DNA from: an uncultured Gammaproteobacteria bacterium | Lineage (GTDB): Bacteria > Pseudomonadota > Gammaproteobacteria > Steroidobacterales > XN24 | Length of the DNA: 64,000 nt | Assembly (NCBI GenBank): GCA_947259915.1 | Contig: CAMYOC010000049.1 | Coordinates: 62,001 to 126,000, forward strand | Direction of reading: 5' to 3' | Notes under the pieces: model-generated | The model's database searches: none | Told to the model about the DNA's origin: nothing | Seen by the model: the letters and a program-made list of their open reading frames with translations, nothing else | Shown: piece after piece, positions 1 to 64,000 of the stretch | Position numbering within the stretch: position 1 is the stretch's first letter | Layout: the number at the start of each line of letters is the position of its first letter | Program-made: the position numbers and the translations under genes

Positions 1-678
1 TCCGGTATTGACGAAGGCGGCGTCCCAAGCCTGCAGCAGTGGACGATCGAACACCGCCATCACCGCCCAACAAGGGCGCATGTCTATCGGCTCCAGGGCC
101 CGGTGGACCGGGGCATAGTCGATCAGAGCCCGACACTGTTCCGGCGGAACGGTGAGGAGCAGACAATCGGCCTCCAGCCGCTCCCCGTCTGATGACTCCA
201 GCATCCAGCCGTCACCCAGGGACTGTGTCCGGATCACCTGCCAACCAAAACGGCAGTCGGCCAGGGCCCCGGCCAGGTGTCCGCAGACGGCGTTCATGCC
301 CGGCACGCCGACATAGCGGCGAGTCCCGGCGCTTGCCGGCCGGATGGTGTCGGACTCGATCACCGCGATGCCTGCATCCCAGCGCTGCACCAGACCGGCA
401 TCGCGCCAGGCCTCCACCTGGGAGATAAACCGCGGATCCCGGGCGGTGAAATATTGGGCCCCGTGGTCAAAGCGAAAAGTGCCCTCGCGACGGGTGCTCA
501 TGCGACCGCCCGGCCCGCGGGCTTTCTCCAGCACGACCACCCGATGTCCGTGTTTGACCAGTTCCCGAGCCGCGGTCAGCCCGGCGAGACCGGCGCCGAT
601 GACCGCGATCCGCTGCGCGTCAGCGCACGGATTGGATGAGGGCGGTGTGGTTGGTCTTAGGCCTGTCGTCATCGTCAT
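1..678 (-). CDS. NAD/FAD-dependent oxidoreductase, renalase-like (COG3380), 3' end cut by window
   Basis: The minus strand reads openly from an ATG at 678 to the window edge, giving 226 residues. About 20 residues in is a classic dinucleotide-binding motif (IAVIGAGLAGLTAARELVKHG), ending with an acidic residue after the second strand (VVLEKARGPGGRMSTRR). This is followed by FDHGAQYFTARDPRF, which is typical of COG3380 amine-oxidase-like FAD proteins related to renalase. Two start codons (678 and 672) are possible, and neither has a strong ribosome binding site. The gene lies 112 bp downstream of the MerR gene on the same strand. Genes of this family often accompany photolyase clusters, which fits the neighbours. 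The substrate is unknown. The C-terminal part lies outside the window. Confidence 0.85.
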   Translation of the reverse strand, partial: MTMTTGLRPTTPPSSNPCADAQRIAVIGAGLAGLTAARELVKHGHRVVVLEKARGPGGRMSTRREGTFRFDHGAQYFTARDPRFISQVEAWRDAGLVQRWDAGIAVIESDTIRPASAGTRRYVGVPGMNAVCGHLAGALADCRFGWQVIRTQSLGDGWMLESSDGERLEADCLLLTVPPEQCRALIDYAPVHRALEPIDMRPCWAVMAVFDRPLLQAWDAAFVNTG

Positions 679-790
679 TCATCACCCGGGAGGCGAGCGC
701 CCCACTCGCAGCGCCCGTAATGTTGTGGCGGGCTGCAACCACAACGAATTTGCCGACCCTGCCCCCGATCCTCCTATCCGACAGGCCGAA

Positions 791-1753
791 TCAAAATTCG
801 ATGCCTTCAGCCGCGGCCGTGCGGATCAGAGCGTCTTCGATCATCGCCCGAGCCCGGGCGGTGGTCACGTGCAGATAGGCATGCAGGGCAGCGTCCTGCT
901 CGTTGCGGTTGCGGCACTGACGACTGTAAACCTCGAAGGCAGTCAGGTTCCGGACCAGATCGACCAGATGGTGAGGACACTCACATTCGACCGTGGACGT
1001 CACCCGCGCCAGACGCTGCAGGGCCTGGGCGGACAGCCGGCGCGGCGGTGCCTCGTCCTCGTCCACGCTGGCCGGGAGCATCGGTGCGAGTTCGCCCTTG
1101 GCCTCGGGTTCGGATGCGGCGCCCCGTGCGCCGAGCAGATCGCCGATGGCGTGAAGGTCGACGGGTGATCTCAGCACGACCGCACCATCGTTGACCAGCC
1201 GCTCGACATCGGCAGAGCGACCGAAACCGTAAATCACCAGGATGCGGTCGGTACGGGCCGCGCGCCGCAGGTCGGCGATGCGCTCTGGAGAATCGCTCTG
1301 GACGGTCGGCACTTCGATCACCAGGGCATCGACCGAAGCCAGGCTCGCATCGGAGGCAAAGCGCTCCGGATCCGTTTCCGCCAGCACCACCGCTGTCCCG
1401 GGCGGCGGCGAATCACTCAGGACCACGGACAGGGTCTCGCCGAGTACCGCCAGCTTCACCGTCCCGGAGGACAGGTCGCTGCGGGTCTGGCTATGATCCT
1501 GATAGGTGGCCATCCGCGCACGCAGGGCATCGGTATTCTCGGAGGCGATCTGTCCGATACGGTCACCGCGATCCACCAGCGCCTTGAGCAAAGTGAGCCG
1601 CTCTACGTCTTCGTTGGAGTACAGCCGCTGCCCTCCCTCGCTGCGGCCTGACTCAACTGCCTTGTAGCGTCGCTCCCAAACGCGCAGCGTGTGTTGGGAA
1701 ATCCCGGTGAGTCGGGACACCGTGCCGATAGAAAAGTCTTCAGTCGCGGACAT
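791..1753 (-). CDS. MerR-family transcriptional regulator, LitR/CarH-like
   Basis: Residues 7-75 form a MerR winged helix (SIGTVSRLTGISQHTLRVWE, then the wing and the GGQRLYSNEDV segment). Residues 100-205 look like a Rossmann-type sensor domain resembling the cobalamin-binding part of LitR/CarH. I do not find the cobalamin-ligand DxHxxG motif, so it probably does not bind B12 in the usual way. Residues 240-320 form a separate C-terminal domain with C257, C259, H261, H262, C280, H291 and H295. LitR-type regulators of this architecture control photolyase and light-stress genes, and two photolyase-neighbourhood units lie beside this gene. It sits 40 bp downstream of ubiG and is probably co-transcribed with it. 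The likely targets are the promoters at 2545-2598 and 7186-7256. The family call is firm; the light-response role is inferred. Confidence 0.85.
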   Translation of the reverse strand: MSATEDFSIGTVSRLTGISQHTLRVWERRYKAVESGRSEGGQRLYSNEDVERLTLLKALVDRGDRIGQIASENTDALRARMATYQDHSQTRSDLSSGTVKLAVLGETLSVVLSDSPPPGTAVVLAETDPERFASDASLASVDALVIEVPTVQSDSPERIADLRRAARTDRILVIYGFGRSADVERLVNDGAVVLRSPVDLHAIGDLLGARGAASEPEAKGELAPMLPASVDEDEAPPRRLSAQALQRLARVTSTVECECPHHLVDLVRNLTAFEVYSRQCRNRNEQDAALHAYLHVTTARARAMIEDALIRTAAAEGIEF

Positions 1754-1793
1754 CAGGCTGTGCTCCTAGATCAAGCTTCGACAAAACCGGCGA

Positions 1794-2528
1794 TCATGCC
1801 TTGCGGCGCGCGATCAACATGTAATTGACACCAGGATAGCGGTGGATACGGAATTTGCGGTTCAATGGATTAACGCCGACCCCGACCCGGTCCCGGACCT
1901 CGAAGTCATAGTCTTCGAGTATGGTCTCCAGTTCTTCAGGCTTGGGGAATCGGCGCCACTGGTGGGTGCCGCGGGGCAGCCAGCGCAGTATGTATTCAGC
2001 ACCTACGATCGCCGCGACCCAGGAGGCAAGAGTTCGGTTGATGGTCGAGATCACCATGACGCCGCCGGGCCGCGTCAGACGGCAGCAGGCGCTCAGGAAC
2101 GCCGGCAGATCGGCCACGTGCTCGACGACCTCCATGTTCAGCACCAGATCGTATCGCCGGTCACCGGCCACCAGCGACTCGGCGGTCGTGACGTCGTACT
2201 CGATTTCGAGATTCTGACTGCCGGCGTGCTCGCGGGCGATGGCGATGTTGCGCTCGGCCACGTCCACGCCGTGGACGCGCGCGCCGAGCCGGGCCATGGA
2301 CTCGCTCAACAAACCGGCGCCGCAACCGATATCCAGCGTTGCCACATCCCGCAGCGGCCGGTCGGCGGGTAGCCCGGGCCAGAACTCCCGCAGCCGTTCC
2401 GCCAGGTAATCCCGGCGCAGAGCATTGAGTCGGTGTAGCGGCCACATAGGGCCGGAGTCGTCCCACCAGGTCTCGGCCAGCCGGTTGAAGGCGGCGACTT
2501 CCGCGGGATCGACAGTAATGCTGGACAT
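1794..2528 (-). CDS. ubiG: Ubiquinone biosynthesis O-methyltransferase UbiG
   Basis: This is a class I SAM-dependent methyltransferase of 244 residues. UbiG carries out both O-methylation steps of ubiquinone synthesis, on 2-polyprenyl-6-hydroxyphenol and on demethylubiquinol. The SAM motif DIGCGAGLLSE is near residue 70, the family opening (DPAEVAAFNRLAETWWD) is at the N-terminus, and NMEVVEHVADL and PGGVMVISTINRT follow. ATG 2528 was chosen because GGAG lies 5 bases upstream; a GTG two codons earlier is less well placed. The gene heads a minus-strand unit with the MerR regulator and shares its upstream region with the divergent SDR gene, so it may be co-regulated with the light cluster. coq7, another ubiquinone gene, lies at 14644. 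Confidence 0.93.
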   Translation of the reverse strand: MSSITVDPAEVAAFNRLAETWWDDSGPMWPLHRLNALRRDYLAERLREFWPGLPADRPLRDVATLDIGCGAGLLSESMARLGARVHGVDVAERNIAIAREHAGSQNLEIEYDVTTAESLVAGDRRYDLVLNMEVVEHVADLPAFLSACCRLTRPGGVMVISTINRTLASWVAAIVGAEYILRWLPRGTHQWRRFPKPEELETILEDYDFEVRDRVGVGVNPLNRKFRIHRYPGVNYMLIARRKA

Positions 2529-2544
2529 GGACACTCCGGATAAA

Positions 2545-2598
2545 TGTCTAGGTATTGTCTACATATTATATTGACAAACAGCCCCAGATTGCTAGCAT
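2545..2598 (+). promoter_or_regulatory. Promoter of the SDR-DUF2256-DUF427 unit with TGTCTA repeats
   Basis: A TTGACA box at 2571-2576 and TAGCAT at 2593-2598, 16 bases apart, form a plausible sigma-70 promoter reading towards the SDR gene. Directly upstream are two direct TGTCTA repeats (2545-2550 and 2556-2561). The second repeat and the -35 box also form an inverted pair, TTGTC-N13-GACAA. The segment is AT-rich against a GC-rich background. It lies between the divergent ubiG and SDR genes and matches the promoter arrangement at 7186-7256. Operator function for the nearby MerR protein is inferred. Confidence 0.6.
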
Positions 2599-2753
2599 TC
2601 GTTCCGTTATCGTGTCGGGCCCCGGCTCCGGGCCAGTCCAGAGATGGCCAGATGCCGCAAACTTTGGGCGGTCAGGCAGGGTATCGTGGCACACCCTAGG
2701 TGACCTCCAGGGCAGCGCTGACTCCACCGCTGGAATCATCGGGAGAAAGGGAC

Positions 2754-3509
2754 TTGGAAGACTCAGGACTGATAGCCCTGGTCCAGGGCGCCAGCCGCGG
2801 GATTGGATTGGAGTTTGCCCGCCAGCTCGCCGGGCGGTCTGATGTGGGGCGGATCATCGCCAGCTGTCGCGACCCGTCCAGCGCCGACATGCTTCGGGAA
2901 CTCGAGGCGGATGCCCCCGTCGACGTGCTGGCGATGGACGTGGAAGACGAGGCCAGCATCGTCACGGCCGCCAGGCAGACGGCCGCCCGGTTCTCCCGGA
3001 TCGATCTGCTGATCAACTGCGCCGGGCTGCTTCACGACAGCGAGGGCATGGGTCCTGAGCGGCGGCTGGATCAGCTTGAACCCTCCAACCTCCATCGTAG
3101 CTTCGCGGTGAATGCCATCGGTCCGGCCCTGGTGGTGAAACACTTCCGCAATCTGTTGCAGGCATCGAAGCGCGCCGTGGTAGCCAACATTTCCGCCCGC
3201 GTCGGCAGCATCGCCGACAACCGGCTGGGCGGCTGGTATGCCTACCGCGCCTCGAAGGCGGCACAGAACATGCTTACCCGCTCGATGGCCATCGAACTGG
3301 GACGGGGTGCGCGGCCGGTCACGCTGATATCGCTGCATCCCGGCACCGTCGATACGGACCTGTCGCGGCCGTTTCAGCGCAACGTGCCGGAAGGCAATCT
3401 GTTCAGCACCGAGCGCGCAGTCGGGCAGCTGCTATCGATCATTGATGGCGTGACGCGGGAAGACAGCGGCCGGTTCTTCGCCTGGGACGGCAGCGAAATC
3501 CCCTGGTAG
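2754..3509 (+). CDS. Short-chain dehydrogenase/reductase (C-factor-like SDR)
   Basis: This is a classical SDR of 251 residues. It has the cofactor motif GASRGIGLEFARQL near the N-terminus, the LLINCAGLL strand, a catalytic YxxxK in WYAYRASKAAQNM, and the substrate-side segment HPGTVDTDLSRPF. The shape resembles CsgA/C-factor-type SDRs, whose substrates are mostly unknown. I chose TTG 2754 because GGGAGAAAGG lies 3 bases upstream and the following sequence matches the usual SDR N-terminus. An in-frame GTG at 2700 would add 18 residues without homology. The gene is followed after 17 bp by the DUF2256 gene and then DUF427 in one unit. SDRs of this group are common next to photolyase genes. The leader from the predicted promoter is long, about 150 bases. 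Confidence 0.87.
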   Translation: MEDSGLIALVQGASRGIGLEFARQLAGRSDVGRIIASCRDPSSADMLRELEADAPVDVLAMDVEDEASIVTAARQTAARFSRIDLLINCAGLLHDSEGMGPERRLDQLEPSNLHRSFAVNAIGPALVVKHFRNLLQASKRAVVANISARVGSIADNRLGGWYAYRASKAAQNMLTRSMAIELGRGARPVTLISLHPGTVDTDLSRPFQRNVPEGNLFSTERAVGQLLSIIDGVTREDSGRFFAWDGSEIPW

Positions 3510-3526
3510 GGACCGGCCCGGGGATC

Positions 3527-3691
3527 ATGCTGCGCAAAAGCCATCTGCCGACCAAGACCTGTCGCCAATGCGGCAGGGACTTTGCGTGGCGCCGCAAGTG
3601 GGCGCATTGCTGGTCAGAGGTGAGATATTGTTCCCGCCGCTGCGGCGGGCAACGCCTGAAATCGGAGGATCATCGTGCTGTTCAAGCCTGA
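3527..3691 (+). CDS. DUF2256 small cysteine-rich protein
   Basis: A 54-residue protein in a frame easily missed because of its size. It reads MLRKSHLPTKTCRQCGRDF, then a basic tryptophan-rich stretch (WRRKWAHCW), then VRYCSRRCGG. The paired CxxC and CSRRC motifs and the spacing are those of DUF2256, a short putative zinc-binding family that is often encoded beside photolyase or cryptochrome genes. It starts 17 bp after the SDR stop, and its last 17 bp overlap the start of the DUF427 gene in another frame, which suggests translational coupling. Molecular function is unknown. Four cysteines suitable for a metal site are visible. Confidence 0.82.
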   Translation: MLRKSHLPTKTCRQCGRDFAWRRKWAHCWSEVRYCSRRCGGQRLKSEDHRAVQA

Positions 3692-4175
3692 GCCAATCAA
3701 ACCGGGTCCGGGGCAGGAATCGGTTTGGAGCTATCCCCGGCCGCCGCATCTGGAGCCAGTCTGCGAGCGTTTACGCGTGTTACATGCGGGAGAGGTGATC
3801 GCCGACACGACTCAGGGCTTCCGGGTACTGGAAACCAGCCATCCACCGGTCTATTACCTACCGCCAGACGATGTGCGCCGCGATTTCCTGCTGGCGGAAC
3901 CAGGCCGATCCCTTTGCGAGTTCAAAGGCGCCGCCCACTATTGGACCGTGGACGTCCACGGCAGCCGATCGGAAAAGGCGGCCTGGAGCTATCCGGAACC
4001 CAGCCACCGTTTCCGGTTGATCAAGGACTACCTGGCCTTCTACGCCTCACGGGTGGATGCCTGTTTTGTCGGTGAGGAGCAGGTTGAGGCTCAGGCCGGA
4101 GATTTCTATGGTGGCTGGGTGACGTCGCGAGTGGTGGGACCCTTCAAGGGTGGCCCGGGATCGATGGGCTGGTGA
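3675..4175 (+). CDS. DUF427 domain protein
   Basis: A protein of 166 residues beginning at GTG 3675, preceded by ATCGGAGGATC, which holds a good GGAGG ribosome binding site inside the end of the DUF2256 gene. The conserved DUF427 landmarks are ETSHPPVYYLPPDDV, CEFKGAAHYWTV, AAWSYPEP, YLAFYASRVDACFVGEE and DFYGGWVTSRVVGPFKG. DUF427 proteins are small beta-rich proteins of unknown biochemical role found across bacteria and fungi. The gene ends the plus-strand unit and is convergent with the CIA30 gene (gap of about 78 bp, with no clear terminator seen). Confidence 0.87.
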   Translation: MLFKPEPIKPGPGQESVWSYPRPPHLEPVCERLRVLHAGEVIADTTQGFRVLETSHPPVYYLPPDDVRRDFLLAEPGRSLCEFKGAAHYWTVDVHGSRSEKAAWSYPEPSHRFRLIKDYLAFYASRVDACFVGEEQVEAQAGDFYGGWVTSRVVGPFKGGPGSMGW

Positions 4176-4253
4176 CGGATCGGACAGTCAGACCGCCGCG
4201 GGATGGGGAAGCCTGGCCGTCGGGCTGACCCAGGTTATTCCGGTGGCGCACTG

Positions 4254-4853
4254 TCAGTAAAACGCCAGCTCGCAGACTGCGAGATCGGCCGTGAATTCGC
4301 GCCCGATCGCGACCAGCCCGATCCGCCGGAGTCGGCTCGGATCCAGTGGCGCGTTCAGGCGGTAAGGCTGGAAGATTGCAAACGGCAGTTCAACCGTCTG
4401 CCATTCCGGGCCGGCGGTGAACTCGGCCCGGTACGACTGCCACGGTCGGGTGACGTCAGGGGTGCGCAGGTGGACCGAGTAACGTTCCCCGTTGCCGCGC
4501 ACGGTCAGGCGAAGGCCAGTGTAATCCGCAGCGTCGAATGTCCGGCCCCAGGTTCCCAGGTCCAGCGCCGCCTGGATAAAGCCGCCGTTGTTTTCCAGTC
4601 GCACGTCGCCGGTCAGCCGCATGCATGCTCGTCCGTCGATGCTTTCGAACGACACGCGCTCCTTGGAGACTCCGCCCATTACCCGATCGCTGAAACCACG
4701 CCAGCTCGTGCCGACTCGCGATCGTTGCGTGGGGTCTTTGAAGTCGTCGATCACCATGACCGTGTCCGCCGCCAGAGAGGAGAGCGCGCCCGCAGATATC
4801 AGGCAACACAGGACGAAGCTTATCAGGATCGCATTGCGCGGACGCAGCCTCAT
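4254..4853 (-). CDS. CIA30-family secreted protein
   Basis: A protein of 199 residues with an N-terminal signal peptide (basic start, then about 18 hydrophobic residues, cleavage probably near SSLAA). The mature part has the CIA30 / NADH:ubiquinone oxidoreductase intermediate-associated domain: VIDDF near residue 34, WRGFSDRVMGGVS, NNGGFIQAALDL, YTGLRLTVRGNGERY and a W-x-S-Y-R-AEF segment. The mitochondrial CIA30 protein is a complex I assembly factor; bacterial versions are mostly uncharacterised and probably ligand-binding jelly rolls. The ATG overlaps the photolyase stop codon in an ATGA arrangement, so the two are translationally coupled. It is the last gene of the fasciclin-HiPIP-photolyase unit. 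Confidence 0.85.
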   Translation of the reverse strand: MRLRPRNAILISFVLCCLISAGALSSLAADTVMVIDDFKDPTQRSRVGTSWRGFSDRVMGGVSKERVSFESIDGRACMRLTGDVRLENNGGFIQAALDLGTWGRTFDAADYTGLRLTVRGNGERYSVHLRTPDVTRPWQSYRAEFTAGPEWQTVELPFAIFQPYRLNAPLDPSRLRRIGLVAIGREFTADLAVCELAFY

Positions 4854-6097
4854 CGGGTGACCGCCTGGGCCCCCGAAGCCGCAGATCCAATCCCTCGGAT
4901 GAGCGCCGGTATCTGCTTGCGGAACGGGAAGAATCCGTGCGTCGCGTGGGGCCAGGCGCGCCGGTCCCAGTCCCGCAACACGGGCACCAGTTTGATGGCT
5001 TTCGCGGCCAGCGCTTCGGCCAGTTCAGCGGTGGCCTCCGCGGTCGGCCCCGCCGGGACGTAAGGCGTGACGAGTTGTTCCAGGCGTCTGTCCACGGCCC
5101 ACGCCACGATTCTGCCGACACTGTCATTGGTGTTGGCGTGATCGACCCGGACCGCAGCCGTCAGCCCCCCGCGCCGCAGCGTGTCGTCGACGGCACCCTC
5201 GGCGAATGCCTGCACCCGGGGTGAAACACCGAAAGGCGATCGCCGCCCTGTCGCAGTGAGCACGGCGACGCGGTCAGCCGCCGCATAGTCACGCCGCGAC
5301 AAGCCTGGACCCAGGTCCTCCTCCGTCACCAGCAGTCCGCTTCGCAGGCCGCGACCCGGCAACGCCGGTTCGGGCGGCGCGACAGGCAGCGGCATCGGGC
5401 CGGAGGGGAGCGCGGCAGCGGTGGTCGACAACGTCCCGGCCGGATCAAAACGGCCCTCTGTGAATCGGGCAATGTTGGCTCGCCGGGCGAGATAGGTCTT
5501 GCCGCGGGTCTGCAGCCCGGCGACCCAGCGCCACGACAGGGTGTTGGAAGCCGGGTCCCCGTCCAGGAGGTGACGCAGAAAGAAATCGGCGCCCAGTTCC
5601 CACGGCAGCTCCAGAGTGAAGATCCAGATGCTCGCGAACCACATGCGCGCGTGATTGTGAAGATACCCGGTCTGCGCCAGTTCCTGCGACCAGGCATCGA
5701 AACAGTCGACTCCGGTCGTTCCGCCGGTCGCTGCCCGCCATCGGTCGTGCAGGCCGGCGTCCCGGTCCAGTTCATCGACCAGCTCCGTGACGCGGACCCG
5801 ATAGTCGTCCCAAACACCGGGTCGGAGTTCGAGCCACCCTTTCCAATAGGTGCGCCAGAAAACCTCCTGGACAAACTTCTCTGCGGCGGACAGGGAATGA
5901 TGCGCCAGCACCGCGGCCACGACTTCCTGCTCGAGGATCAGCCGATGACGGATCCAGGGCGAGAGCGTGGACACCGCGGTGTGGCGGCCCGGTCCGCGAT
6001 CATAATTTCGCTCTCGGGAATAGGCTCGCCCGGCCCGAGGCACGAACGCTTCCAGTCGCATCAGAGCCTCATCGCGGGTTGGTCGCCATTCTGTCAT
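4850..6097 (-). CDS. Photolyase/cryptochrome-family flavoprotein with apparently reversed domain order
   Basis: In this 415-residue protein, residues 30-220 match the helical FAD-binding domain of DNA photolyases. HTAVSTLSPWIRHR corresponds to the family's 'S.LS..L..G.lS' segment. FVQEVFWRTYWKG (73-86) keeps the Glu and Trp-Arg near the lesion site. GYLHNHARMWFASIW and LLDGDPASNTLSWRWVAG keep the Asn facing the flavin and the tryptophan-rich turn. The N-terminal alpha/beta antenna domain that normally precedes this is absent. Instead, residues 254-400 look like an alpha/beta domain and end in WDRRAWPHATHGFFPFRKQ, reminiscent of the antenna-domain exit. ATG 6097 has GGAG 5 bases upstream. The gene lies between the HiPIP and CIA30 genes. 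The family is firm; repair versus sensory function is not decidable from sequence alone. Confidence 0.82.
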   Translation of the reverse strand: MTEWRPTRDEALMRLEAFVPRAGRAYSRERNYDRGPGRHTAVSTLSPWIRHRLILEQEVVAAVLAHHSLSAAEKFVQEVFWRTYWKGWLELRPGVWDDYRVRVTELVDELDRDAGLHDRWRAATGGTTGVDCFDAWSQELAQTGYLHNHARMWFASIWIFTLELPWELGADFFLRHLLDGDPASNTLSWRWVAGLQTRGKTYLARRANIARFTEGRFDPAGTLSTTAAALPSGPMPLPVAPPEPALPGRGLRSGLLVTEEDLGPGLSRRDYAAADRVAVLTATGRRSPFGVSPRVQAFAEGAVDDTLRRGGLTAAVRVDHANTNDSVGRIVAWAVDRRLEQLVTPYVPAGPTAEATAELAEALAAKAIKLVPVLRDWDRRAWPHATHGFFPFRKQIPALIRGIGSAASGAQAVTR

Positions 6098-6151
6098 CGG
6101 TACTCCGATTTGCCAGAGTCTCGCCCTGAGCGGCTAGAAGCGCCGGGCGGA

Positions 6152-6505
6152 TTACTGTTTCCTGGCGACCCAGGCGTTACACCAGCCCTGTGCCTTGACC
6201 TGCTTGCCAGGGAAGATGGAGCACGGGGCGGCGCCACCCTCGCCCTGACTCTGGTACAGCGCGCAATTGTGACAGAACTGTTTGGCGCCGGCGTCTCCGG
6301 TGCGTTTCGGGAATTTGGCGGTGTCGACATCGGCGGCGTCGTGCACGTAGCCGAGCCTCAAAGCAGACGGGTCTTTCTCGTCTACGAGGGGCAGGTCGGC
6401 GGCGTTCGCGACCCGGTAAGCGATAGATGCGAGAGGCAAGTACGCCAGGCTGGTAACGCCGAGTTTCAGAAACTGCCTTCGCTCCTTGTGAGCCTTCTCT
6501 TTCAT
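6152..6505 (-). CDS. High-potential iron-sulfur protein (HiPIP), Tat-exported
   Basis: A protein of 117 residues with a twin-arginine signal (ERRQFLKLG, residues 8-16) and a hydrophobic segment ending near ANAA, so it is exported folded to the periplasm. The mature part carries the four HiPIP cysteines C78, C81 (CHNC), C95 (PCSIFPGK) and C109 (GWCNAWV), which bind one 4Fe-4S cluster. HiPIPs are soluble one-electron carriers. The gene starts 14 bases after a strong intrinsic terminator that closes the fasciclin gene, with its ribosome binding site (GGAGAAAG) directly behind the T-run. Expression by read-through or from a local promoter is therefore implied. It is followed after 54 bp by the photolyase gene. 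Confidence 0.94.
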   Translation of the reverse strand: MKEKAHKERRQFLKLGVTSLAYLPLASIAYRVANAADLPLVDEKDPSALRLGYVHDAADVDTAKFPKRTGDAGAKQFCHNCALYQSQGEGGAAPCSIFPGKQVKAQGWCNAWVARKQ

Positions 6506-6519
6506 CGTCTTTCTCCGTT

Positions 6520-6548
6520 AAAAAAAGGCCGGCGGGGGACCGCCGGCC
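6520..6548 (-). terminator. Intrinsic terminator between fasciclin and HiPIP genes
   Basis: On the minus strand a 9-bp stem GGCCGGCGG/CCGCCGGCC with a TCCC loop (6527-6548) is followed by seven T residues (6526-6520). It lies in the 105-bp gap after the fasciclin gene and ends 14 bases before the HiPIP start codon. It should make the fasciclin gene largely monocistronic and set a lower level for the downstream genes. Confidence 0.85.
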
Positions 6549-6610
6549 AAGGACGCGGTTTCATTTGCTGAAACCTTGGGGGCATGAGGTTCAGATCATG
6601 CAGAGCAAAC

Positions 6611-7147
6611 TTAGCTGGCCGGAGGCAGAATCACCTCGTCGATGACGTGGATCACGCCGTTGCTGGCGGCGATATCGGTAGCGATTACTTTGGCCTGATT
6701 GACTCGGACATTGTCGCCGGCGACGGTAATTTCAATCATTTCACCGCTGACGGTTTCGGCATTGTCGAGCTTAACAACGTCGGCGGCGGTCACCGTCCCG
6801 GGGACGACGTGGTAGGTCAGGATGGCGATCAGCTGGTCCTTGTTCTCCGGCTTCAGGAGAGTCTCGAGGGTGCCTTCCTGAAGTTTGGCGAAGGCTGCAT
6901 CAGTGGGCGCAAAGACCGTATACGGGCCTTCCCCCTGAAGCGTGCCCACCAGGCCGGCGGCCTCCAGCGCAGCAGCCAGGGTGTTGAACTGTCCGGCGGA
7001 GACGGCCACTTCGACGATATCTTCCGGCGGGGCTTTCATCTCTCCGTGGTGTCCGGCGGACACAGGGGAGGCGAGGAAAAGAATGGCCAGCAGCGCGGCT
7101 TGGGCGGCGAGGAATATAGTCAAAGGGTTCTTTTTGAAAGCAATCAT
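6611..7147 (-). CDS. Secreted fasciclin (FAS1) domain protein
   Basis: A protein of 178 residues: a signal peptide of about 31 residues (ends SPVSA-GHH), then one FAS1 domain. The conserved H1 and H2 boxes are visible: [14 protein letters not shown] with [16 protein letters not shown], and ILTYHVVPG, with [22 protein letters not shown] at the end. FAS1 proteins are extracellular or surface adhesion-type domains, and single-domain bacterial forms are secreted with mostly unknown ligands. ATG 7147 was chosen because GGAGAC precedes it and the predicted promoter lies just upstream; an in-frame ATG at 7213 sits inside the -35 box and is rejected. The gene is the first of the fasciclin-HiPIP-photolyase-CIA30 strand and is followed by a terminator. 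Confidence 0.93.
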
Positions 7148-7185
7148 GGTGGGTCTCCAATCTGTTGTGTCCCGGTTGGAGCTAA

Positions 7186-7256
7186 ATACTAACAATGTTC
7201 TAGGTTTTGTCAAGAACTAATATAGATATTATTTAGACAAATAGACAGATCAGACA
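7186..7256 (-). promoter_or_regulatory. Fasciclin promoter with TGTCTA repeats
   Basis: Read on the minus strand, TTGACA (7213-7208) and TAGTAT (7191-7186) are 16 bases apart and about 40 bases upstream of the fasciclin ATG. Upstream are two TGTCTA direct repeats (7247-7242 and 7239-7234) plus a partial third copy, TGTCT (7256-7252). The inner repeat and the -35 box form TTGTC-N24-GACAA, compared with N13 at the SDR promoter, a difference of 11 bases or about one helical turn. The block is strongly AT-rich. The likely binder is the nearby MerR regulator; this is inferred. Confidence 0.6.
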
Positions 7257-7397
7257 CAAGTATGCGGGATAGCATCTGCCCTGAACGGAATCCCGCGTCG
7301 GGATGATGCGACCCGGATAGGCGGCCCGATGCCGCATGCGTATACTCCCCCGACTGTCACCGGGCCAGACGATGCCCGGAATCTTGGGGGAAGAGTT

Positions 7398-8153
7398 ATG
7401 AATAAGAAAATCATAGGGGCGGCCCTGCTGGGTCTGACCTGTCTGCCACTCGTCGCCACGGCGCAGCAGGAAGAAGACGAGTCCTATATCTACGCGACGT
7501 ATATGTATTGCGACGTCACCCGCGATGAAGAGGCGGACAAGATCGTCGAAACCGTGGACAAGCCGGTCATGGATGGCCTGGTGGCCAACGGTACGATCAC
7601 CGGCTGGGGCTGGCTTGCCCATCACACCGGCGGCAAGTGGCGTCGTATCCGCTATCACACGGCGGGGAGCATGGGCGATCTGCTCGGCGCACTGGACAAG
7701 ATCGGCGACGCGATCGAAAAGGCCAATGGCGGCGACGACACCATGGGCAAGATCTGTAATCAGCATGATGACTACATCTGGCGTTCGGTGGCCGGCTCCG
7801 GGGGAGCGACCGTCGACTCGGACCGGGGTAAGGCCGGTCTGTCGGTCTATCACGTGTGCAAGATGGCCGATGAGGGGCGCGCTGACGAAATCGTCAAAAC
7901 CGTGTTCGCACCGATTTATGACGCCCACGTCGGCCCAGGCAAGCTCAATTCCTGGGGCTGGTCAGAGCACATCGTCGGCGGTAAGTACCGCCGTCTGGCG
8001 ACGATGACCGCGGATGACTGGCCGACGCTGCTCAAGGTCCGCGGCGAGATTTTCGAGGCCATGGACGAGGCCGACAATCCGCTGGCCGACGAATTCTCCG
8101 AGATATGCGGCTCGCATTCGGATTATCTATGGGAGATCCAGCACGAAGGCTAG
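7398..8153 (+). CDS. Secreted protein with two tandem homologous halves, function unknown
   Basis: A protein of 251 residues. The signal peptide ends near LVATAQQ (about residue 22). The rest contains two copies of a domain of about 105 residues. Both have an opening Y-rich strand with a Cys (YMYCDV / YHVCKM), DEADKIVxTV-like helix, GWGWLAHHTGGKWRR versus SWGWSEHIVGGKYRR, and a C-terminal CNQHDDYIW versus CGSHSDYLW. The pattern suggests an alpha/beta-barrel-like domain with a paired disulfide, but I do not recognise a named family. ATG 7398 has GGGGGAAGAG upstream. It is divergent from the fasciclin gene and may be influenced by the same upstream region; a TATACT at about 7339 is a possible -10. 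A strong terminator follows. Confidence 0.8.
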   Translation: MNKKIIGAALLGLTCLPLVATAQQEEDESYIYATYMYCDVTRDEEADKIVETVDKPVMDGLVANGTITGWGWLAHHTGGKWRRIRYHTAGSMGDLLGALDKIGDAIEKANGGDDTMGKICNQHDDYIWRSVAGSGGATVDSDRGKAGLSVYHVCKMADEGRADEIVKTVFAPIYDAHVGPGKLNSWGWSEHIVGGKYRRLATMTADDWPTLLKVRGEIFEAMDEADNPLADEFSEICGSHSDYLWEIQHEG

Positions 8154-8184
8154 ACCCGAATCCGCTGTTTCCTTTGCATCACCA

Positions 8185-8215
8185 CAGACCCCGCTCCGGC
8201 GGGGTCTGTTTTTTT
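8185..8215 (+). terminator. Intrinsic terminator after the duplicated secreted protein
   Basis: A perfect 10-bp stem CAGACCCCGC/GCGGGGTCTG with a TCCG loop (8185-8208) is followed by seven T residues. It lies 31 bp after the stop codon of the plus-strand gene and before the convergent zinc peptidase gene. Confidence 0.93.
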
Positions 8216-8241
8216 GTCTGAAGTGGCTCAGGTTACCGGGT

Positions 8242-8925
8242 TCAACGCCGGAGTATCGCCCACCAGCGCGCGATATTGAGCAGGCTCATCAAGGAAGCGG
8301 CGACGTAGGTCAGCGCGGCCGCGGTCAACAGACGTTGGGCATGGGGCGCGTCGCCGGGGCGCAGGATACCGCCCTGTTCGAGCATCGGCATGGCCCGATT
8401 GAAGCTGGCGTCGAGTTCGGTGGGCAGGGTCGCCATATGCACCAGGATCGCGGTGCCAAGCGTGGCCAGACCACCGAGGAACACCAGGATACCGGCCGAG
8501 GGCGCGCCGCTGATCATGCCGATAAACGGCGACGCCATCAGCGCCGCCGCACCGAGCCGTTCTACCCCACGGGTCGCTGTGACCAGACGGGTCCGCCAAC
8601 GCAGGGGTCTGTAGCCGGTATGGTCCTGGTGGGCGTGGCCGACTTCGTGGGCGGCGACAGTGATCGCCGTCAGCGACCGCCCGTCGAACTTGTCGGGCGT
8701 GAGCCGGACCGCCTTGTCTTTTGGGTCGTAGTGATCCCCCGCCTCGGTTCGCTCGACTTTGACCTGTCGCAGCTCCAGCGCATCCAGTAGCTGCCGCGCC
8801 AGCTGCGATCCGGTCTCGCGATAACGATCACCGGGTTCGCTGTAGCGACGCATGATCCGCTGGACCCAGAGGCCGGGACCAAACACCACTGCGAGCAATA
8901 TCAGAGCCGGAATGAGTAGATGCAT
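8242..8925 (-). CDS. Membrane zinc metallopeptidase, YugP family
   Basis: A protein of 227 residues with an N-terminal membrane segment (residues 3-20), then LARQLLDALEL and DHYDPKDKAVRLTP, which are typical of the YugP/COG2738 'neutral zinc metallopeptidase' family. The metal site is HEVGH at residues 93-97 (H93, E94, H97). Two or three further hydrophobic segments lie between about 125 and 215, and ELDAS near 165 supplies the usual downstream acidic position. The cellular substrate is unknown; the enzyme should be embedded in the cytoplasmic membrane. It is convergent with the preceding gene and upstream of no obvious partner, so it is probably transcribed alone. Confidence 0.9.
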   Translation of the reverse strand: MHLLIPALILLAVVFGPGLWVQRIMRRYSEPGDRYRETGSQLARQLLDALELRQVKVERTEAGDHYDPKDKAVRLTPDKFDGRSLTAITVAAHEVGHAHQDHTGYRPLRWRTRLVTATRGVERLGAAALMASPFIGMISGAPSAGILVFLGGLATLGTAILVHMATLPTELDASFNRAMPMLEQGGILRPGDAPHAQRLLTAAALTYVAASLMSLLNIARWWAILRR

Positions 8926-8990
8926 GGTTACCTATAATACGTTTAATAGCTCGGTGCGCGATTTGCTCTTCGGCGGGGGCAGCGTGTTAC

Positions 8991-9023
8991 AAAAAAAGGG
9001 TCCAACCGTCGCCGGTTGGACCC
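8991..9023 (-). terminator. Intrinsic terminator of the DUF4397 lipoprotein gene
   Basis: An 11-bp stem GGGTCCAACCG/CGGTTGGACCC with a 4-base loop (8998-9023), followed on the minus strand by seven T residues (8997-8991). It lies 30 bp past the DUF4397 stop codon. Confidence 0.92.
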
Positions 9024-9052
9024 GTGCCTGCGGCCCAAAATCCGTTATCAGG

Positions 9053-10444
9053 TTAGCAGGCGTTAATCGTGGCGTAATCAACAACGATCAGCTGCGGCAA
9101 AGGCCCTTCGCTGCCATCGGTCAGCGGATCGCGGGCGATCGCTTCCAGCACCTGACCGCCGTTGAGCGGGAAATTCTGGACTTCGATCGCGACAACACCC
9201 TTGTCGCCGGCAGGTGTCACGTAGATGTCGTAGATGCCGGGTTCGACGCTGAGAATGCCCGTGTCAGCCGTGAACGGTACGTCCGCGAAACTCGGGGTCA
9301 CGCCCGGGTCGTTGAAATCCGTCCCGAGCGGGAGCAGATAGATGTCGACGTCGCCGGTACTCGGGGATGCGTGAGTCACACGAAGCTTGGTCTCGGTGAT
9401 CACCGAGCGCGTGTTGCTGTCCAGCGCGATCGGCTGCAGTTCCGGTTGTGACAACGCAAAGCCGGTCACGATAGCAGTCGCCTCGCCGGCCTGTTCGGCA
9501 TCGGCCGGAAACGACAACACAGGCGTGGGGTCGCCGGTGGGGGTGATGTTGATGACGTAGCTGGTAGGTGCAGGTATGGCGTCGATGGAGCAGAACGCGG
9601 TAAACGGCACGTCCACAGCCAGCGGAATAGCGTCATCGGCCGGTGTGGCGTCATCGTCGGCGAGGATGTCGACATTGCCCGCATCGGGCGACGCGTGTAC
9701 CGCATAGGCGGCGGCAGGTGTGGCGACGTCAAGCAGGTCGCTCGACCCCGCACCGTCGAGTATCACCAGCTGGATCGGAGTCGTCCCGGGACCGGTATTT
9801 TCCACTGCCGCGATCAGGAGGTCGAGACCGGCAGTCAGAGGGACCTCGCCGGAGTCGTAGACCACGTCGTCAGGAAGACCAGCGACGGTGACGCGGATCT
9901 GATAGTTGCCCGCCGGCACGTCGAGCTGGTCGGTCGCGTCCTGATAGGCCAAAGGCGCGGGGTTGATCGGCGCGCTGGCGTTGAGGTCGGCGCCAGGTGC
10001 AGTCACGTAGACATCGACTGCTGGCGCGTCGGGCGCGACGTGTACGACCTGCGCCCGGAAGCTACCGGCCGGTAATGCGACATTGCTCGGGTTAGCGACA
10101 ACCAGCGCGGAAATCGGTGCGGTAACATCGCCCACCGCAATCGCGGTGTACTCGGTGCGTCGATTCAGCGTCAGGGTTTCGTCGATAACGATGGCATCGT
10201 CGCCGGGAAGAATGGCTTCGATTTGAACCTGGGTAGTGGTCGGGACGCGCAGGAACCCGGAGCCAACGGTGTAGTCGACGCCAGCCGCCACCACGTCGCC
10301 ATTGACGATGACGTTGACTGCAGGTGCGTCCGGCGATGCGTGAAACACGCGGAGCTCCGGCGGCTTTTTGCTACCGCCGCCGCCGCAAGCGGCCAGCGAG
10401 AGTGCGATTACGGCAAAGGATGCCGTGGCGAGGATTCTGTTCAT
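9053..10444 (-). CDS. DUF4397 lipoprotein with four repeats
   Basis: A protein of 463 residues with a lipoprotein signal peptide (lipobox LAAC, Cys20) followed by a Gly-rich linker. Four HASPD-like motifs recur at intervals of roughly 100 residues: FHASPDAPAVNV, VHVAPDAPAVDVYV, VHASPDAGNVDI and THASPSTGDVDIYL. Each begins a beta-sandwich unit of the DUF4397 type. The composition is very acidic and poor in Lys and Arg, as for a protein exposed to the periplasm or cell surface. Function is unknown; the repeats suggest a binding or structural role. ATG 10444 has GGAGATAT immediately upstream; an ATG four codons earlier lies on the other side of that site and is rejected. Monocistronic, with its own terminator. 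Confidence 0.88.
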   Translation of the reverse strand: MNRILATASFAVIALSLAACGGGGSKKPPELRVFHASPDAPAVNVIVNGDVVAAGVDYTVGSGFLRVPTTTQVQIEAILPGDDAIVIDETLTLNRRTEYTAIAVGDVTAPISALVVANPSNVALPAGSFRAQVVHVAPDAPAVDVYVTAPGADLNASAPINPAPLAYQDATDQLDVPAGNYQIRVTVAGLPDDVVYDSGEVPLTAGLDLLIAAVENTGPGTTPIQLVILDGAGSSDLLDVATPAAAYAVHASPDAGNVDILADDDATPADDAIPLAVDVPFTAFCSIDAIPAPTSYVINITPTGDPTPVLSFPADAEQAGEATAIVTGFALSQPELQPIALDSNTRSVITETKLRVTHASPSTGDVDIYLLPLGTDFNDPGVTPSFADVPFTADTGILSVEPGIYDIYVTPAGDKGVVAIEVQNFPLNGGQVLEAIARDPLTDGSEGPLPQLIVVDYATINAC

Positions 10445-10727
10445 CGATATCTCCATTGTCGATTATCGGCTCGGCTGAAATTCAAGGCTCTTTGGTGACT
10501 CTGTGCCCGGATCGACCTGTCAAGGCGACTCGCCTGCGAGCAGTATGGTTCGAGATCCGAGCGAGGTGAGACGATAACCAGCGGAACGTGAAGCGGAGGT
10601 GAGCCGTCTGTGAAGAACGAGTGAAGATGGCGGTACGAGCATCAGGATAGATTGACTCGGTCGGTCTGAGACCTGCAAAGGGTCAGAGCGTCAATCATGG
10701 CGATCCGCGCTGGTATCCAGGCGGGGA
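10445..10727. other. Intergenic stretch without a recognised gene
   Basis: Between the DUF4397 start codon and the first repeat copy I see no coding region with a plausible ribosome binding site, no tRNA and no strong hairpin with a T-run. It must hold the promoter of the DUF4397 gene, but I could not identify convincing -35 and -10 boxes. Confidence 0.4.
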
Positions 10728-10824
10728 GTTCGAACAAAGGTCCTTATTCAAATGGGCCCGCATCGATAAACAAAAAAGGCCCCGCTGCGGGGGCCTTTTC
10801 TATTTATGGCTGGGGGACCAGGAT
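10728..10824. repeat. Direct repeat copy 1: terminator plus tRNA 3' end
   Basis: These 97 bases match 10902-10998 with about six differences. The copy runs from GTTCGAAC through a GC-rich terminator hairpin to TGGCTGGGGGACCAGGAT, which is identical to the 3' end (acceptor and part of the T-arm, reverse strand) of tRNA-Gln at 10981. Here the tRNA body is missing after that point. This is the scar of a tandem duplication or of recombination between tRNA units. Confidence 0.85.
10774..10799. terminator. Hairpin in repeat copy 1
   Basis: AAAAGGCCCC/GGGGCCTTTT stem with a 6-base loop. A/T runs on both sides let it act in either direction. It is the copy-1 equivalent of the tRNA-Gln terminator but no longer has a tRNA gene in front of it. 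Confidence 0.7.
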
Positions 10825-10901
10825 GATTCGCCGCTGCGCGGCTCACCCCTGCGGGGCCGGCATCGCTAACGCGATACCGTTTGTCGGCGCGGTGCGCCTC
10901 G

Positions 10902-10998
10902 GTTCGAACAAAGGCTCTTATCCATATGGGCCCGCATCGATAAACAAAAAAGGCCCCGCTGCGGGGGCCTTTTTTGTTTATGGCTGGGGGACCAGGAT
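10902..10998. repeat. Direct repeat copy 2: terminator plus tRNA-Gln 3' end
   Basis: This copy is continuous with the intact tRNA-Gln gene. It is 97 bases long, the same as copy 1, and separated from it by 77 bases of unrelated GC-rich sequence (10825-10901) containing small inverted repeats. Both copies begin at a GTTCGAAC sequence and end just before TTCGAAC, the invariant T-loop core of tRNAs. Confidence 0.85.
10940..10981 (-). terminator. Terminator of tRNA-Gln
   Basis: An 18-bp perfect stem (10940-10957 with 10964-10981, loop GCTGCG) of A/T-flanked GGCCCC. On the minus strand it starts at the last base of the tRNA and ends in TTTTTTGTTTAT, a strong intrinsic terminator directly abutting the mature 3' end. 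Confidence 0.85.
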
Positions 10999-11054
10999 TC
11001 GAACCTGGGTTGACGGAGTCAGAGTCCGTAGTCCTACCGCTAGACGATCCCCCA
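10981..11054 (-). tRNA. tRNA-Gln (anticodon CTG)
   Basis: The minus-strand sequence folds as a tRNA of 74 bases including an encoded CCA. The acceptor stem is TGGGGGA/TCCCCCA with a G discriminator. The D-arm is GTC-TAGCGGTAG-GAC, the anticodon stem is ACGGA/TCCGT with loop CTCTGAC, and the T-arm is CCAGG-TTCGAAT-CCTGG. The anticodon reads CTG, decoding CAG (glutamine). The U1-A72 pair is typical of bacterial tRNA-Gln. It lies downstream of rpsI on the same strand but is separated from it by a terminator. Confidence 0.95.
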
Positions 11055-11066
11055 AGAGATCAGCGC

Positions 11067-11093
11067 AACAAGGCCGGGTGACCCGGCCTTGTT
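11067..11093 (-). terminator. Hairpin terminator of rplM-rpsI
   Basis: A 12-bp stem AACAAGGCCGGG/CCCGGCCTTGTT with a 3-base loop starts 5 bases after the rpsI stop codon on the minus strand. The T-run after the stem is short, so termination may be partial. Confidence 0.7.
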
Positions 11094-11097
11094 TGCA

Positions 11098-11490
11098 TTA
11101 ACGCTTGGAGTACTGGGTCGCGCGGCGAGCCTTGCGCAGACCGACCTTTTTGCGCTCGACCTCGCGGGCGTCGCGGGTAACAAACCCGGCCTTGCGCAGC
11201 GGCTTGCGATGGACCTCGTCATACTCGATCAGCGCACGGGTCACGCCATGACGGATAGCGCCGGCCTGACCGGTAGTGCCGCCGCCGGTGACCTGCACCG
11301 TGACGTCGAACTTCTTGTCCATCTGTACCAGTTCCAGCGGCTGGCGCACGATCATGCGCGCGGTCTTGCGGCCGAAGAATTCGTCCAGCGGCTTCTGGTT
11401 GACGACGATATTGCCTGATCCGGGGCGCAGATAGACTCTCGCGATGGAGGTCTTGCGTCGGCCGGTGCCGTAATTTTCCTGTGCGCTCAT
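11098..11490 (-). CDS. rpsI: 30S ribosomal protein S9
   Basis: A protein of 130 residues matching the full S9 family. It begins [20 protein letters not shown], contains the conserved [21 protein letters not shown] core, and ends in the basic [11 protein letters not shown] tail that reaches the P-site tRNA. ATG 11490 follows an AGAAAGAAG purine stretch. It is co-transcribed with rplM 13 bp upstream, the universal bacterial pair. Confidence 0.98.
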
Positions 11491-11503
11491 AGTTTTCTTC
11501 TTT

Positions 11504-11932
11504 CTAGATTTCCAGTGGCTGGGGCTGCTGCGCTTCGTGCTTGTGTTCAGCACCCGCAAACACCTTCAGCTTCTTCAGCATCTGGCGACCCAGCGGGTTG
11601 CGCGGCAGCATGCCTTTGACGGCTTTCTCGATGACTTGCTCGGGGGCCGTATCCATCAAGGTCTGAAGATTTACCGTCTTCAGATTTCCGATGTAGCCGG
11701 TGTGGTGATGGTATTGCTTGTCGGCGAGCTTGTTGCCGGTCACGTGCACCTTGCTGGCATTGACCACGACGATGTAGTCGCCGGTGTCCACGTGCGGGGT
11801 GTACTCGGGCTTGTGCTTGCCGCGCAGACGACGCGCGAGTTCGGTCGCCAGTCGGCCCAGGGTCTTGCCCGAGGCGTCGACGACGAACCAGTCATGGCGC
11901 ACTGTCTGCGATTTGGCGGAAAACGTCTTCAT
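11504..11932 (-). CDS. rplM: 50S ribosomal protein L13
   Basis: A protein of 142 residues starting [20 protein letters not shown]. It holds the L13 signatures [36 protein letters not shown] and the [19 protein letters not shown] segment. L13 is an early assembly protein of the large subunit. ATG 11932 is chosen on homology; longer in-frame reading upstream has no ribosomal sequence. It is first in the rplM-rpsI operon. Confidence 0.98.
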
Positions 11933-12070
11933 CGCTTGGTCATTCCTGAAAAGGTTCAGCGAAAGAGCGGGAATTCTACAGAGCAGCCGGCCTGTTTGCA
12001 ATGCCGGCCCGGAGCGCGCCGCAGGCACCGGTCGGGGCGGCTTCAGGCTGCTGCTTTCTGGATAAAATCC

Positions 12071-12379
12071 CTATATTTTCAATCGCTTGACTTCCTTGCC
12101 TCCGACCAGATGCTGGTCGATGATCTCGTCGAGATCGTGCTTGTCCACATAGGTGTACCAGACGCCCTCCGGATAGACCACGACCACCGGGCCCTCGGCA
12201 CAGCGATCCAGGCAGCCGGCCTTGTTGATCCGGATACCATCCGGGCCCTTTAGCCCCAGCTCCTTGATCCGGGTTTTGGCGTATTCCCGCGCCTCCTCCG
12301 CTCCGGCCTCCTGACAGCATTGGCGGCCGTCCTCGCGGAGGTTGGTGCAGAAGAACACGTGGCGTCGGTAGTAACTCAT
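12071..12379 (-). CDS. (2Fe-2S) thioredoxin-like ferredoxin
   Basis: A protein of 102 residues beginning MSYYRRHVFFCTNLREDG. The cysteines are placed as in Shethna-type 2Fe-2S ferredoxins: FFCTN plus CC near residue 21, then NKAGCLDRCAEGPVVVVYPEGVWY. These proteins bind one 2Fe-2S cluster and carry electrons; the physiological partner is unknown. The start was set by homology to the family opening (YRRHVFFC). It lies 25 bp downstream of the DUF481 gene on the same strand and may be read with it. Confidence 0.92.
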   Translation of the reverse strand: MSYYRRHVFFCTNLREDGRQCCQEAGAEEAREYAKTRIKELGLKGPDGIRINKAGCLDRCAEGPVVVVYPEGVWYTYVDKHDLDEIIDQHLVGGKEVKRLKI

Positions 12380-12404
12380 CGGCGTAACGCGGCCGGCGGC
12401 CGCC

Positions 12405-13202
12405 TCAGAAGCTGTACTCGAGACCGACGACGGTGAAGTAGTCGGTCTTGTCGGTATCAGGTGAGACGTCGCTGTTGCGACGGATCTCAAACGTCGCCTT
12501 GCCGGCGATCGCGCCCAGGAGGCCGGCACGCAATTCCGTCAGACTGGACAACACGGTGTTGTCTGAGCCGTATTCAATCGTCACCAGCTGACCGAAATCC
12601 GCGGTCTCGGAAAGCTTCAGCGCGTATTTCAGCCCGCCATAGCCGATCGGTTTGGTGTCGCTGCTGCCGTCCTGTTGTTCGCTGTTTCGGATACCGCCGC
12701 CCGCTTCTGCCGTCAGATGCTGCCGGTCGGTCTCGAACAGGATGCGGCCATAACCGGCTGTGCCCAGATATTCTTGCCTGACGCCGGCGAAGTTGTCCTT
12801 ACGGAACACGCCGCGCCCGACCAGATAGCTGACGTCATCGATAAACCACTTGGCCGCCGCGGATGCCGCATAGCGCTCATCGGTAGTGACATTGTCGTCG
12901 GTCTTGCCCATCGCGAAAAAGCGGCCGTCGTACAGCCATTGCCCCTTGGTCTGATAGGACCAGGTGAATTCGCCGCTTATCGCGGAATTCTCTGAATTAC
13001 CGCTGCGCTGGGAATAACCGAAACTCACAGCGCCGGCCCAGCCCGCCTCTTCTTTCTTGCCCGCGGTGCCGAAGTCCATCTCGGCCGCAGCGCTTTCGGC
13101 CAGCGCCGGCGCGGACGTCAGGAGCAACGCTGCGGCGACAGCGGCGGTCCTCTTGGCGTAAGGCAGGGCGGAAACCGGGCGCCGATTCGATAGGTGGTTC
13201 AT
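12405..13202 (-). CDS. DUF481 (YdiY-like) outer-membrane protein
   Basis: A protein of 265 residues with a signal peptide of about 35 residues (ends APALAE) and alternating beta strands up to a terminal aromatic residue (VVGLEYSF), as for an outer-membrane barrel. Segments such as WAGAVSFGYSQRSGNSENSAISGEF, YAASAAAKWFIDD and NSDVSPDTDKTDYFTVVGL identify DUF481. Its transport or structural role is unknown. ATG 13202 has GGAAGATAAG directly upstream. Divergent from the GlcF-like gene. Confidence 0.92.
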   Translation of the reverse strand: MNHLSNRRPVSALPYAKRTAAVAAALLLTSAPALAESAAAEMDFGTAGKKEEAGWAGAVSFGYSQRSGNSENSAISGEFTWSYQTKGQWLYDGRFFAMGKTDDNVTTDERYAASAAAKWFIDDVSYLVGRGVFRKDNFAGVRQEYLGTAGYGRILFETDRQHLTAEAGGGIRNSEQQDGSSDTKPIGYGGLKYALKLSETADFGQLVTIEYGSDNTVLSSLTELRAGLLGAIAGKATFEIRRNSDVSPDTDKTDYFTVVGLEYSF

Positions 13203-13343
13203 CTTATCTTCCTTACTTGGAGTCAGAGGTGTAGATACATCATTCTTGGCAGCGAGAGCCGGAGACCAGGAAAGAACCCCCGCCCCGCCTCGCGCGCGAA
13301 GCGCGCTAGAATATCAAAATGTTTTCCGCAGCGCCGCATTCCC

Positions 13344-14606
13344 ATGCCAAGCCCCAGCGAAACCACCACGCCCACAAAAGCCGCTGACGAGGCCACCGAC
13401 GCCGGATTCCCGATCGCGCTGGCCGATCGCTGCGTCAAATGCGGCCTCTGCCTGCCCCATTGCCCGACTTATCGGTTGTCCGGCCTCGAAGGGGAATCCC
13501 CGCGTGGGCGAATTGCGCTGATGCAGGGACTGGCCGGAGGCCGTCTCAAGGCCGAAGGAGCCTTGCTGGACCATCTCGAGAACTGCGTGGGCTGTCGCGC
13601 CTGCGAAGCGGTATGTCCGGCCTCGGTGCCCTATGGCGAACTGCTGGACGCCGCCCGCGGCCTGATGCCCGACCGCAGTCCGCGCATGCTGGGGACCCTC
13701 GCCCGTCATCCGCGCACGGCTGGCTGGGCCATAAAGGGGCTGGCCGGTCTGCGTCGCGCGGGGCTCTTTTCCTCGATTGGACGGGATGATCAGGGTGGTT
13801 GGCTGACACGCAGCCTGCGGCGCATGCCGTTGCCGCGCCCCGCCGCACCGCTGCGGGCGTCTTTCACCTCAAAGCAGGCAACCCGCGGCCGCGTCAGCCT
13901 GTTCGCGGGCTGCGCCAGCCGGGCGCTGGACCGGGCAACCGAGATCACCATCGCCCGCTTGCTGGCCAGGCTCGGCTATGTCGTCGATGTGCCACATGAC
14001 CAGACCTGCTGTGGTGCGCTGGACCAGCACGCAGGTCGGGCGGAATCGGCGCAGAAGCTGGCCAGGCAGAACTGCCGCGCATTCGGGGCTAACGACACCG
14101 CGGTGCTGAGCACGGCGACGGGCTGCACCGCGACCTTGCTGGACTACGGGCGCCTGGCGGCGCAAAACGGCGCTGCGTTTCAGGCTCGAGTTCGCGATAT
14201 CACCGACTTCCTCCTCGAGGCATGGGACCCCGACGCGCAGCCTGCCAGCGCGCTCCACGCTAGTGTGGCCGTGCATCTGCCCTGCACTGCCCGTCACGTG
14301 ACCGGTTCCGCGGCGGCGACCGAGACGCTGCTGGCGCGTATTCCCGGTCTCGACCTGCATCGGCTCGACCCCGGCTATGGTTGCTGCGGCGCCGCCGGGC
14401 ATCATTTCCTGAGTCGCGGCAGCCAGGCCGACGCCCTGCTCGAGCCACTGTTGAGACAGATCGATGAGCTCAAGCCGGATTTCGTGGTCACCACCAACAT
14501 CGGCTGCGCGCTGCATCTCGGTGGTGGCCTCGCCGGCGCCGGCGATCCGCCCCCGGTCCTGCATGCCGCCGAACTGGTGGCTCGCGCATTGGGCGTGACG
14601 GATTGA
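13344..14606 (+). CDS. Glycolate oxidase iron-sulfur subunit-like (GlcF family) protein
   Basis: A protein of 420 residues. Two 4Fe-4S motifs come first (CVKCGLCLPHCPTYRL at about 30-45 and CVGCRACEAVCPASVPYG at about 84-101). Two cysteine-rich CCG domains follow (QTCCGALDQHAG and GCCGAAGHHFL). This is the architecture of GlcF and related heterodisulfide-reductase-like subunits that pass electrons from FAD-linked 2-hydroxyacid dehydrogenases. No glcD or glcE gene is adjacent, so the partner and substrate are open. Some orphan copies act with other FAD-linked oxidases. ATG 13344 is supported by the loss of homology upstream, but its ribosome binding site is weak. Confidence 0.85.
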   Translation: MPSPSETTTPTKAADEATDAGFPIALADRCVKCGLCLPHCPTYRLSGLEGESPRGRIALMQGLAGGRLKAEGALLDHLENCVGCRACEAVCPASVPYGELLDAARGLMPDRSPRMLGTLARHPRTAGWAIKGLAGLRRAGLFSSIGRDDQGGWLTRSLRRMPLPRPAAPLRASFTSKQATRGRVSLFAGCASRALDRATEITIARLLARLGYVVDVPHDQTCCGALDQHAGRAESAQKLARQNCRAFGANDTAVLSTATGCTATLLDYGRLAAQNGAAFQARVRDITDFLLEAWDPDAQPASALHASVAVHLPCTARHVTGSAAATETLLARIPGLDLHRLDPGYGCCGAAGHHFLSRGSQADALLEPLLRQIDELKPDFVVTTNIGCALHLGGGLAGAGDPPPVLHAAELVARALGVTD

Positions 14607-14643
14607 GTCGGGGCGGCGCCGGCCCGTTGCTATAATCAAGCGC

Positions 14644-15285
14644 ATGGATCGCAAATACAGCCCGCTGGATCACCTCATAGCTGGCGCCGACGAGGCCCTT
14701 CGCACGGTGTTCTCGCCGGCGGCGAGACCCGCGCGCGAAACGCCGGGCCGCGATTTTGACGAGACCCTGGATGACCCCGAAGATCGGCGTCATGTCGCCG
14801 GCTTGATGCGGGTCAACCACGCCGGGGAAGTGGCCGCTCAGGGCCTGTATCGGGGCCAGGCCGCCACCGCCCGTCTGGAGCAGGTCCGCGCAGCCATGGA
14901 CGAAGCAGCGCGGGACGAGACCGACCATCTCGCCTGGTGCGAAGACCGATTGGCGCAGCTTGGCAGCCGGCCCAGCGTGCTCAACCCACTGTGGTACGCC
15001 GGTTCATATCTGATCGGCGCCGGTGCCGGTCTGATCGGGGATCGTTGGAGCCTGGGCTTTGTCGCCGAGACCGAACGCCAGGTGGCGCGCCACCTGAGTG
15101 AGCACATTGCACGCCTGCCACCTGAAGATGTCCGCAGCCGCGCGATCCTGGATCAGATGCGTGACGATGAGTTGCGCCATCGGGAGACGGCGCTGGATGC
15201 CGGTGGAGCACAACTGCCGGCACCGGTCCGGGGACTGATGTCGCTGGTGTCACTGGCGATGACGCGAGGTGCATACTGGATCTAG
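14644..15285 (+). CDS. coq7: Demethoxyubiquinone hydroxylase Coq7
   Basis: A protein of 213 residues of the ferritin-like di-iron family that adds the C-6 hydroxyl group in ubiquinone synthesis. Iron-ligand motifs are visible: MRVNHAGEVAAQGLY, ARDETDHLAWCEDRL, ETERQVARHLSEH and DDELRHRETA. It has the amphipathic GAGAGLIGDRWSLGF segment used for membrane association. The product acts at the inner membrane with the other Ubi enzymes; ubiG lies about 12 kb away in the window. ATG 14644 lacks a strong ribosome binding site but matches the family start. It is followed by crp in the same direction. Confidence 0.96.
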   Translation: MDRKYSPLDHLIAGADEALRTVFSPAARPARETPGRDFDETLDDPEDRRHVAGLMRVNHAGEVAAQGLYRGQAATARLEQVRAAMDEAARDETDHLAWCEDRLAQLGSRPSVLNPLWYAGSYLIGAGAGLIGDRWSLGFVAETERQVARHLSEHIARLPPEDVRSRAILDQMRDDELRHRETALDAGGAQLPAPVRGLMSLVSLAMTRGAYWI

Positions 15286-15303
15286 CGGAAAGCCCCGGTT
15301 CTC

Positions 15304-15332
15304 TTGCTCTCCTACGCCGCGCCGTGTATTAA
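15304..15332 (+). promoter_or_regulatory. Candidate crp promoter
   Basis: TTGCTC (15304-15309) and TATTAA (15327-15332) are separated by 17 bases and lie about 45 bases before the crp start codon. I see no clear TGTGA-type Crp operator between this and the gene, so autoregulation is not evident. Confidence 0.4.
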
Positions 15333-15375
15333 GGTGTCTGAATAATCAATATGTTGAACCGCCAGAGGGAGTCTC

Positions 15376-16029
15376 ATGGCTGAATCCGCCCAAAATCTCA
15401 GCGACATCCCGGCCATCAATAAATTTTTGAGCCTGTGCCGGATACGCACGGTGCCAGCAAAGACCGTGGTCATCCACGCCGGCGACCTGCCCGACATCCT
15501 CTATTACATCGTCGACGGCTCGGTCGAAGTCATGATCGAAGACGAAGACGGCAATGAGATGGCGCGGGCGTATCTGAACAAGGGTCAGGTCTTTGGTGAG
15601 ATGGGTTTGTTCTACGAGCAACCCACCCGCAGCGCCTGGGTCCGCACCCGCACCGAGTCCGAACTGGCGGAGATGACCTATCCCCGCTTCCGCCAGATCG
15701 CCAACGAGAGCCCCGGACTGCTGTTCGAACTCGCCACCCAGCTGGCCAGCCGCCTCGAGCGGACTAACAAGAAACTGGGCGATCTCGCATTTGTCGACGT
15801 TACCGGCCGCATCGCCCACGCGATCATGGATCTGTGCAACGAGCCTGATGCCATGACCCATCCCGACGGCATGCAGATCAAGGTCAGCCGTCAGGAATTG
15901 AGCCGTCTGGTCGGTTGTTCGCGGGAGATGGCCGGCCGGGTGCTCAAGGTGCTGGAAGAGCAAGGCCTGCTGACAGCCAAGGGCAAGACCATCGTGGTCT
16001 TCAACGTCAGACGCGGCGAAACCGGCTAG
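15376..16029 (+). CDS. crp: cAMP-responsive regulator Crp (Vfr/Clp-like)
   Basis: A protein of 217 residues. The cyclic-nucleotide-binding domain includes [20 protein letters not shown], with the residues equivalent to the E. coli cAMP contacts (Glu75, Arg85, Ser86) conserved. A dimerisation helix and then the helix-turn-helix [20 protein letters not shown] follow; its recognition helix keeps the Arg-Glu pair of E. coli Crp, so it should bind TGTGA-type sites. ATG 15376 has GAGGGAG upstream. The stop overlaps by 4 bp the stop of trpG on the other strand. In many gammaproteobacteria crp/vfr sits near trp genes and coq7, as here. Confidence 0.95.
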
Positions 16030-16613
16030 ACGCTGACCCGCGCGAGGAAATTCTTGAGCAGCGATTTGCCGACCGGGGTCAGGATCGACTCGGGATGGAA
16101 CTGCACGCCTTCCACGGGCAGTTCCCGATGCCTCAAACCCATGATCTCCGCCCGGGCGCCGTCATCGGTCCCGGTCCAGCTGCTCACCTCAAGACACGCT
16201 GGCAGAGGCTCGGGCGCCACCATCAGAGAGTGATAGCGCGTCGCCTCGAATGGATTGTCGAGGCCCCGGTAAAGACGCCTGCCGTCGTGATGGATCAGCG
16301 AGGTCTTGCCGTGCATCACCCGCGGACTGTGGACGATGCGGCCGCCAAAGGCCTGGGCGATGCTCTGATGTCCAAGGCAAACACCCAGGATCGGGATAAC
16401 GCCGGCGAATGCCGCTACCGCGGCGAGCGAAATGCCCGCATCGTCGGGCGTCCCGGGGCCGGGCGAGATCAACAACCGATCCGGCCGCAGGCGACGGATG
16501 CCGTCCAGCGTGATGCGATCATTGCGGAACACCTGGACCTCGCAGCCCAGCTCGCCCAGGTATTGCACCAGGTTGTAGGTGAACGAGTCGTAGTTATCGA
16601 TCACCAGGATCAA
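16026..16613 (-). CDS. trpG: Anthranilate/aminodeoxychorismate synthase glutamine amidotransferase
   Basis: A class I glutamine amidotransferase of 195 residues that supplies ammonia to TrpE or PabB. It opens [20 protein letters not shown], has the oxyanion [16 protein letters not shown], the nucleophile loop [17 protein letters not shown] (Cys) and the His-Glu pair in [11 protein letters not shown]. The start is a TTG at 16613 with GGAG 9 bases upstream; no ATG fits in frame with the homology. TrpG and PabA cannot be separated by sequence alone, and in many bacteria one protein serves both. trpE, trpD and trpC are not in the window. It lies 22 bp behind rpe and is probably co-transcribed. 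Confidence 0.92.
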
Positions 16614-16635
16614 GCGCTGGCTCCGGTCTCGCCGA

Positions 16636-17304
16636 TCAGGCGGCAGCGAGTTCTTGGCGCATGGCGTCGATAGTGGCCTTGTAGTCGTCGCTACCGAAGA
16701 TCGCCGATCCGGCGACAAACGTGTCGGCACCGGCTCGGGCGATCTCGCGGATGTTGTCGACCTTGACGCCGCCATCCACCTCGAGGCGGATATCCCGTCC
16801 GCTGGCGTCGATCAGACGCCGGGCTTCAGCCAGCTTGTCGAGCGCGGCAGGGATAAACGCCTGGCCGCCAAAGCCCGGGTTCACCGACATGATCAACACC
16901 ATGTCGATCCTGTCCATGACGTGCTGCAACCAGCTGAGCGGCGTAGCCGGATTAAACACCAGACCGGCCTTGCAGCCGCTGTCGCGGATCAGCTGCAGAC
17001 TGCGGTCCACGTGCTCGCTGGCCTCAGGATGGAAGGTGATATAGCTGGCCCCGGCGGCGGCGAAATCCTCGATCAGACGATCCACCGGCCGCACCATCAG
17101 GTGCACGTCCAGCGGCGCATCGATACCGTATCGCTTTAACGCCTTGCACACTGCCGGTCCGAACGTGAGGTTCGGCACATAGTGGTTGTCCATCACATCG
17201 AAGTGGACGATGTCGGCCCCGGCGCCGAGCACAGCGTCTACGTCTTCACCAAGTCGTGCCAGATCCGCCGAGAGGATAGAGGGCGCGATACGATAATCTT
17301 TCAT
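16636..17304 (-). CDS. rpe: Ribulose-phosphate 3-epimerase
   Basis: A TIM-barrel epimerase of 222 residues that interconverts ribulose 5-phosphate and xylulose 5-phosphate in the pentose phosphate pathway. It starts [21 protein letters not shown]. The metal- and catalysis-linked segments [41 protein letters not shown] and [12 protein letters not shown] are intact. The rpe-trpG order is a shortened form of the common rpe-gph-trpE-trpG arrangement. The start agrees with the family. Confidence 0.97.
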
Positions 17305-17371
17305 CTTGGGTCCGGAACACCTGCGAGGCCGCCAACTCTACCCCAAGGCCACGCGCGCTGCAGCAGGCCGC

Positions 17372-18151
17372 TCATCTCGTACCCCGGGTCTCGCGGATGG
17401 TGTCATAGGCGGCGCGGATCTCCCGGGTCTTTTCTTCCGCCACCGGGATCATGGAATCGGGCATGCCTCGCGCCCGCAGCTTGTCCGGGTGGTGCTGGTT
17501 CATCAGACGACGATAGGCGGTCTTCACCTCCCGGTCGCTGACCGTGGGTTCGACCCCGAGCACCTTGTAGCTCTCCGCCACCCGATTGCCGGCCGCACGC
17601 TCCGCTGGCCGCCGCGCGCGGGCACTTTGAAGTCGGATAAGGGCCTCGATCTGTGCCAGCTCCACGCGGCCGATGCCGAGCTGGCTGGCCACGTCCCACA
17701 TCACGCGACGGGCAGCCGGGTGTACCGAGCCCGCCGCCAGCATGGCCTGCATCTGGATCTCGACAAAGGCCCGGTCCAGGTTGCGGCTGCGCCGGCCCGG
17801 CCGTTGCATCCGCTCGATCGCGTCCCGGATCGGATAATCCGGGCCCTTGCCCTCGTTGAACAACCGTATCGCCTCGGTGACCTGCTCCGGACTCAGACGC
17901 ATATGGTGCATGATGGCCCGCGCCGAGCGGATTTCGTCCTCGGATACGCGACCGTCCGCCTTGGCGATACGACCCATGACGACGAACGTGGCGGCGAAAA
18001 ACGCGTCCTGGACCTCCGGCGCCGGACGGCGCACCGCCTCGCCGAGGCCACGGTCGAATTGATGACCCAGCAGCGCACCGAGAGCCGCGCCCCACGGACC
18101 ACCCGTCATGGCGCCGAGCGCGGCGCCGACCAGCTTACCGCCCCAGCCCAT
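17372..18151 (-). CDS. djlA: Co-chaperone DjlA (TerB plus J domain)
   Basis: A protein of 259 residues. It starts with a glycine-rich membrane anchor (WGGKLVGAALGAMTGGPWGAALGALLGHQFD), as in DjlA. The middle (about 55-165) is a TerB-like helical domain (FVVMGRIAKADGRVSEDEI). The C-terminus is a J domain with YKVLGVEPTVSDREVKTAYRR and the essential HPDK, so it should stimulate DnaK at the inner membrane. ATG 18151 matches the usual DjlA start; in-frame ATGs upstream (18184, 18226) add residues without homology, and no site has a strong ribosome binding sequence. It lies 67 bp before rpe on the same strand. Confidence 0.93.
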   Translation of the reverse strand: MGWGGKLVGAALGAMTGGPWGAALGALLGHQFDRGLGEAVRRPAPEVQDAFFAATFVVMGRIAKADGRVSEDEIRSARAIMHHMRLSPEQVTEAIRLFNEGKGPDYPIRDAIERMQRPGRRSRNLDRAFVEIQMQAMLAAGSVHPAARRVMWDVASQLGIGRVELAQIEALIRLQSARARRPAERAAGNRVAESYKVLGVEPTVSDREVKTAYRRLMNQHHPDKLRARGMPDSMIPVAEEKTREIRAAYDTIRETRGTR

Positions 18152-18315
18152 AGCGCAGGCTGCCGGCAGCAAGGCGGCCCTCATCGGGGCGTCTGTATAG
18201 GCGTCGGGACTGGAATTGACGGACACTCATGGCTGCTGCAAGAATGCTGGGTTTCCTGGCTGGCGCAGCCAGCTCGTGTGTCGCTAAGTTTTTCGCTTTG
18301 AGGAGATTCGGACGA

Positions 18316-18807
18316 ATGGTATCAGGACAGGACAATACCGGCACGGCAGACCCGCGCCTCGAGTCGGTCGCCATCGCCGCGCGACAGGCCCTGCTGTTCG
18401 GAGAATTCTCCGCAAAAGCGGCCGGCCCGGAGAACTTCGAGGATCCGGTGATGCATACCTATTTTTTGCACTATGTGTTCGGCGCACTGGAGGCGATCGG
18501 CCAGCACGACTCGCTGCCGCAGAAGCTGGAACAGGAAGACCGGATCAATGCCATGGGCCACGCGCTGATGACCTTCGAGGGCAGCAATCGTCAAGAGGTG
18601 ACGGGCACGCTCAAGATGCTCCACCGTGCGACCGATGAGGCCGCGCTCAAGATCCGCGAGGAAGGCCGCAACGCGGCACAGGCATGGGATCTGGGCAGCA
18701 ACGAAGATGCCACCCTGCGCTTCTCTGAGTTGCTGCAAGACCCCGACAACTTCCCGCGCGAGGTCCAGCCCTCGCCGCCGCTGAACTCTGACCCCGGCGC
18801 GCACTGA
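18316..18807 (+). CDS. Uncharacterised protein upstream of purC
   Basis: A soluble, mostly helical protein of 163 residues with no signal peptide or membrane segment. ATG 18316 has GAGGAG 10 bases upstream and gives a start ([13 protein letters not shown]) followed by helices such as [21 protein letters not shown] and [19 protein letters not shown] do not recognise a family. It ends 8 bp before purC, so the two are almost certainly co-transcribed. The upstream in-frame extension to 18229 is hydrophobic and lacks a ribosome binding site. A function linked to purine synthesis would be only a guess from position. Confidence 0.75.
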
Positions 18808-18815
18808 GGCTCCTC

Positions 18816-19709
18816 GTGTCCACAGTATTCGAATCCCGTATCCCGGGCCTGGAGTTGATCCACCAGGGTAAGGTCCGCGATGTCTACGCCATCGACGAGC
18901 AGCGACTGCTGATCGTCGCCAGCGACCGTCTGTCGGCCTTCGACGTAGTGCTGCCCGACCCGATACCCGGCAAGGGCGAGGTGTTGACCCAGATCTCGAA
19001 TTTTTGGTTCGAGCGCACCGGCGACATCGTCCCCAATCATCTGCTCGATGACAGCGTGGAATCCGTGCTCCCGCCCGGCGTGGACCCGGCGCCGCTGGCT
19101 GGCCGCAGCATCGTCACCCGCCGGCTGCAGCCGCTGGCGATCGAGGCGGTGGTGCGCGGCTATCTCATCGGCTCGGGCTGGAAGGACTACCGGCAAAGCG
19201 GCGCGGTATGCGGTATACCGCTGCCCTCGGATCTGCAGCTGGCGGATCAACTGCCGCAGCCGATCTTTACCCCGGCGACCAAGGCGGCCAAGGGCGAGCA
19301 TGACGAGAACATCAGTTTCGATAGAGCCGCGGCGATCGTCGGCACCGATCTGGCCAAGAAGGTGCGCCAGGTTTCCCTCGACCTTTATCAGGCTGCGGCA
19401 GATTACGCCCGCACCCGGGGCATCATCGTTGCCGATACCAAGTTCGAGTTCGGTCTCGATGCGGATGACCGTCTGTTTTTGATCGACGAATTGCTGACCC
19501 CGGACTCATCACGGTTCTGGCCCGCCCGTTCCTATAGGCCAGGAATCAGCCCGCCAAGCTTCGACAAACAATTCGTGCGCGATTATCTGGAGACCCTGGA
19601 CTGGGACAAGAAGGCCCCGGGCCCGTCGCTGCCGGCGGAGATCATCCAGCGCACCGCGGAAAAGTACCGCGAGGCACAACGGCTGATCACCGGTCAGCCA
19701 AACGACTGA
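18816..19709 (+). CDS. purC: SAICAR synthase
   Basis: Phosphoribosylaminoimidazole-succinocarboxamide synthase, 297 residues, of the longer PurC type. It ligates aspartate to CAIR with ATP in purine synthesis. Landmarks: [28 protein letters not shown] at the N-terminus, the ATP and substrate segments [42 protein letters not shown] and [15 protein letters not shown], and the closing [15 protein letters not shown]. The start is GTG 18816. purE and purK lie 5 kb further on. Its 3' end overlaps the fossil gene on the other strand. Confidence 0.97.
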
Positions 19710-19946
19710 TCAGTGCTGCCATCTGGCTGACGCCCTCGGTCAGTGCGGCAGGTCCGGCTCGAGTTCCATGAAGCGCCGTAAGCGGGCGCTGGTGAACGCA
19801 GAGACGCGGGTCTTCTCGTTGCGCGCCCGTGGTGGCCTGACGGTGAATTCGGGGAAACCGACGATCCGCTCCTCCTCACCCAGGAGACAGAGCGTCCCGG
19901 TGGTCTCTTCGGTCAGACAGACGATGCGCTGCGGATATCCTGCCAC
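19687..19946 (-). pseudogene. Decayed cobalamin-type ABC transporter substrate-binding protein gene
   Basis: The minus strand from ATG 19946 encodes about 66 residues that closely resemble the N-terminus of BtuF/FhuD-like substrate-binding proteins (PQRIVCLTEETTGTLCLLGE, RPPRARNEKTRVSAFTSA, ELEPDL), then hits a stop. In the next frame the sequence continues as [22 protein letters not shown] and a stop at 19687, which looks like the family's C-terminus. About 150-180 middle residues are missing. The simplest reading is a large internal deletion with a frameshift. The remnant overlaps the last 23 bases of purC. Confidence 0.72.
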
Positions 19947-20069
19947 TGCAGCCCCACCTCGCTGGCTCTGCTCATATGGTGCTCAACATAGCAGAGCGGC
20001 AACCATGTCCTTGCCAGCCATGGCCAGTTCTGCAACGCTTGTGGCGGCCACCCCGCGTAGAGGCAGGCG

Positions 20070-21413
20070 ATGACAGACTCTCTCCAGGCGATGCTGGAAC
20101 GGTTCCTGTGGGAGCCGCCCGACTTCTTCACCGACGGCCCGGGCAGGATATTGCTCGGCCCGCTGCGCGCGATCTATGCGCTGGCCCGGGACATCGCTAC
20201 CGGACAGCTGACCCTGCGCGCGATGAGCCTGGTCTACACCACGCTGCTTTCGGTAGTGCCACTGATCGCCTTCAGTTTTTCGGTGCTGAAGGGTTTTGGC
20301 TTCCACAAGGAACTCCAGCCGCTGCTCTACACCGCGCTCGAGCCGCTGGGCACCAAAGGTGTCGAGCTGACCGACCGCATCATCGGTTTTGTCGACAATG
20401 TACAGGGCCGGGTGCTGGGCGGAATCGGTCTCGCGCTGCTTATCTATACCGTGATCACCATGGTGCAAAAGGTCGAAAACAGCGTCAACTGGATCTGGCA
20501 GGTCAAGCATCCGCGCTCGCTGGCGCGACGCTTCAGCGACTATCTGAGCGTGCTGTTGATCGGACCGGTGTTGATGTTCGCCGCGATGGGCATGATCGCC
20601 TCGATATCGTCCAACGCGCTGGTGCAAAAAGTGACTGCGCTGGAGCCGTTTGGCACCGGTCTGCTGCTGGCCGGCAAGCTGCTGCCGATTGTGCTGGTCT
20701 CCTTCGTGTTCGCCTTTATCTACGTGTTCGTCATCAACACGCGGGTCAAGGTTCTGGCCGCAGTCATCGGCGGCACCAGCGCCGGTGTGCTGTGGGCCAC
20801 TGCAGGTAAAGTGTTTGCTGCCTTCGTGGTCGGGTCGACCAAATACGCGGCGATCTACTCCAGCTTCGCGATCCTGATCATCGCCCTGATCTGGCTCTAC
20901 ATCAATTGGCTGATCCTGCTCCTGGGCGCACAGATCGCATACTATTTTCAGCACCCGGAAACGCTGCGACGGGGGCGGCGCCGGATCGAGGTACGCGGAC
21001 GCCGCCGGGAAGCCCTGGCGCTGGATATGATGATGCGGGTCGCGCGCCAGTTCATGCAGGGACCGCCGCCGCCCAAACTGGACGATCTTGCCCACGAGAT
21101 GGGCGCACCGGCCGACGCGCTGGCGAATATCGTCGAAGCGCTGCGCCAGGGTGGCATGATCGACTACGCCGAAGACGGCGGACTTCTGCCGGGGCGCGAT
21201 CTGACCAATATCAGTGTCGCCGATGTGTTGCGCGCAGTGCGTCATTCATCGGTCGGAGCCAGCGGGTTGCCAAAGGCCCAGGCGGCCGCCGAGGAGCTGC
21301 TCGATGAGATCGAGAGCGGCATCGACAAGCAGCTTGGCGAGCTGACGCTGAGGGAAATGGTGAGCGCCGAGACGGGTCCCTCAGGCGTCAGGAGTCCGGC
21401 CGCGGTCGCCTGA
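20070..21413 (+). CDS. YihY/BrkB-family membrane protein with C-terminal winged-helix-like domain
   Basis: A protein of 447 residues. Residues 50-300 contain the six membrane segments and conserved pieces of YihY (formerly 'ribonuclease BN'): LRAMSLVYTTLLSVVPLIAFS, GLALLIYTVITMVQKVENSVN and ALIWLYINWLILLLGAQIAY. The C-terminal 120 residues are soluble, with a helix-turn-helix-like pattern (LDDLAHEMGAPADALANIVEAL). The family's RNase activity was a misassignment; its function is still unsettled. ATG 20070 has AGAGGCAGG upstream. It is convergent with pmbA, with a 22-bp gap and no clear terminator. Confidence 0.92.
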   Translation: MTDSLQAMLERFLWEPPDFFTDGPGRILLGPLRAIYALARDIATGQLTLRAMSLVYTTLLSVVPLIAFSFSVLKGFGFHKELQPLLYTALEPLGTKGVELTDRIIGFVDNVQGRVLGGIGLALLIYTVITMVQKVENSVNWIWQVKHPRSLARRFSDYLSVLLIGPVLMFAAMGMIASISSNALVQKVTALEPFGTGLLLAGKLLPIVLVSFVFAFIYVFVINTRVKVLAAVIGGTSAGVLWATAGKVFAAFVVGSTKYAAIYSSFAILIIALIWLYINWLILLLGAQIAYYFQHPETLRRGRRRIEVRGRRREALALDMMMRVARQFMQGPPPPKLDDLAHEMGAPADALANIVEALRQGGMIDYAEDGGLLPGRDLTNISVADVLRAVRHSSVGASGLPKAQAAAEELLDEIESGIDKQLGELTLREMVSAETGPSGVRSPAAVA

Positions 21414-21435
21414 CCGACCCGATCCCGAATCGCGC

Positions 21436-22788
21436 CTACTCGCCGGCGATTTTCATGTTCTCAATAAGAATCGAGCCGGTCCGCACCGCGCCGCGCGCGT
21501 CGATGTCGTCACCGATGCGCGCGATCCCGGCCAGCATGGATCTGAGATTGCCGGCGATGGTGATCTCGCTGACCGGGAACTGAATCTCTCCGTTCTCTAC
21601 CCAGAATCCGGCGGCGCCCCTGGAGTAGTCGCCAGTGACGGTGTTGACGCCCTGTCCGATGAGTTCGCTCACCAGGAAGCCGCTACCCATTTCCGCCATC
21701 AGATCCTCGAGGCTGCCCTGACCTGGGCCAACGATCAGATTGTGGATGCCGCCGGCGTTACCAGTACTCTTTAGCCCCAGACGCCGCGCCGAATAGCTGC
21801 TGAGTACATAGGATTCGAGCTTGCCGTCTTCGACCAGCACACGATCCCGGGTGGCGACGCCCTCGGCGTCGAACGGCACGCTGGCCATGGCCGCGGGCAG
21901 ATGTGGGCGCTCGTCGATGCGCAAGCCCGGGGGGAAGATCTGTTCTCCAACGGCGTCGAGCAGGAACGACGCGCGTCGGTATTGGGACGTGCCGCCGATG
22001 GCGGACACGAAATGACCGATCAGCCCCCGCGCCAGTTCGGCCGGAAACAGGACCGGCGCGTCTCGAGTGCTGAGTTTGCGCGCGCCCAGGCGCGCGACCG
22101 CCCGCTCCGCGGCATGTTGACCCACCTCGTCGATGGACTCCAGCGTGGACGGATCACGACTGGCGGTATACCAGTAGTCCCGCTCCATGCTGCCATCCGC
22201 GGCAGCCGCCACCAGCACACAGCTGACGCCATGGCTGCTGGATGCATAGCCACCGACAAAACCGTGGGAGTTGCCATAGACCCGCAGGCCGCGATGGCTG
22301 TTCAGGGTGCCGCCTTCTGAATTGGTGATGCGTGGGTCGAAGTCCAGACCAGCCGCCTCACATTCGGTGGCGATGCGGATGGCCTCCTCCGGGCTCAACG
22401 CCCAGGGATGATCCAGGGCCAGGTCCGGTACCTCGGCAGGCATCAACTCGGGATCAGCCAGACCCGACAACTTATCCGCGGCAGTAAATCTGGCGATGCT
22501 GCAGGCCTTGGCCACGGTCTCCCGGATCGCCTGCGGCGCAAGATCGGAGGTGCTCGCGCTGCCCTTGCTCGGCCCGAAGTAGACAGTCACGGTAAAGCCA
22601 CGATCGCGCTGATATTCGAGCGTCTCGACCTCTCCCCGGCGCACCATGACCGACAGACCGGTGCCGAGGCTGGCTGCCGTTTCGGCCTGATCGGCACCCT
22701 GGGCCGCGGCATCGGTCAAGGCTTGTTCCACCAGACCTTCGAGGCTGGATCGGGTCATTCCGAATTCAAATGCGGGATCGTTTTGCAC
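21436..22788 (-). CDS. pmbA: Metalloprotease PmbA (TldE)
   Basis: A 450-residue partner of TldD in the two-component protease that processes microcin B17, degrades CcdA and trims peptide precursors. Family segments include RRGEVETLEYQRDRGFTVTVYFG, DFDPRITNSEGG, SFLLDAVGEQIFPPGLRI, LKSTGNAGGIHNLIV and NTVTGDYSRGAAGFWVENGE. PmbA lacks the HExxxH zinc site, which TldD (27906-29348 here) supplies. The start is GTG 22788 with AGGA about 10 bases upstream; the longer open frame upstream is not homologous. It is divergent from the aminotransferase-yjgA unit. Confidence 0.95.
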   Translation of the reverse strand: MQNDPAFEFGMTRSSLEGLVEQALTDAAAQGADQAETAASLGTGLSVMVRRGEVETLEYQRDRGFTVTVYFGPSKGSASTSDLAPQAIRETVAKACSIARFTAADKLSGLADPELMPAEVPDLALDHPWALSPEEAIRIATECEAAGLDFDPRITNSEGGTLNSHRGLRVYGNSHGFVGGYASSSHGVSCVLVAAAADGSMERDYWYTASRDPSTLESIDEVGQHAAERAVARLGARKLSTRDAPVLFPAELARGLIGHFVSAIGGTSQYRRASFLLDAVGEQIFPPGLRIDERPHLPAAMASVPFDAEGVATRDRVLVEDGKLESYVLSSYSARRLGLKSTGNAGGIHNLIVGPGQGSLEDLMAEMGSGFLVSELIGQGVNTVTGDYSRGAAGFWVENGEIQFPVSEITIAGNLRSMLAGIARIGDDIDARGAVRTGSILIENMKIAGE

Positions 22789-22884
22789 GGGTGATTCCTG
22801 TCGTCGCGGCGCAGCGAGTTTAGCAGAGGCGCGGCCGGCGGCTGATGGTATCATCGCGCCCTTTGCCGCAGCAGGATCCGGCCG

Positions 22885-24147
22885 ATGAATCCCGAACAGG
22901 CCTCGACAACGCCACTGCCTCTGGATTGGGTCCGGGCACAATTCCCGGCGCTGGCGACGGACTGGATCCTGATGGACAATGCGGGCGGATCGGTGCCGCT
23001 GGGCAGCGTCATCGATCGGGTCAGCCATTACATGGCCCGTTGGCCTGTCCAGCTCGGCGCCAGCTATGCACCATCGGCCGAGGCGGGAAAGTTGCTGGAA
23101 GACGCCCGCGAATCACTGGCGGCGATGATGGTCGGAGCCGATGGCGCCAGACCCGCAGCCGACGAGCTGGTGGTCGGCAGTTCCACCTCCAGCCTGGTCT
23201 CAAGGCTGGCCCGGGCCATCGCACCGGATCTGGCTCCCGGCGATGAGATTATCGTCACGGATGTGGATCACGAGGCCAATATCACGCCGTGGCGCCGGCT
23301 TGCTGCGCTTGGCGTCAAGCTGCGTACATGGCACCTGAATCTGGAATCCCGCCGGCTCGAGATCGATGACCTGCGGCCACTATTGAACGAGCGCAGTCGC
23401 CTGTTGTGTTTCACCCACGCCTCCAACCTGTTGGGCGAAGCCACGCCGGTAAAAGACATCACCGCACTGGCCCACAAACATGACGCGCGGGTGTGCGTAG
23501 ACGGCGTCGCCTATGCGCCACACCGGCCATTGGCGGTCCGCGACTGGGATGTCGATTTCTACGTCTTCAGCATGTACAAGGTCTATGGTCCCCACTGCGC
23601 GGTGATGTTTACGCGCAGTGATCGGCTGGCCGAGCTCAACAACATCAATCACCAGTTTATGGACGGCATGGAGGGCCCGGGCAAGCTCGAGCCCGGCGGT
23701 TTCCCCTATGAATTGCTTTATGGGGCAGCCGGCGTGCCCGACTATCTGGCTGAACTCGGCCAGCGGCTCGATGGCGGGGCCGACGACGCACAGCCGTGGC
23801 GGGCCATTGCCGACCAGGAAGCTGCGCTCAGCTCGCGGCTGCTTGATTATCTGCACAGCCGTGAGGATGTGGAGATCGTGGGTAGCGCCGGGAATTTGTC
23901 GTCGCGGCTGCCGACGATCTCCTTCACCGTCACCGGCCAGCGCTCGTCAGCGATTCCACCCCTGTGCGAGCCCGCGCGGATCGGCATTCGCTGGGGACAT
24001 TTTTATGCGCCACGACTGGTCGAACGACTGGGGCTGACCGACCGGGATGGCGTGGTCCGGATCTCTATGGTCCACTACAACACCATCGACGAAGTGCACA
24101 CATTGATCCGCTCGCTGGACGCGGGTCTGGATGGGCTACGCGGTTGA
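22885..24147 (+). CDS. Class V aminotransferase, cysteine desulfurase-like
   Basis: A PLP enzyme of 420 residues. The cofactor pocket is seen in DEIIVTDVDHEANITPWRRLA, CFTHASNLLGEATPVKDI, ARVCVDGVAYAPHRPLAVRDWD and the Schiff-base lysine in YVFSMYKVYGPHCAVM. These match the SufS/CsdA-like branch annotated 'cysteine desulfurase-like protein'. The mobile-loop cysteine of true desulfurases (SG.xC type) is not evident in the C-terminal domain, so sulfur transfer is uncertain; related enzymes act on other amino acids. It overlaps yjgA by a few bases (TTGA), so the two are coupled. Confidence 0.87.
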   Translation: MNPEQASTTPLPLDWVRAQFPALATDWILMDNAGGSVPLGSVIDRVSHYMARWPVQLGASYAPSAEAGKLLEDARESLAAMMVGADGARPAADELVVGSSTSSLVSRLARAIAPDLAPGDEIIVTDVDHEANITPWRRLAALGVKLRTWHLNLESRRLEIDDLRPLLNERSRLLCFTHASNLLGEATPVKDITALAHKHDARVCVDGVAYAPHRPLAVRDWDVDFYVFSMYKVYGPHCAVMFTRSDRLAELNNINHQFMDGMEGPGKLEPGGFPYELLYGAAGVPDYLAELGQRLDGGADDAQPWRAIADQEAALSSRLLDYLHSREDVEIVGSAGNLSSRLPTISFTVTGQRSSAIPPLCEPARIGIRWGHFYAPRLVERLGLTDRDGVVRISMVHYNTIDEVHTLIRSLDAGLDGLRG

Positions 24148-24668
24148 AACGTCGGGTTGAAAAACCGCCGAGGCCGAGCAAGACCCGGCGCAAGCGCGAA
24201 AGCGACGCGCTGCAGGCCTTGGGCGAGGCGCTGATCGATCTGCCAGCCGAGGTGCTCGCCGACGCGCCCATTCCGGAAAATCTGCGGGAGGCGGTAGAGC
24301 TTGCGCGCGGACTCAGCAAGCACGGCGCGCTGCGGCGTCAGCGTCAGTACATCGGCAAACTGATGCGGGGTCTCGAGTCGCCGCAGGAGCTGGAGGCCTT
24401 TCTCGCCCGCCGGGCGAATCTCCAGGAGCGTGATCGTCAGCGCTTCCACGCGCTGGAACGCTGGCGTGACCGGATCATGGATGAAGGCGACGCCGCCATC
24501 GATGCGTGCGCGGCGGCGCTTGGCGCCGATCCGGCCCAGCTACGTTCGCTGGCGGCAGCAGCCCGAGATCCGATCGACGACGCGCAACGCAAGCGCGCCG
24601 GTCGAGTGCTGTTCCGCTATCTGGACGGCCTGGACCGGGCGGGCAACAAAGACAATAGCACCGGCTGA
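24144..24668 (+). CDS. yjgA: Ribosome-associated protein YjgA (DarP, DUF615)
   Basis: A protein of 174 residues of the DUF615/YjgA family, which promotes late 50S subunit assembly. Recognisable parts are the basic start (KPPRPSKTRRKRESDALQALGEAL), KHGALRRQRQYIGKLMR and RERDxQRFHALERWRDR. The C-terminus has RKRAGRVLFRYLD. The start is a TTG at 24144 that shares bases with the TGA of the aminotransferase gene (TTGA), a typical coupled start. YjgA next to pmbA is common in gammaproteobacteria; here the aminotransferase gene separates them. Confidence 0.92.
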   Translation: MKRRVEKPPRPSKTRRKRESDALQALGEALIDLPAEVLADAPIPENLREAVELARGLSKHGALRRQRQYIGKLMRGLESPQELEAFLARRANLQERDRQRFHALERWRDRIMDEGDAAIDACAAALGADPAQLRSLAAAARDPIDDAQRKRAGRVLFRYLDGLDRAGNKDNSTG

Positions 24669-24707
24669 CCGCTGCCGCGCGCGGTCTTGCGCTGCTAGAA
24701 TAGGCAA

Positions 24708-25208
24708 ATGAAACCTCTCGTCGGCGTCATCATGGGATCGAAGTCGGACTGGGACACCATGTCCCACGCTACCGCAATCCTCGACAAGCTTTCGGTTCCC
24801 TACGAAGTGCAGGTCGTATCCGCGCACCGCACGCCCGATCTGTTGTTCGACTATTGCGGCAGCGCCCGTGAGCGCGGCCTTAAGGTCATCATCGCCGGCG
24901 CCGGCGGCGCCGCCCATCTGCCCGGCATGGCGGCGGCCAAGACCTCGCTGCCGGTACTCGGCGTGCCGGTTCAATCCCGCGCGCTCAACGGCATGGATTC
25001 CCTGCTTTCAATCGCGCAGATGCCGGCCGGTATCCCGGTGGGCACGCTAGCCATCGGCAAGGCCGGCGCCAGCAACGCGGGTCTGCTCGCCGCCGCGATT
25101 CTCGCCACCAGTGATGACGCCATCGCCGCAGCCCTGGACCGATTCCGCGCCGCACAGACCGAGACGGTCTTGCGGCAGCCGGACCCAAGGTCGGGCGATA
25201 GCGGCTGA
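24708..25208 (+). CDS. purE: N5-carboxyaminoimidazole ribonucleotide mutase
   Basis: A protein of 166 residues that moves the carboxyl group of N5-CAIR to give CAIR in purine synthesis. It has [13 protein letters not shown] at the start, VVSAHRTPD, the glycine-rich [17 protein letters not shown] loop, and [33 protein letters not shown] with the catalytic His and substrate loops of class I PurE. It is followed 2 bp later by purK, which makes its substrate. Confidence 0.98.
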
Positions 25209-25210
25209 GC

Positions 25211-26308
25211 ATGAAGATCGGCATCATCGGTGCGGGCCAGCTTGGCAGGATGCTGGCCTTGGCGGGCTATCCCCTCGGTCTGCGTTTCGTCTTTGTCGAT
25301 CAGAGCGCCGAAGCACCAGGCGGTCAGGTAGGGACGATCATCACCGGCGCCTTCGATGATACCGCAGCGCTTGCGGCTCTCGCCGACAGCGTGGATGTGG
25401 TTACCTTTGACGTAGAGAACGTGCCCGAGAGCGCGGTGCGAGAGATCGCAAAACGCAGACCATTCCTGCCACCGGTCGAAGCGCTGGCCGTGGCCCAGGA
25501 CCGGCTCAGCGAAAAAACGATCTTTACCAGCCTGGGTATCCCGACACCTCGGTTTGCGCCGGTCTCAAGCAGGGAAGAACTGGATCAGGCCATCGCCACG
25601 ATCGGTCTGCCGGCGGTGTTGAAAACGCGCCGCCTCGGCTATGACGGCCGTGGACAGGCGTTCCTGCGCACAAGCGCGGATGTGGCGCCGGCCTGGGAGC
25701 GTTTTGGCAGCTATCCGCTGATCCTGGAGCAGCTGATCGACTTTGACCGCGAAGTCTCGCTGATAGGAGTGCGCCGACCCAGCGGCGAGACGTGTTGCTA
25801 TCCGCTGGCGGAGAATGTGCACGTCGACGGCATCCTTTCCCACACCCGTGCGCCGCTGGCCGCGCCCGCGCTGCAGGACACCGCCGAGCGTTATGTGATG
25901 CGCCTGATGCAGCATCTGGATTATGCGGGGGTCCTGACCGTGGAGTTCTTCGCCGAGGGGGATCGATTGCTCGCCAATGAGATGGCGCCGCGGGTTCACA
26001 ATTCCGGCCACTGGACCATCGAGGGTACGGTCTGCAGCCAGTTCGAGAACCACGTGCGCGCCATTCTCGACCTGCCGCTGGGCGAGACCCGGGCAGTCGG
26101 CCACGCCGGCATGGTCAACTTCCTCGGCGAACTGCCCGCTCTGGCGCAGGTACTGGCAACACCGGGCGCCCATTTCCACAGCTACGGCAAGACACCGCGG
26201 CCGCTGAGAAAGCTCGGGCACTGCACCGTGGTGCGCCAGGATCCCGCCGCGCGAGATGCGGGCCTCGATAAGCTGCTGGCTCTGGCGGGACGCACGCCGG
26301 CGGCTTGA
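25211..26308 (+). CDS. purK: N5-carboxyaminoimidazole ribonucleotide synthase
   Basis: An ATP-grasp enzyme of 365 residues that carboxylates AIR with bicarbonate and ATP. Visible are the N-terminal GAGQLGRMLALAG, DVVTFDVENVP, the ATP-grasp segment PAVLKTRRLGYDGRGQ, LILEQLIDFDREVSLIGVR, GVLTVEFFAEGDRLLANEMAPRVHNSGHWTIEG and the end piece HSYGKTPRPLRKLGH. The start is 2 bp after purE, so the pair forms an operon. Confidence 0.98.
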   Translation: MKIGIIGAGQLGRMLALAGYPLGLRFVFVDQSAEAPGGQVGTIITGAFDDTAALAALADSVDVVTFDVENVPESAVREIAKRRPFLPPVEALAVAQDRLSEKTIFTSLGIPTPRFAPVSSREELDQAIATIGLPAVLKTRRLGYDGRGQAFLRTSADVAPAWERFGSYPLILEQLIDFDREVSLIGVRRPSGETCCYPLAENVHVDGILSHTRAPLAAPALQDTAERYVMRLMQHLDYAGVLTVEFFAEGDRLLANEMAPRVHNSGHWTIEGTVCSQFENHVRAILDLPLGETRAVGHAGMVNFLGELPALAQVLATPGAHFHSYGKTPRPLRKLGHCTVVRQDPAARDAGLDKLLALAGRTPAA

Positions 26309-26343
26309 GATGCCAGCCGCGAGGCGGCCCGGTCTGCTCAGTA

Positions 26344-26372
26344 TTTCATCGTCGCAAGTTACCCGATATAGT
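26344..26372 (+). promoter_or_regulatory. Candidate promoter of the AAA-FHA gene
   Basis: TTTCAT (26344-26349) and TATAGT (26367-26372) are spaced by 17 bases, in the 138-bp gap between purK and the AAA-FHA gene and about 70 bases before its start. The -10 match is good and the -35 match moderate. Confidence 0.35.
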
Positions 26373-26446
26373 TGCTACCCCGGCACGATACGGATCGGGA
26401 TGCCACGTATCTCCGCCAGGCAGAGCAGGATTTCGTATAGCAACCG

Positions 26447-27664
26447 ATGTATCTCTCACTGTTTCAACTCCAGGAACACCCGTTCCGGCTCAGTCCGGAT
26501 CCGAATTTCCTGTTCCTGAGCAAGCAGCACGCGCGCGCGCTGGCTTACGTCGAATCGACCCTCTGGTTCACCGACGGCTTTGTTGTGATCACCGGGGAGA
26601 TCGGCTGCGGCAAAACAACGCTGATCGAAAAATTCGTTTCCGAGCTCGACGACAGCGTGACGATTGCGCGGATGTCACAGACCCAGGTCACGGCCGTACA
26701 GTTCCTGCAGGGGCTGTTGTCACAGTTCGGCTACCGTCCGTTCAAGATGGGCAAGGCGGAGCTGATCGACACCATCGATCGTCATCTCGAGGACCTGCTG
26801 TCGAAGAACCACAAGGTTCTGATCGTCATCGACGAAGCGCAGAACCTCGACCGCTCGGTGCTCGAGGAGATCAGACTGTTATCCGGCGTCGGCGGCGGCA
26901 GGGAGAAGGTCCTGAGCATCATCCTCGCCGGGCAACCTGAACTCAACGAGACACTGGACGCGCCGGATCTTGAGCAACTCGCACAACGTACCCGCCTGCG
27001 CTATCACCTCAGGCCGCTCAGTGATGAAGAGACGAGCGAATACATCACGCATCGGCTTGCGGTCGCCGGCGCGGGGGACAGGGAGATTTTCGAGCCCGCT
27101 ACCTTCGAGCTGGTTTACAAGTACAGCGGTGGCGTGCCGCGTCTGATCAACACGCTGTGTGACACCGCGATGTTGTCGGCCTTTGCCGAGAACCAGGATC
27201 ACATCGGTGAAGACCAGATCCTCGCCGCGGTCGATGAGTTGCAATGGTCGGACTACAAGAGCCGTACCAACCGGCTGTCAGTGTTGCGGCCGCGCAAGAA
27301 GAGGAGCTTCATCGAAGGGGCGCCGATCGCCAAGCTGATGGTCGCGCACCCGAATGAGGAATCCGTCGAGTTCCCGATCATCCAGGGGCGGTTGATCCTC
27401 GGGCGCACCGAAGACAACGATCTGCAGATCGACAGCAAATTTGTCAGCCGCCATCACGCCCAGATCCTCACCTACAACAAAGACTCGATCCTGCAGGACC
27501 TAAATAGCACCAACGGGATTTACATGCAGGGTAAGCGGGTTAAAAAGCGCCGTCTGCGCGATGGTGATCTGTTTTTGATCGGCGAGCACGAGTTGCTCTA
27601 CGTCCGTGAGAGCGAGGCCGTGGCGGCCGGGGAGACCGAGGCGGAGAACGCCGGCGCCGAATGA
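26447..27664 (+). CDS. ExeA-like AAA ATPase fused to an FHA domain
   Basis: A protein of 405 residues. Residues 1-275 match the ExeA/GspA-type AAA ATPases: FQLQEHPFRLSPDPNFLF at the start, Walker A GEIGCGKTT (K56), Walker B VLIVIDEAQN (D129, E130), and LAGQPELNE with the RLRYHLRPL arginine region. Residues about 310-375 form an FHA phosphothreonine-binding domain (LGRTEDNDLQI, SRHHAQI, LNSTNGIYMQGKRV). ExeA proteins help place secretion or polysaccharide machinery at the cell envelope; the FHA part suggests control by Ser/Thr phosphorylation. No kinase or secretion gene is in the window. Start ATG 26447 with a weak ribosome site. Confidence 0.9.
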   Translation: MYLSLFQLQEHPFRLSPDPNFLFLSKQHARALAYVESTLWFTDGFVVITGEIGCGKTTLIEKFVSELDDSVTIARMSQTQVTAVQFLQGLLSQFGYRPFKMGKAELIDTIDRHLEDLLSKNHKVLIVIDEAQNLDRSVLEEIRLLSGVGGGREKVLSIILAGQPELNETLDAPDLEQLAQRTRLRYHLRPLSDEETSEYITHRLAVAGAGDREIFEPATFELVYKYSGGVPRLINTLCDTAMLSAFAENQDHIGEDQILAAVDELQWSDYKSRTNRLSVLRPRKKRSFIEGAPIAKLMVAHPNEESVEFPIIQGRLILGRTEDNDLQIDSKFVSRHHAQILTYNKDSILQDLNSTNGIYMQGKRVKKRRLRDGDLFLIGEHELLYVRESEAVAAGETEAENAGAE

Positions 27665-27732
27665 GCCCGCCATCGGTGCCGCTGGCGCGCCGTGACAAGC
27701 CACCCGACCGGATCAACAATCCAGCGCTAGAG

Positions 27733-27764
27733 CAGGCCCGGCGCCTGCGCGGCCGCCGGGCCTG
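27733..27764. repeat. Inverted repeat downstream of the AAA-FHA gene
   Basis: CAGGCCCGGCG and CGCCGGGCCTG form an 11-bp perfect stem with a 10-base loop in the 241-bp gap between the convergent AAA-FHA and tldD genes. It has no T-run, so it is at best a pause or 3'-end stabilising hairpin. The rest of the gap shows no gene. Confidence 0.45.
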
Positions 27765-27905
27765 AGGGGGGACGGCGTACTCCTGTACGATGCTGCCGCG
27801 GTCCGTGCAACCGTCTGGCAAATCCTATTCGATTGGCGAGAAATGTCAACATGTGTTCGATACTGACCACATGCGCCTCTGTTCACGGCAGCATCCTCGC
27901 GCGCT

Positions 27906-29348
27906 CTAGCCGGTCCCGCCTACCGTCAGGGTGTCTATCCGCAAGGTCGGCTGACCCACGCCGACCGGTACGCTCTGACCTTCCTTGCCGCAGATTCCGA
28001 CCCCGGCATCGAGCTGGAGATCGTTGCCCACCATGCTGACCCGGGTGAGCACATCCGGACCGTTGCCGATAAGGGTCGCGCCTTTGACCGGGCGGGTGAC
28101 ACGGCCATTTTCGATCAGGTAGGCCTCGCTGGCGGAAAAAACGAACTTGCCTGAGGTGATGTCGACCTGACCGCCGCCGAAGTTCGGCGCATAGAGTCCT
28201 CGCTCCACGCTGGCGATGATCTCAGCCGGATCATGCGGTCCTGCCAGCATGTAGGTGTTGGTCATCCGCGGCATCGGCAGATGAGCAAACGATTCCCGCC
28301 GGCCGTTTCCAGTGGCTCCGGCGCCCATCAGGCGGGCGTTGTGCTTGTCCTGCATAAAACCCTTGAGCACGCCCTTGTCGATCAGCGTGGTGCACTGGGT
28401 GGGCGTACCTTCGTCATCCACGTTGAGCGAGCCGCGCCGTCCCGGCAATGTGCCGTCGTCGACCACCGTGCATAACGGCGATGCGACCCGTTCGCCGATG
28501 CGTCCGGCAAAGGCCGAGGTACCGCGACGATTGAAATCACCTTCGAGGCCATGGCCGATGGCCTCATGCAAGAGCACGCCCGGCCAGCCGGGACCCAGTA
28601 CCACGGGCATGGTGCCGGCCGGCGCGTCTTCGGCCTCGAGATTCACCAGCGCCTGGCGCACGGCCTCACGGGCGAATTCCAGGAAGCGCTCGTCCTCCAG
28701 CAACCAGTCATAGCCGTGACGGCCACCGCCGCCCGCGTAACCCTGCTCGCGACGCCCGTCCTGCTCGGCGATGACCGAGATATTCATGCGGATCAACGGC
28801 CGCACATCCGCAGCCAGCGTGCCGTCCGAGGCGGCCACGACGATCACGTCGTGCACGGCGGCCATGGTGACGATCACCTGCTGAATGCGCGTATCCATAG
28901 CGCGCACGGCCTTGTCGACGCGCTCGAGCAGCGCCACCTTGTCATGATCCGCCATGGTATCGAGGGGATCGATCGGCGCGTACAGATGTCCCGACTCACC
29001 GGCCTTCCAGGCCTGGACCTGGTTACTCTGTCCCTGCCGGGCGATAGACCGGGCGGCTCGGGATGCCTGGGTCAACGCCGGCATCACGATCTCGTCGGAG
29101 TAGGCGAAGCCGGTCTTCTCGCCGCTCATGGCGCGGATACCGGCACCCTGGTCAACGCTGTGGCCCCCTTCGCGCACGATCCCGTCTTCGAGACTCCATG
29201 ATTCGTGACGGCTGTACTGAAAATAGACGTCGGCAGCATCGACGGATCGCGTCATCACCGCGCCGAGCAGACGGCCTATATCGTCTTCATCGATACCGGC
29301 GGGATGGAGTATCCGCTGACGCGCGATCTGCAGGGCCTGCTCGGTCAT
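27906..29348 (-). CDS. tldD: Metalloprotease TldD
   Basis: A protein of 480 residues, the catalytic half of the TldD/TldE protease. The zinc site is [11 protein letters not shown] (HExxxH). Other family pieces are [89 protein letters not shown] and [31 protein letters not shown] 29348 has GAGGATTG upstream and lies 1 bp after the nitrilase stop, so translation is coupled. The maf-rng-yhdP-nitrilase-tldD order is widely kept in gammaproteobacteria. The partner pmbA is at 21436. Confidence 0.97.
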
Positions 29349-29349
29349 A

Positions 29350-30213
29350 TCAATCCTCATCCTGTTCGAAGTCATGCTGCGACAGACGATGTTCCAGCGC
29401 GGGAAAAGCCTGGCGGATCTCGGCTTGTCGATCAAAATCGATATCGGCAAACACCACACCGGGACCGTCGTCGAGACGAGCCGCAATCTCGCCCCACGGA
29501 TCCACTACCATGCTGCAGCCCCAGGTCTCACGGCCGTTGGCGTGACGCCCGCCCTGAGCCGCGGCGATGACCCAGCTCAGGTTTTCGATCGCGCGTGCCC
29601 GCAGCAGCGTCTCCCAGTGCGCGCGCCCGGTTGCGGCGGTGAAAGCCGCCGGCAGGGCGATGGTCTGCAGCCCCTGGTCGAGCATGCCGCGGAACAACTC
29701 CGGGAATCGGATATCGTAACAGACCGCCAGTCCCAATCGACCTGCCGGTGAGTCCAGGACTACCCGTGCATGCCCGGCAGCCGCCCAGGCTGATTCGGCA
29801 TAGCGCTCTGCACCCGAGGGAAGGCTGACATCGAACAGGTAGATCTTGTCATAGCGCGCTCGCAACGCGCCGGTCGCGTCATATGCAAGACAGGCCGAGA
29901 ACGGCAACGCCGCGGTGTCGCGTAACGGCAGTGTCCCGCCGATGATCCACAAACCCAAATCGTCAGCGCAGCGGCGCAAAAAGTCCTGGATTGGCCCGCG
30001 CCCGGGTTCTTCGGCCACCGCCAGCCGGTCCTGTTCCCGCATTGGCATGCAGGCAAAATTCTCCGGTAGCACCGCCAGACTGGCGCCACCCGCCGCCGCT
30101 TCTTCCAGCAGTTGCCGGGCCGCATCCAGATTGGCCTCGACATCAGGCCCCGACACCATCTGCAGTGCCGCCACCCTGCAGCGGCCCGATGGCATCTCAG
30201 ACGTCACGCTCAT
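29350..30213 (-). CDS. Nitrilase-family carbon-nitrogen hydrolase (Nit1/deaminated glutathione amidase-like)
   Basis: A protein of 287 residues with the complete catalytic set of the nitrilase superfamily: Glu in [11 protein letters not shown], Lys in [15 protein letters not shown] and Cys in [17 protein letters not shown]. The ending [22 protein letters not shown] is typical of the Nit1/NitR branch, some members of which hydrolyse deaminated glutathione. The exact substrate is uncertain. The start overlaps the yhdP stop by 4 bp and tldD follows at once, forming a tight operon. Confidence 0.92.
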
Positions 30214-33200
30214 TCATCCTGGTCGGAGACGGGACCCGGTCGTCCCGCGCCCGTCTCGTTACCTCCGCTTGCTGAATCCGCTTCAGCGTCAGCCACGCTG
30301 ATCCGTTCGACCTCGGGATCGTCCCAGGGCCCGGTGATCCGGTACTGCGCGCCGACGATACCGCTGAGTGAATCCTTGAACAGTTCCTTGAGCACAAACA
30401 GACCGGCGCCGATAGCGGGGCCCGCGGCGATGGCGCCGACCACCGGCAGGGTATTCCCGACCTCGGCGCTGACCACGGCGATCTGGTCGTAACTGCGATC
30501 GACCAGATCGACGGTGCCGACGATGCCGATGTCCGCTGAACGTCCTTTCATGATCAGATTATCGGAATATGCCTTACCTTCGCCGATGCGGAAGTCACCG
30601 CGGAACTTCTCAAAAAAGAACCCCTTCTGAAAAATGTCACGGAAATCCAGCACCAACCGGCGCGGCAGAGCCTGGACGCTGAGCAGGCCGAATACGCGTC
30701 CGGTGCCCGGCTCCACCTCGGTCAGGCTGCCCTGCTCGAGGGTGATTTTCGCCGTGCCCTCGGCGACCACGAGGATAGATGGAGGCAGCCCGCCGCTCCA
30801 GCTCAGATCGGCATCGAACACGCCTTTCTCGGCATCGATGCCGCTGGCAAAACCCATGAATTCGAGCGCACGACCCACATTGCCGCTGTTAAAGGACAGC
30901 GTGAATTGACTCCGGTCCTGGTCTTCCGAAAGAACCGAACTACCCGCCAGCACGAGCTCGAAGCCCTCCCCTCGCATGGTCAGACCATCAGTACTGAAGC
31001 CCCCGGGGATGCGTTCGATCGATCCGTCCAGGCTGCCAAGACGGGTGGATTCCAGCGAAAAATCGACGATGCTGATGCTGGCCGCGGGTACCAGCTTGGG
31101 ATCGAGGGTGCCCCCGCCGCCGTCGCTCTCCTCGTCATCGACAGCAAGACGCTCCATGTCGACGATCACCGGGTCATCCCCGTAAAGATCGAACGGGATC
31201 ATCACCGTGCCGGTCATGCTGGCACTGTCGATCCGGGCCTGCCAGACACCGTCGGTTTGCACCAACTTTAGCGATGCATCGCTGACATGCTGCTCCATCA
31301 CCCGGAGGTCGGTGACGAACAGATCGACCGCGGTCAGTACCTGCTCCGGGCCAGGGCCCTCACCCTCGCCGAAATCCACCTCCAGCCAATCATCCACTGA
31401 CAGCGCCTCGGTATAGCCACCGATAACCAGACCGGCACGCGTCGGCGCCGGTACATCCTGGCTCCCTGACTGCACGGTGGCGCCAAGAAATTGCATCGCC
31501 TCGTCACGCAAATCGAAGCGCGCCTTTGCCGATAGTCGATCGGCCAGCGTCATGTCCCATACGGTCGTGCCGGGTTCCGGGAAGTGGAAATTGATGCCCA
31601 GCGAGACACGCTCCGCGGCCGTCTTGGCCAGCGGGGCCGGCAGATTGACAGCCATGCCCTCGAGTTCGCTGTCGAGATGGATATAGAAGGCATCGCCGGG
31701 ATCCGGACTGGGGAAGTGAACGTAGGCCTGCCAATCGCTCATGCCCTCGAGATGCTGGGCCAGCGGCACGCCAACCGGGTCGAGGAGTCGTTCCGCGGTA
31801 ACACGCCCGCTGGCGAGGGCCCGGGTTGAGCCGTCGTCGCGGGGCACCACATCGATGGTCACCGGCTCGCCGAATAAGGTCGCGGTCAAGCCCTGCCCGG
31901 AAAATTTCCGACCCTGCATCCGCAACCTGCCGTTTACCGACTCCAGCGAATGCGGAATGTATCCATAGCCGAGCACCGCATCACTGATATCTATATCAGC
32001 GTTGACCCGGTTCGCCGGCAGGTCACGCAGCGGCAGCAGCATATCGACACGAGCCTCTGCCAGCCCTTGCTCGATACGGAGCTTGGCAAAGCCCTCCCCG
32101 AGCCGGGCTGCGACCGGGCTGTCGAGCAGATAGCGTTGCAGATCGCGGAATTCCCCGCGGGCCGGGCCGCGCACGGACAGCTGGCCGGCAGGCAGATCGG
32201 GTAGCGAGACCTGGACCTCATCCAGGGTCAATCCCGCCATCTGACCTGATTGAATCGTGGCGCTCAGACCCTCGTTCTCGAACTTCATCGCGGCCTGGAT
32301 CGACTCCCCGAGGGTCCAGCCATTGGCGTAGTCGAGCGTCAGGTCATCGACGTCGAAGGTGACCTGGAACAAACCCTCGTCGTTACGATAGGGAAACCCC
32401 TTTAGCGGTCCGCGGATGACCGCTTCCACGTCTCTCGCCGTGCCGCTGATCAGCGCACGATCCATCCAGCCGAGCACCCGGGGCGACATGATGCCGGCGG
32501 GCAGATAGGGCGATGCATTGGCGAGATCGACCTCACGCATCCGCGCGTCCAGATCGATGACGCCCGGTTCGTCCCCTACCGGCAGACGCAGTCTGAAACC
32601 AAGCTGCAGATCCAGATCCGCGCTGGCCGCGTCGAATTCGTCCCCGATGATGGTGATCCCGTCGCTGCCCTCGCTCCATACCACCAGACCGTTTAATCGG
32701 GTCAGGTTCAGCGGCGCCCGGAACAGCCGGGGGAAATCGAGCGACGCGTCCCCCATGGCGAGCTCGATACGTCCGCCGCGCGGGTCGCTACGCAGGCGGC
32801 CGACCAGCCCGGTTACGCCCGGGATCTTCTCCCATGGATCGATGCTGACCTGGTCCAGCAGCACATCCATCTCCACACGGCGTTGCGGCGTCTCGTCGGC
32901 GGTTGTCTCCACGGCCATCTCGATCTGCTCCAGATCGCCACGCGGATTGAGCGACAACAAGGCATCGCGCAGGGCCTCGTCGGGCAGCAGCGGCACCAGG
33001 GGCATCAGGTCCTGGAGACGGATACGCTCGGCCGCCAGCGCCCAGCTGCGGGTTCCTGCCTCGTCCATCCCACTGCGCACCTCGATCAGCGGATTGCGCC
33101 AATCGCGGCCGGCGCGCCGTACCGTCAGATCCGTAGCCTGCAGCCGCCACCCGGATTCGAGCCGATCCCAGTCGAAACGGCCATCGATCAGCTGATAACC

Positions 33201-34061
33201 GGCACCTTCCGGAGCAGTCATCGCATCCGCCATGGCCAGACCCTCAATCACGGTCTCCGCCGATACCCGCATCACAGAGGTCCCCTGCAGATCGAGCCAC
33301 AGGCGCAGATCGGCCTCGCCGGCGAGGTTCGGCAGGTCCTGCTGGCCCGCCAGACGGTGCAGCGCAGAAAAATCGAGCTCCTCAAACCACAGCGAAATCC
33401 GCCAGTCGGAATAGACCCCAGCCGCATTGACTGTGGCCACCGTCCATCCGGAAACGCGGCGCGCCAGCTCCCCCGGCGGGACCAGAGACAGGTCCACGCG
33501 CAGCGCCTTATCGCTGCCGCTTAAGTCGACATCGGCGTCCCGGAACACCCAGCGGCCGCCGCCCTCCATCTCGTCATGGAAGACCACCCGGCCTCCGCGC
33601 AGACGGATGTCGGCGAGCACGGCCTGGCCGCGCGGTTTGATCGAACTCACCGGCACGCCGAGGATGAAAAGCTCGCCGCTGCTGTCGCGACGGATATCCA
33701 GCTCGGCGCCATCGATCGTGAAGCGGTCGCCGATGACCCGCCAGCCAAACAACAATTCGCTGACGTCGAGGCTGAGACTGGCGGTGTCAGCGCGCAGCAG
33801 CACGGAGTTTTTGTCCGCGGACAGTATGGCGGCGTCGCGCAGCAGGATTTCAGGTCCGTCGAAGCCGAGCCGCGCATCCATGCCGCCGATCTCCACCGGC
33901 AAGCCGAGCACGCCGCTCGCCCACTCTTCGATCGGCGTGCGATATTCGGGTAGCTGGTCCGCTGCCACGCGGAAGGCGCCGATGATCAGCGCGGACAGGA
34001 TCGCCAGCCCCGCGAACAGGCCGGCGAACCACTTCCACAGACGTCGTGCGAGGCTGGCCAT
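30210..34061 (-). CDS. yhdP: YhdP-family AsmA-like envelope protein
   Basis: A protein of 1283 residues, near the E. coli YhdP length. One N-terminal membrane anchor (residues about 12-32) is followed by a very long beta-rich periplasmic region and the AsmA-like C-terminal domain (FRGDFRIGEGKAYSDNLIMKGRSADIGIVGTVDLVDRSYDQ is the conserved part, at about 1170-1210; cited in pieces). YhdP, TamB and YdbH form bridge-like proteins that carry phospholipids to the outer membrane. The last residues are charged ([15 protein letters not shown]). It lies 38 bp downstream of rng and overlaps the nitrilase start by 4 bp. Confidence 0.94.
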   Translation of the reverse strand: MASLARRLWKWFAGLFAGLAILSALIIGAFRVAADQLPEYRTPIEEWASGVLGLPVEIGGMDARLGFDGPEILLRDAAILSADKNSVLLRADTASLSLDVSELLFGWRVIGDRFTIDGAELDIRRDSSGELFILGVPVSSIKPRGQAVLADIRLRGGRVVFHDEMEGGGRWVFRDADVDLSGSDKALRVDLSLVPPGELARRVSGWTVATVNAAGVYSDWRISLWFEELDFSALHRLAGQQDLPNLAGEADLRLWLDLQGTSVMRVSAETVIEGLAMADAMTAPEGAGYQLIDGRFDWDRLESGWRLQATDLTVRRAGRDWRNPLIEVRSGMDEAGTRSWALAAERIRLQDLMPLVPLLPDEALRDALLSLNPRGDLEQIEMAVETTADETPQRRVEMDVLLDQVSIDPWEKIPGVTGLVGRLRSDPRGGRIELAMGDASLDFPRLFRAPLNLTRLNGLVVWSEGSDGITIIGDEFDAASADLDLQLGFRLRLPVGDEPGVIDLDARMREVDLANASPYLPAGIMSPRVLGWMDRALISGTARDVEAVIRGPLKGFPYRNDEGLFQVTFDVDDLTLDYANGWTLGESIQAAMKFENEGLSATIQSGQMAGLTLDEVQVSLPDLPAGQLSVRGPARGEFRDLQRYLLDSPVAARLGEGFAKLRIEQGLAEARVDMLLPLRDLPANRVNADIDISDAVLGYGYIPHSLESVNGRLRMQGRKFSGQGLTATLFGEPVTIDVVPRDDGSTRALASGRVTAERLLDPVGVPLAQHLEGMSDWQAYVHFPSPDPGDAFYIHLDSELEGMAVNLPAPLAKTAAERVSLGINFHFPEPGTTVWDMTLADRLSAKARFDLRDEAMQFLGATVQSGSQDVPAPTRAGLVIGGYTEALSVDDWLEVDFGEGEGPGPEQVLTAVDLFVTDLRVMEQHVSDASLKLVQTDGVWQARIDSASMTGTVMIPFDLYGDDPVIVDMERLAVDDEESDGGGGTLDPKLVPAASISIVDFSLESTRLGSLDGSIERIPGGFSTDGLTMRGEGFELVLAGSSVLSEDQDRSQFTLSFNSGNVGRALEFMGFASGIDAEKGVFDADLSWSGGLPPSILVVAEGTAKITLEQGSLTEVEPGTGRVFGLLSVQALPRRLVLDFRDIFQKGFFFEKFRGDFRIGEGKAYSDNLIMKGRSADIGIVGTVDLVDRSYDQIAVVSAEVGNTLPVVGAIAAGPAIGAGLFVLKELFKDSLSGIVGAQYRITGPWDDPEVERISVADAEADSASGGNETGAGRPGPVSDQDE

Positions 34062-34099
34062 TGGGCTCCGTTCAGGCGGAGCCGCCGCTCCGGCGGCGG

Positions 34100-35581
34100 T
34101 CAGATGGGAACGACATCGAAGTGATCCTGAGCATAGTTTGCCTCGGACTGCAGACGGATGGGTCGGCCGGTTCTCTCCTCGAGATCTGCCAGACTGCCGG
34201 ATTCCTCATCCACGATAAGCTCCAGTACCTCCGGATGCGCCAGCACCAGCAATTCCTGGAACTCGAACTGTCGGGACTGGCGGAGAATCTCCCGGAATAT
34301 TTCGTAGCAGACGGTCTCCGGCGTCTTCACCGAACCCCTGCCCTCACAGATTGGACAGGATCGGCACAGGACATGTTCCAGGCTTTCGCGGGTGCGCTTG
34401 CGGGTCATCTCGACCAGACCGAGCGCGGACACCTCCGTGATCTGGTTACGCGCATGATCGTTGGCCAGCGCCTTCTCCAGCGCCTGCAGCACCTGGCCGC
34501 GATGCTCCGCGAGTTCCATGTCGATAAAATCAATGATGATGATGCCGCCCAGGTTACGCAGCCGCACCTGTCGCGCGCTGGCCTGCGCGGCTTCAAGATT
34601 GGTCTTGAAGATCGTCTCTTCGAGATTGCGGTGCCCGACAAAACCACCGGTATTGACGTCGATGGTGGTCATCGCCTCGGTCTGTTCGATCACCAGATAG
34701 CCGCCGGACTTGAGCTGCACATGCCGGTCCAGGGCGCGGCCGATCTCCTCCTCCACGCCGTACAGATCGAAGATCGGCCTGGCGGCTTGATACTCCTCGA
34801 TCTTGTCTGCCAGCTCGGGCACAAACATCGCAGCAAAGCTGCGCATCCGCTCGCAGGTCTCGGCGTCATCGACACGCACGTTCTCGATCCCGGGACCGAG
34901 CAGATCGCGCAGGATGCGCAGCGCCAGCGGCAGATCCTCGTGCACCAGCTGCCGTGGCGACGCAGTCCGCGCAGTTTCGTTGATAACGTCCCACAGCCGA
35001 TGCAGAAAGATCATGTCCGCACGCAGCGCATCGAGCCCCGCTCCCTCCGCCGCAGTACGCACGATAAATCCGCCGTCCTGTCCCTCTGGCACGGAGCCGA
35101 GGATCTCGCGCAGGCGCGCGCGCTCGTCCTCGTCCTCGATCCGGGCAGAGACACCGATGCCACGCCCACGCGGCATATACACGAGATAACGGGACGGGAT
35201 AGTGACGAAGGTGGTCAGTCGCGCGCCTTTGGTGCCGATAGGGTCTTTGAGCACCTGTACCAGCAACTCGTCGCCTTCACGCACCAGACTCTGGATATCG
35301 GGCTGCCGCTGGTCGTCGGCGATCTCCCCATCCACCGTCTCCTGATGTACGGGATCACGGTAGATGTCGCCGGCGTGCAGGAAGGCGGTGCGCTCGAGAC
35401 CGATCTCCAAAAACGCCGCCTGCATCCCTGGCAACACGCGCGACACCTTGGCCATGTAAATATTGCTGATCAGACCGCGGCGCCTGGCGCGCTCGATAAA
35501 CACCTCCTGCAGCACGCCGTTCTCCACCAGCGCTGCCCGCACTTCCCGCGGTGTGCAGTTGATCAGGATCTCCTCATTCAC
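34100..35581 (-). CDS. rng: Ribonuclease G
   Basis: A protein of 493 residues. An N-terminal S1-like domain (LQEVFIERARRRGLISNIYMAKV) leads to the RNase E/G catalytic core, with acidic magnesium ligands in TTIDVNTGGFVG and IIIIDFIDME and the Zn-link-like CPICEGRGSVKT region after CRS. RNase G matures the 5' end of 16S rRNA and degrades some mRNAs. It overlaps maf by 8 bp upstream. The length and order match gammaproteobacterial Rng, without the long C-terminal tail of RNase E. Confidence 0.97.
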   Translation of the reverse strand: MNEEILINCTPREVRAALVENGVLQEVFIERARRRGLISNIYMAKVSRVLPGMQAAFLEIGLERTAFLHAGDIYRDPVHQETVDGEIADDQRQPDIQSLVREGDELLVQVLKDPIGTKGARLTTFVTIPSRYLVYMPRGRGIGVSARIEDEDERARLREILGSVPEGQDGGFIVRTAAEGAGLDALRADMIFLHRLWDVINETARTASPRQLVHEDLPLALRILRDLLGPGIENVRVDDAETCERMRSFAAMFVPELADKIEEYQAARPIFDLYGVEEEIGRALDRHVQLKSGGYLVIEQTEAMTTIDVNTGGFVGHRNLEETIFKTNLEAAQASARQVRLRNLGGIIIIDFIDMELAEHRGQVLQALEKALANDHARNQITEVSALGLVEMTRKRTRESLEHVLCRSCPICEGRGSVKTPETVCYEIFREILRQSRQFEFQELLVLAHPEVLELIVDEESGSLADLEERTGRPIRLQSEANYAQDHFDVVPI

Positions 35582-36185
35582 CGACTGGACCCCGGGTCGC
35601 CGGACGCAGACTGCCGCCGAGTTCGGCGATCATCCGACCCGTCTCGAACAGGGGCAGGCCCATGACGCCAGAGAAACTGCCGTCCAGGTGTTCGATGAAC
35701 AGGGCTGCAAAACCCTGCACCGCATAGGCGCCGGCTTTACCCATGGGCTCGCCACTGGCCACATAGCGCTCGACCTCCGCATCATCCAGCTCGCGGAACG
35801 ACACGCGGCTGCTGCTGACGGCAACTCGTCGCGCCTCGCCGCGCGCCCCGGCCACGGCGGTAACAACCTCATGCACACGGCCGGAGAGCCGACGCAGCAT
35901 GGCCGCTGCCCCGATCGCGTCCGCCGGCTTGCCAAAAATCTCATCCGCAAGGACCACGGCGGTGTCGGCCGCGAGCACGATCCTGCCGTCAGCGCCATCG
36001 AGTTCGTCGAGAACGCGCTCTGCCTTGCTCAACGCAACGCGTCGGGTAAATTCATCGGGTGTTTCACCGGGCAGCCGGGTTTCGTCCACATTGGCCGGGC
36101 GGACTTCATGCTCGACATTGATTTGCCGCAGCAGCTCCCTGCGCCGGGGCGAAGCCGACGCCAGAACGATAAGCTCTTGATTCAC
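35574..36185 (-). CDS. maf: Maf-family nucleoside triphosphate pyrophosphatase (YhdE-like)
   Basis: A protein of 203 residues that hydrolyses non-canonical or excess dTTP/UTP to monophosphates. The hallmark ASASPRRRELL is at the N-terminus, then RPANVDETRLPGETPDEFTRRVALSKA, VLAADTAVVLADEIFGKP and MGKAGAYAVQGFAALFIEHLDGSFSGVMGLPLFET. These fit the YhdE (dTTP/UTP) branch. The end overlaps rng by 8 bp. rlmH lies 63 bp upstream on the same strand. Confidence 0.95.
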   Translation of the reverse strand: MNQELIVLASASPRRRELLRQINVEHEVRPANVDETRLPGETPDEFTRRVALSKAERVLDELDGADGRIVLAADTAVVLADEIFGKPADAIGAAAMLRRLSGRVHEVVTAVAGARGEARRVAVSSSRVSFRELDDAEVERYVASGEPMGKAGAYAVQGFAALFIEHLDGSFSGVMGLPLFETGRMIAELGGSLRPATRGPVGE

Positions 36186-36248
36186 CGAGGCAGTTTCACG
36201 CCTTCAGGGATCAGATTCAAGACCTCCGGCGGTCCATCCGGACCGGGG

Positions 36249-36719
36249 CTATTCCCGATGATAGGGATGCCCGCGAAGCAGGCTCCACGCCCGGTACAGC
36301 TGCTCGGCTACCACGATCCGGACCAGCCCATGGGGCAAGGTCAGCGGAGACAGCGACCAGCGGAACTCGGCCTGCTGCAGACACGCCGCTGCCAGGCCAT
36401 CCGGGCCGCCCACTAGCAGGGCAAGATCGCGACCGTCCTGCATCCACCCGTCCAGACGCCGCGCCAGCTGTTGCGTATCCAGGCTGCGACCGGCCACGTC
36501 CAGCGCGATGATGCGGTCGGAAGAGCCGACCGCCGCGAGCATCCGTTCGCCTTCGCCAAGCACTGCCCGGGTCGGATCCGAGCCTCGGCTGCGGCGACCC
36601 AGCGCGATTTCCTTGAGTTCGAGACGACATTCGTGGGGCAGGCGGGCCGCATAGGCGCCATAGCCGGCGTCGACCCAGTCGGGCATCCGCGTTCCGGCGG
36701 CCAGCAGGCGGATACGCAT
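36249..36719 (-). CDS. rlmH: 23S rRNA pseudouridine-1915 N3-methyltransferase
   Basis: A SPOUT methyltransferase of 156 residues. It starts MRIRLLAAGTRMPDWVDAGY and has the trefoil-knot segments IALDVAGRSLDTQQLA, LALLVGGPDGL and SLSPLTLPHGLVRIVVAEQLYRAW, ending in the RGHPYHRE motif. RlmH methylates pseudouridine 1915 in helix 69. It follows rsfS after 27 bp, as in most gammaproteobacteria. Confidence 0.97.
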   Translation of the reverse strand: MRIRLLAAGTRMPDWVDAGYGAYAARLPHECRLELKEIALGRRSRGSDPTRAVLGEGERMLAAVGSSDRIIALDVAGRSLDTQQLARRLDGWMQDGRDLALLVGGPDGLAAACLQQAEFRWSLSPLTLPHGLVRIVVAEQLYRAWSLLRGHPYHRE

Positions 36720-36746
36720 CGGCGAAGGGGCGCGGCGAGCGGCGCG

Positions 36747-37103
36747 CTAGCCCGCGGGACTGGCGGCGCTGCTGTGGGCAGCTACGCTCCAGAGCTTCTC
36801 CAGGTTATAAAAGTCCCGCACCTTGGGCAGCATCACGTGCACCAGCACGTCCTGGAGATCCACCAACACCCATTCGCCCCCGTCCAGACCCTCCACGCCG
36901 GTCGGTCTCTGCCCCTGCTGCTTGCACTGGTCGATAACATTCTCGGCCGCGGAGCGGACGTGCCGATCCGAGGTGCCGCTGGCGATGACCATGGTGTCGG
37001 TGATCGAGGTCATCGACGCTACATCAAGAACAACGATGTCCCTGGCTTTCATGTCTTCGAGCGCGGTAATTACAGTGTTGGTGATCTCTGGGCTGCTCAT
37101 CAA
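36747..37103 (-). CDS. rsfS: Ribosomal silencing factor RsfS
   Basis: A protein of 118 residues of the RsfS/YbeB/Iojap family, which binds L14 and blocks subunit joining in stationary phase. It keeps ALEDMKARDIVVLDV, DTMVIASGTSDRHVRSAAENV, PTGVEGLDGGEWVLVDLQDVLVHVMLPKVRDFYNLEKLW. The start overlaps the nadD stop by 4 bp. Confidence 0.97.
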   Translation of the reverse strand: MMSSPEITNTVITALEDMKARDIVVLDVASMTSITDTMVIASGTSDRHVRSAAENVIDQCKQQGQRPTGVEGLDGGEWVLVDLQDVLVHVMLPKVRDFYNLEKLWSVAAHSSAASPAG

Positions 37104-37768
37104 GTCCTCTCGGTGTGGCGGGCATAACAGCCCGAATCAAGGATGGTCTTCCTGACCCCGTCAGGCATCAAAAAGCGCGGGTCGCCGCCGTTGAACACAA
37201 ACTCTCTGATGGCGGTGGATGAAATCTCCAGCTGGGTCACGGCGTGGATGTAGATACGGCCGGCACGGGTTTCGTGCAGATCTCCGGCTCGACCGGTGCC
37301 GCGATCCACCAACAGCTCGCTGAGCGGACCCATGTCCGGGACCCGCCAGCCGGGCCGGTGTGCGACCACCACATGGGCCAGCTGCAATATCTCCCGCCAG
37401 TGGTACCACTTCGGCAGGTCCAGGAATGCGTCCATACCGACGACCAGACAGATCGAGCGATGCGCGTACTCCGCGCGCAGATCGAGCAAGGTGTCCACCG
37501 AATACGACGGACCTTCCCGATGCAACTCGCGGTCATCGACGACAAAACCCGGCTGGCCGCTGATCGCCGCGCGCACCATCTCCAGACGGACCCTGGCATC
37601 CGCCACCGGCCGTTCGCGATGCGGCGGCGTACCCGCCGGCAGGAACCGCACCTCCGGCAGGCGCAGGGATTCCATCAACTCGAAAGCGGTACGCAGATGG
37701 CCGTAATGGATCGGATCGAAGGTGCCGCCGAAGATCGCCATCGGATCCAGCTGACTAAACCCGGCCAT
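37100..37768 (-). CDS. nadD: Nicotinate-mononucleotide adenylyltransferase
   Basis: A protein of 222 residues that makes deamido-NAD from nicotinate mononucleotide and ATP. The nucleotidyltransferase signature is FGGTFDPIHYGHLRTA, followed by FLPAGTPPHRE, LVVGMDAFLDLPKWYHWREIL and the ISSTAIRE motif near the end. ATG 37768 touches the holA stop, giving a one-base overlap; the open frame upstream of it is non-homologous. Confidence 0.97.
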   Translation of the reverse strand: MAGFSQLDPMAIFGGTFDPIHYGHLRTAFELMESLRLPEVRFLPAGTPPHRERPVADARVRLEMVRAAISGQPGFVVDDRELHREGPSYSVDTLLDLRAEYAHRSICLVVGMDAFLDLPKWYHWREILQLAHVVVAHRPGWRVPDMGPLSELLVDRGTGRAGDLHETRAGRIYIHAVTQLEISSTAIREFVFNGGDPRFLMPDGVRKTILDSGCYARHTERT

Positions 37769-38799
37769 CAGGCAGCGCGACCTCGTCGTTGTCTGCCGCT
37801 GCCGGCCATGGCCGACACCAGATCGGTCAGCGCCTGCCACGGGCGTCCGGGCAGCGAGCCCTTGATCACCCGGTCCACACGCGCGGCATGGCGCAGCAAT
37901 CCATGCAGGGCCGGCAACGGTTGCCGCGCGAGGATGCGGCGAGCCAGAGGCTGACGCCGTGGCCAGATCCCGGCATTTCGCATGGCATTACCCTCGACAT
38001 CGCCCTGCCCCAGCTTCCAGGCCACACCGGCCAGCGCGCGGATTTCCCGTGCCAGCGCCCATAACACCAGAACCGGTTCCACCCCCTCGCCACGCAGCCC
38101 GGCGAGGATGCGCTGGCTCCGCGCCAGGTCTCCCGCGTCGACGGCATCGACCAGCGCAAAGACGTCGAACCGCGCGCTGTCGGTCACCGCGCGGGCGACG
38201 TCTTCCTCTCTGACGTTGCCCTGCCCAAGCAACAACGCCAGCTTGCGGATCTCCTGGTCCGCGGCCAGCAGGTTGCCCTCCACCCGATCCGCGATCAGGT
38301 CTGCCGCGCCGGGTGCAGGCCGCAGTCCCTCCTCGGCCATCCGCCCGGCGATCCAGCGCGGCAGCTGGCTGCGGTCGAGCGGCCACACCTGAACCACGAC
38401 GCCGGCCTTGTCCAGTGCCCGCACCCAACTCGATTGCAGGGCTTTCTTGTCGATGCGGGGCGCGAGGATGAGCAGCAGATTGTCCTGCGGCGGGTCTCCG
38501 GCATAGGCGCTCAGGGCCTTGGCGCCGACGGTACCGGGCTTGGCCGAGGACATGCGCAACTCCAGCAGGCGACGTTCGGCAAACAAAGACATGTTCGCGC
38601 TCGCAGCCGCCAGCTCCTGCCAGTCGAATCCGCGTTCAACGGTGAATACGGTGCGATCCTCGAATCCGGCCTGGCGGGCAGCGGCGCGGATACGATCGGC
38701 AGCTTCAATGGTGAGGAGCGGGTCGTCCCCGGTGACGAGATAGACCGGGGCGAGTGCCCGGGCAAGCTCCGCGCCGAGCTTATCGGCGGCGACGATCAC
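37768..38799 (-). CDS. holA: DNA polymerase III subunit delta
   Basis: A protein of 343 residues, the clamp-loader subunit that opens the beta clamp. Matches: APVYLVTGDDPLLTIEAADRIR near the start, LLILAPRIDKKALQSSW, DLIADRVEGNLLAADQEIRKLALL, and SARFDVFALVDAVDAGD. The start is GTG 38799; no better start is in frame and the homology begins shortly after. It leads a tight holA-nadD-rsfS-rlmH run. In most relatives lptE lies just upstream; here about 5 kb of other genes separate them. Confidence 0.93.
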   Translation of the reverse strand: MIVAADKLGAELARALAPVYLVTGDDPLLTIEAADRIRAAARQAGFEDRTVFTVERGFDWQELAAASANMSLFAERRLLELRMSSAKPGTVGAKALSAYAGDPPQDNLLLILAPRIDKKALQSSWVRALDKAGVVVQVWPLDRSQLPRWIAGRMAEEGLRPAPGAADLIADRVEGNLLAADQEIRKLALLLGQGNVREEDVARAVTDSARFDVFALVDAVDAGDLARSQRILAGLRGEGVEPVLVLWALAREIRALAGVAWKLGQGDVEGNAMRNAGIWPRRQPLARRILARQPLPALHGLLRHAARVDRVIKGSLPGRPWQALTDLVSAMAGSGRQRRGRAA

Positions 38800-38877
38800 A
38801 GTACGCAGATTTGGGCGAAGCCATGTTGAGACGAGTGTATCACGGCCGCTGCAGTGCAGAAGCCGGTCGCCGGGGAC

Positions 38878-39735
38878 TCAGGGCGTCACCGGCACAGGAG
38901 TCTCTGCGGGCATCGGGCCGACTACCAGGGCCGGATCCAGCCGGGTCTCGAACAGGTTCATGCGCCAGTCCAGATGGGGCCCGGTGGCACGCCCGGTGGC
39001 GCCGACCTCGGCCACTGGCTGACCCTGTTTTACCGCCTGGCCCTCAACGACCAGAATCTTGCTCAGATGGATAAACGTGGACGTCAGCCCGTGACCGTGA
39101 TCCATGACCAGGGTTCCGCCGGAGAAATACATGTCCTGATCCACAAGCGTGACGACCGCGTCCGCCGGCGCCGCTACCGGCCTGCCCACCGGCGCCGCCA
39201 CGTCGACGCCGTAATGCGGCCGCCGAGGCTCGCCATTCAGGATACGCTGGCTGCCATAGACACCGGTCACTGGTCCGTGGAGCGGCCAGACAAACCCGCT
39301 TTCGAAGTCGGTCCGGGGATCATCATGCTTGCGCACCGCGCGGATCCGCGCGGCCTCCTGCTGAATCCGTCGACCGACTTCCGGCGGCGGCGTGACCCGT
39401 GACTGCGGCAGTCCGTCCACCCGCTGAATCCGATAGGACCGAGACCGGACCGGGAGTTCTCGCGTCAGTCGGCCGCCTTGAGTCGAAATCGTCAAGGTAG
39501 ATGGCCCCACCTCGTCGCGGCCAAAACCGATCAGGAAGGCGCCGCTGGCGGACACCCGGAGCGGGCGGTCATCCAGCAAGACCGCGGCCCCGGGATCGGT
39601 ACGCCCGATCAGCAGCCCGCCCTGGACCGCCTCCCCGTCAAGCATCAGGGATGGTGGATGACCATCGGCGTATACGGACAGGCTGCCTGCTGCGAGGCTG
39701 GCGGAAAAAACCACGATGCGGATCAGACACTGCAT
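38878..39735 (-). CDS. M23-family zinc metallopeptidase (LytM domain), exported
   Basis: A protein of 285 residues with a signal peptide of about 23 residues (ends SVYADG). The N-terminal part is beta-rich; residues 150-260 are the peptidase domain. Zinc and catalytic residues are visible: H174 and D178 (HYGVD), H223 (FIHLS) and H254 (HLDW). The GSQRILNGEPRRPHYGVD stretch is typical of envelope LytM enzymes that cut peptidoglycan cross-links. There is no ribosome binding site before ATG 39735, and a Zur-box palindrome ends only 7 bases upstream. Translation from a leaderless transcript is possible, and expression may depend on zinc. Divergent from zur. Confidence 0.9.
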   Translation of the reverse strand: MQCLIRIVVFSASLAAGSLSVYADGHPPSLMLDGEAVQGGLLIGRTDPGAAVLLDDRPLRVSASGAFLIGFGRDEVGPSTLTISTQGGRLTRELPVRSRSYRIQRVDGLPQSRVTPPPEVGRRIQQEAARIRAVRKHDDPRTDFESGFVWPLHGPVTGVYGSQRILNGEPRRPHYGVDVAAPVGRPVAAPADAVVTLVDQDMYFSGGTLVMDHGHGLTSTFIHLSKILVVEGQAVKQGQPVAEVGATGRATGPHLDWRMNLFETRLDPALVVGPMPAETPVPVTP

Positions 39736-39742
39736 GACAGAA

Positions 39743-39757
39743 TGTTATAACATAACA
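39743..39757. promoter_or_regulatory. Zur box between the M23 peptidase and zur genes
   Basis: TGTTAT-AAC-ATAACA is a perfect palindrome that agrees with the core of gammaproteobacterial Zur boxes (GTTATA/TATAAC half-sites). It lies 7 bases before the M23 start codon and 33 bases before the zur start codon, and includes TATAAC -10-like elements on both strands. Zur bound here should repress both genes when zinc is sufficient. Confidence 0.72.
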
Positions 39758-39790
39758 GTCTGTCTCCGTGGATGTGAATCAGGAAAAATC

Positions 39791-40306
39791 ATGGACTCCT
39801 CCCGCACGGCCAGCGCGTTTGCCGCCCCCGACCACGACCACACGGCCTGTGTCAGCCGGGCGCTGGCTGATGCCGAAGCGCATTGTCGCGCTCATGGGCT
39901 GCGATTGACCGCGACCCGGCGGCGAGTGCTGGAGATCATCTGCCAGGGTCACGAGCCCGCCAAGGCCTATGACATCCTTGAACAGCTCGGCCGCGCCGGG
40001 CGCCACCCGGCGCCACCCACCGTGTACAGAGCCCTGGAGTTTCTGCTCGACGCCCGCCTCATCCATCGCATCGATTCGCTCAACGCCTATGTGGCGTGCG
40101 TCCATCCGAACCGGCAGCACAGCGCCCAACTGCTGGTTTGCAGCAGCTGCGAGCAGGTCGCCGAAATCGATGATCCGCAGATCCAGGCGGTACTCGACCA
40201 GGGCGCATCAAGACATGGATTCAAGGTGGATTCACAAACCGTGGAAATCCATGGCCGTTGTCCGCGTTGCCGTGCGGCCCAGGGAGCCGACCATGAGGGC
40301 GCATGA
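39791..40306 (+). CDS. zur: Zinc uptake regulator Zur (Fur family)
   Basis: A protein of 171 residues. The winged helix has GLRLTATRRRVLEIICQGHEPAKAYDILEQL and PPTVYRALEFLLDARLIHRI. The dimerisation part contains CVHPNRQHSAQLLVCSSCEQVAEID and ends in RCPRCRAA, giving the structural CxxC...CxxC zinc site. An N-terminal HDH and other histidines fit a zinc sensor rather than Fur. ATG 39791 has CAGGAAA upstream. It is followed by the MerC-like gene 54 bp later, probably in the same transcript. Confidence 0.93.
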   Translation: MDSSRTASAFAAPDHDHTACVSRALADAEAHCRAHGLRLTATRRRVLEIICQGHEPAKAYDILEQLGRAGRHPAPPTVYRALEFLLDARLIHRIDSLNAYVACVHPNRQHSAQLLVCSSCEQVAEIDDPQIQAVLDQGASRHGFKVDSQTVEIHGRCPRCRAAQGADHEGA

Positions 40307-40360
40307 GCCAATCGCATCGCGGGGATCTGTCCGCGCGGATCGACCGCGGTCGGAGGCCTG

Positions 40361-40798
40361 ATGTCGCAGATAGATAAATCTGGCGAATCACTGGACGCGG
40401 TCGCCATAGGCATCTCGGCCCTGTGCGTGGTCCATTGCCTGGCCATACCCGTGCTGGTCGTGCTGTTTCCGATTATCGGCGGCACCCTGTTGGCGAATCA
40501 TGCGTTTCACGCGCTGCTGCTGTTGCTGGTGCTTCCCACCAGCACGCTGGCCTTGTATCTGGGCTATCGGCGGCACCGCGCGCCGCGCGCGCTGCGGTTC
40601 GGCGTCCTCGGCATGGCGATCCTGATCCTGGCCGCGCTGCTCGGCCCGGAGGTCTTGAGCCCGGTCGGAGAGCGTGTGACCACCAGCGTCGGCGGTGGCG
40701 TGCTGGCGCTGGCGCATTTCATCAATCTCCGCCAGTGCCGGCGGCGCGGCAGCGCCTACGGTAGCGGCTCGGAGCCGGGCGACATTTCGACTCCCTGA
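40361..40798 (+). CDS. MerC-domain membrane protein
   Basis: A protein of 145 residues with four membrane segments. It starts with LDAVAIGISALCVVHCLAIP, the MerC-type cysteine-histidine motif (CVVHC) in the first segment. MerC proteins were first known for mercury uptake, but members behind zur genes are thought to move zinc or related ions. ATG 40361 has GGAGG at the right distance. It lies 54 bp after zur. The last 43 bp overlap the 3' end of the convergent DUF2891 gene. Confidence 0.88.
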   Translation: MSQIDKSGESLDAVAIGISALCVVHCLAIPVLVVLFPIIGGTLLANHAFHALLLLLVLPTSTLALYLGYRRHRAPRALRFGVLGMAILILAALLGPEVLSPVGERVTTSVGGGVLALAHFINLRQCRRRGSAYGSGSEPGDISTP

Positions 40799-41889
40799 TC
40801 GATGCCCCGCCGGGTCACCAGATAGGTGGCAAAACTGCCGAGCCAGTGACCGCCCTCGTAGTGCTCGCCGGTCACCGAAGCCAGACCCGCACGCGCGTGA
40901 TTTGCCGCGCTGGCCAGGATCGCCGGTCTGCGCGCATCCCCGGCCGGCAAACCGTATGCGATGCCCTGCAGCATCCACGCACGGCTCAGGTTCAGCCCGT
41001 CCAGATGCGCCAGTTTGCCGTCGGTAGGATCAGTGACACGCTCCGGACGGACCCAGTCGCCATCCCCATCGTCCGGTATGCCCGGGAGGAAGCCTGCCAG
41101 CCACGCGCTGAATGCGTCCGCATCCAGGACACGCCGGATCAGATCGGCCTCGGCCAGACACGGCGAGAGGAAATCCTGCCCGGAAGGCTCGTAGTCGAGC
41201 GGGCAGGCACGGTCGCCAAGATAATAAGCGCGGCTACGCTCGAGCAGGAGCGTCGTCATCGGATCGTTGCCGGCGCTCCGGGCCCAGTCGAGGATCAGAC
41301 CCATAGCGAAGGCGGTCTGCGCATGCTCGCCGATGCGGATCGGATAAGACAATTTTGGCAGCCAATCTGCAATACGCGCGGCGGCGGCCGCTTCCAGCGG
41401 CGCCAGTGTCACGGCCAGCTCCGCCCCCGGCTCACCCCATTCGCGCAATTCCGCAGCAAGCTGCAGAAGCCAGGCTAGTCCATATGGGCGCTCGAACGAT
41501 GCCCGACCGGTCGCGCTCAGATACGCCACCTCGACCTCAATGTTCGCTGCGGTGAGACTGCGCGCCAGTGCGGCACGGGCCGGTGGCACGAATGCCGCGT
41601 CCGGCGTCAGGCGGGAGAGGCGTGCAAGCAGCCAGTGCCCGTGGACCGAAGAGTGCCAGTCGAAACAACCATAGAAAGCCGGTGTCAGCTCGCGCGGTGG
41701 CGCCACATCGGCGTCGCTGTCCAGCACATGGGCGATCTTGTTCGGATACTCCTGGTGCACGCAATCCAGTGCCAGGCCGGCGAAGCGCGTGGCCATATCA
41801 CCGTCGAGCACCGGGACACCGTCATCGGCGTGGGCTCCATTCATCAGCAGCGACCCCCCCAAAACAGCAATGCCAAACGCACGCCTCAT
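40756..41889 (-). CDS. DUF2891 secreted protein
   Basis: A protein of 377 residues with a signal peptide (MRRAFGIAVLGGSLLMNGAHA). It belongs to DUF2891: CVHQEYPNKIAHVLDSD, YGCFDWHSSVHGHWLL, TAANIEVEVAYLSATGRASFERPYGLAWLLQL, RIGEHAQTAFAM, SGQDFLSPCLAEADLIRRVL and LDGLNLSRAWMLQGIA. The fold is expected to be an alpha/alpha barrel like those of polysaccharide lyases and glycosidases, but no activity is known. The start overlaps the HIT gene stop by 4 bp (ATGA), so they are coupled. The tail overlaps the MerC gene by 43 bp in the convergent direction. Confidence 0.9.
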   Translation of the reverse strand: MRRAFGIAVLGGSLLMNGAHADDGVPVLDGDMATRFAGLALDCVHQEYPNKIAHVLDSDADVAPPRELTPAFYGCFDWHSSVHGHWLLARLSRLTPDAAFVPPARAALARSLTAANIEVEVAYLSATGRASFERPYGLAWLLQLAAELREWGEPGAELAVTLAPLEAAAAARIADWLPKLSYPIRIGEHAQTAFAMGLILDWARSAGNDPMTTLLLERSRAYYLGDRACPLDYEPSGQDFLSPCLAEADLIRRVLDADAFSAWLAGFLPGIPDDGDGDWVRPERVTDPTDGKLAHLDGLNLSRAWMLQGIAYGLPAGDARRPAILASAANHARAGLASVTGEHYEGGHWLGSFATYLVTRRGIDQGVEMSPGSEPLP

Positions 41890-42233
41890 GATCGTCCGGC
41901 CATCGGCCCGAGATGACGGCCGCCCAACAAATGCAGATGCAGATGCGGTACTTCCTGACCGCCATCCGCCTTACAGTTGATGACCAGTCGATATCCGTTT
42001 TCGGCCAGCCCGTGCTGCCGGGCCAGATCTCGCGCCACTATGAACATGTGACCGACCAGGGCGGCATCGTCATCGGACAGATCGTCCGCGGTCGGGACGG
42101 GCTTGAGCGGGACAATCAACAGATGCACCGGCGCCGCCGGGTTGATGTCGGGGAAGCAGATCAGGTGATCATCGCGATAGATGATGTCGGCCGGGATCTC
42201 GCCGGCAATGATTTTCTCAAAAATAGTGCTCAT
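41886..42233 (-). CDS. Histidine-triad nucleotide-binding protein (HinT-like)
   Basis: A protein of 115 residues. It has the HIT signature HLHLHLLGGR, the opening TIFEKIIAGEIPADIIYRDD, CFPDINPAAPVHLLIVP and YRLVINCKADGGQ. These proteins hydrolyse adenosine phosphoramidates. It is coupled to the DUF2891 gene downstream (ATGA overlap). Confidence 0.95.
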   Translation of the reverse strand: MSTIFEKIIAGEIPADIIYRDDHLICFPDINPAAPVHLLIVPLKPVPTADDLSDDDAALVGHMFIVARDLARQHGLAENGYRLVINCKADGGQEVPHLHLHLLGGRHLGPMAGRS

Positions 42234-42377
42234 CTTGATGCTACCGTGGGTTCCGTGAAGCAGGTTCGCTCGCCTATGATAAGCCCAGGTTCAGGCCCGG
42301 GACGATCCGGGCGTGATCACGGCGGCGCCAGCTCGATCGACGCGGCCGCGCGGCCCGGCAACAAGGAGGCTGGACAC

Positions 42378-42854
42378 ATGAGACCCCCACACTGCGGAAC
42401 CGTCGGCAGGATCCTGTTCCTTGCCCTGGTCCTGCTCGGGACCGGCTGCACTGGTCTGCGCAATCTCGAGTCGCCAGAGGTCGTGCTGACCGCCATCCGG
42501 CCGCTCGACTCTTCCACGCTGTTCGAGCAACGCTTCGAGGTGGGTCTGCGGATCTACAACCCCAACAACCGCGATCTGGATATCGACGGCATCGACTTCG
42601 AGCTGGACGTCAACGGCCAGCGACTGGCCCGGGCCGCGGGTGCCAACGAATTCCTGCTGCCGCGATTGGGCGAAGCGGAAACAACGGTGGTGGTCAGCAC
42701 GTCACTGATCAGCGTGGCACGACAGCTGATGACACTGCAGCAGTCCCAGGCCCTCAACTACCGGATCAGCGGCAGGGTCCATCTGGGATCTGCTTTCGGT
42801 ATCAGCCTGCCGTTCGAGAAGAGCGGACAACTCGGTGGCGAGACCACCTTGTAG
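42378..42854 (+). CDS. LEA2/WHy-domain lipoprotein
   Basis: A protein of 158 residues. A lipoprotein signal peptide with lipobox LGTGC (Cys24) is followed by an LEA type 2 / WHy domain of about 125 residues, recognisable by the VGLRIYNPNNRDLDIDGIDFELDVNG stretch (cited in part) and VVVSTSLISVARQL. LEA2 proteins are linked to desiccation and stress tolerance, but the bacterial lipoprotein forms are poorly studied. ATG 42378 has AAGGAGG upstream. It is convergent with the zinc-ribbon gene, 10 bp apart. Confidence 0.88.
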   Translation: MRPPHCGTVGRILFLALVLLGTGCTGLRNLESPEVVLTAIRPLDSSTLFEQRFEVGLRIYNPNNRDLDIDGIDFELDVNGQRLARAAGANEFLLPRLGEAETTVVVSTSLISVARQLMTLQQSQALNYRISGRVHLGSAFGISLPFEKSGQLGGETTL

Positions 42855-42864
42855 TGCTCTGTCG

Positions 42865-43251
42865 TCAGGGGAACAGCTCGGTCTCGACCGGCCGCTGCCC
42901 GCAGTAAGGACAGGTCACCGAGGTGCTCAACATCGGCCGGCCACAAGCGCTGCACGGCCGCGGCTCGGACCGGACCCGCAGGCGGCCGTCGCGCTTGCCG
43001 TCGAGCTCGTCGAGCTCCTCGATTTTGGCCCGCAGCTCTGCCTCGGACAGCCCGAAGCGCTCGTGCAGCACCTCCCACAAAGCCATGGTGATCAGCTTGA
43101 GCCGCTCGTGTTCCCGCTCCAGCGCTTTGAGCCGGATACCGTCGCCGCCGGACCCGGCCAGGGTCCGCGGGATAGGACTGACCGGACCGATCTCGCCGCG
43201 CGCCTTGTCGAGCATCAGGTCGCCAAAAATCCCTGCCAGGATATCGATCAT
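42865..43251 (-). CDS. Zinc-ribbon protein of unknown function
   Basis: A protein of 128 residues. An N-terminal amphipathic segment (MIDILAGIFGDLMLDKARGE) is followed by a helical, coiled-coil-like region (LKALEREHERLKLITMALWE, AELRAKIEELDELDGK) and a C-terminal zinc ribbon with CSACGRP and CPYCGQRP. I do not recognise a named family. ATG 43251 overlaps the stop of the upstream gene by 4 bp (ATGA), giving coupling with the HExxH protein and lptE. Confidence 0.78.
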   Translation of the reverse strand: MIDILAGIFGDLMLDKARGEIGPVSPIPRTLAGSGGDGIRLKALEREHERLKLITMALWEVLHERFGLSEAELRAKIEELDELDGKRDGRLRVRSEPRPCSACGRPMLSTSVTCPYCGQRPVETELFP

Positions 43252-43790
43252 GGGAATGCAGCCTCCAGCGTAGATCCGACGGGGGTTGGCGGGATCGTCG
43301 GTCCCGCGCGCAGACGCCAGCACGGCCGGTCCTGATCATCGATCAGATCTCGCCGATACAACCAGACACGGGCGTCTTCGGCATCGTTATCGAACCAGGC
43401 GGCCGCGGATCCGAGGCGGAAAGAATACCCCCAGGCATCCATATCGGCACACATGCGATTGCTGCCAAAGCCCGGTATCAGCCCGGCCAGCAGTATCTGC
43501 AGATAACAGACCGCGTTCTCTTCCTCGTAGTCTCCGCCTGCATCGGTGTCGAGCTGATCGCGGCGCCGCGGACTCATACAGACATAATGGCAGGCCTCGT
43601 GGAGTACCGAATGAACGGGCGTGTCGGGACGCGCATACACGCTGCCGCCGATCAGTCCGGCTTCCTCGTCACCCCAGTAGGACCCGGGCACCGGCTGCGA
43701 GGGCGCGACCATCTCGAGCTGCAGACCGTAGCGGCCAAGCAATTCAGCCAGGGCATCCGACCAGCCGTCATTGAGGCGCTGCACAATCAC
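43248..43790 (-). CDS. Putative HExxH metal-dependent hydrolase, uncharacterised
   Basis: A protein of 180 residues without a signal peptide. H64-E65-A-C-H68 (VLHEACHYV) is a zinc-protease-type site, and a downstream acidic stretch (DYEEENAVCYLQ) could provide the third ligand. Other visible features are ERYGxxL-like start, YWGDEEAGLIGGSVY and a Trp-rich end. The sequence looks like a conserved gammaproteobacterial hypothetical protein; its activity is unknown. The start overlaps lptE by 4 bp, so it is made with the LPS-assembly lipoprotein. Confidence 0.72.
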   Translation of the reverse strand: MIVQRLNDGWSDALAELLGRYGLQLEMVAPSQPVPGSYWGDEEAGLIGGSVYARPDTPVHSVLHEACHYVCMSPRRRDQLDTDAGGDYEEENAVCYLQILLAGLIPGFGSNRMCADMDAWGYSFRLGSAAAWFDNDAEDARVWLYRRDLIDDQDRPCWRLRAGPTIPPTPVGSTLEAAFP

Positions 43791-44287
43791 GGATCCGCCG
43801 CCTCCAGCGACGCCATCCGGCGTGCGATGACGCCGGCGATCTCCCGCGCCAGCGCCCTACGCAGCAGAGACTCTTCATCGGCCTTGGCCAGCACTTCAAG
43901 TTCGTTATAGGTATAGATCCGCGTGCGCGTGACGCTCTGCGGCGCGAGGATGACCTCGTCGCCGACGACGACGCGATAGATGGCGGAATAGAAGACGCGG
44001 TATTCCTGGGGGCGGTTACGCGCGGAGATAGACTCTACCTCGCGTCCCGAACGATCTCGCACGATCTGCAACACAGCCCTGGCATCAGAAGAGGCTGCAG
44101 TGGTGGTCACCTTCGACACCTTGAGCGCCCGCTCCAGCTCTCGGGCGAGGTCGGTATTGCGATCGGGAATTTCGACAAACACCGGCACCATGTCCGGCGA
44201 TGGCGCGACGCGACCCTGCAGCTGGTAACCGCAGCCAGCGACAGCCAGAGCCAGCAACACCAGAGTTGTGCGTAAGGCTGGCATCAT
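43787..44287 (-). CDS. lptE: LPS-assembly lipoprotein LptE
   Basis: A protein of 166 residues with lipobox LAVAGC (Cys19) and a start GYQLQGRVAPSPDM, typical of LptE (RlpB), the plug subunit of the LptDE outer-membrane translocon. The remainder (LARELERAL, RNRPQEYRVFYSAIYRVV, ILAPQSVTRTRIYTYNE) agrees with the family's RDFsyden-like pattern. It shares one base with the leuS stop, as in the common leuS-lptE pair. The next genes are not holA but the HExxH and zinc-ribbon genes. Confidence 0.9.
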   Translation of the reverse strand: MMPALRTTLVLLALAVAGCGYQLQGRVAPSPDMVPVFVEIPDRNTDLARELERALKVSKVTTTAASSDARAVLQIVRDRSGREVESISARNRPQEYRVFYSAIYRVVVGDEVILAPQSVTRTRIYTYNELEVLAKADEESLLRRALAREIAGVIARRMASLEAADP

Positions 44288-46869
44288 CAGACGACGATAT
44301 TGACCAGACGTCCCGGCACGACCACCACCTTGCGGATCGCATGGTCGGCAACAAAACGCTGCACGTTGGGTTCGGCCAGCGCTGCCGCCTCGATGATTTC
44401 CTTGCTGGCGTCAGCGGCAACGCGGATACGACCGCGCAGCTTGCCGCGCACCTGAACCACCATCTCGACTTCCTCCTCGACCAACGCCGACTCGTCCACG
44501 GCCGGCCAGGATGCATTCACCACCAGGCCCTGCTGACCGAGCGCCTGCCACATGACCTGAGCAATGTGGGGCACGATCGGCGACAGCATGAGCACGACCG
44601 CCTTCAGCACCTCCTGGCGCACAGCCCGCGCCGCCTCACCCGAGTCCTCGAAGCGAGCCAGGCTGTTCATCAATTCCATGATCGCGGCGATCGCGGTATT
44701 GAAGGTAAATCGCCTGCCCATGTCGTCACCGACCTTGGCGATGGTCTGATGCAGACGACGGCGCATGTCGATGTGGACGGCCTCGAGCTCCAGATCAGCT
44801 GCGGGCCCGCTCGGCGTACCAGCGGCGATGTGGCTGCGCACCGCCTTCCAGACACGCTTGAGGAACCGATTCGCGCCTTCCACGCCTTCATCGGACCATT
44901 CCAGCGACTGCTCCGGCGGCGCCGCGAACATCGCAAACAGACGCACCGTATCCGCGCCGTACTTGTCGACCAGTGATTGCGGGTCGACGCCGTTGTTCTT
45001 GGATTTGGACATCGTCGTGCGGCCCGCGTGCACGACTTCGGCGCCGTCCTTGTCCCAGGTCGCCGCGGTGATCTCGCCCTTCTCGTCGCGCACCACCGAC
45101 ACCTCGCTTGGCGCAATCCACAGACGTCCCGCATCGGCGCTGTCGCGATAGAAGGAGTCGGCCAGCACCATACCCTGGCAAAGCAGGTTGGTGGCCGGCT
45201 CGTCGCAGCCGACCAGGCTGCTGTCGCGCATCAATTTGTGCCAGAAGCGGAAATAAAGGAGATGCATGACCGCATGCTCGATGCCGCCGATGTACTGATC
45301 CACCGGCAGCCAGAAGTCCGCGTTCTCGTCGACGATGGCCTCGGCCCCCGGAGAGCAGTAACGGGCGTAATACCAGGACGACTCGACAAAAGTATCAAAG
45401 GTATCGGTCTCGCGCTCCGCGGCACCGCCGCAGCGCGGGCAACGGGTCTGACGCCATTCCGGATCCGCCTTGAGCGGCGACTGCACACCCATGAACTTGA
45501 CGTCTTCAGGCAGCACCACGGGCAGATCCGACTCCGGCACCGACACCGGACCGCAGTCGGCGCAGTGGATGATCGGAATCGGACAGCCCCAGTAGCGTTG
45601 ACGAGACACGCCCCAATCCCGCAGCCGGTAGTTGATCTTGCGTCCGCCCCGGCCCTCCTGCTCGAAGCGCTCAGCCAGTTTGTCGAAAGCCTGCGCCGAG
45701 CTCAGACCGTCGTATTCACCGCTGTTGATCAAACGGCCGTGATCGAGGAAGGCCCCCGCTGCCAGATCGGCCTCGGCGCCGTCGACCGGTGCGATCACTT
45801 GCACGATGGGCAGGCCGTAGCGGGTGGCGAACTCCCAGTCCCGTTGATCATGGGCAGGCACGGCCATCACCGCGCCGGTGCCGTAACCGGCCAGCACGAA
45901 ATTTGCCACGTAGACGGGCACATCTGCCCCGGTCACCGGGTGCCGGGCCGGGATGCCCAGGGCCATGCCCTTCTTTTCCAGTGTCTCGAGGACCGCCTCT
46001 GACGCCTGCACCCGGCGGCATTCGGCCACAAACCCGGCCACCGCGGCATCGTCCGCCGCCGCCGCTTCGGCCAGCGGATGCTCTGGTGCGACGGCCATGT
46101 AGGTCGCCCCCATCAGCGTGTCTGGCCGCGTGGTGAACACGGTCACCGGCTCGTGTCCGGGGACGTCGAAACGGATCTCCATGCCCTCGGAGCGCCCGAT
46201 CCAGTTGCGCTGCATGGTCTTGACCGCGTCGGGCCATCCGGGCAGGCGGTCGAGCCAGTCGAGCAACTCGTCAGCGTAGTCGGTTATCTTCAGGAACCAC
46301 TGCGGAATTTCGCGACGCTCCACCGGCGCGCCGGAGCGCCAGCCGCGACCATCCACCACTTGCTCGTTGGCCAGCACTGTCTGATCCACCGGATCCCAGT
46401 TGACCACCGAGCTCTTGCGGTAGACCAGGCCTTGCTCGTACAGGCGGGTGAACATCAGCTGTTCCCAGCGGTAGTACTCCGGCCGACAGGTAGTGACTTC
46501 GCGGCGCCAGTCGTAGGCAAAACCCAGCCGCTGCAGCTGGTTACGCATATAGCCGATGTTTTCATAGGTCCATTGCGCCGGCGGTACGCCATGCTTGATG
46601 GCGGCATTCTCCGCCGGCAGCCCGAAGGCGTCCCAGCCCATCGGCTGCAGCACGTTCTTGCCCAGCAGACGCTGGTAGCGGCTGATCACATCGCCGATGG
46701 TGTAGTTGCGCACATGGCCCATGTGCAGGCGGCCGCTGGGATAGGGCAGCATCGAAAGACAATAAAACTTCTCGCGCGTCGGGTCCGGCTCGACCTCGAA
46801 GCACCGGGAATCGTCCCACTGCGCCTGTACCGCGGGTTCGATGACGTCTGGTTTGTATGTCTCTTCCAT
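44287..46869 (-). CDS. leuS: Leucyl-tRNA synthetase
   Basis: A class I aminoacyl-tRNA synthetase of 860 residues, the usual bacterial length. Active-site motifs are the HMGH signature ([12 protein letters not shown]) and MSKSKNNG. The CP1 editing domain lies between about 220 and 420 ([19 protein letters not shown]), and the zinc-like CADCG/CPRCGG region is present. The C-terminal domain ends in [15 protein letters not shown]. Standard gene with no visible anomaly; located between lnt and lptE. Confidence 0.98.
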
Positions 46870-46936
46870 GGGAGTGTCTTGCCGCAGTGCGGTTGGCGCA
46901 GGATAACGCGAGGCCCGACCTTGTACCAGACGTTAC

Positions 46937-48436
46937 TCAGGCGGCGGAACGACGGCAGACAAGTACTGCCCCCAGCCCCGCCAACACCAGGACCAGTAGC
47001 CAGCCATTGCCGACGATCACAAACGGCGTGGACCCGGTGTAGGGTCTGATGCTGGCGGTCAGGACGTCAGTCTCGAATTGCGGCGAGGTGTCGATGACGC
47101 GGCCGTCCGGCGCGATCACCGCCGAGATACCCGTATTGGTCGCCCGCAGCAGATAGCGGCCAGCTTCGATGGCGCGCATGCGCGCCATCTGCAGATGCTG
47201 GTGCGGCGCGATGGAGTCACCGAACCAGGCGTCATTGCTGACATTGATCAGTACATCGGCCTCCGGCAGGAACACGCGCTGCTCTGCGCCGAACGCGTCC
47301 TCGTAACAGATCGACGCCGCCGCCTGCAGACCCGCTACCGACAGTGGCTCCGGCGTCGCGTCGCCGGCGGCGATATCCACATAGGGCAGACTCATCAGAC
47401 GCATCCAGTGGCGGACGAATTCGGGCACCGGAAAATACTCACCAAACGGCACCAGATGCCGCTTGCGATAGATGCCGGGCGGCTCGTCGAGAACCAGCAA
47501 CGCGTTGTAATAGCGTCCGCTTTCGGGATCCCGCTCGAGCATACCGAGCATGATCGCCGCACCGTGGCCGGTCGCTTCCAGACGCATCGCCTCCAGATAA
47601 TCGAGCTCCTCATGGACGATCGCCGGGATCGCGGCCTCGGGCCAGATGATCAGATCCCGATCGAGAACCTCGCGGGTCAGCCTCCGATACAGGTCTTTGG
47701 TCGGTTCGAGTTCCTCCGGCAGCCATTTCCGGTCCTGAGCCACGGCGCCCTGGATCAGCGCTACGCGCAGCTCTCTCTCGCCCGGCGCCACCCAGTTTTT
47801 TTGCGCCAGGACCACGCCGCCACCGAGGATCATCGCACCCAGCGTCAACGCAAGAATCCGTTCGCGCACGCCGCCGCCGATCAGCGCCACGCCGGCACCC
47901 GCCAGCAGGGCCGCTGCCAGGCTGATGCCGTAAACCCCGAGTACCGGCCCATAGGCCGCCAGCCAGCCGTCGCTGAACGCATAACCGAGGCTGAGCCAGG
48001 GGAATCCCGAGAACAGCCAGCCGCGCAGCCACTCCATCAGGACCCAGCCGCAGGGCAACAGGACGAACCAGCTCCAGCCGCCGCGAACCACAGCACGGGC
48101 GTGCAGGAAGCCGAGCAGCGCCGTGTAGCCAGCCATGATGGTCACCAGCGCCAGCATCAGCACGACAGCCAGCGGGGCCGGCGCCTGACCGAAGATATGG
48201 ATGCTGATATAGAGCCAGTAGGTGCCGGCGAGGAACGCGCCGGCGCCCCAGCAAAACCCCAGCCAGGCGGCCTGTCGCGCCGGGACCCGGTCCCATAACA
48301 GCCACAACACGGCCGGCGAGATCACCGCCAGTGAAGAGACGCCGAACGGCGCGAAGGCCAGGGGCAGACATGCCCCGGCGGCGGCAGCCGCCATCAGCAT
48401 GTATCCCGGTCTCAGGAGCGGTGGCCTGACGCTCAT
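46937..48436 (-). CDS. lnt: Apolipoprotein N-acyltransferase
   Basis: A protein of 499 residues that adds the third acyl chain to lipoproteins. About six N-terminal membrane segments, including WLGFCWGAGAFLAGTYWLYISIH (cited in part), are followed by a periplasmic nitrilase domain with Glu in IIWPEAAIPAI, Lys in YRKRHLVPFGEYFPVP and Cys in ASICYEDAFG. A final membrane segment closes the protein. It lies 10 bp after corC in the miaB-phoH-ybeY-corC-lnt run. Confidence 0.97.
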   Translation of the reverse strand: MSVRPPLLRPGYMLMAAAAAGACLPLAFAPFGVSSLAVISPAVLWLLWDRVPARQAAWLGFCWGAGAFLAGTYWLYISIHIFGQAPAPLAVVLMLALVTIMAGYTALLGFLHARAVVRGGWSWFVLLPCGWVLMEWLRGWLFSGFPWLSLGYAFSDGWLAAYGPVLGVYGISLAAALLAGAGVALIGGGVRERILALTLGAMILGGGVVLAQKNWVAPGERELRVALIQGAVAQDRKWLPEELEPTKDLYRRLTREVLDRDLIIWPEAAIPAIVHEELDYLEAMRLEATGHGAAIMLGMLERDPESGRYYNALLVLDEPPGIYRKRHLVPFGEYFPVPEFVRHWMRLMSLPYVDIAAGDATPEPLSVAGLQAAASICYEDAFGAEQRVFLPEADVLINVSNDAWFGDSIAPHQHLQMARMRAIEAGRYLLRATNTGISAVIAPDGRVIDTSPQFETDVLTASIRPYTGSTPFVIVGNGWLLVLVLAGLGAVLVCRRSAA

Positions 48437-48446
48437 CCGGACCGGC

Positions 48447-49319
48447 TTATCCGGCCGCGACTCGCCGGGCTCCGGGCAGCCTGGCCTGGACCGTGTAGAT
48501 GCGTCGCCGGTCCGACTTGACCACGGTGAAACTGATGTCGTCGAGGCTCACCTTGTCACCACGCCGCGGCAACCGGCCGAGTTGATGCATCACCAGCCCG
48601 CCGATGGTGTCGTATTCCTCGTCATCGAGTTCGGTGCCGAACTCCTCGTTGAAATCCTCGATCCGGGCCAGGGCACGCACCGCATAGACTCCGTCACCCT
48701 CCTCGCGGAAATCCGGTATTTCGTCCGGATCATGCTCGTCACCTATATCGCCGACGATCTGTTCCAGCACGTCCTCGATGGTGAGCAGGCCGGATACCCC
48801 GCCATACTCGTCAACGACGATGGCCATGTGGTTGCGGTTGATGCGGAACTCGCGTAGCAAAACGTTCAGCCGCTTGCTTTCCGGGATATAGATGACCGGC
48901 CGCAGCACCTCGCGGATATCGAAGCGCTGATCCTCGTTCTCGGCGAAAAAGCGCAGCAGGTCCTTGGCCAGCAAGATGCCCACCACCTCGTCCCGGTCCT
49001 CGCCGATCACCGGAAAGCGTGAATGTCCCGAGGCGAGGATCGCCTGTAACAGCGCCCGGGGCGATGCGCTGCGCTCCAGTACGACCATCTGAGAGCGCGG
49101 GATCATGATGTCGCGGACCTGCATCTCGGAGACGTCCAGCACACCCTCCAACATCGCCCTCTCCTCATCGTCGAAGACGTGTTCGCGGCTGGCCTCTCTG
49201 AGCACTTCCAGGAATTGCTCGCGGTCTGTGGGATGGGGGGCGAAGGTCCGCCACAACCACTGCAGCCAACGCGGCCGGGCGGCGGCGGAGCGGGGACTCG
49301 GAGGTTGATCGTCGGCCAT
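48447..49319 (-). CDS. corC: CorC/HlyC-family CBS-domain protein
   Basis: A protein of 290 residues without membrane segments. It has two CBS domains (VRDIMIPRSQMVVLERSASPR; HSRFPVIGEDRDEVVGILLAKDLL; VDEYGGVSGLLTIEDVLEQIVGDI) and a C-terminal CorC-HlyC transporter-associated domain (ARIEDFNEEFGTELDDEEYDTIGG, VSLDDISFTVVKSDRRRIYTVQARL; cited in parts). CorC influences magnesium and cobalt efflux. It starts directly after ybeY. Confidence 0.93.
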   Translation of the reverse strand: MADDQPPSPRSAAARPRWLQWLWRTFAPHPTDREQFLEVLREASREHVFDDEERAMLEGVLDVSEMQVRDIMIPRSQMVVLERSASPRALLQAILASGHSRFPVIGEDRDEVVGILLAKDLLRFFAENEDQRFDIREVLRPVIYIPESKRLNVLLREFRINRNHMAIVVDEYGGVSGLLTIEDVLEQIVGDIGDEHDPDEIPDFREEGDGVYAVRALARIEDFNEEFGTELDDEEYDTIGGLVMHQLGRLPRRGDKVSLDDISFTVVKSDRRRIYTVQARLPGARRVAAG

Positions 49320-49820
49320 TTAGGGTGTCCCATCCTCGGCGCGGACCGCCGGCGGGGCTGCACCGGCCGGGATCCGGTAAGGGTCAGCATACCCGAGACC
49401 GCCCAATATCTGCACCTCCAGGGCCTCCATCTGCCGCGCCTGCTCGTCGTCCTGATGGTCATAACCAAGCAGATGCAGGGTGCCATGGACCACCATGTGG
49501 GCCCAGTGGGCCTCTTCGGGCTTAGCCTGCTCCATGGCCTCACGCATTACCACCGGGCGGCAGATCACCAGATCCCCGAGCGCTGGCTCATCGACAAAAT
49601 CGGGTACATCGGCAGGGAAGGCCAACACGTTGGTGGGGCTGTCCTTGTGCCGATAGCGCTGGTTCAGTTCGCGACTCTCGTCTGCGTCAACCACGCGTAC
49701 GGTCAGCTCTGCCGCCTCGCGGTGCGATGCCGTCGTCGCGGCGACCCAACGCTGGAACTGACTGGCCGCCGGCACGCTCTCGCCCGGCGAGGCCAGCTGC
49801 AGCACCACCGTAGCGCTCAT
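49320..49820 (-). CDS. ybeY: Endoribonuclease YbeY
   Basis: A protein of 166 residues with the metal site HMVVHGTLHLLGYDHQ (H3xH5xH), ending with the QARQMEALE helix, and the upstream DESRELNQRYRHKDSPTNVLAFP. It takes part in 16S rRNA 3'-end maturation and ribosome quality control. It overlaps phoH by 4 bp and directly abuts corC. Confidence 0.97.
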   Translation of the reverse strand: MSATVVLQLASPGESVPAASQFQRWVAATTASHREAAELTVRVVDADESRELNQRYRHKDSPTNVLAFPADVPDFVDEPALGDLVICRPVVMREAMEQAKPEEAHWAHMVVHGTLHLLGYDHQDDEQARQMEALEVQILGGLGYADPYRIPAGAAPPAVRAEDGTP

Positions 49821-50800
49821 GTGCCACCCTGCTCGTCATCAGCTTTGTCGTAGGCCTCGACAATGCGCTGGACCAGCGGATGGCGCACCACGTCGCGGGA
49901 AGTAAAGAAATTGAAGGCGACACCGTGGATATCGGTCAGCACTTCCGTGGCATGCAGCAATCCCGACTGGCGGCCGGACGGCAGGTCAGTCTGGGTCACG
50001 TCGCCGGTGACGACGGCGCGAGAGCCGAAACCGATCCGGGTCAGGAACATCTTCATCTGTTCGCCGGTAGTGTTTTGGGCCTCGTCGAGGATGACGAACG
50101 ACTCGTTCAGGGTTCGTCCGCGCATAAACGCCAGCGGCGCGACTTCGATCACGCTGCGCTCGATCAGACGCCCAACGCGCTCGAAACCAAGCATCTCGTA
50201 AAGGGCGTCGTACATCGGGCGCAGATACGGATCCACCTTTTGCGCCAGGTCACCGGGCAGGAACCCGAGCCGCTCGCCGGCCTCTACCGCCGGGCGCACC
50301 AGCACGATGCGCCGGACCTGATCCGTGTCCAGTGCCTCGACCGCACCGGCGACGGCCAGATAGGTCTTGCCCGTGCCAGCCGGGCCGATGCCGAAGATCA
50401 GATCCTGTTGGCGGATATTGCGCAAATAATCGCGCTGGTTGCCGCCGCGAGCGTGGACCCGGCGCCGCGGCGTCTCGAAGAACATGTCACCAGCCGCCGC
50501 ATCCTGATCCGGCACCATGCCCGACTCCTGCACCGCCATGTGTACCCGCTCCGGACTGATCTCCTCCGACTCGGTCAGCCGAAAAAGCTCGCCGAGAATG
50601 CCGGCCACCCGTTCCACCAGCTCCGCCGGACCACTGACGCGGAATTGGTTGCCGCGACTGCCGATGGTGACCCCCAGCCGCTCTTCCAGCTGACGCATGT
50701 TTTGATCGAATTGACCACACAGATTGGCCAGACGCTTATTGTCGGCAGGCTCGAGCTCGAATTCGAGAGTGGTGGTCTGCGCCGTCAAGTCATGTTCCAT
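49817..50800 (-). CDS. ybeZ: PhoH-like ATPase YbeZ
   Basis: A protein of 327 residues. An N-terminal KH-like part (LEERLGVTIGSRGNQFRVSGPAE) precedes the PhoH ATPase with Walker A FGIGPAGTGKTYLAVAGA, LVRPAVEAGERLGFLPGDL, ILDEAQNTTGEQMKMFLTRIG and VTGDVTQTDLP. It partners YbeY in rRNA metabolism. One base separates its start from the miaB stop. Confidence 0.97.
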   Translation of the reverse strand: MEHDLTAQTTTLEFELEPADNKRLANLCGQFDQNMRQLEERLGVTIGSRGNQFRVSGPAELVERVAGILGELFRLTESEEISPERVHMAVQESGMVPDQDAAAGDMFFETPRRRVHARGGNQRDYLRNIRQQDLIFGIGPAGTGKTYLAVAGAVEALDTDQVRRIVLVRPAVEAGERLGFLPGDLAQKVDPYLRPMYDALYEMLGFERVGRLIERSVIEVAPLAFMRGRTLNESFVILDEAQNTTGEQMKMFLTRIGFGSRAVVTGDVTQTDLPSGRQSGLLHATEVLTDIHGVAFNFFTSRDVVRHPLVQRIVEAYDKADDEQGGT

Positions 50801-52141
50801 TCAAGCCGCGCGCGAGCGATCGGCGAGGCGGCCGCGAAGGGAGTTCGGCAGCGCTTCGGTGATCAGCACATCGGCGAAATCTCCGATCAGCGCCGCCGGG
50901 CCATCGAAATTTACCCAGCGCATATTCTCGGTGCGACCCGCCAGCTGACGCGCATCCTTCTTCGATGGCCGCTCAACCAGCACACGCTGCACGCTGCCCA
51001 CCATGTCACGGCTGATGGCCATGGCTTGCTGGTTGATCCGCGCCTGCAGCAACTCCAGGCGCTGTTGCTTGACCGTGTGATCAACGTCGTCGGACAGTGA
51101 CGCGGCAGGCGTCCCGGGCCGCTTGCTGTAGATAAAACTGAAGGACTGGTCGAAACCGATCTCGGCAATCAGATCCATGGTCGCTGCGAAATCGCCCTCG
51201 GTCTCGCCCGGAAAGCCGACGATAAAATCTGACGAGATGCTGATGTCCGGACGCACCTCGCGCAGCCGGCGGATCTTTTGTTTGTACTCGAGGGCGGTAT
51301 GACCGCGCTTCATCATCGCCAGGATCCGGTCGGAACCGCTCTGCACTGGCAGATGCAGAAAATTGGCCAGTTGTGGCACATCCGCATAAGCGTCGATCAG
51401 ACTCTGGGAAAACTCCAGCGGATGGGAGGTGGTAAAGCGGATCCGTTCGACGCCGTCGGCGGCCGCGACAAAACGGATCAGGCTGCCGAGATCGCACAGG
51501 GTGCCGTCTTCCATCGGGCCGCGATAGGCGTTGACATTCTGGCCAAGGAGATTGATCTCCTTCACCCCCTGCTCTGCCAGGCGCACGACTTCCGCGACCA
51601 CATCATCGAAGGGCCGGCTGATCTCCTCGCCGCGGGTATAAGGCACGACGCAGAAACTGCAGTACTTGCTGCAGCCCTCCATGATCGAGACGAAGGCCGT
51701 AGGGCCATCCGCGCGCGGCGCCGGCAGGCGGTCGAATTTCTCGATCTCCGGGAAAGAGATATCGACCACGGCGCGACCCTTGCCGCGGACCTGCTGCAAC
51801 ATCTCCGGCAATCGATGCAGGGTCTGCGGGCCAAACACCATGTCGACCTGCGGCGCGCGGCGGATCACCGCGTCGCCCTCCTGGCTGGCCACGCAGCCGC
51901 CGACACCAATCACGATCTCCGGGCGCGCCTGCTTGAGCATTTTCCAGCGCCCCAGCAGCGAGAACACCTTCTCCTGGGCTTTTTCGCGTATCGAACAGGT
52001 GTTGAGCAACAGCACGTCCGCTTCCTCGGGCGCGGACACGAGATCGAGACCATGGGAGACCCGCAGCACGTCCGCCATCTTGGCGGAATCGTACTCGTTC
52101 ATCTGACACCCAAAGGTCTTGATATAGAGCTTGCCCTTCAT
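50801..52141 (-). CDS. miaB: tRNA-2-methylthio-N6-dimethylallyladenosine synthase
   Basis: A radical-SAM methylthiotransferase of 446 residues. The N-terminal UPF0004 domain has three cluster cysteines ([29 protein letters not shown]). The radical-SAM motif is CSKYCSFC, and the TRAM domain occupies the last 65 residues. MiaB adds the methylthio group at A37 of tRNAs reading U-starting codons. ATG 52141 begins [13 protein letters not shown] as usual; the longer frame upstream is not homologous. First gene of the phoH-ybeY-corC-lnt run. Confidence 0.98.
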
Positions 52142-52199
52142 CCGAGCCTGCCTCAGGAGGCTAAAAGGTACTACCTGATCTTGCGCCGATTCAAACCGG

Positions 52200-53930
52200 T
52201 CAGCGGATGTAACCGAGACTCTCGAGCTTGACCAGGATCCGGTGCGCGGCCTGATCCGGAGAGACTTCGCGGGTGTCGATAACGATTTCCGCCTGCTCTG
52301 GCGCCTCATAGGGATCGCTGATACCCGTGAATTCCTTGATGATCCCGGCCCTGGCCTTGGCGTACAGACCCTTGCGGTCGCGCTGCTCGCAGACCTCCAG
52401 CGGCGTGGCCACATGGATCTCGACCATGCCGCCGACTTCTTCCACCATTTCGCGGACCTGACGACGCGTGGTCTGGTAAGGCGCGATCGGTGCGCAGATC
52501 GCGATGCCGCCGTTCTTGGCAATCTCGCTGGCGACATAGCCGATACGCAGGATGTTCAGGTCGCGGTGCTCGCGCGAGAAACCGAGTTCGCTGGACAGGT
52601 TCTTGCGTACGACGTCGCCGTCGAGCAACGAGATGCGTCGCCCGCCTTGCTCCATCAGCTTGACCATCAGCGCGTTGGCGATGGTGGACTTGCCAGAGCC
52701 GGACAGGCCGGTGAAAAAGATCACGAAACCCTGCTGGTGCCGCGGCGGATGCGTCTTGCGCAGCTCCTCGATTACGTCCGGGTAGGAGAACCAGGACGGC
52801 ACGTCGAGCCCCTCCTGCAGACGCCGGCGGAATTCGGTGCCGGAGATATTGAGCACCGTCTCGCCCTCATGGGTCTCGTCTACCGGAACGTATTGGGCCC
52901 GGTCCTCGACGAACACGACCATCTGGAACGGCACCATCTCGATACCGATCTCGTCCCGATACTCGTTCATCAATTCCTGAGCGTCGTAGGGACCGTAGAA
53001 GTCCTTTCCTTTGCTGTCCTTACCGGGTCCGGCGTGATCGCGGCCGACGATAAAATGGGTGCAACCATAATTGCGCCGGATCAACGCATGCCACAGTGCC
53101 TCGCGCGGACCGGCCATGCGCATCGCCAGCGGCAGCAGGCTCAGGCTGGTGGTCTGTTCCGGATAATGGTGCAGCAACCGCTCATAGCAACGGACGCGGG
53201 TGAAGTGGTCCACGTCGCCCGGCTTGGTCATCCCGACGACCGGATGGATCAACAGATTGGCCTCCACGTCGCGGGCAGCGCGGAAAGTCAGCTCCTGGTG
53301 CGCCCGGTGCATAGGATTGCGGGTCTGGAAGGCCACGACCTTGCGCCAGCCCAGCTTTTGCAGACGCTGACGCAGTTCGGCCGGGGTATCCCGAAGATGG
53401 CGGAAGTCATAATGGATCGGGGGTTCCACGCCGCGCAGCCGGCCGCCCACATAAACCGGATGCGCCAGGTTCATCAGATAATGGACGCCGGGATGCGCCT
53501 GATCGGTGGCGCCGAACACACCACGCGCTTCGGCCTCCTTGTCCGGCGTCCAGACGTCACCGACCTCCATGGTCGCGATCAGCACGCCTTCCTGATCGCG
53601 CAGCGCGATATGGGCGCCGGCCTCCAGATTGGCGGCGAAGGCCTCGCTCACATCGAGCGTGATCGGCATCGGCCACAGGGTCCCGTCACCGAGGCGCATT
53701 TCCTTGACTACGCCGTCGTAATCGGCCTGACTGAGGAAACCTTCGAGCGGCGAGAAGGCGCCGTTCAACAACAGCTCGATGTCGCAAAGCTGCCGCGGCG
53801 TCAGATCCCACGACAGATAGTCCATCGCCTTCTTGCGCTCGGCGTCAGCCGCAGCCTGGTCAAGATAAAGGTCCTTGAGTTCGCCGCCGTGCGGCGGGAT
53901 CAGCTGCGGGGCGCTGTCGTGGCGATCCAT
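52200..53930 (-). CDS. Bifunctional sulfate adenylyltransferase / adenylylsulfate kinase
   Basis: A fusion of 576 residues. The first 390 residues form a homo-oligomeric-type ATP sulfurylase: [20 protein letters not shown] with the HxxH site, [18 protein letters not shown], and [14 protein letters not shown]. The last 180 residues are APS kinase: P-loop [48 protein letters not shown]-like loop and [22 protein letters not shown]. It converts sulfate to APS and PAPS. This replaces CysD/CysN/CysC, which are not in the window. ATG 53930 has GGAGACAGG upstream. A hairpin lies between ssb and this gene. Confidence 0.95.
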
Positions 53931-53944
53931 AATCCTGTCTCCGT

Positions 53945-53980
53945 AAAAGAAGCGCCGCGACCCGGCAACCGGATCGCGGC
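53945..53980 (-). terminator. Hairpin terminator after ssb
   Basis: GCCGCGA/TCGCGGC stem continued by CCGG/CCGG around a short loop, followed on the minus strand by CGCTTCTTTT. It lies 30 bp after the ssb stop codon and 15 bp before the sat-cysC start. There is one mismatch in the stem and the T-run is imperfect, so termination is probably partial. Confidence 0.55.
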
Positions 53981-54009
53981 AACTAAAATGTGCTGTGGGC
54001 CCGGTCCGC

Positions 54010-54447
54010 CTAGAACGGGATATCGTCATCCAGCGCCGGTTCAGCGGCAGCTGGTTGTTGTGCCTTGGGTTTGCTCTGGTAGTCCCCGCCCGCCGGGGCG
54101 CCCGCGCCGGCGCGACCGCCGAGCATGGTCATGTCTCTGCCTTTGATCTCGGTCGTGTAGCGATCCTGGCCCGACTGATCCTGCCACTTGCGGGTCTGGA
54201 TCGAGCCCTCGACATAGACCTGGGAGCCCTTGCGCAGATACTCGGCCGCGATCTCCGCCAGACGATCGAAAAAAACGACCCGATGCCACTCGGTGCGCTC
54301 CTGCTGCTCCCCGGTCTGCTTGTCTTTCCAGGACTCGGAGGTGGCGAGGCGGATATTGGTGACCGCGCTGCCGCTGGGGGTATAGCGGGTTTCGGGATCG
54401 GCGCCGAGATTGCCGACGAGGATGACTTTATTGATGCCGCGGGCCAT
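54010..54447 (-). CDS. ssb: Single-stranded DNA-binding protein
   Basis: A protein of 145 residues. The OB-fold holds [63 protein letters not shown] and [15 protein letters not shown] (cited in parts). A flexible Gly/Ala/Gln linker leads to the acidic tip DDDIPF that binds repair and replication partners. Divergent from uvrA, as in E. coli. Confidence 0.98.
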
Positions 54448-54572
54448 GAGCGCTCCTGAGGGTTATGCCGTGCAGGCCAAAGTGTAGACCGCGCATTTTA
54501 ACCCGTGCATCAGCGAAAACACACCCTGATCACCGGGAAACGCGGGGTTGACGTCTCGGGTAGTGACGGGCT

Positions 54573-54602
54573 TTGGCTCGTGCTGGTCAATCCGCGTATA
54601 GT
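54573..54602 (+). promoter_or_regulatory. Candidate uvrA promoter
   Basis: TTGGCT (54573-54578) and TATAGT (54597-54602) with an 18-base spacer, about 30 bases before the uvrA start codon. I looked for a LexA box (CTGT-N8-ACAG) in the 187-bp ssb-uvrA gap and did not find one. Confidence 0.4.
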
Positions 54603-54634
54603 TGAGGATTAACTTCTTGCCGCCAGCAGTGTGC

Positions 54635-57493
54635 ATGGAAACGATCCGGATCCGGGGTGCGCGCACCCACAATCTCCAGAATATCGATCTCGATCTGCCG
54701 CGGGAAAAGCTGATCGTGGTCACTGGCTTGTCGGGTTCGGGCAAGTCATCTCTGGCATTCGACACCATCTATGCGGAAGGCCAGCGACGTTACGTGGAGT
54801 CGCTGTCGGCCTACGCCCGCCAGTTCCTGTCGATGATGGAGAAGCCCGACGTCGATTCCATCGACGGTCTGTCACCGGCGATCTCGATCGAGCAAAAATC
54901 GACCTCGCACAACCCCCGATCGACCGTCGGCACGGTCACCGAAATCTACGACTATCTGCGCCTGCTGTTCGCACGGGCCGGGACCCCGCTCTGCCCTCAC
55001 CACGGGGAGCCGCTGGAAGCACAGACCGTCAGCCAGATGGTAGACCAGGTCCTGGCACTGTCCGAGGGTACGCGGCTGATGCTACTGGCCCCGGTGGTCC
55101 GCGACCGCAAGGGTGAACACCACAATCAGCTGGCCGAGCTGCGCGCACAGGGTTTCGTCCGGGCCCGGATCGATAACGAGGTGTTTGAGCTCGATGACCC
55201 GCCGGATCTGGATCTGCACCGCAAACACACGGTGGAGGCCGTGGTGGACCGCGTGCGGGTACGCGAGGATCTGCGTCTCAGGCTGGCGGAGTCCCTGGAG
55301 ACCGCGCTGCGGCTCGCCGACGGCATCGCCCAGGTGGCGTTTATGGATGAACCCGGCCGGGAGGAGCTGCTGTTCTCGGACCGCTTCGCCTGCCCGGTCT
55401 GCGGCTACAGCATCCCGGAGCTGGAACCGCGGATGTTCTCCTTCAACAACCCGGCCGGCGCATGCAAGACCTGTGACGGTCTCGGCGTGCAGCAGTTCTT
55501 CGATCCGGAGCGGGTGGCGGCCAGTCCCCATCTGAGCCTCGCTGGCGGCGCCATCCGCGGCTGGGACCGTCGCAACGCCTATTACTTCCAGCTGATCCAG
55601 TGCCTGGCCAGGCATTTCAAGTTCGATATCGAGCAACCCTTTGCCGAGCTGCCCGAGAAACTCAGACAGATCATCCTCTACGGCAGCGGCGACGAGGTGA
55701 TCGAGTTCAGCTATCTGGACGGTCGCGGCGGCAGCACCAAACGCCGCCATCGCTTCGAAGGCATCATCCCCAATATGGAACGCCGATACCGCGAGACCGA
55801 GTCCAATACGGTGCGGGAAGAGCTGGCCAAATATCTCAGCATGCGCCCATGCGGCGACTGCGCGGGCACCCGTCTCAACGAAGGGGCCCGGCATGTGTTC
55901 GTCAACGAGCGCAGTCTGCCCGAGCTGACCTCGCTGTCGGTCGGCGCAGCCGGCCGCTTTTTCGGCGAGCTCGATCTGCCCGGCTGGCGCGGCGAGATCG
56001 CCGGGAAGATCGTCAAGGAGATCGGTGACCGGCTCAGCTTTCTGGTGGATGTCGGGCTGGACTACCTGTCGCTGGACCGCAGCGCGGAGACCTTGTCGGG
56101 TGGCGAGGCGCAACGTATCCGTCTGGCCAGCCAGATTGGCTCCGGACTGGTCGGCGTGATGTACATCCTCGACGAGCCGTCTATCGGCCTGCATCAGCGT
56201 GACAATCAGCGCCTGCTCAACACGCTGATCCAGCTGCGGGACCTGGGCAATACCGTGATCGTCGTGGAGCACGACGAGGAGGCGATCGCGGCCGCCGACT
56301 ACGTGCTCGATATCGGCCCCGGGGCCGGCGTCCACGGCGGGCAGATCGTCTCCCAGGGCACACCGGCCGACGTCATGGCAGATCCGGCGTCGCTGACCGG
56401 ACAATATCTGTCCGGACGGCGCAGCATCCCGGTGCCGGAAGTCCGCACCCGGCCGCAGAAGAAAAATGAAATCCGCATCCGCGGCGCTCGCGGCAACAAC
56501 CTGAAGGATCTGGATGTTGCCATCCCGCTGAGCCTGATGACCTGTGTCACCGGCGTCTCGGGCTCCGGCAAATCGACGCTGATCAACGACACGCTCTATC
56601 TTGCCGCCGCCGAACATATCAACCGGTCGGCCACCAATCCGGCCGCACACATGGCCATCGAGGGATTGGACAAGGTCGATCGGGTGATCGACATAAGCCA
56701 GAGCCCGATCGGCCGGACGCCGCGCTCCAACCCGGCCACTTACAGCGGTCTGTTTACGCCGATCCGTGATCTGTTCGCCGGCACCGCGGAGGCGCGCTCG
56801 CGGGGCTACAAACCGGGCCGTTTCAGCTTTAACGTCAAGGGCGGTCGCTGCGAGGCCTGTCAGGGTGACGGCGTAATCAAGGTCGAGATGCACTTTCTGC
56901 CCGACATCTATGTCGCCTGCGATGTGTGCAAGGGCAAGCGCTATAACCGCGAGACCCTCGAGATCCGCTACAAGGGCAGTAATATCCACGAGGTTCTGGA
57001 GATGACCGTGGAGGACGCGCTCGAGTTCTTCCGCAACGTGCCGGTGATCAAGCGCAAGTTGCAGACGCTTATGGACGTGGGCCTGTCCTATGTTCGCCTG
57101 GGTCAGAACGCGACCACGCTATCCGGCGGCGAAGCGCAGCGGGTCAAGCTGGCCAAGGAACTGTCCAAACGCGACACCGGCAAGACTTTGTATATCCTCG
57201 ATGAGCCCACCACCGGGCTGCATTTCCACGACATCGCACAATTGTTGCATGTGCTCCATCGGCTACGCGACCACGGCAACACCATCGTCGTGATCGAGCA
57301 CAATCTGGATGTGATCAAGACCGCCGACTGGATCATCGATCTCGGACCGGAGGGTGGTGATGGCGGCGGTGAAGTGATCGCCATCGGCACGCCCGAGGAA
57401 GTTGCCGCGACGGCGTCTTCGTATACCGGTCAATTCCTCAAGCGGATTCTCGAGCGCGCTGGCAGCCAGCCGAAATCCAAGCGCCGGGCGTGA
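54635..57493 (+). CDS. uvrA: Excinuclease ABC subunit A
   Basis: A protein of 952 residues, the damage-recognition ATPase of nucleotide excision repair. Both ABC units are complete: Walker [15 protein letters not shown] and [13 protein letters not shown], signature [12 protein letters not shown] and [15 protein letters not shown], and both DEP(S/T)xGLH Walker B regions. The zinc modules [19 protein letters not shown]...CKTCDG and [19 protein letters not shown]...[10 protein letters not shown] are intact. ATG 54635 matches the usual [16 protein letters not shown] start; a 5' extension to 54602 would begin inside the promoter. Confidence 0.98.
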
Positions 57494-57575
57494 GCGTCTG
57501 CCGTCAACAGGGCCGGCAAGCCCCGCTTGCATGATCTAAACTCGGGGTTTGACTCAGTGTCCGGGGGGCGTTGCA

Positions 57576-58139
57576 ATGCGCAGACTGTTGATCGGCAGTT
57601 TTCTGGCGGCCGTGGCCATGTTCGTTTGGGGATTTTTGTTCTACGTCGTCAGTCCGGCCATGGACTCGGCGATCAAGACCGTCACCGACGACGCCGCGAC
57701 CCAGACCATGCTGCGGCAACACTTCACCGAGTCCGGGACCTACTTCGTGCCGAGCCCGAATCTGCCCGAGGAGCAGATGACTCAGCTCCATGAAGCCGGT
57801 CCGCTGGCGATGGTGACCGTTCGCCAGGACGGGGCGCCACCGATGGATCCCATGGTGCTGGTCTACGGCTTTCTCCATCAATGGGTGGTCTGTCTGCTGC
57901 TGGCCGTGCTGCTGCTCAAGGCCGCACCGGGGCTGTCGGGGTATGGAGCCCGGGCCGGCTTCCTGGCCCTGGCGGGTTTTACCGCGGCCTTGTTTATCGA
58001 CTACGGCACGACGATCTGGTGGTACGCGGATCGCGACTTCGCGCTGACCAATCTGGTGCACAACACCGGGGCCTGGACGGCAGCCGGTCTGGTGCTGGCC
58101 TGGATGCCGGGCGCAGGCAGGGCCGCGGCCGGTCGCTAG
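57576..58139 (+). CDS. Uncharacterised inner-membrane protein
   Basis: A protein of 187 residues with four predicted membrane segments (about residues 4-24, 93-112, 124-142 and 160-176). A periplasmic loop after the first carries FTESGTYFVPSPNLPEE. Sequences such as YGFLHQWVVCLLLAVLLLKA and FIDYGTTIWWYADRDFALTNLVHN (cited in part) are similar to small conserved proteobacterial membrane proteins of unknown role. ATG 57576 follows CCGGGGGGCG. The stop overlaps the ggt stop by 4 bp in the convergent direction. Confidence 0.75.
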   Translation: MRRLLIGSFLAAVAMFVWGFLFYVVSPAMDSAIKTVTDDAATQTMLRQHFTESGTYFVPSPNLPEEQMTQLHEAGPLAMVTVRQDGAPPMDPMVLVYGFLHQWVVCLLLAVLLLKAAPGLSGYGARAGFLALAGFTAALFIDYGTTIWWYADRDFALTNLVHNTGAWTAAGLVLAWMPGAGRAAAGR

Positions 58140-59878
58140 TAACCGGCGGCGTGGCCGTCCTTACGCGACTCGGAAGCGCCGTAATAGACGCCCTGGCTAT
58201 GGTTCCGCATGATCGCCTGATAACCGCCAAAACCACCGGGATCGGAACCGAGCCTGTGACCCATGCTGCTTAACTTGTTGACGGTCTCCAGCGGAAAGCC
58301 GGTCTCCAAATAGACGATGCCGCCGTCTTTCATGCGCTCACCGGTCGAGCGGAACGCACCACCGGCCAGGGTTTCGTTGGCCGGCTGACTGGAACCGCCG
58401 TGGCGGACCCGCGGCGCGTCACCGGCCTCCTGCAGATTCATACCGAAGTCGATCAGATTGACCAGGATCTGCACATGCCCCTGGGGCTGCATGGCGCCGC
58501 CCATAACGCCGAAGCTCAGCCACGGCTTGCCGTCTTTGCTCACGAATGCCGGGATGATGGTGTGGAACGGACGCTTGCCCGGCGCGTAGACATTGGGGTG
58601 CCCGTCTTCGAGACTGAATAATTCGCCGCGATCCTGGAGGATGAAACCGAGCCCGGCCGGCGTCATCCCCGAGCCCATGCCGCGATAATTGCTCTGGATC
58701 AGCGACACCATATTGCCGTCGGCATCCGCGGTGGTCAGATAGATGGTATCGCCCTGCTCAAGCCGCTCGTCGCCGGCCGGATAAGACCGGGCCGCACGCG
58801 TCGGGTTGATCAGGCTGCGGCGCCCGGCCGCGTAATCCTTGGAGATCAGGCGCGCCACCGGGACATCGGCGAAGTCCATGTCGGCATAGAACCGGGCCCG
58901 GTCCTCGAACGCCAGCTTTTTCGCTTCCACCAGCGTATGGACATACTCGGCACTACCGAAACCCATGGCCGTAATGTCGAAGCCCTCGAGGATATTGAGC
59001 ATCTGCAGCGCGGCGATACCCTGACCGTTGGGCGGGAGTTCGAACACCTCGTATCCGCGGTAGCTGGTAGACACCGGCTCGACCCACTCGGACCGATGGC
59101 TGGCCAGATCTTCGTAGCTCAGGAAACCGCCGTTCTCGGCCATGTATGCAGCGATGGCCCGAGCCATGTCACCCTTGTAGAACACATCGCGACCGCCGTC
59201 AGCGATTTTTTGATAGGTGTCGGCCAGGGCCGGGTTGCGGAACACATCGCCCTTCTTTGGGGCGCTGCCGCCGGGCGCGAAGATATCGGCAAAGCCGGGG
59301 TAACGGGACAGCCTCGGCACGCTGCGCTGCCAGTAATAGGCGATCACCTCGGTGACCGGGAAGCCCTCCCGGGCGTAGCGGATAGCCGGCGCCAGTACCT
59401 GGGTCATGGGCAGACGGCCATAACGCTGATGGAGTTCGAACCATCCATCGACGGTGCCGGGAACGCTGACCGGTAGCGGACCCAATGGCGGGATAGCCTC
59501 GTAGCCGTTATCGCGGAAATATTGCAGCGTCAGCGACTGCGGCGAGCGGCCGCTGGCATTGAGTCCGTTCAGGGCCTTTTTGTCCGCGTCCCAGACGATC
59601 GCGAACAGGTCGCCACCGATGCCATTGCCAACCGGTTCCATCAGACCCAGCGCCGCATTGGCCGCGATCGCGGCGTCCACTGCGCTGCCGCCTTCACGCA
59701 GGATCTCGAGCGCGATCTGGGTGGCAAGAGGATGACTGGTGGCGGCCATGCCGTGGCTCGCGATGACCTCGGAGCGGGTGGTGAAGGCTTTGTCGGTAAT
59801 GCGATCAGCGCCGATGGACATGGAGCTCACCAGGGTAAGGAGGAAGGCTCCCATGATACGGAAGGCGGCCTGCGGCAT
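58136..59878 (-). CDS. ggt: Gamma-glutamyltransferase
   Basis: A protein of 580 residues with a signal peptide of about 22 residues (ends SMSIGA). It makes a self-cleaving Ntn-hydrolase: the catalytic Thr is in GDTIYLTTADADGNMVSLIQS, followed by GSGMTPAGLGFILQDRG and the MGGAMQPQGHVQILVNLIDFG stretch near the C-terminus. The large-subunit part includes ASHGMAATSHPLATQIAL and AAIAANAALGLMEPVGNGIGGD (cited in part). It hydrolyses or transpeptidates glutathione in the periplasm. ATG 59878 follows AAGGAAATCC; an upstream in-frame ATG lacks a ribosome site. Convergent with the preceding membrane protein. Confidence 0.95.
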   Translation of the reverse strand: MPQAAFRIMGAFLLTLVSSMSIGADRITDKAFTTRSEVIASHGMAATSHPLATQIALEILREGGSAVDAAIAANAALGLMEPVGNGIGGDLFAIVWDADKKALNGLNASGRSPQSLTLQYFRDNGYEAIPPLGPLPVSVPGTVDGWFELHQRYGRLPMTQVLAPAIRYAREGFPVTEVIAYYWQRSVPRLSRYPGFADIFAPGGSAPKKGDVFRNPALADTYQKIADGGRDVFYKGDMARAIAAYMAENGGFLSYEDLASHRSEWVEPVSTSYRGYEVFELPPNGQGIAALQMLNILEGFDITAMGFGSAEYVHTLVEAKKLAFEDRARFYADMDFADVPVARLISKDYAAGRRSLINPTRAARSYPAGDERLEQGDTIYLTTADADGNMVSLIQSNYRGMGSGMTPAGLGFILQDRGELFSLEDGHPNVYAPGKRPFHTIIPAFVSKDGKPWLSFGVMGGAMQPQGHVQILVNLIDFGMNLQEAGDAPRVRHGGSSQPANETLAGGAFRSTGERMKDGGIVYLETGFPLETVNKLSSMGHRLGSDPGGFGGYQAIMRNHSQGVYYGASESRKDGHAAGY

Positions 59879-59999
59879 GTTCGGATTTCCTTGCTTGGGG
59901 TGCCGGGAAGCCGGCGGAGTAGGCATCGTCTATCATGCCGCAGATGCCCCGGCATGTTAACCGCGTGCTGGCCGTGGCGTCCGCCAGTCCCCGGAGGAG

Positions 60000-61775
60000 A
60001 TGATGGGCCCCGATGCTGTCTTGACCGTCGTCGTTATGGGGGGCTGTGCCGGCGCCTTGTTGTTGACCCGGATCGCCCCCGACGCGGTCCTGATGGCCGG
60101 GCTGGCGGTGCTGTTGATCAGCGGCGTGGTCTCCCCTGCCGAGGGTCTCGGCGGGTTCGCCAATCCCGGTACCGTTACCGTCGCAGCCTTCTATGTCATC
60201 GCCGCGGGTCTGCGCGAGACTGGCGCGCTGGACCTGATGGTGGGGCCGCTGTTCCGTGACACGCACACGGTGCGCAAGGCGACCGCGCGGATGACCGGAC
60301 CGGTGATGATCATGAGCGCCTTTGTCGCCAACACACCGATCGTCGCCAGCTTCCTGCCGGCGGTCGCCGACTGGGCCCGGCAACGCGGTTTCTCTCCGTC
60401 GCAGCTGCTGATGCCGCTGAGCTACGCCGCGATCCTGGGCGGTACCTGCACGCTGGCTGGCACGACTACCAATCTTGTGGTCAACGGCATGCTGATAGAC
60501 GCGACCGGTGGCAACGGTCTCGGTTTTTTCGAGATGGCCTGGGTCGGTCTGCCCTGCGCAGCCCTCGGCTTCGTCTATCTTTGGATCGCGGGTCCGGCCC
60601 TGCTGCCGCGGCGCTCTCCGGCCCTCGAAGAACTGCGCGATATCCGCGAATACACGGTAGAGATGCTGGTCAGCGAGCAGAGCCCGCTGGCCGGCAAGAC
60701 CGTTGAAGAGGCCGGACTTCGACATCTCAGCGCGCTGTTCCTGATCGAGATCGGCCGGGCCGGCATGGCCTTGCCCGCCGTGTCCTCCGACGAAGTTCTG
60801 CGTGCCCATGACCGGCTGGTGTTCGCCGGCGCCAGCGAGTCGGTGCTTGACCTGCAGCAGATCCGCGGTCTGGAACCAGCCACCGACCAGGTGTTCAAGC
60901 TCGAAGGCCCACGCAGCGAGCGTCGCTTCTTTGAGGCAGTGATCGGACGTGATTCACCCTACGCCGGTCACAGCATCCGCGAGAGTCGTTTCCGCACCCG
61001 CTGCGGCGCCGTGGTCATCGCCGTGGCCCGCAACGGCAGCCGCATCCGGGGCAAGCTGGGCGATATCGAGATCGAAGCCGGCGACACGCTGTTGCTCGAG
61101 TCCGGTCAGGATTTTGCCGACCGCCAGCGGGCCGCCAACGACTTCCTGCTGATCCGGCCGATCGACGGCGTGTCTCTGCGTCGACACGACCGGGCGCCGG
61201 TAGCCTGGGGCATCCTCGGCGTGGTTGTTGTCACCGCGACCACGGATTGGCTGAGTCTGCTCCAGGCTTCGCTGCTTGGCGCCGGGGCGATGGTCGCAGG
61301 CCGTTGTTGTACCGTGAACGTGGCACGCACCAGTGTCGACCTGCAGGTGATCCTGGTGATCGCCGCCGCGTTCGGGATCGGCAATGCGATGCACACCTCG
61401 GGCGCCGGTGCAGTCATTGGCACCAGCATCCTCGCGATCGGCGGGGATCATCCGCTCGCATTGCTCGCCGCGATCTATCTGGCCACGTCCCTGCTGACCG
61501 CACTGATCACCAACAACGCGGCCGCGGTGCTGATCTTCCCGGTGGCGATGGCGGCCGCCGGGCAGGCGGGCATTCCGGCGGTACCGATTGCGGTGACCGT
61601 AGCGATGGCTGCCTCGGCCAGCTTTATCACGCCAATCGGTTATCAGACCAATCTGATGGTCTACGGACCGGGTGGCTACCGCGCCTCGGACTATCTGCGC
61701 TTCGGCCTGCCGCTGCATCTGACGCTGGGCATGGTCACCGTGCTGCTGGTACCGGTGATCTGGCCGCTGCAATAG
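60000..61775 (+). CDS. SLC13/DASS-type permease with two TrkA-C domains
   Basis: A membrane permease of 591 residues in two halves of about five segments, separated by two RCK/TrkA-C cytoplasmic domains (residues about 215-375: VSEQSPLAGKTVEEAGLRH, VIGRDSPYAGHSIRESRFR and GDTLLLESGQDFADR). The membrane parts include AFVANTPIVASFLPAV, LGGTCTLAGTTTNLVVNG and LITNNAAAVLIFPVAMA with SASFITPIGYQTNLMVYGPGGY. These repeats with SNT/TPIG motifs are typical of sulfate- or anion-type SLC13 transporters such as SdcS/CysZ-like SLT and SAC1. The substrate is unknown. ATG 60000 or 60003 follows GGAGG. Confidence 0.88.
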   Translation: MMGPDAVLTVVVMGGCAGALLLTRIAPDAVLMAGLAVLLISGVVSPAEGLGGFANPGTVTVAAFYVIAAGLRETGALDLMVGPLFRDTHTVRKATARMTGPVMIMSAFVANTPIVASFLPAVADWARQRGFSPSQLLMPLSYAAILGGTCTLAGTTTNLVVNGMLIDATGGNGLGFFEMAWVGLPCAALGFVYLWIAGPALLPRRSPALEELRDIREYTVEMLVSEQSPLAGKTVEEAGLRHLSALFLIEIGRAGMALPAVSSDEVLRAHDRLVFAGASESVLDLQQIRGLEPATDQVFKLEGPRSERRFFEAVIGRDSPYAGHSIRESRFRTRCGAVVIAVARNGSRIRGKLGDIEIEAGDTLLLESGQDFADRQRAANDFLLIRPIDGVSLRRHDRAPVAWGILGVVVVTATTDWLSLLQASLLGAGAMVAGRCCTVNVARTSVDLQVILVIAAAFGIGNAMHTSGAGAVIGTSILAIGGDHPLALLAAIYLATSLLTALITNNAAAVLIFPVAMAAAGQAGIPAVPIAVTVAMAASASFITPIGYQTNLMVYGPGGYRASDYLRFGLPLHLTLGMVTVLLVPVIWPLQ

Positions 61776-61800
61776 CCGGGAGCCACGGACGCAGGCAAAG

Positions 61801-61827
61801 AAAAAGGGGCGCCATGCGCCCCTTTTT
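61801..61827. terminator. Bidirectional terminator between the permease and FDH operon
   Basis: AAAAAGGGGCGC/GCGCCCCTTTTT is a 12-bp stem with a CAT loop and A/T runs on both sides. It lies 26 bp after the permease stop and 44 bp after the convergent formate dehydrogenase gamma-subunit stop, so it can serve both. Confidence 0.92.
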
Positions 61828-61870
61828 CCCAGGGTTCTTTCTGATCGCTATCGCTAGCGAGATGGTCTGG

Positions 61871-62956
61871 TCATTCCTTGCGTGGCGCCGCCGGTGCCGG
61901 TTGCGCGGAACCGCCGCCCGCGAAGTCACCACTGGTCTTGCCCTTCATGATCTCGTCGTACCACAGCGGATGATGCTGCTTCGCATATTGCTCGTCGACC
62001 TCGCCATGGACCATGCCTTCCAGCGCGCCCTCACTGCCGATCGTCGCCAGATAGATATGCAGACAGATAAACATAAAGCAGATCAGCGACGACGCGCCGT
62101 GGATCACGTTCGCCAGCTGCATCCCGGCGCGGTCCGTGCCCCAGTTCGGGAACAGCAGGAAGAGCCCCGAAACCACCATGGCGCCGCCAGCGAAGATCAG
62201 CGTGTAGAACAACAACTTCTCGCCAGCGTTGGCGAATCCGGCCGGCGGATGGCCGCTGCCGCCCAGATAACCACCACCCGAGACCAGCCACTTGAAGTCA
62301 TACGACTTCCAGATGTTGTGGTGGAACCACTTGATCAGCATCACCAGCAGACCGGCGGTAAAGAACAGGGACAGATAGTCGTGGATCGGTTTGGACATAT
62401 TGGCCCAGGCCGCAAATGCTTCCTTGCCCATGATCGGGATCAACAGCGTCCGTCCCCACAGCAGGCTGAGCCCGGTAATGGCCAGAACGAGGAACAACAC
62501 GGCTGTGTACCAGTGGATAAAACGATCAATGCCAGGCCAGCGCGGGATCTTGCGCCCGGTGCGACCCTGCAGCTTGTAGCCACCGGTCATCAGATGATAG
62601 ATCGCCAGCACGACAAGGATGGAACCGACGCCCCACAGACCGAGGTGCAGCACCGGACCGTCGCGGAGTTCGCTCCAGGTCTGGCCCTGACTCTGGATCA
62701 GGACATCGGTCTCCTGGCCCTGGACGGCTGAGTAGCCCGCGTTGCCGCCACGCACCTCACGCCAGTAATCGGCCCGCGGATTGCTCTTGTCGTCGGCCTG
62801 CTGACCCGACTCCTGAGCCTGGCTGGCCGGGATGAGCAGCGCGGTCAGCGGCAGGGCCATCGAGACCGCAAGCGCTAACGTGATGCTCCAAATAAATATG
62901 CGGCGGCGCCGACTGGTCTTGCCGCTCCCCACCGTCTCTACCGATCTTTCAGTCAT
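61871..62956 (-). CDS. fdhC: Formate dehydrogenase gamma subunit (cytochrome b556)
   Basis: A protein of 361 residues. A signal-like hydrophobic start (to about residue 50) and a periplasmic segment (DYWREVRGGNAGYSAVQG) precede four membrane helices. Haem-ligand histidines are visible (LAIYHLMTGGY, DRFIHWYTAVLFLVLAITGL, FHHNIWKS, LANVIHGASSLICFMFICLHIY). It transfers electrons from the FDH catalytic subunits to the quinone pool. The tail is rich in Pro, Ala and Gly. Last gene of the fdhA-fdhB-lipoprotein-fdhC run. Confidence 0.95.
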   Translation of the reverse strand: MTERSVETVGSGKTSRRRRIFIWSITLALAVSMALPLTALLIPASQAQESGQQADDKSNPRADYWREVRGGNAGYSAVQGQETDVLIQSQGQTWSELRDGPVLHLGLWGVGSILVVLAIYHLMTGGYKLQGRTGRKIPRWPGIDRFIHWYTAVLFLVLAITGLSLLWGRTLLIPIMGKEAFAAWANMSKPIHDYLSLFFTAGLLVMLIKWFHHNIWKSYDFKWLVSGGGYLGGSGHPPAGFANAGEKLLFYTLIFAGGAMVVSGLFLLFPNWGTDRAGMQLANVIHGASSLICFMFICLHIYLATIGSEGALEGMVHGEVDEQYAKQHHPLWYDEIMKGKTSGDFAGGGSAQPAPAAPRKE

Positions 62957-63027
62957 CTGTCTTCTCCCGCTACCGGGACTGCCCCCGGCCCGGCGGTCCG
63001 GCCCGGTCTGGCCGCGTCCCCGCGCGC

Positions 63028-63252
63028 CTATTGCCTCGCCTGTCCCTGCTCGAACCGGTCACTCAGTTGCTGATCCAATTCGCTGCCGGATTTCGCCAAC
63101 AGCGGATCGGTCTTGCCCTGGTACTCGCCCGGCTTGTAGAAGGTGACGGGCTCACCGCAGCCGGACAAGGCGAGCAGCGCTGTCGCGCTGATCGCCAGGC
63201 CCAGCTTCCGCAGCTTACCCTCGAACGCTGACGTGTCGTCTGCAGGTCTCAA
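63028..63252 (-). CDS. Small lipoprotein in the formate dehydrogenase operon
   Basis: A protein of 74 residues with a lipobox LALSGC (Cys32) after a hydrophobic segment, then PVTFYKPGEYQGKTDPLLAK. The length and the VxxYKPGxYQGKxD pattern fit small proteins found between fdhB and fdhC in several proteobacteria. The gene overlaps the fdhB stop by 4 bp. Its role is unknown; a maturation or anchoring function for the periplasmic dehydrogenase is possible. Confidence 0.8.
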   Translation of the reverse strand: MRPADDTSAFEGKLRKLGLAISATALLALSGCGEPVTFYKPGEYQGKTDPLLAKSGSELDQQLSDRFEQGQARQ

Positions 63253-63842
63253 GCGTCCCGCTCCCCGTAGGCGGCATCCCAGCCCCAGTTATCCGGGCGC
63301 CCGCCGCGACGCGTGATCCGCTCGCGGTAAATGTCGGCAACCATATCGCCGTCGCCGCCCAGCAGGGCTTTGGTGGCACACATCTCGGCACAGGCCGGCA
63401 ATTTGCCCTGGGCCAGACGGTTGCTGCCGTACTTCTCGAACTCGGCGGCGGAGTTGTCTTCTTCCGGTCCGCCGGAGCAGAAGGTGCACTTGTCCATCTT
63501 GCCACGAACCCCGAAGGCCTCCTGCTGAGGATACTGGGGCGCGCCGAACGGGCAGGCATAGAAGCAGTAGCCGCAGCCGATACACAGGTCCTTGTCGTGC
63601 AGCACCACGCCGTCGTCGGTGGTGTAGAAGCAGTCCACGGGACACACCGCGGCACAGGGCGCGTCGGTGCAATGCATACAGGCGACTGAAATAGACTTCT
63701 CGCCGGGAACACCATCGTCCAGGGTGACTACCCTGCGTCGGTTGATGCCCCAGGGCACCTCGTTCTCGTTCTTACAGGCGGTGACACAGCCGTTGCACTC
63801 GATGCAGCGCTCGGAATCACACAAAAACTTCATTCGTGCCAT
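63249..63842 (-). CDS. fdhB: Formate dehydrogenase beta (Fe-S) subunit
   Basis: A protein of 197 residues with four 4Fe-4S clusters: CIECNGCVTACKNENEVPWG, CMHCTDAPCAAVCPVDCFY, CIGCGYCFYACPFGAPQYP, and CTFC paired with CAEMCATKALL. It belongs to the FDH beta group of periplasmic formate dehydrogenases (Fdh3B-type). The stop overlaps the small lipoprotein gene. The start follows the fdhA stop by 12 bp. Confidence 0.96.
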   Translation of the reverse strand: MARMKFLCDSERCIECNGCVTACKNENEVPWGINRRRVVTLDDGVPGEKSISVACMHCTDAPCAAVCPVDCFYTTDDGVVLHDKDLCIGCGYCFYACPFGAPQYPQQEAFGVRGKMDKCTFCSGGPEEDNSAAEFEKYGSNRLAQGKLPACAEMCATKALLGGDGDMVADIYRERITRRGGRPDNWGWDAAYGERDA

Positions 63843-63854
63843 GGTCGTGATCTC

Positions 63855-64000
63855 CTAGGCTGCGGTTATGTTGCACAGGCTGGCTTTGGATTCCTGCATC
63901 TGCGTCACCGAGTCGTAACCATAGGTGAATACAGAGTTACAGGCCTCGCCCCGGACATACGGTGCCGCGCCTTCCGGATACTTGTCGAGCAGGTCTTTGC
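63855..64000 (-). CDS. fdhA: Formate dehydrogenase alpha subunit, C-terminal end (cut by window)
   Basis: The minus strand reads in one frame from the window edge to a TAG at 63857-63855 and ends [19 protein letters not shown]. The sequence ([33 protein letters not shown]) matches the C-terminus of the molybdopterin/selenocysteine- or Cys-type FdhA catalytic subunit of periplasmic formate dehydrogenases. Only 48 residues are visible, so cofactor residues cannot be checked. Confidence 0.8.

Follow-up and report, generated by a model that had tools for sequence, protein, structure and literature searches.

The window, the whole 64,000-nucleotide stretch of DNA analyzed here, carries on its minus strand an intact open reading frame (ORF) that starts at an ATG and encodes a photolyase homologue of 415 amino acids. 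Its FAD domain comes first and is followed by a separate C-terminal α/β domain. The locus contains the following genes, domains, and residues:

4850–6097, minus strand: NewPHL-type photolyase, 415 aa (ORF; Pfam FAD_binding_7; 90 full-length homologues)
5408–6082, minus strand: N-terminal FAD/catalytic domain, res. ~6–230 (phmmer against solved photolyases; Pfam PF03441 at 75–222)
5864–5866, minus strand: E78, equivalent of the lesion-contacting Glu, 100% conserved in the NewPHL set
5642–5659, minus strand: HNHARM motif, res. 147–152 (HNRxRM in most antenna-first photolyases)
5600–5602, minus strand: W166, corresponding to E. coli W359, the second Trp of the chain, 100% conserved
5531–5533, minus strand: W189, corresponding to E. 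coli W382, the proximal Trp of the electron chain, present in 100% of the NewPHL set
5342–5407, minus strand: variable Pro-rich linker, res. ~231–252, poorly conserved among 91 sequences
4898–5341, minus strand: C-terminal α/β domain ("Z-domain"), res. ~253–400, with a predicted antenna-like fold (AlphaFold, Foldseek, hhalign to Phr5/antenna)
4913–4954, minus strand: WPHATHGFFPFRKQ, res. 382–395, antenna-exit-like segment, near-invariant among homologues
6152–6505, minus strand: HiPIP gene with a Tat-like signal (RRQFLKLG), intact (PF01355, E = 2.7e-23)
4254–4853, minus strand: CIA30-domain protein, downstream, sharing 4 bases (ATGA) with the end of the photolyase gene
7329–8153, plus strand: 274-aa ORF, no Pfam match

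A single-sequence Pfam search of the 415-aa photolyase returned FAD_binding_7 (PF03441) alone, at residues 75–222 (E = 3.9e-23), with no match to the antenna family PF00875; by Pfam, the protein thus lacks the N-terminal antenna of the classical PF00875 plus PF03441 layout. In a phmmer comparison with solved structures, residues 6–194 align to residues ~207–394 of the Anacystis photolyase (1tez/1owl), and no PDB entry matches the protein past residue ~258. Because residue 6 is aligned to Anacystis 207/208, the FAD domain begins at about residue 6. The initial annotation had correctly placed this domain near the N-terminus without an antenna in front, but put its start too far in, at ~30 residues. 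The residues it had singled out (E78, W81-R82, HNHARM at 147–152, N185, W189/W191, and the segment at 382–395) are all found at those positions in the ORF.

The window photolyase is an ordinary member of the already known NewPHL class. NewPHL photolyases with an inverted domain topology were reportedly described by Emmerich in NAR in 2020 and have been known since. Passages of two papers attribute CPD repair in single-stranded DNA (ssDNA) and an inverted topology to this class (PMC13274461; PMC9426592), and a passage of the latter gives Prochlorococcus Phr7 an N-terminal FAD domain and a C-terminal Z-domain, equating it with NewPHL (PMC9426592). The NewPHL enzymes of Dinoroseobacter shibae (A8LJA9) and Methylobacterium mesophilicum share with the window protein the N-terminal FAD domain, a C-terminal second domain, and a Trp dyad; likened through descriptions in passages of citing papers, they show no difference from it there. 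Prochlorococcus Phr7 likewise combines a FAD domain with a Z-domain and falls in the same clade of the FAD tree, although its sequences are divergent, being ~45–51% identical to the window protein over the FAD domain only. A Z-domain profile matched the Phr7 loci, assigned as such by architecture and phylum and equated with NewPHL following PMC9426592, at 1e-11 to 1e-14 in 11 of 12 cases and at 1e-3 in the twelfth.

Two further related systems share some of these features and differ in others. The short photolyase-like FeS proteins and cyanobacterial Phr4/Phr5/Phr6 are, like the window protein, FAD-first with an HNH motif, and carry an antenna-like domain after the FAD domain, either separate (Phr5) or fused. 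Unlike in the window protein, this downstream domain is a recognizable antenna. FeS-cluster cysteines are reported for Phr4/Phr6, whereas the window photolyase lacks the four-Cys set and has a single cysteine (C132) in 415 residues. Class I CPD photolyases (E. coli PhrB, Anacystis) have the FAD domain and the catalytic and lesion-contact residues in common with the window protein, but differ in their antenna in front, Trp triad, and HNRxRM motif.

A maximum-likelihood tree of 78 FAD domains placed the window protein (P0001) among NewPHL/Phr7 (Prochlorococcus-like) with 100/99 support. NewPHL, Phr7, and the cyanobacterial FAD-only proteins fall together and are parted from the antenna-first enzymes by a 100/99 branch, at which the tool warned of long branches meeting. 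The tree is unrooted and therefore says nothing about the ancestral domain order.

AlphaFold modeled residues 236–415, using 88 sequences, with a pLDDT of 89 and a pTM of 0.83; the single-sequence prediction of the whole protein reached a pLDDT of 39, and the C-terminal domain is thus the only part modeled well. The C-terminal model is five-stranded and Rossmann-like, in the order strand, strand, helix, strand, helix, strand, helix, strand, followed by helices. Set against the topology of the antenna domain, this predicted order is that of an antenna minus helix 1. The best Foldseek match in the PDB is Arabidopsis cryptochrome 3 (CRY-DASH, E = 1.5e-3), and the match length and fold suggest that it falls within the antenna part of that protein. 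The initial annotation's α/β reading of residues 254–400 is thus borne out by the predicted model, whose fold resembles the antenna. Photolyase/cryptochrome entries recur through the PDB list with TM-scores of 0.42–0.53, against 0.33–0.45 for the listed universal stress proteins, which rank close behind, and Foldseek E-values are ~1e-3 at best. In a viral structure library, the top three matches were Myxoma M127L, a granulovirus protein, and, at rank 3, a fowlpox "hypothetical photolyase".

The profile evidence runs through Phr5. We collected 12 Phr5 domains from the loci; in cyanobacteria, these have a gene of their own behind the FAD-only one, except in locus L160, where the domain is fused. 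With hhalign, Phr5 aligned to ordinary antennas over the antenna length (P = 3.8e-9), and the C-terminal domain aligned to Phr5 in register from the first strand into helix 4 (P = 1.1e-4); the direct alignment of the C-terminal domain to the antenna profile was weaker and confined to the C-terminal part (P = 1.7e-3). The scores of 26.7–32.8 compare with a maximum of 23.1 for 62 unrelated null families, which we assembled from ORFs neighboring the homologues, and with 11–12.5 for reversed decoys. With Phr7 added to the profile, the direct score became 21.8, inside the null, and the Phr5 score remained at 31.9. Profile searching of each half separately, as the initial annotation had proposed, thus connects the C-terminal half to the antenna by way of Phr5 and not directly. 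A single-sequence comparison of the C-terminal domain with PF00875 also gave no match. By eye, WPHATHGFFPFRKQ is in register with the antenna exit at the point where the profile alignment stops. A Pfam search of 88 C-terminal domains at a loose E-value gave scattered weak matches, on which we place no weight, with PF00875 in 2 of the 88 (best E = 0.048). BLH_phosphatase (PF04273) was touched by seven of these domains (best E = 8.2e-5). The fusion in L160 (1239–2984, minus strand) is a cyanobacterial ORF of 582 aa in which a FAD-first photolyase domain is followed by a Phr5-type antenna (residues 403–561) in one chain; it resembles the reported Phr6.

Because of the antenna-like fold and the Phr5 profile link, permutation is favored over replacement by another fold. 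The best reading, by a clear margin, is a relocated antenna rather than an unrelated Rossmann-like domain: most likely, the C-terminal domain is a photolyase antenna that moved behind the FAD domain, degenerated, and lost its first helix. At ~10–15% identity, its homology to the antenna is supported by the profile chain together with the predicted fold, in place of any single direct significant match. The reversed domain order proposed at the outset therefore stands, and permutation is its favored explanation. For the class as a whole, we lean slightly towards the Z-domain of NewPHL being an ordinary antenna moved behind the catalytic domain, with Phr5/Phr6 as the intermediate.

The strongest competitor is an unrelated Rossmann-like domain (HUP/universal-stress-protein-like) that was fused independently and whose antenna likeness is convergent or reflects no more than the Rossmann-like class shared by both. 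Among the high-ranking PDB matches there are indeed universal stress proteins, along with further Rossmann-like folds, at comparable E-values; this protein has no Pfam antenna match, and only two of 88 homologues touch PF00875, compared with seven for an unrelated family (best E = 8e-5). We nevertheless consider this origin unlikely, as antenna matches hold the best rank, with TM-scores up to 0.53 versus at most 0.45. In addition, the C-terminal domain aligns in register with Phr5, whose own homology to the antenna is clear, and does so with a score higher than any of the 62 null families; the sister FAD-first group carries a recognizable antenna at the same downstream position, separate or fused.

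Returning to the relocated antenna, its role in light capture has probably changed. Where the antenna has a WNRxYEP-type segment, the C-terminal domain has TPYVPAGP, and chromophore contacts there are therefore probably not kept. Chromophore binding would have been lost, and the domain is more likely a lid or scaffold that closes the FAD site than a light harvester.

The catalytic machinery is well preserved. A column check of the NewPHL alignment showed that W189, W166, W191, E78, N148, N185, and D179/D181 are conserved. The second His of HNHARM occurs in 100% of FAD-first sequences, whereas this column is Arg in 100% of the antenna-first sequences examined. At the position of the triad's third Trp (W310 in the classical enzyme of the same genome), the NewPHL set has mostly T/A/S, and a Trp dyad (W189/W166) replaces the triad in the window photolyase. 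A passage of PMC8948257 credits the D. shibae NewPHL with a "mere Trp dyad". An altered route of light energy or electrons to the flavin, as initially suggested, is thus confirmed in part, by the missing third Trp, a trait already reported for the NewPHL class.

From the class and the conserved residues, we expect blue/UV-A light to excite the reduced FAD; electron transfer from the flavin would then split a cyclobutane pyrimidine dimer in ssDNA. FAD would be reduced via W189 and then W166. By analogy with characterized relatives, light-driven CPD repair in ssDNA is the likely role. The genome holds three photolyase-family genes: a class I/III-like CPD enzyme, a PF04244 (FeS-type, (6-4)-like) enzyme, and the window gene. 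No DASH photolyase was found in this assembly, which is 94% complete; given two other photolyases and no DASH, the window gene probably fills the single-strand role. NewPHL membership, ssDNA CPD repair, a two-Trp chain, a relocated degenerate antenna, and a single-strand role make up a joint explanation that we hold with high confidence. A cryptochrome-like light sensor, suggested by the weak scores of "cryptochrome" models on the FAD domain, appears improbable in place of a repair enzyme: the CPD-contacting and FAD residues are conserved, and passages of PMC9426592 and PMC13274461 describe characterized NewPHL members as repairing CPDs in ssDNA.

The FAD-first architecture is widespread in bacteria. 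Ninety homologues from proteobacteria, actinobacteria, and a cyanobacterium have the same start and end, near-full length, and the same domain order. A search of 59 genomes, comprising the window's own genome and its relatives, gave a match in 12, near-full length in 11 of these, own genome counted. A scan of GTDB genomes yielded at least 595 candidates, at least 587 of them relatives. The best 80 of these are full-length, at 45–57% identity, and come from Rhodobacteraceae, other proteobacteria, actinobacteria (Curtobacterium, Frigoribacterium, Rathayibacter), and a cyanobacterial MAG; among the matches listed, many Rhodobacteraceae relatives are full-length at ~48–57% identity. The viral contigs searched held no relatives, and matches in phages were partial and limited to the FAD domain. 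Since the 90 homologues share start and near-full length, no antenna is concealed upstream by a frameshift, and the region of 54 bp plus HiPIP, where the initial annotation had considered one might hide, contains an intact gene. A truncated or frameshifted ordinary photolyase that lost its N-terminal antenna through assembly or sequencing error would also begin at the FAD domain, but is ruled out by the identical architecture of these homologues and the intact neighbor 54 bp away, leaving it virtually no chance.

The chain from the antenna through Phr5 to the C-terminal domain may be the one point that is new here, and it bears on the claim that NewPHL is primitive because it has no antenna domain. 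If the chain is true, one exchange of domain order separates all FAD-first from antenna-first photolyases, and the lack of an antenna in NewPHL is merely apparent. The rooting argument would then weaken, and the idea that FAD-first photolyases are ancestral would be deprived of its chief support, the supposed absence of an antenna from the start.

The HiPIP gene lies upstream of the photolyase across a 54-bp gap (6098–6151). A Tat-like signal marks a protein for export, which rules out HiPIP as an electron donor to the flavin. HiPIP is also found directly upstream of the photolyase in four gammaproteobacterial loci (L003, L007, L044, and L052) and was not found next to it in the other loci examined. 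On the downstream side, the 4-base ATGA overlap indicates that the CIA30 gene is probably co-transcribed with the photolyase; in locus L079, a CIA30 gene lies within ~3.5 kb of the photolyase. The plus-strand ORF of 274 aa appears by eye to consist of two related halves of ~110 residues each.
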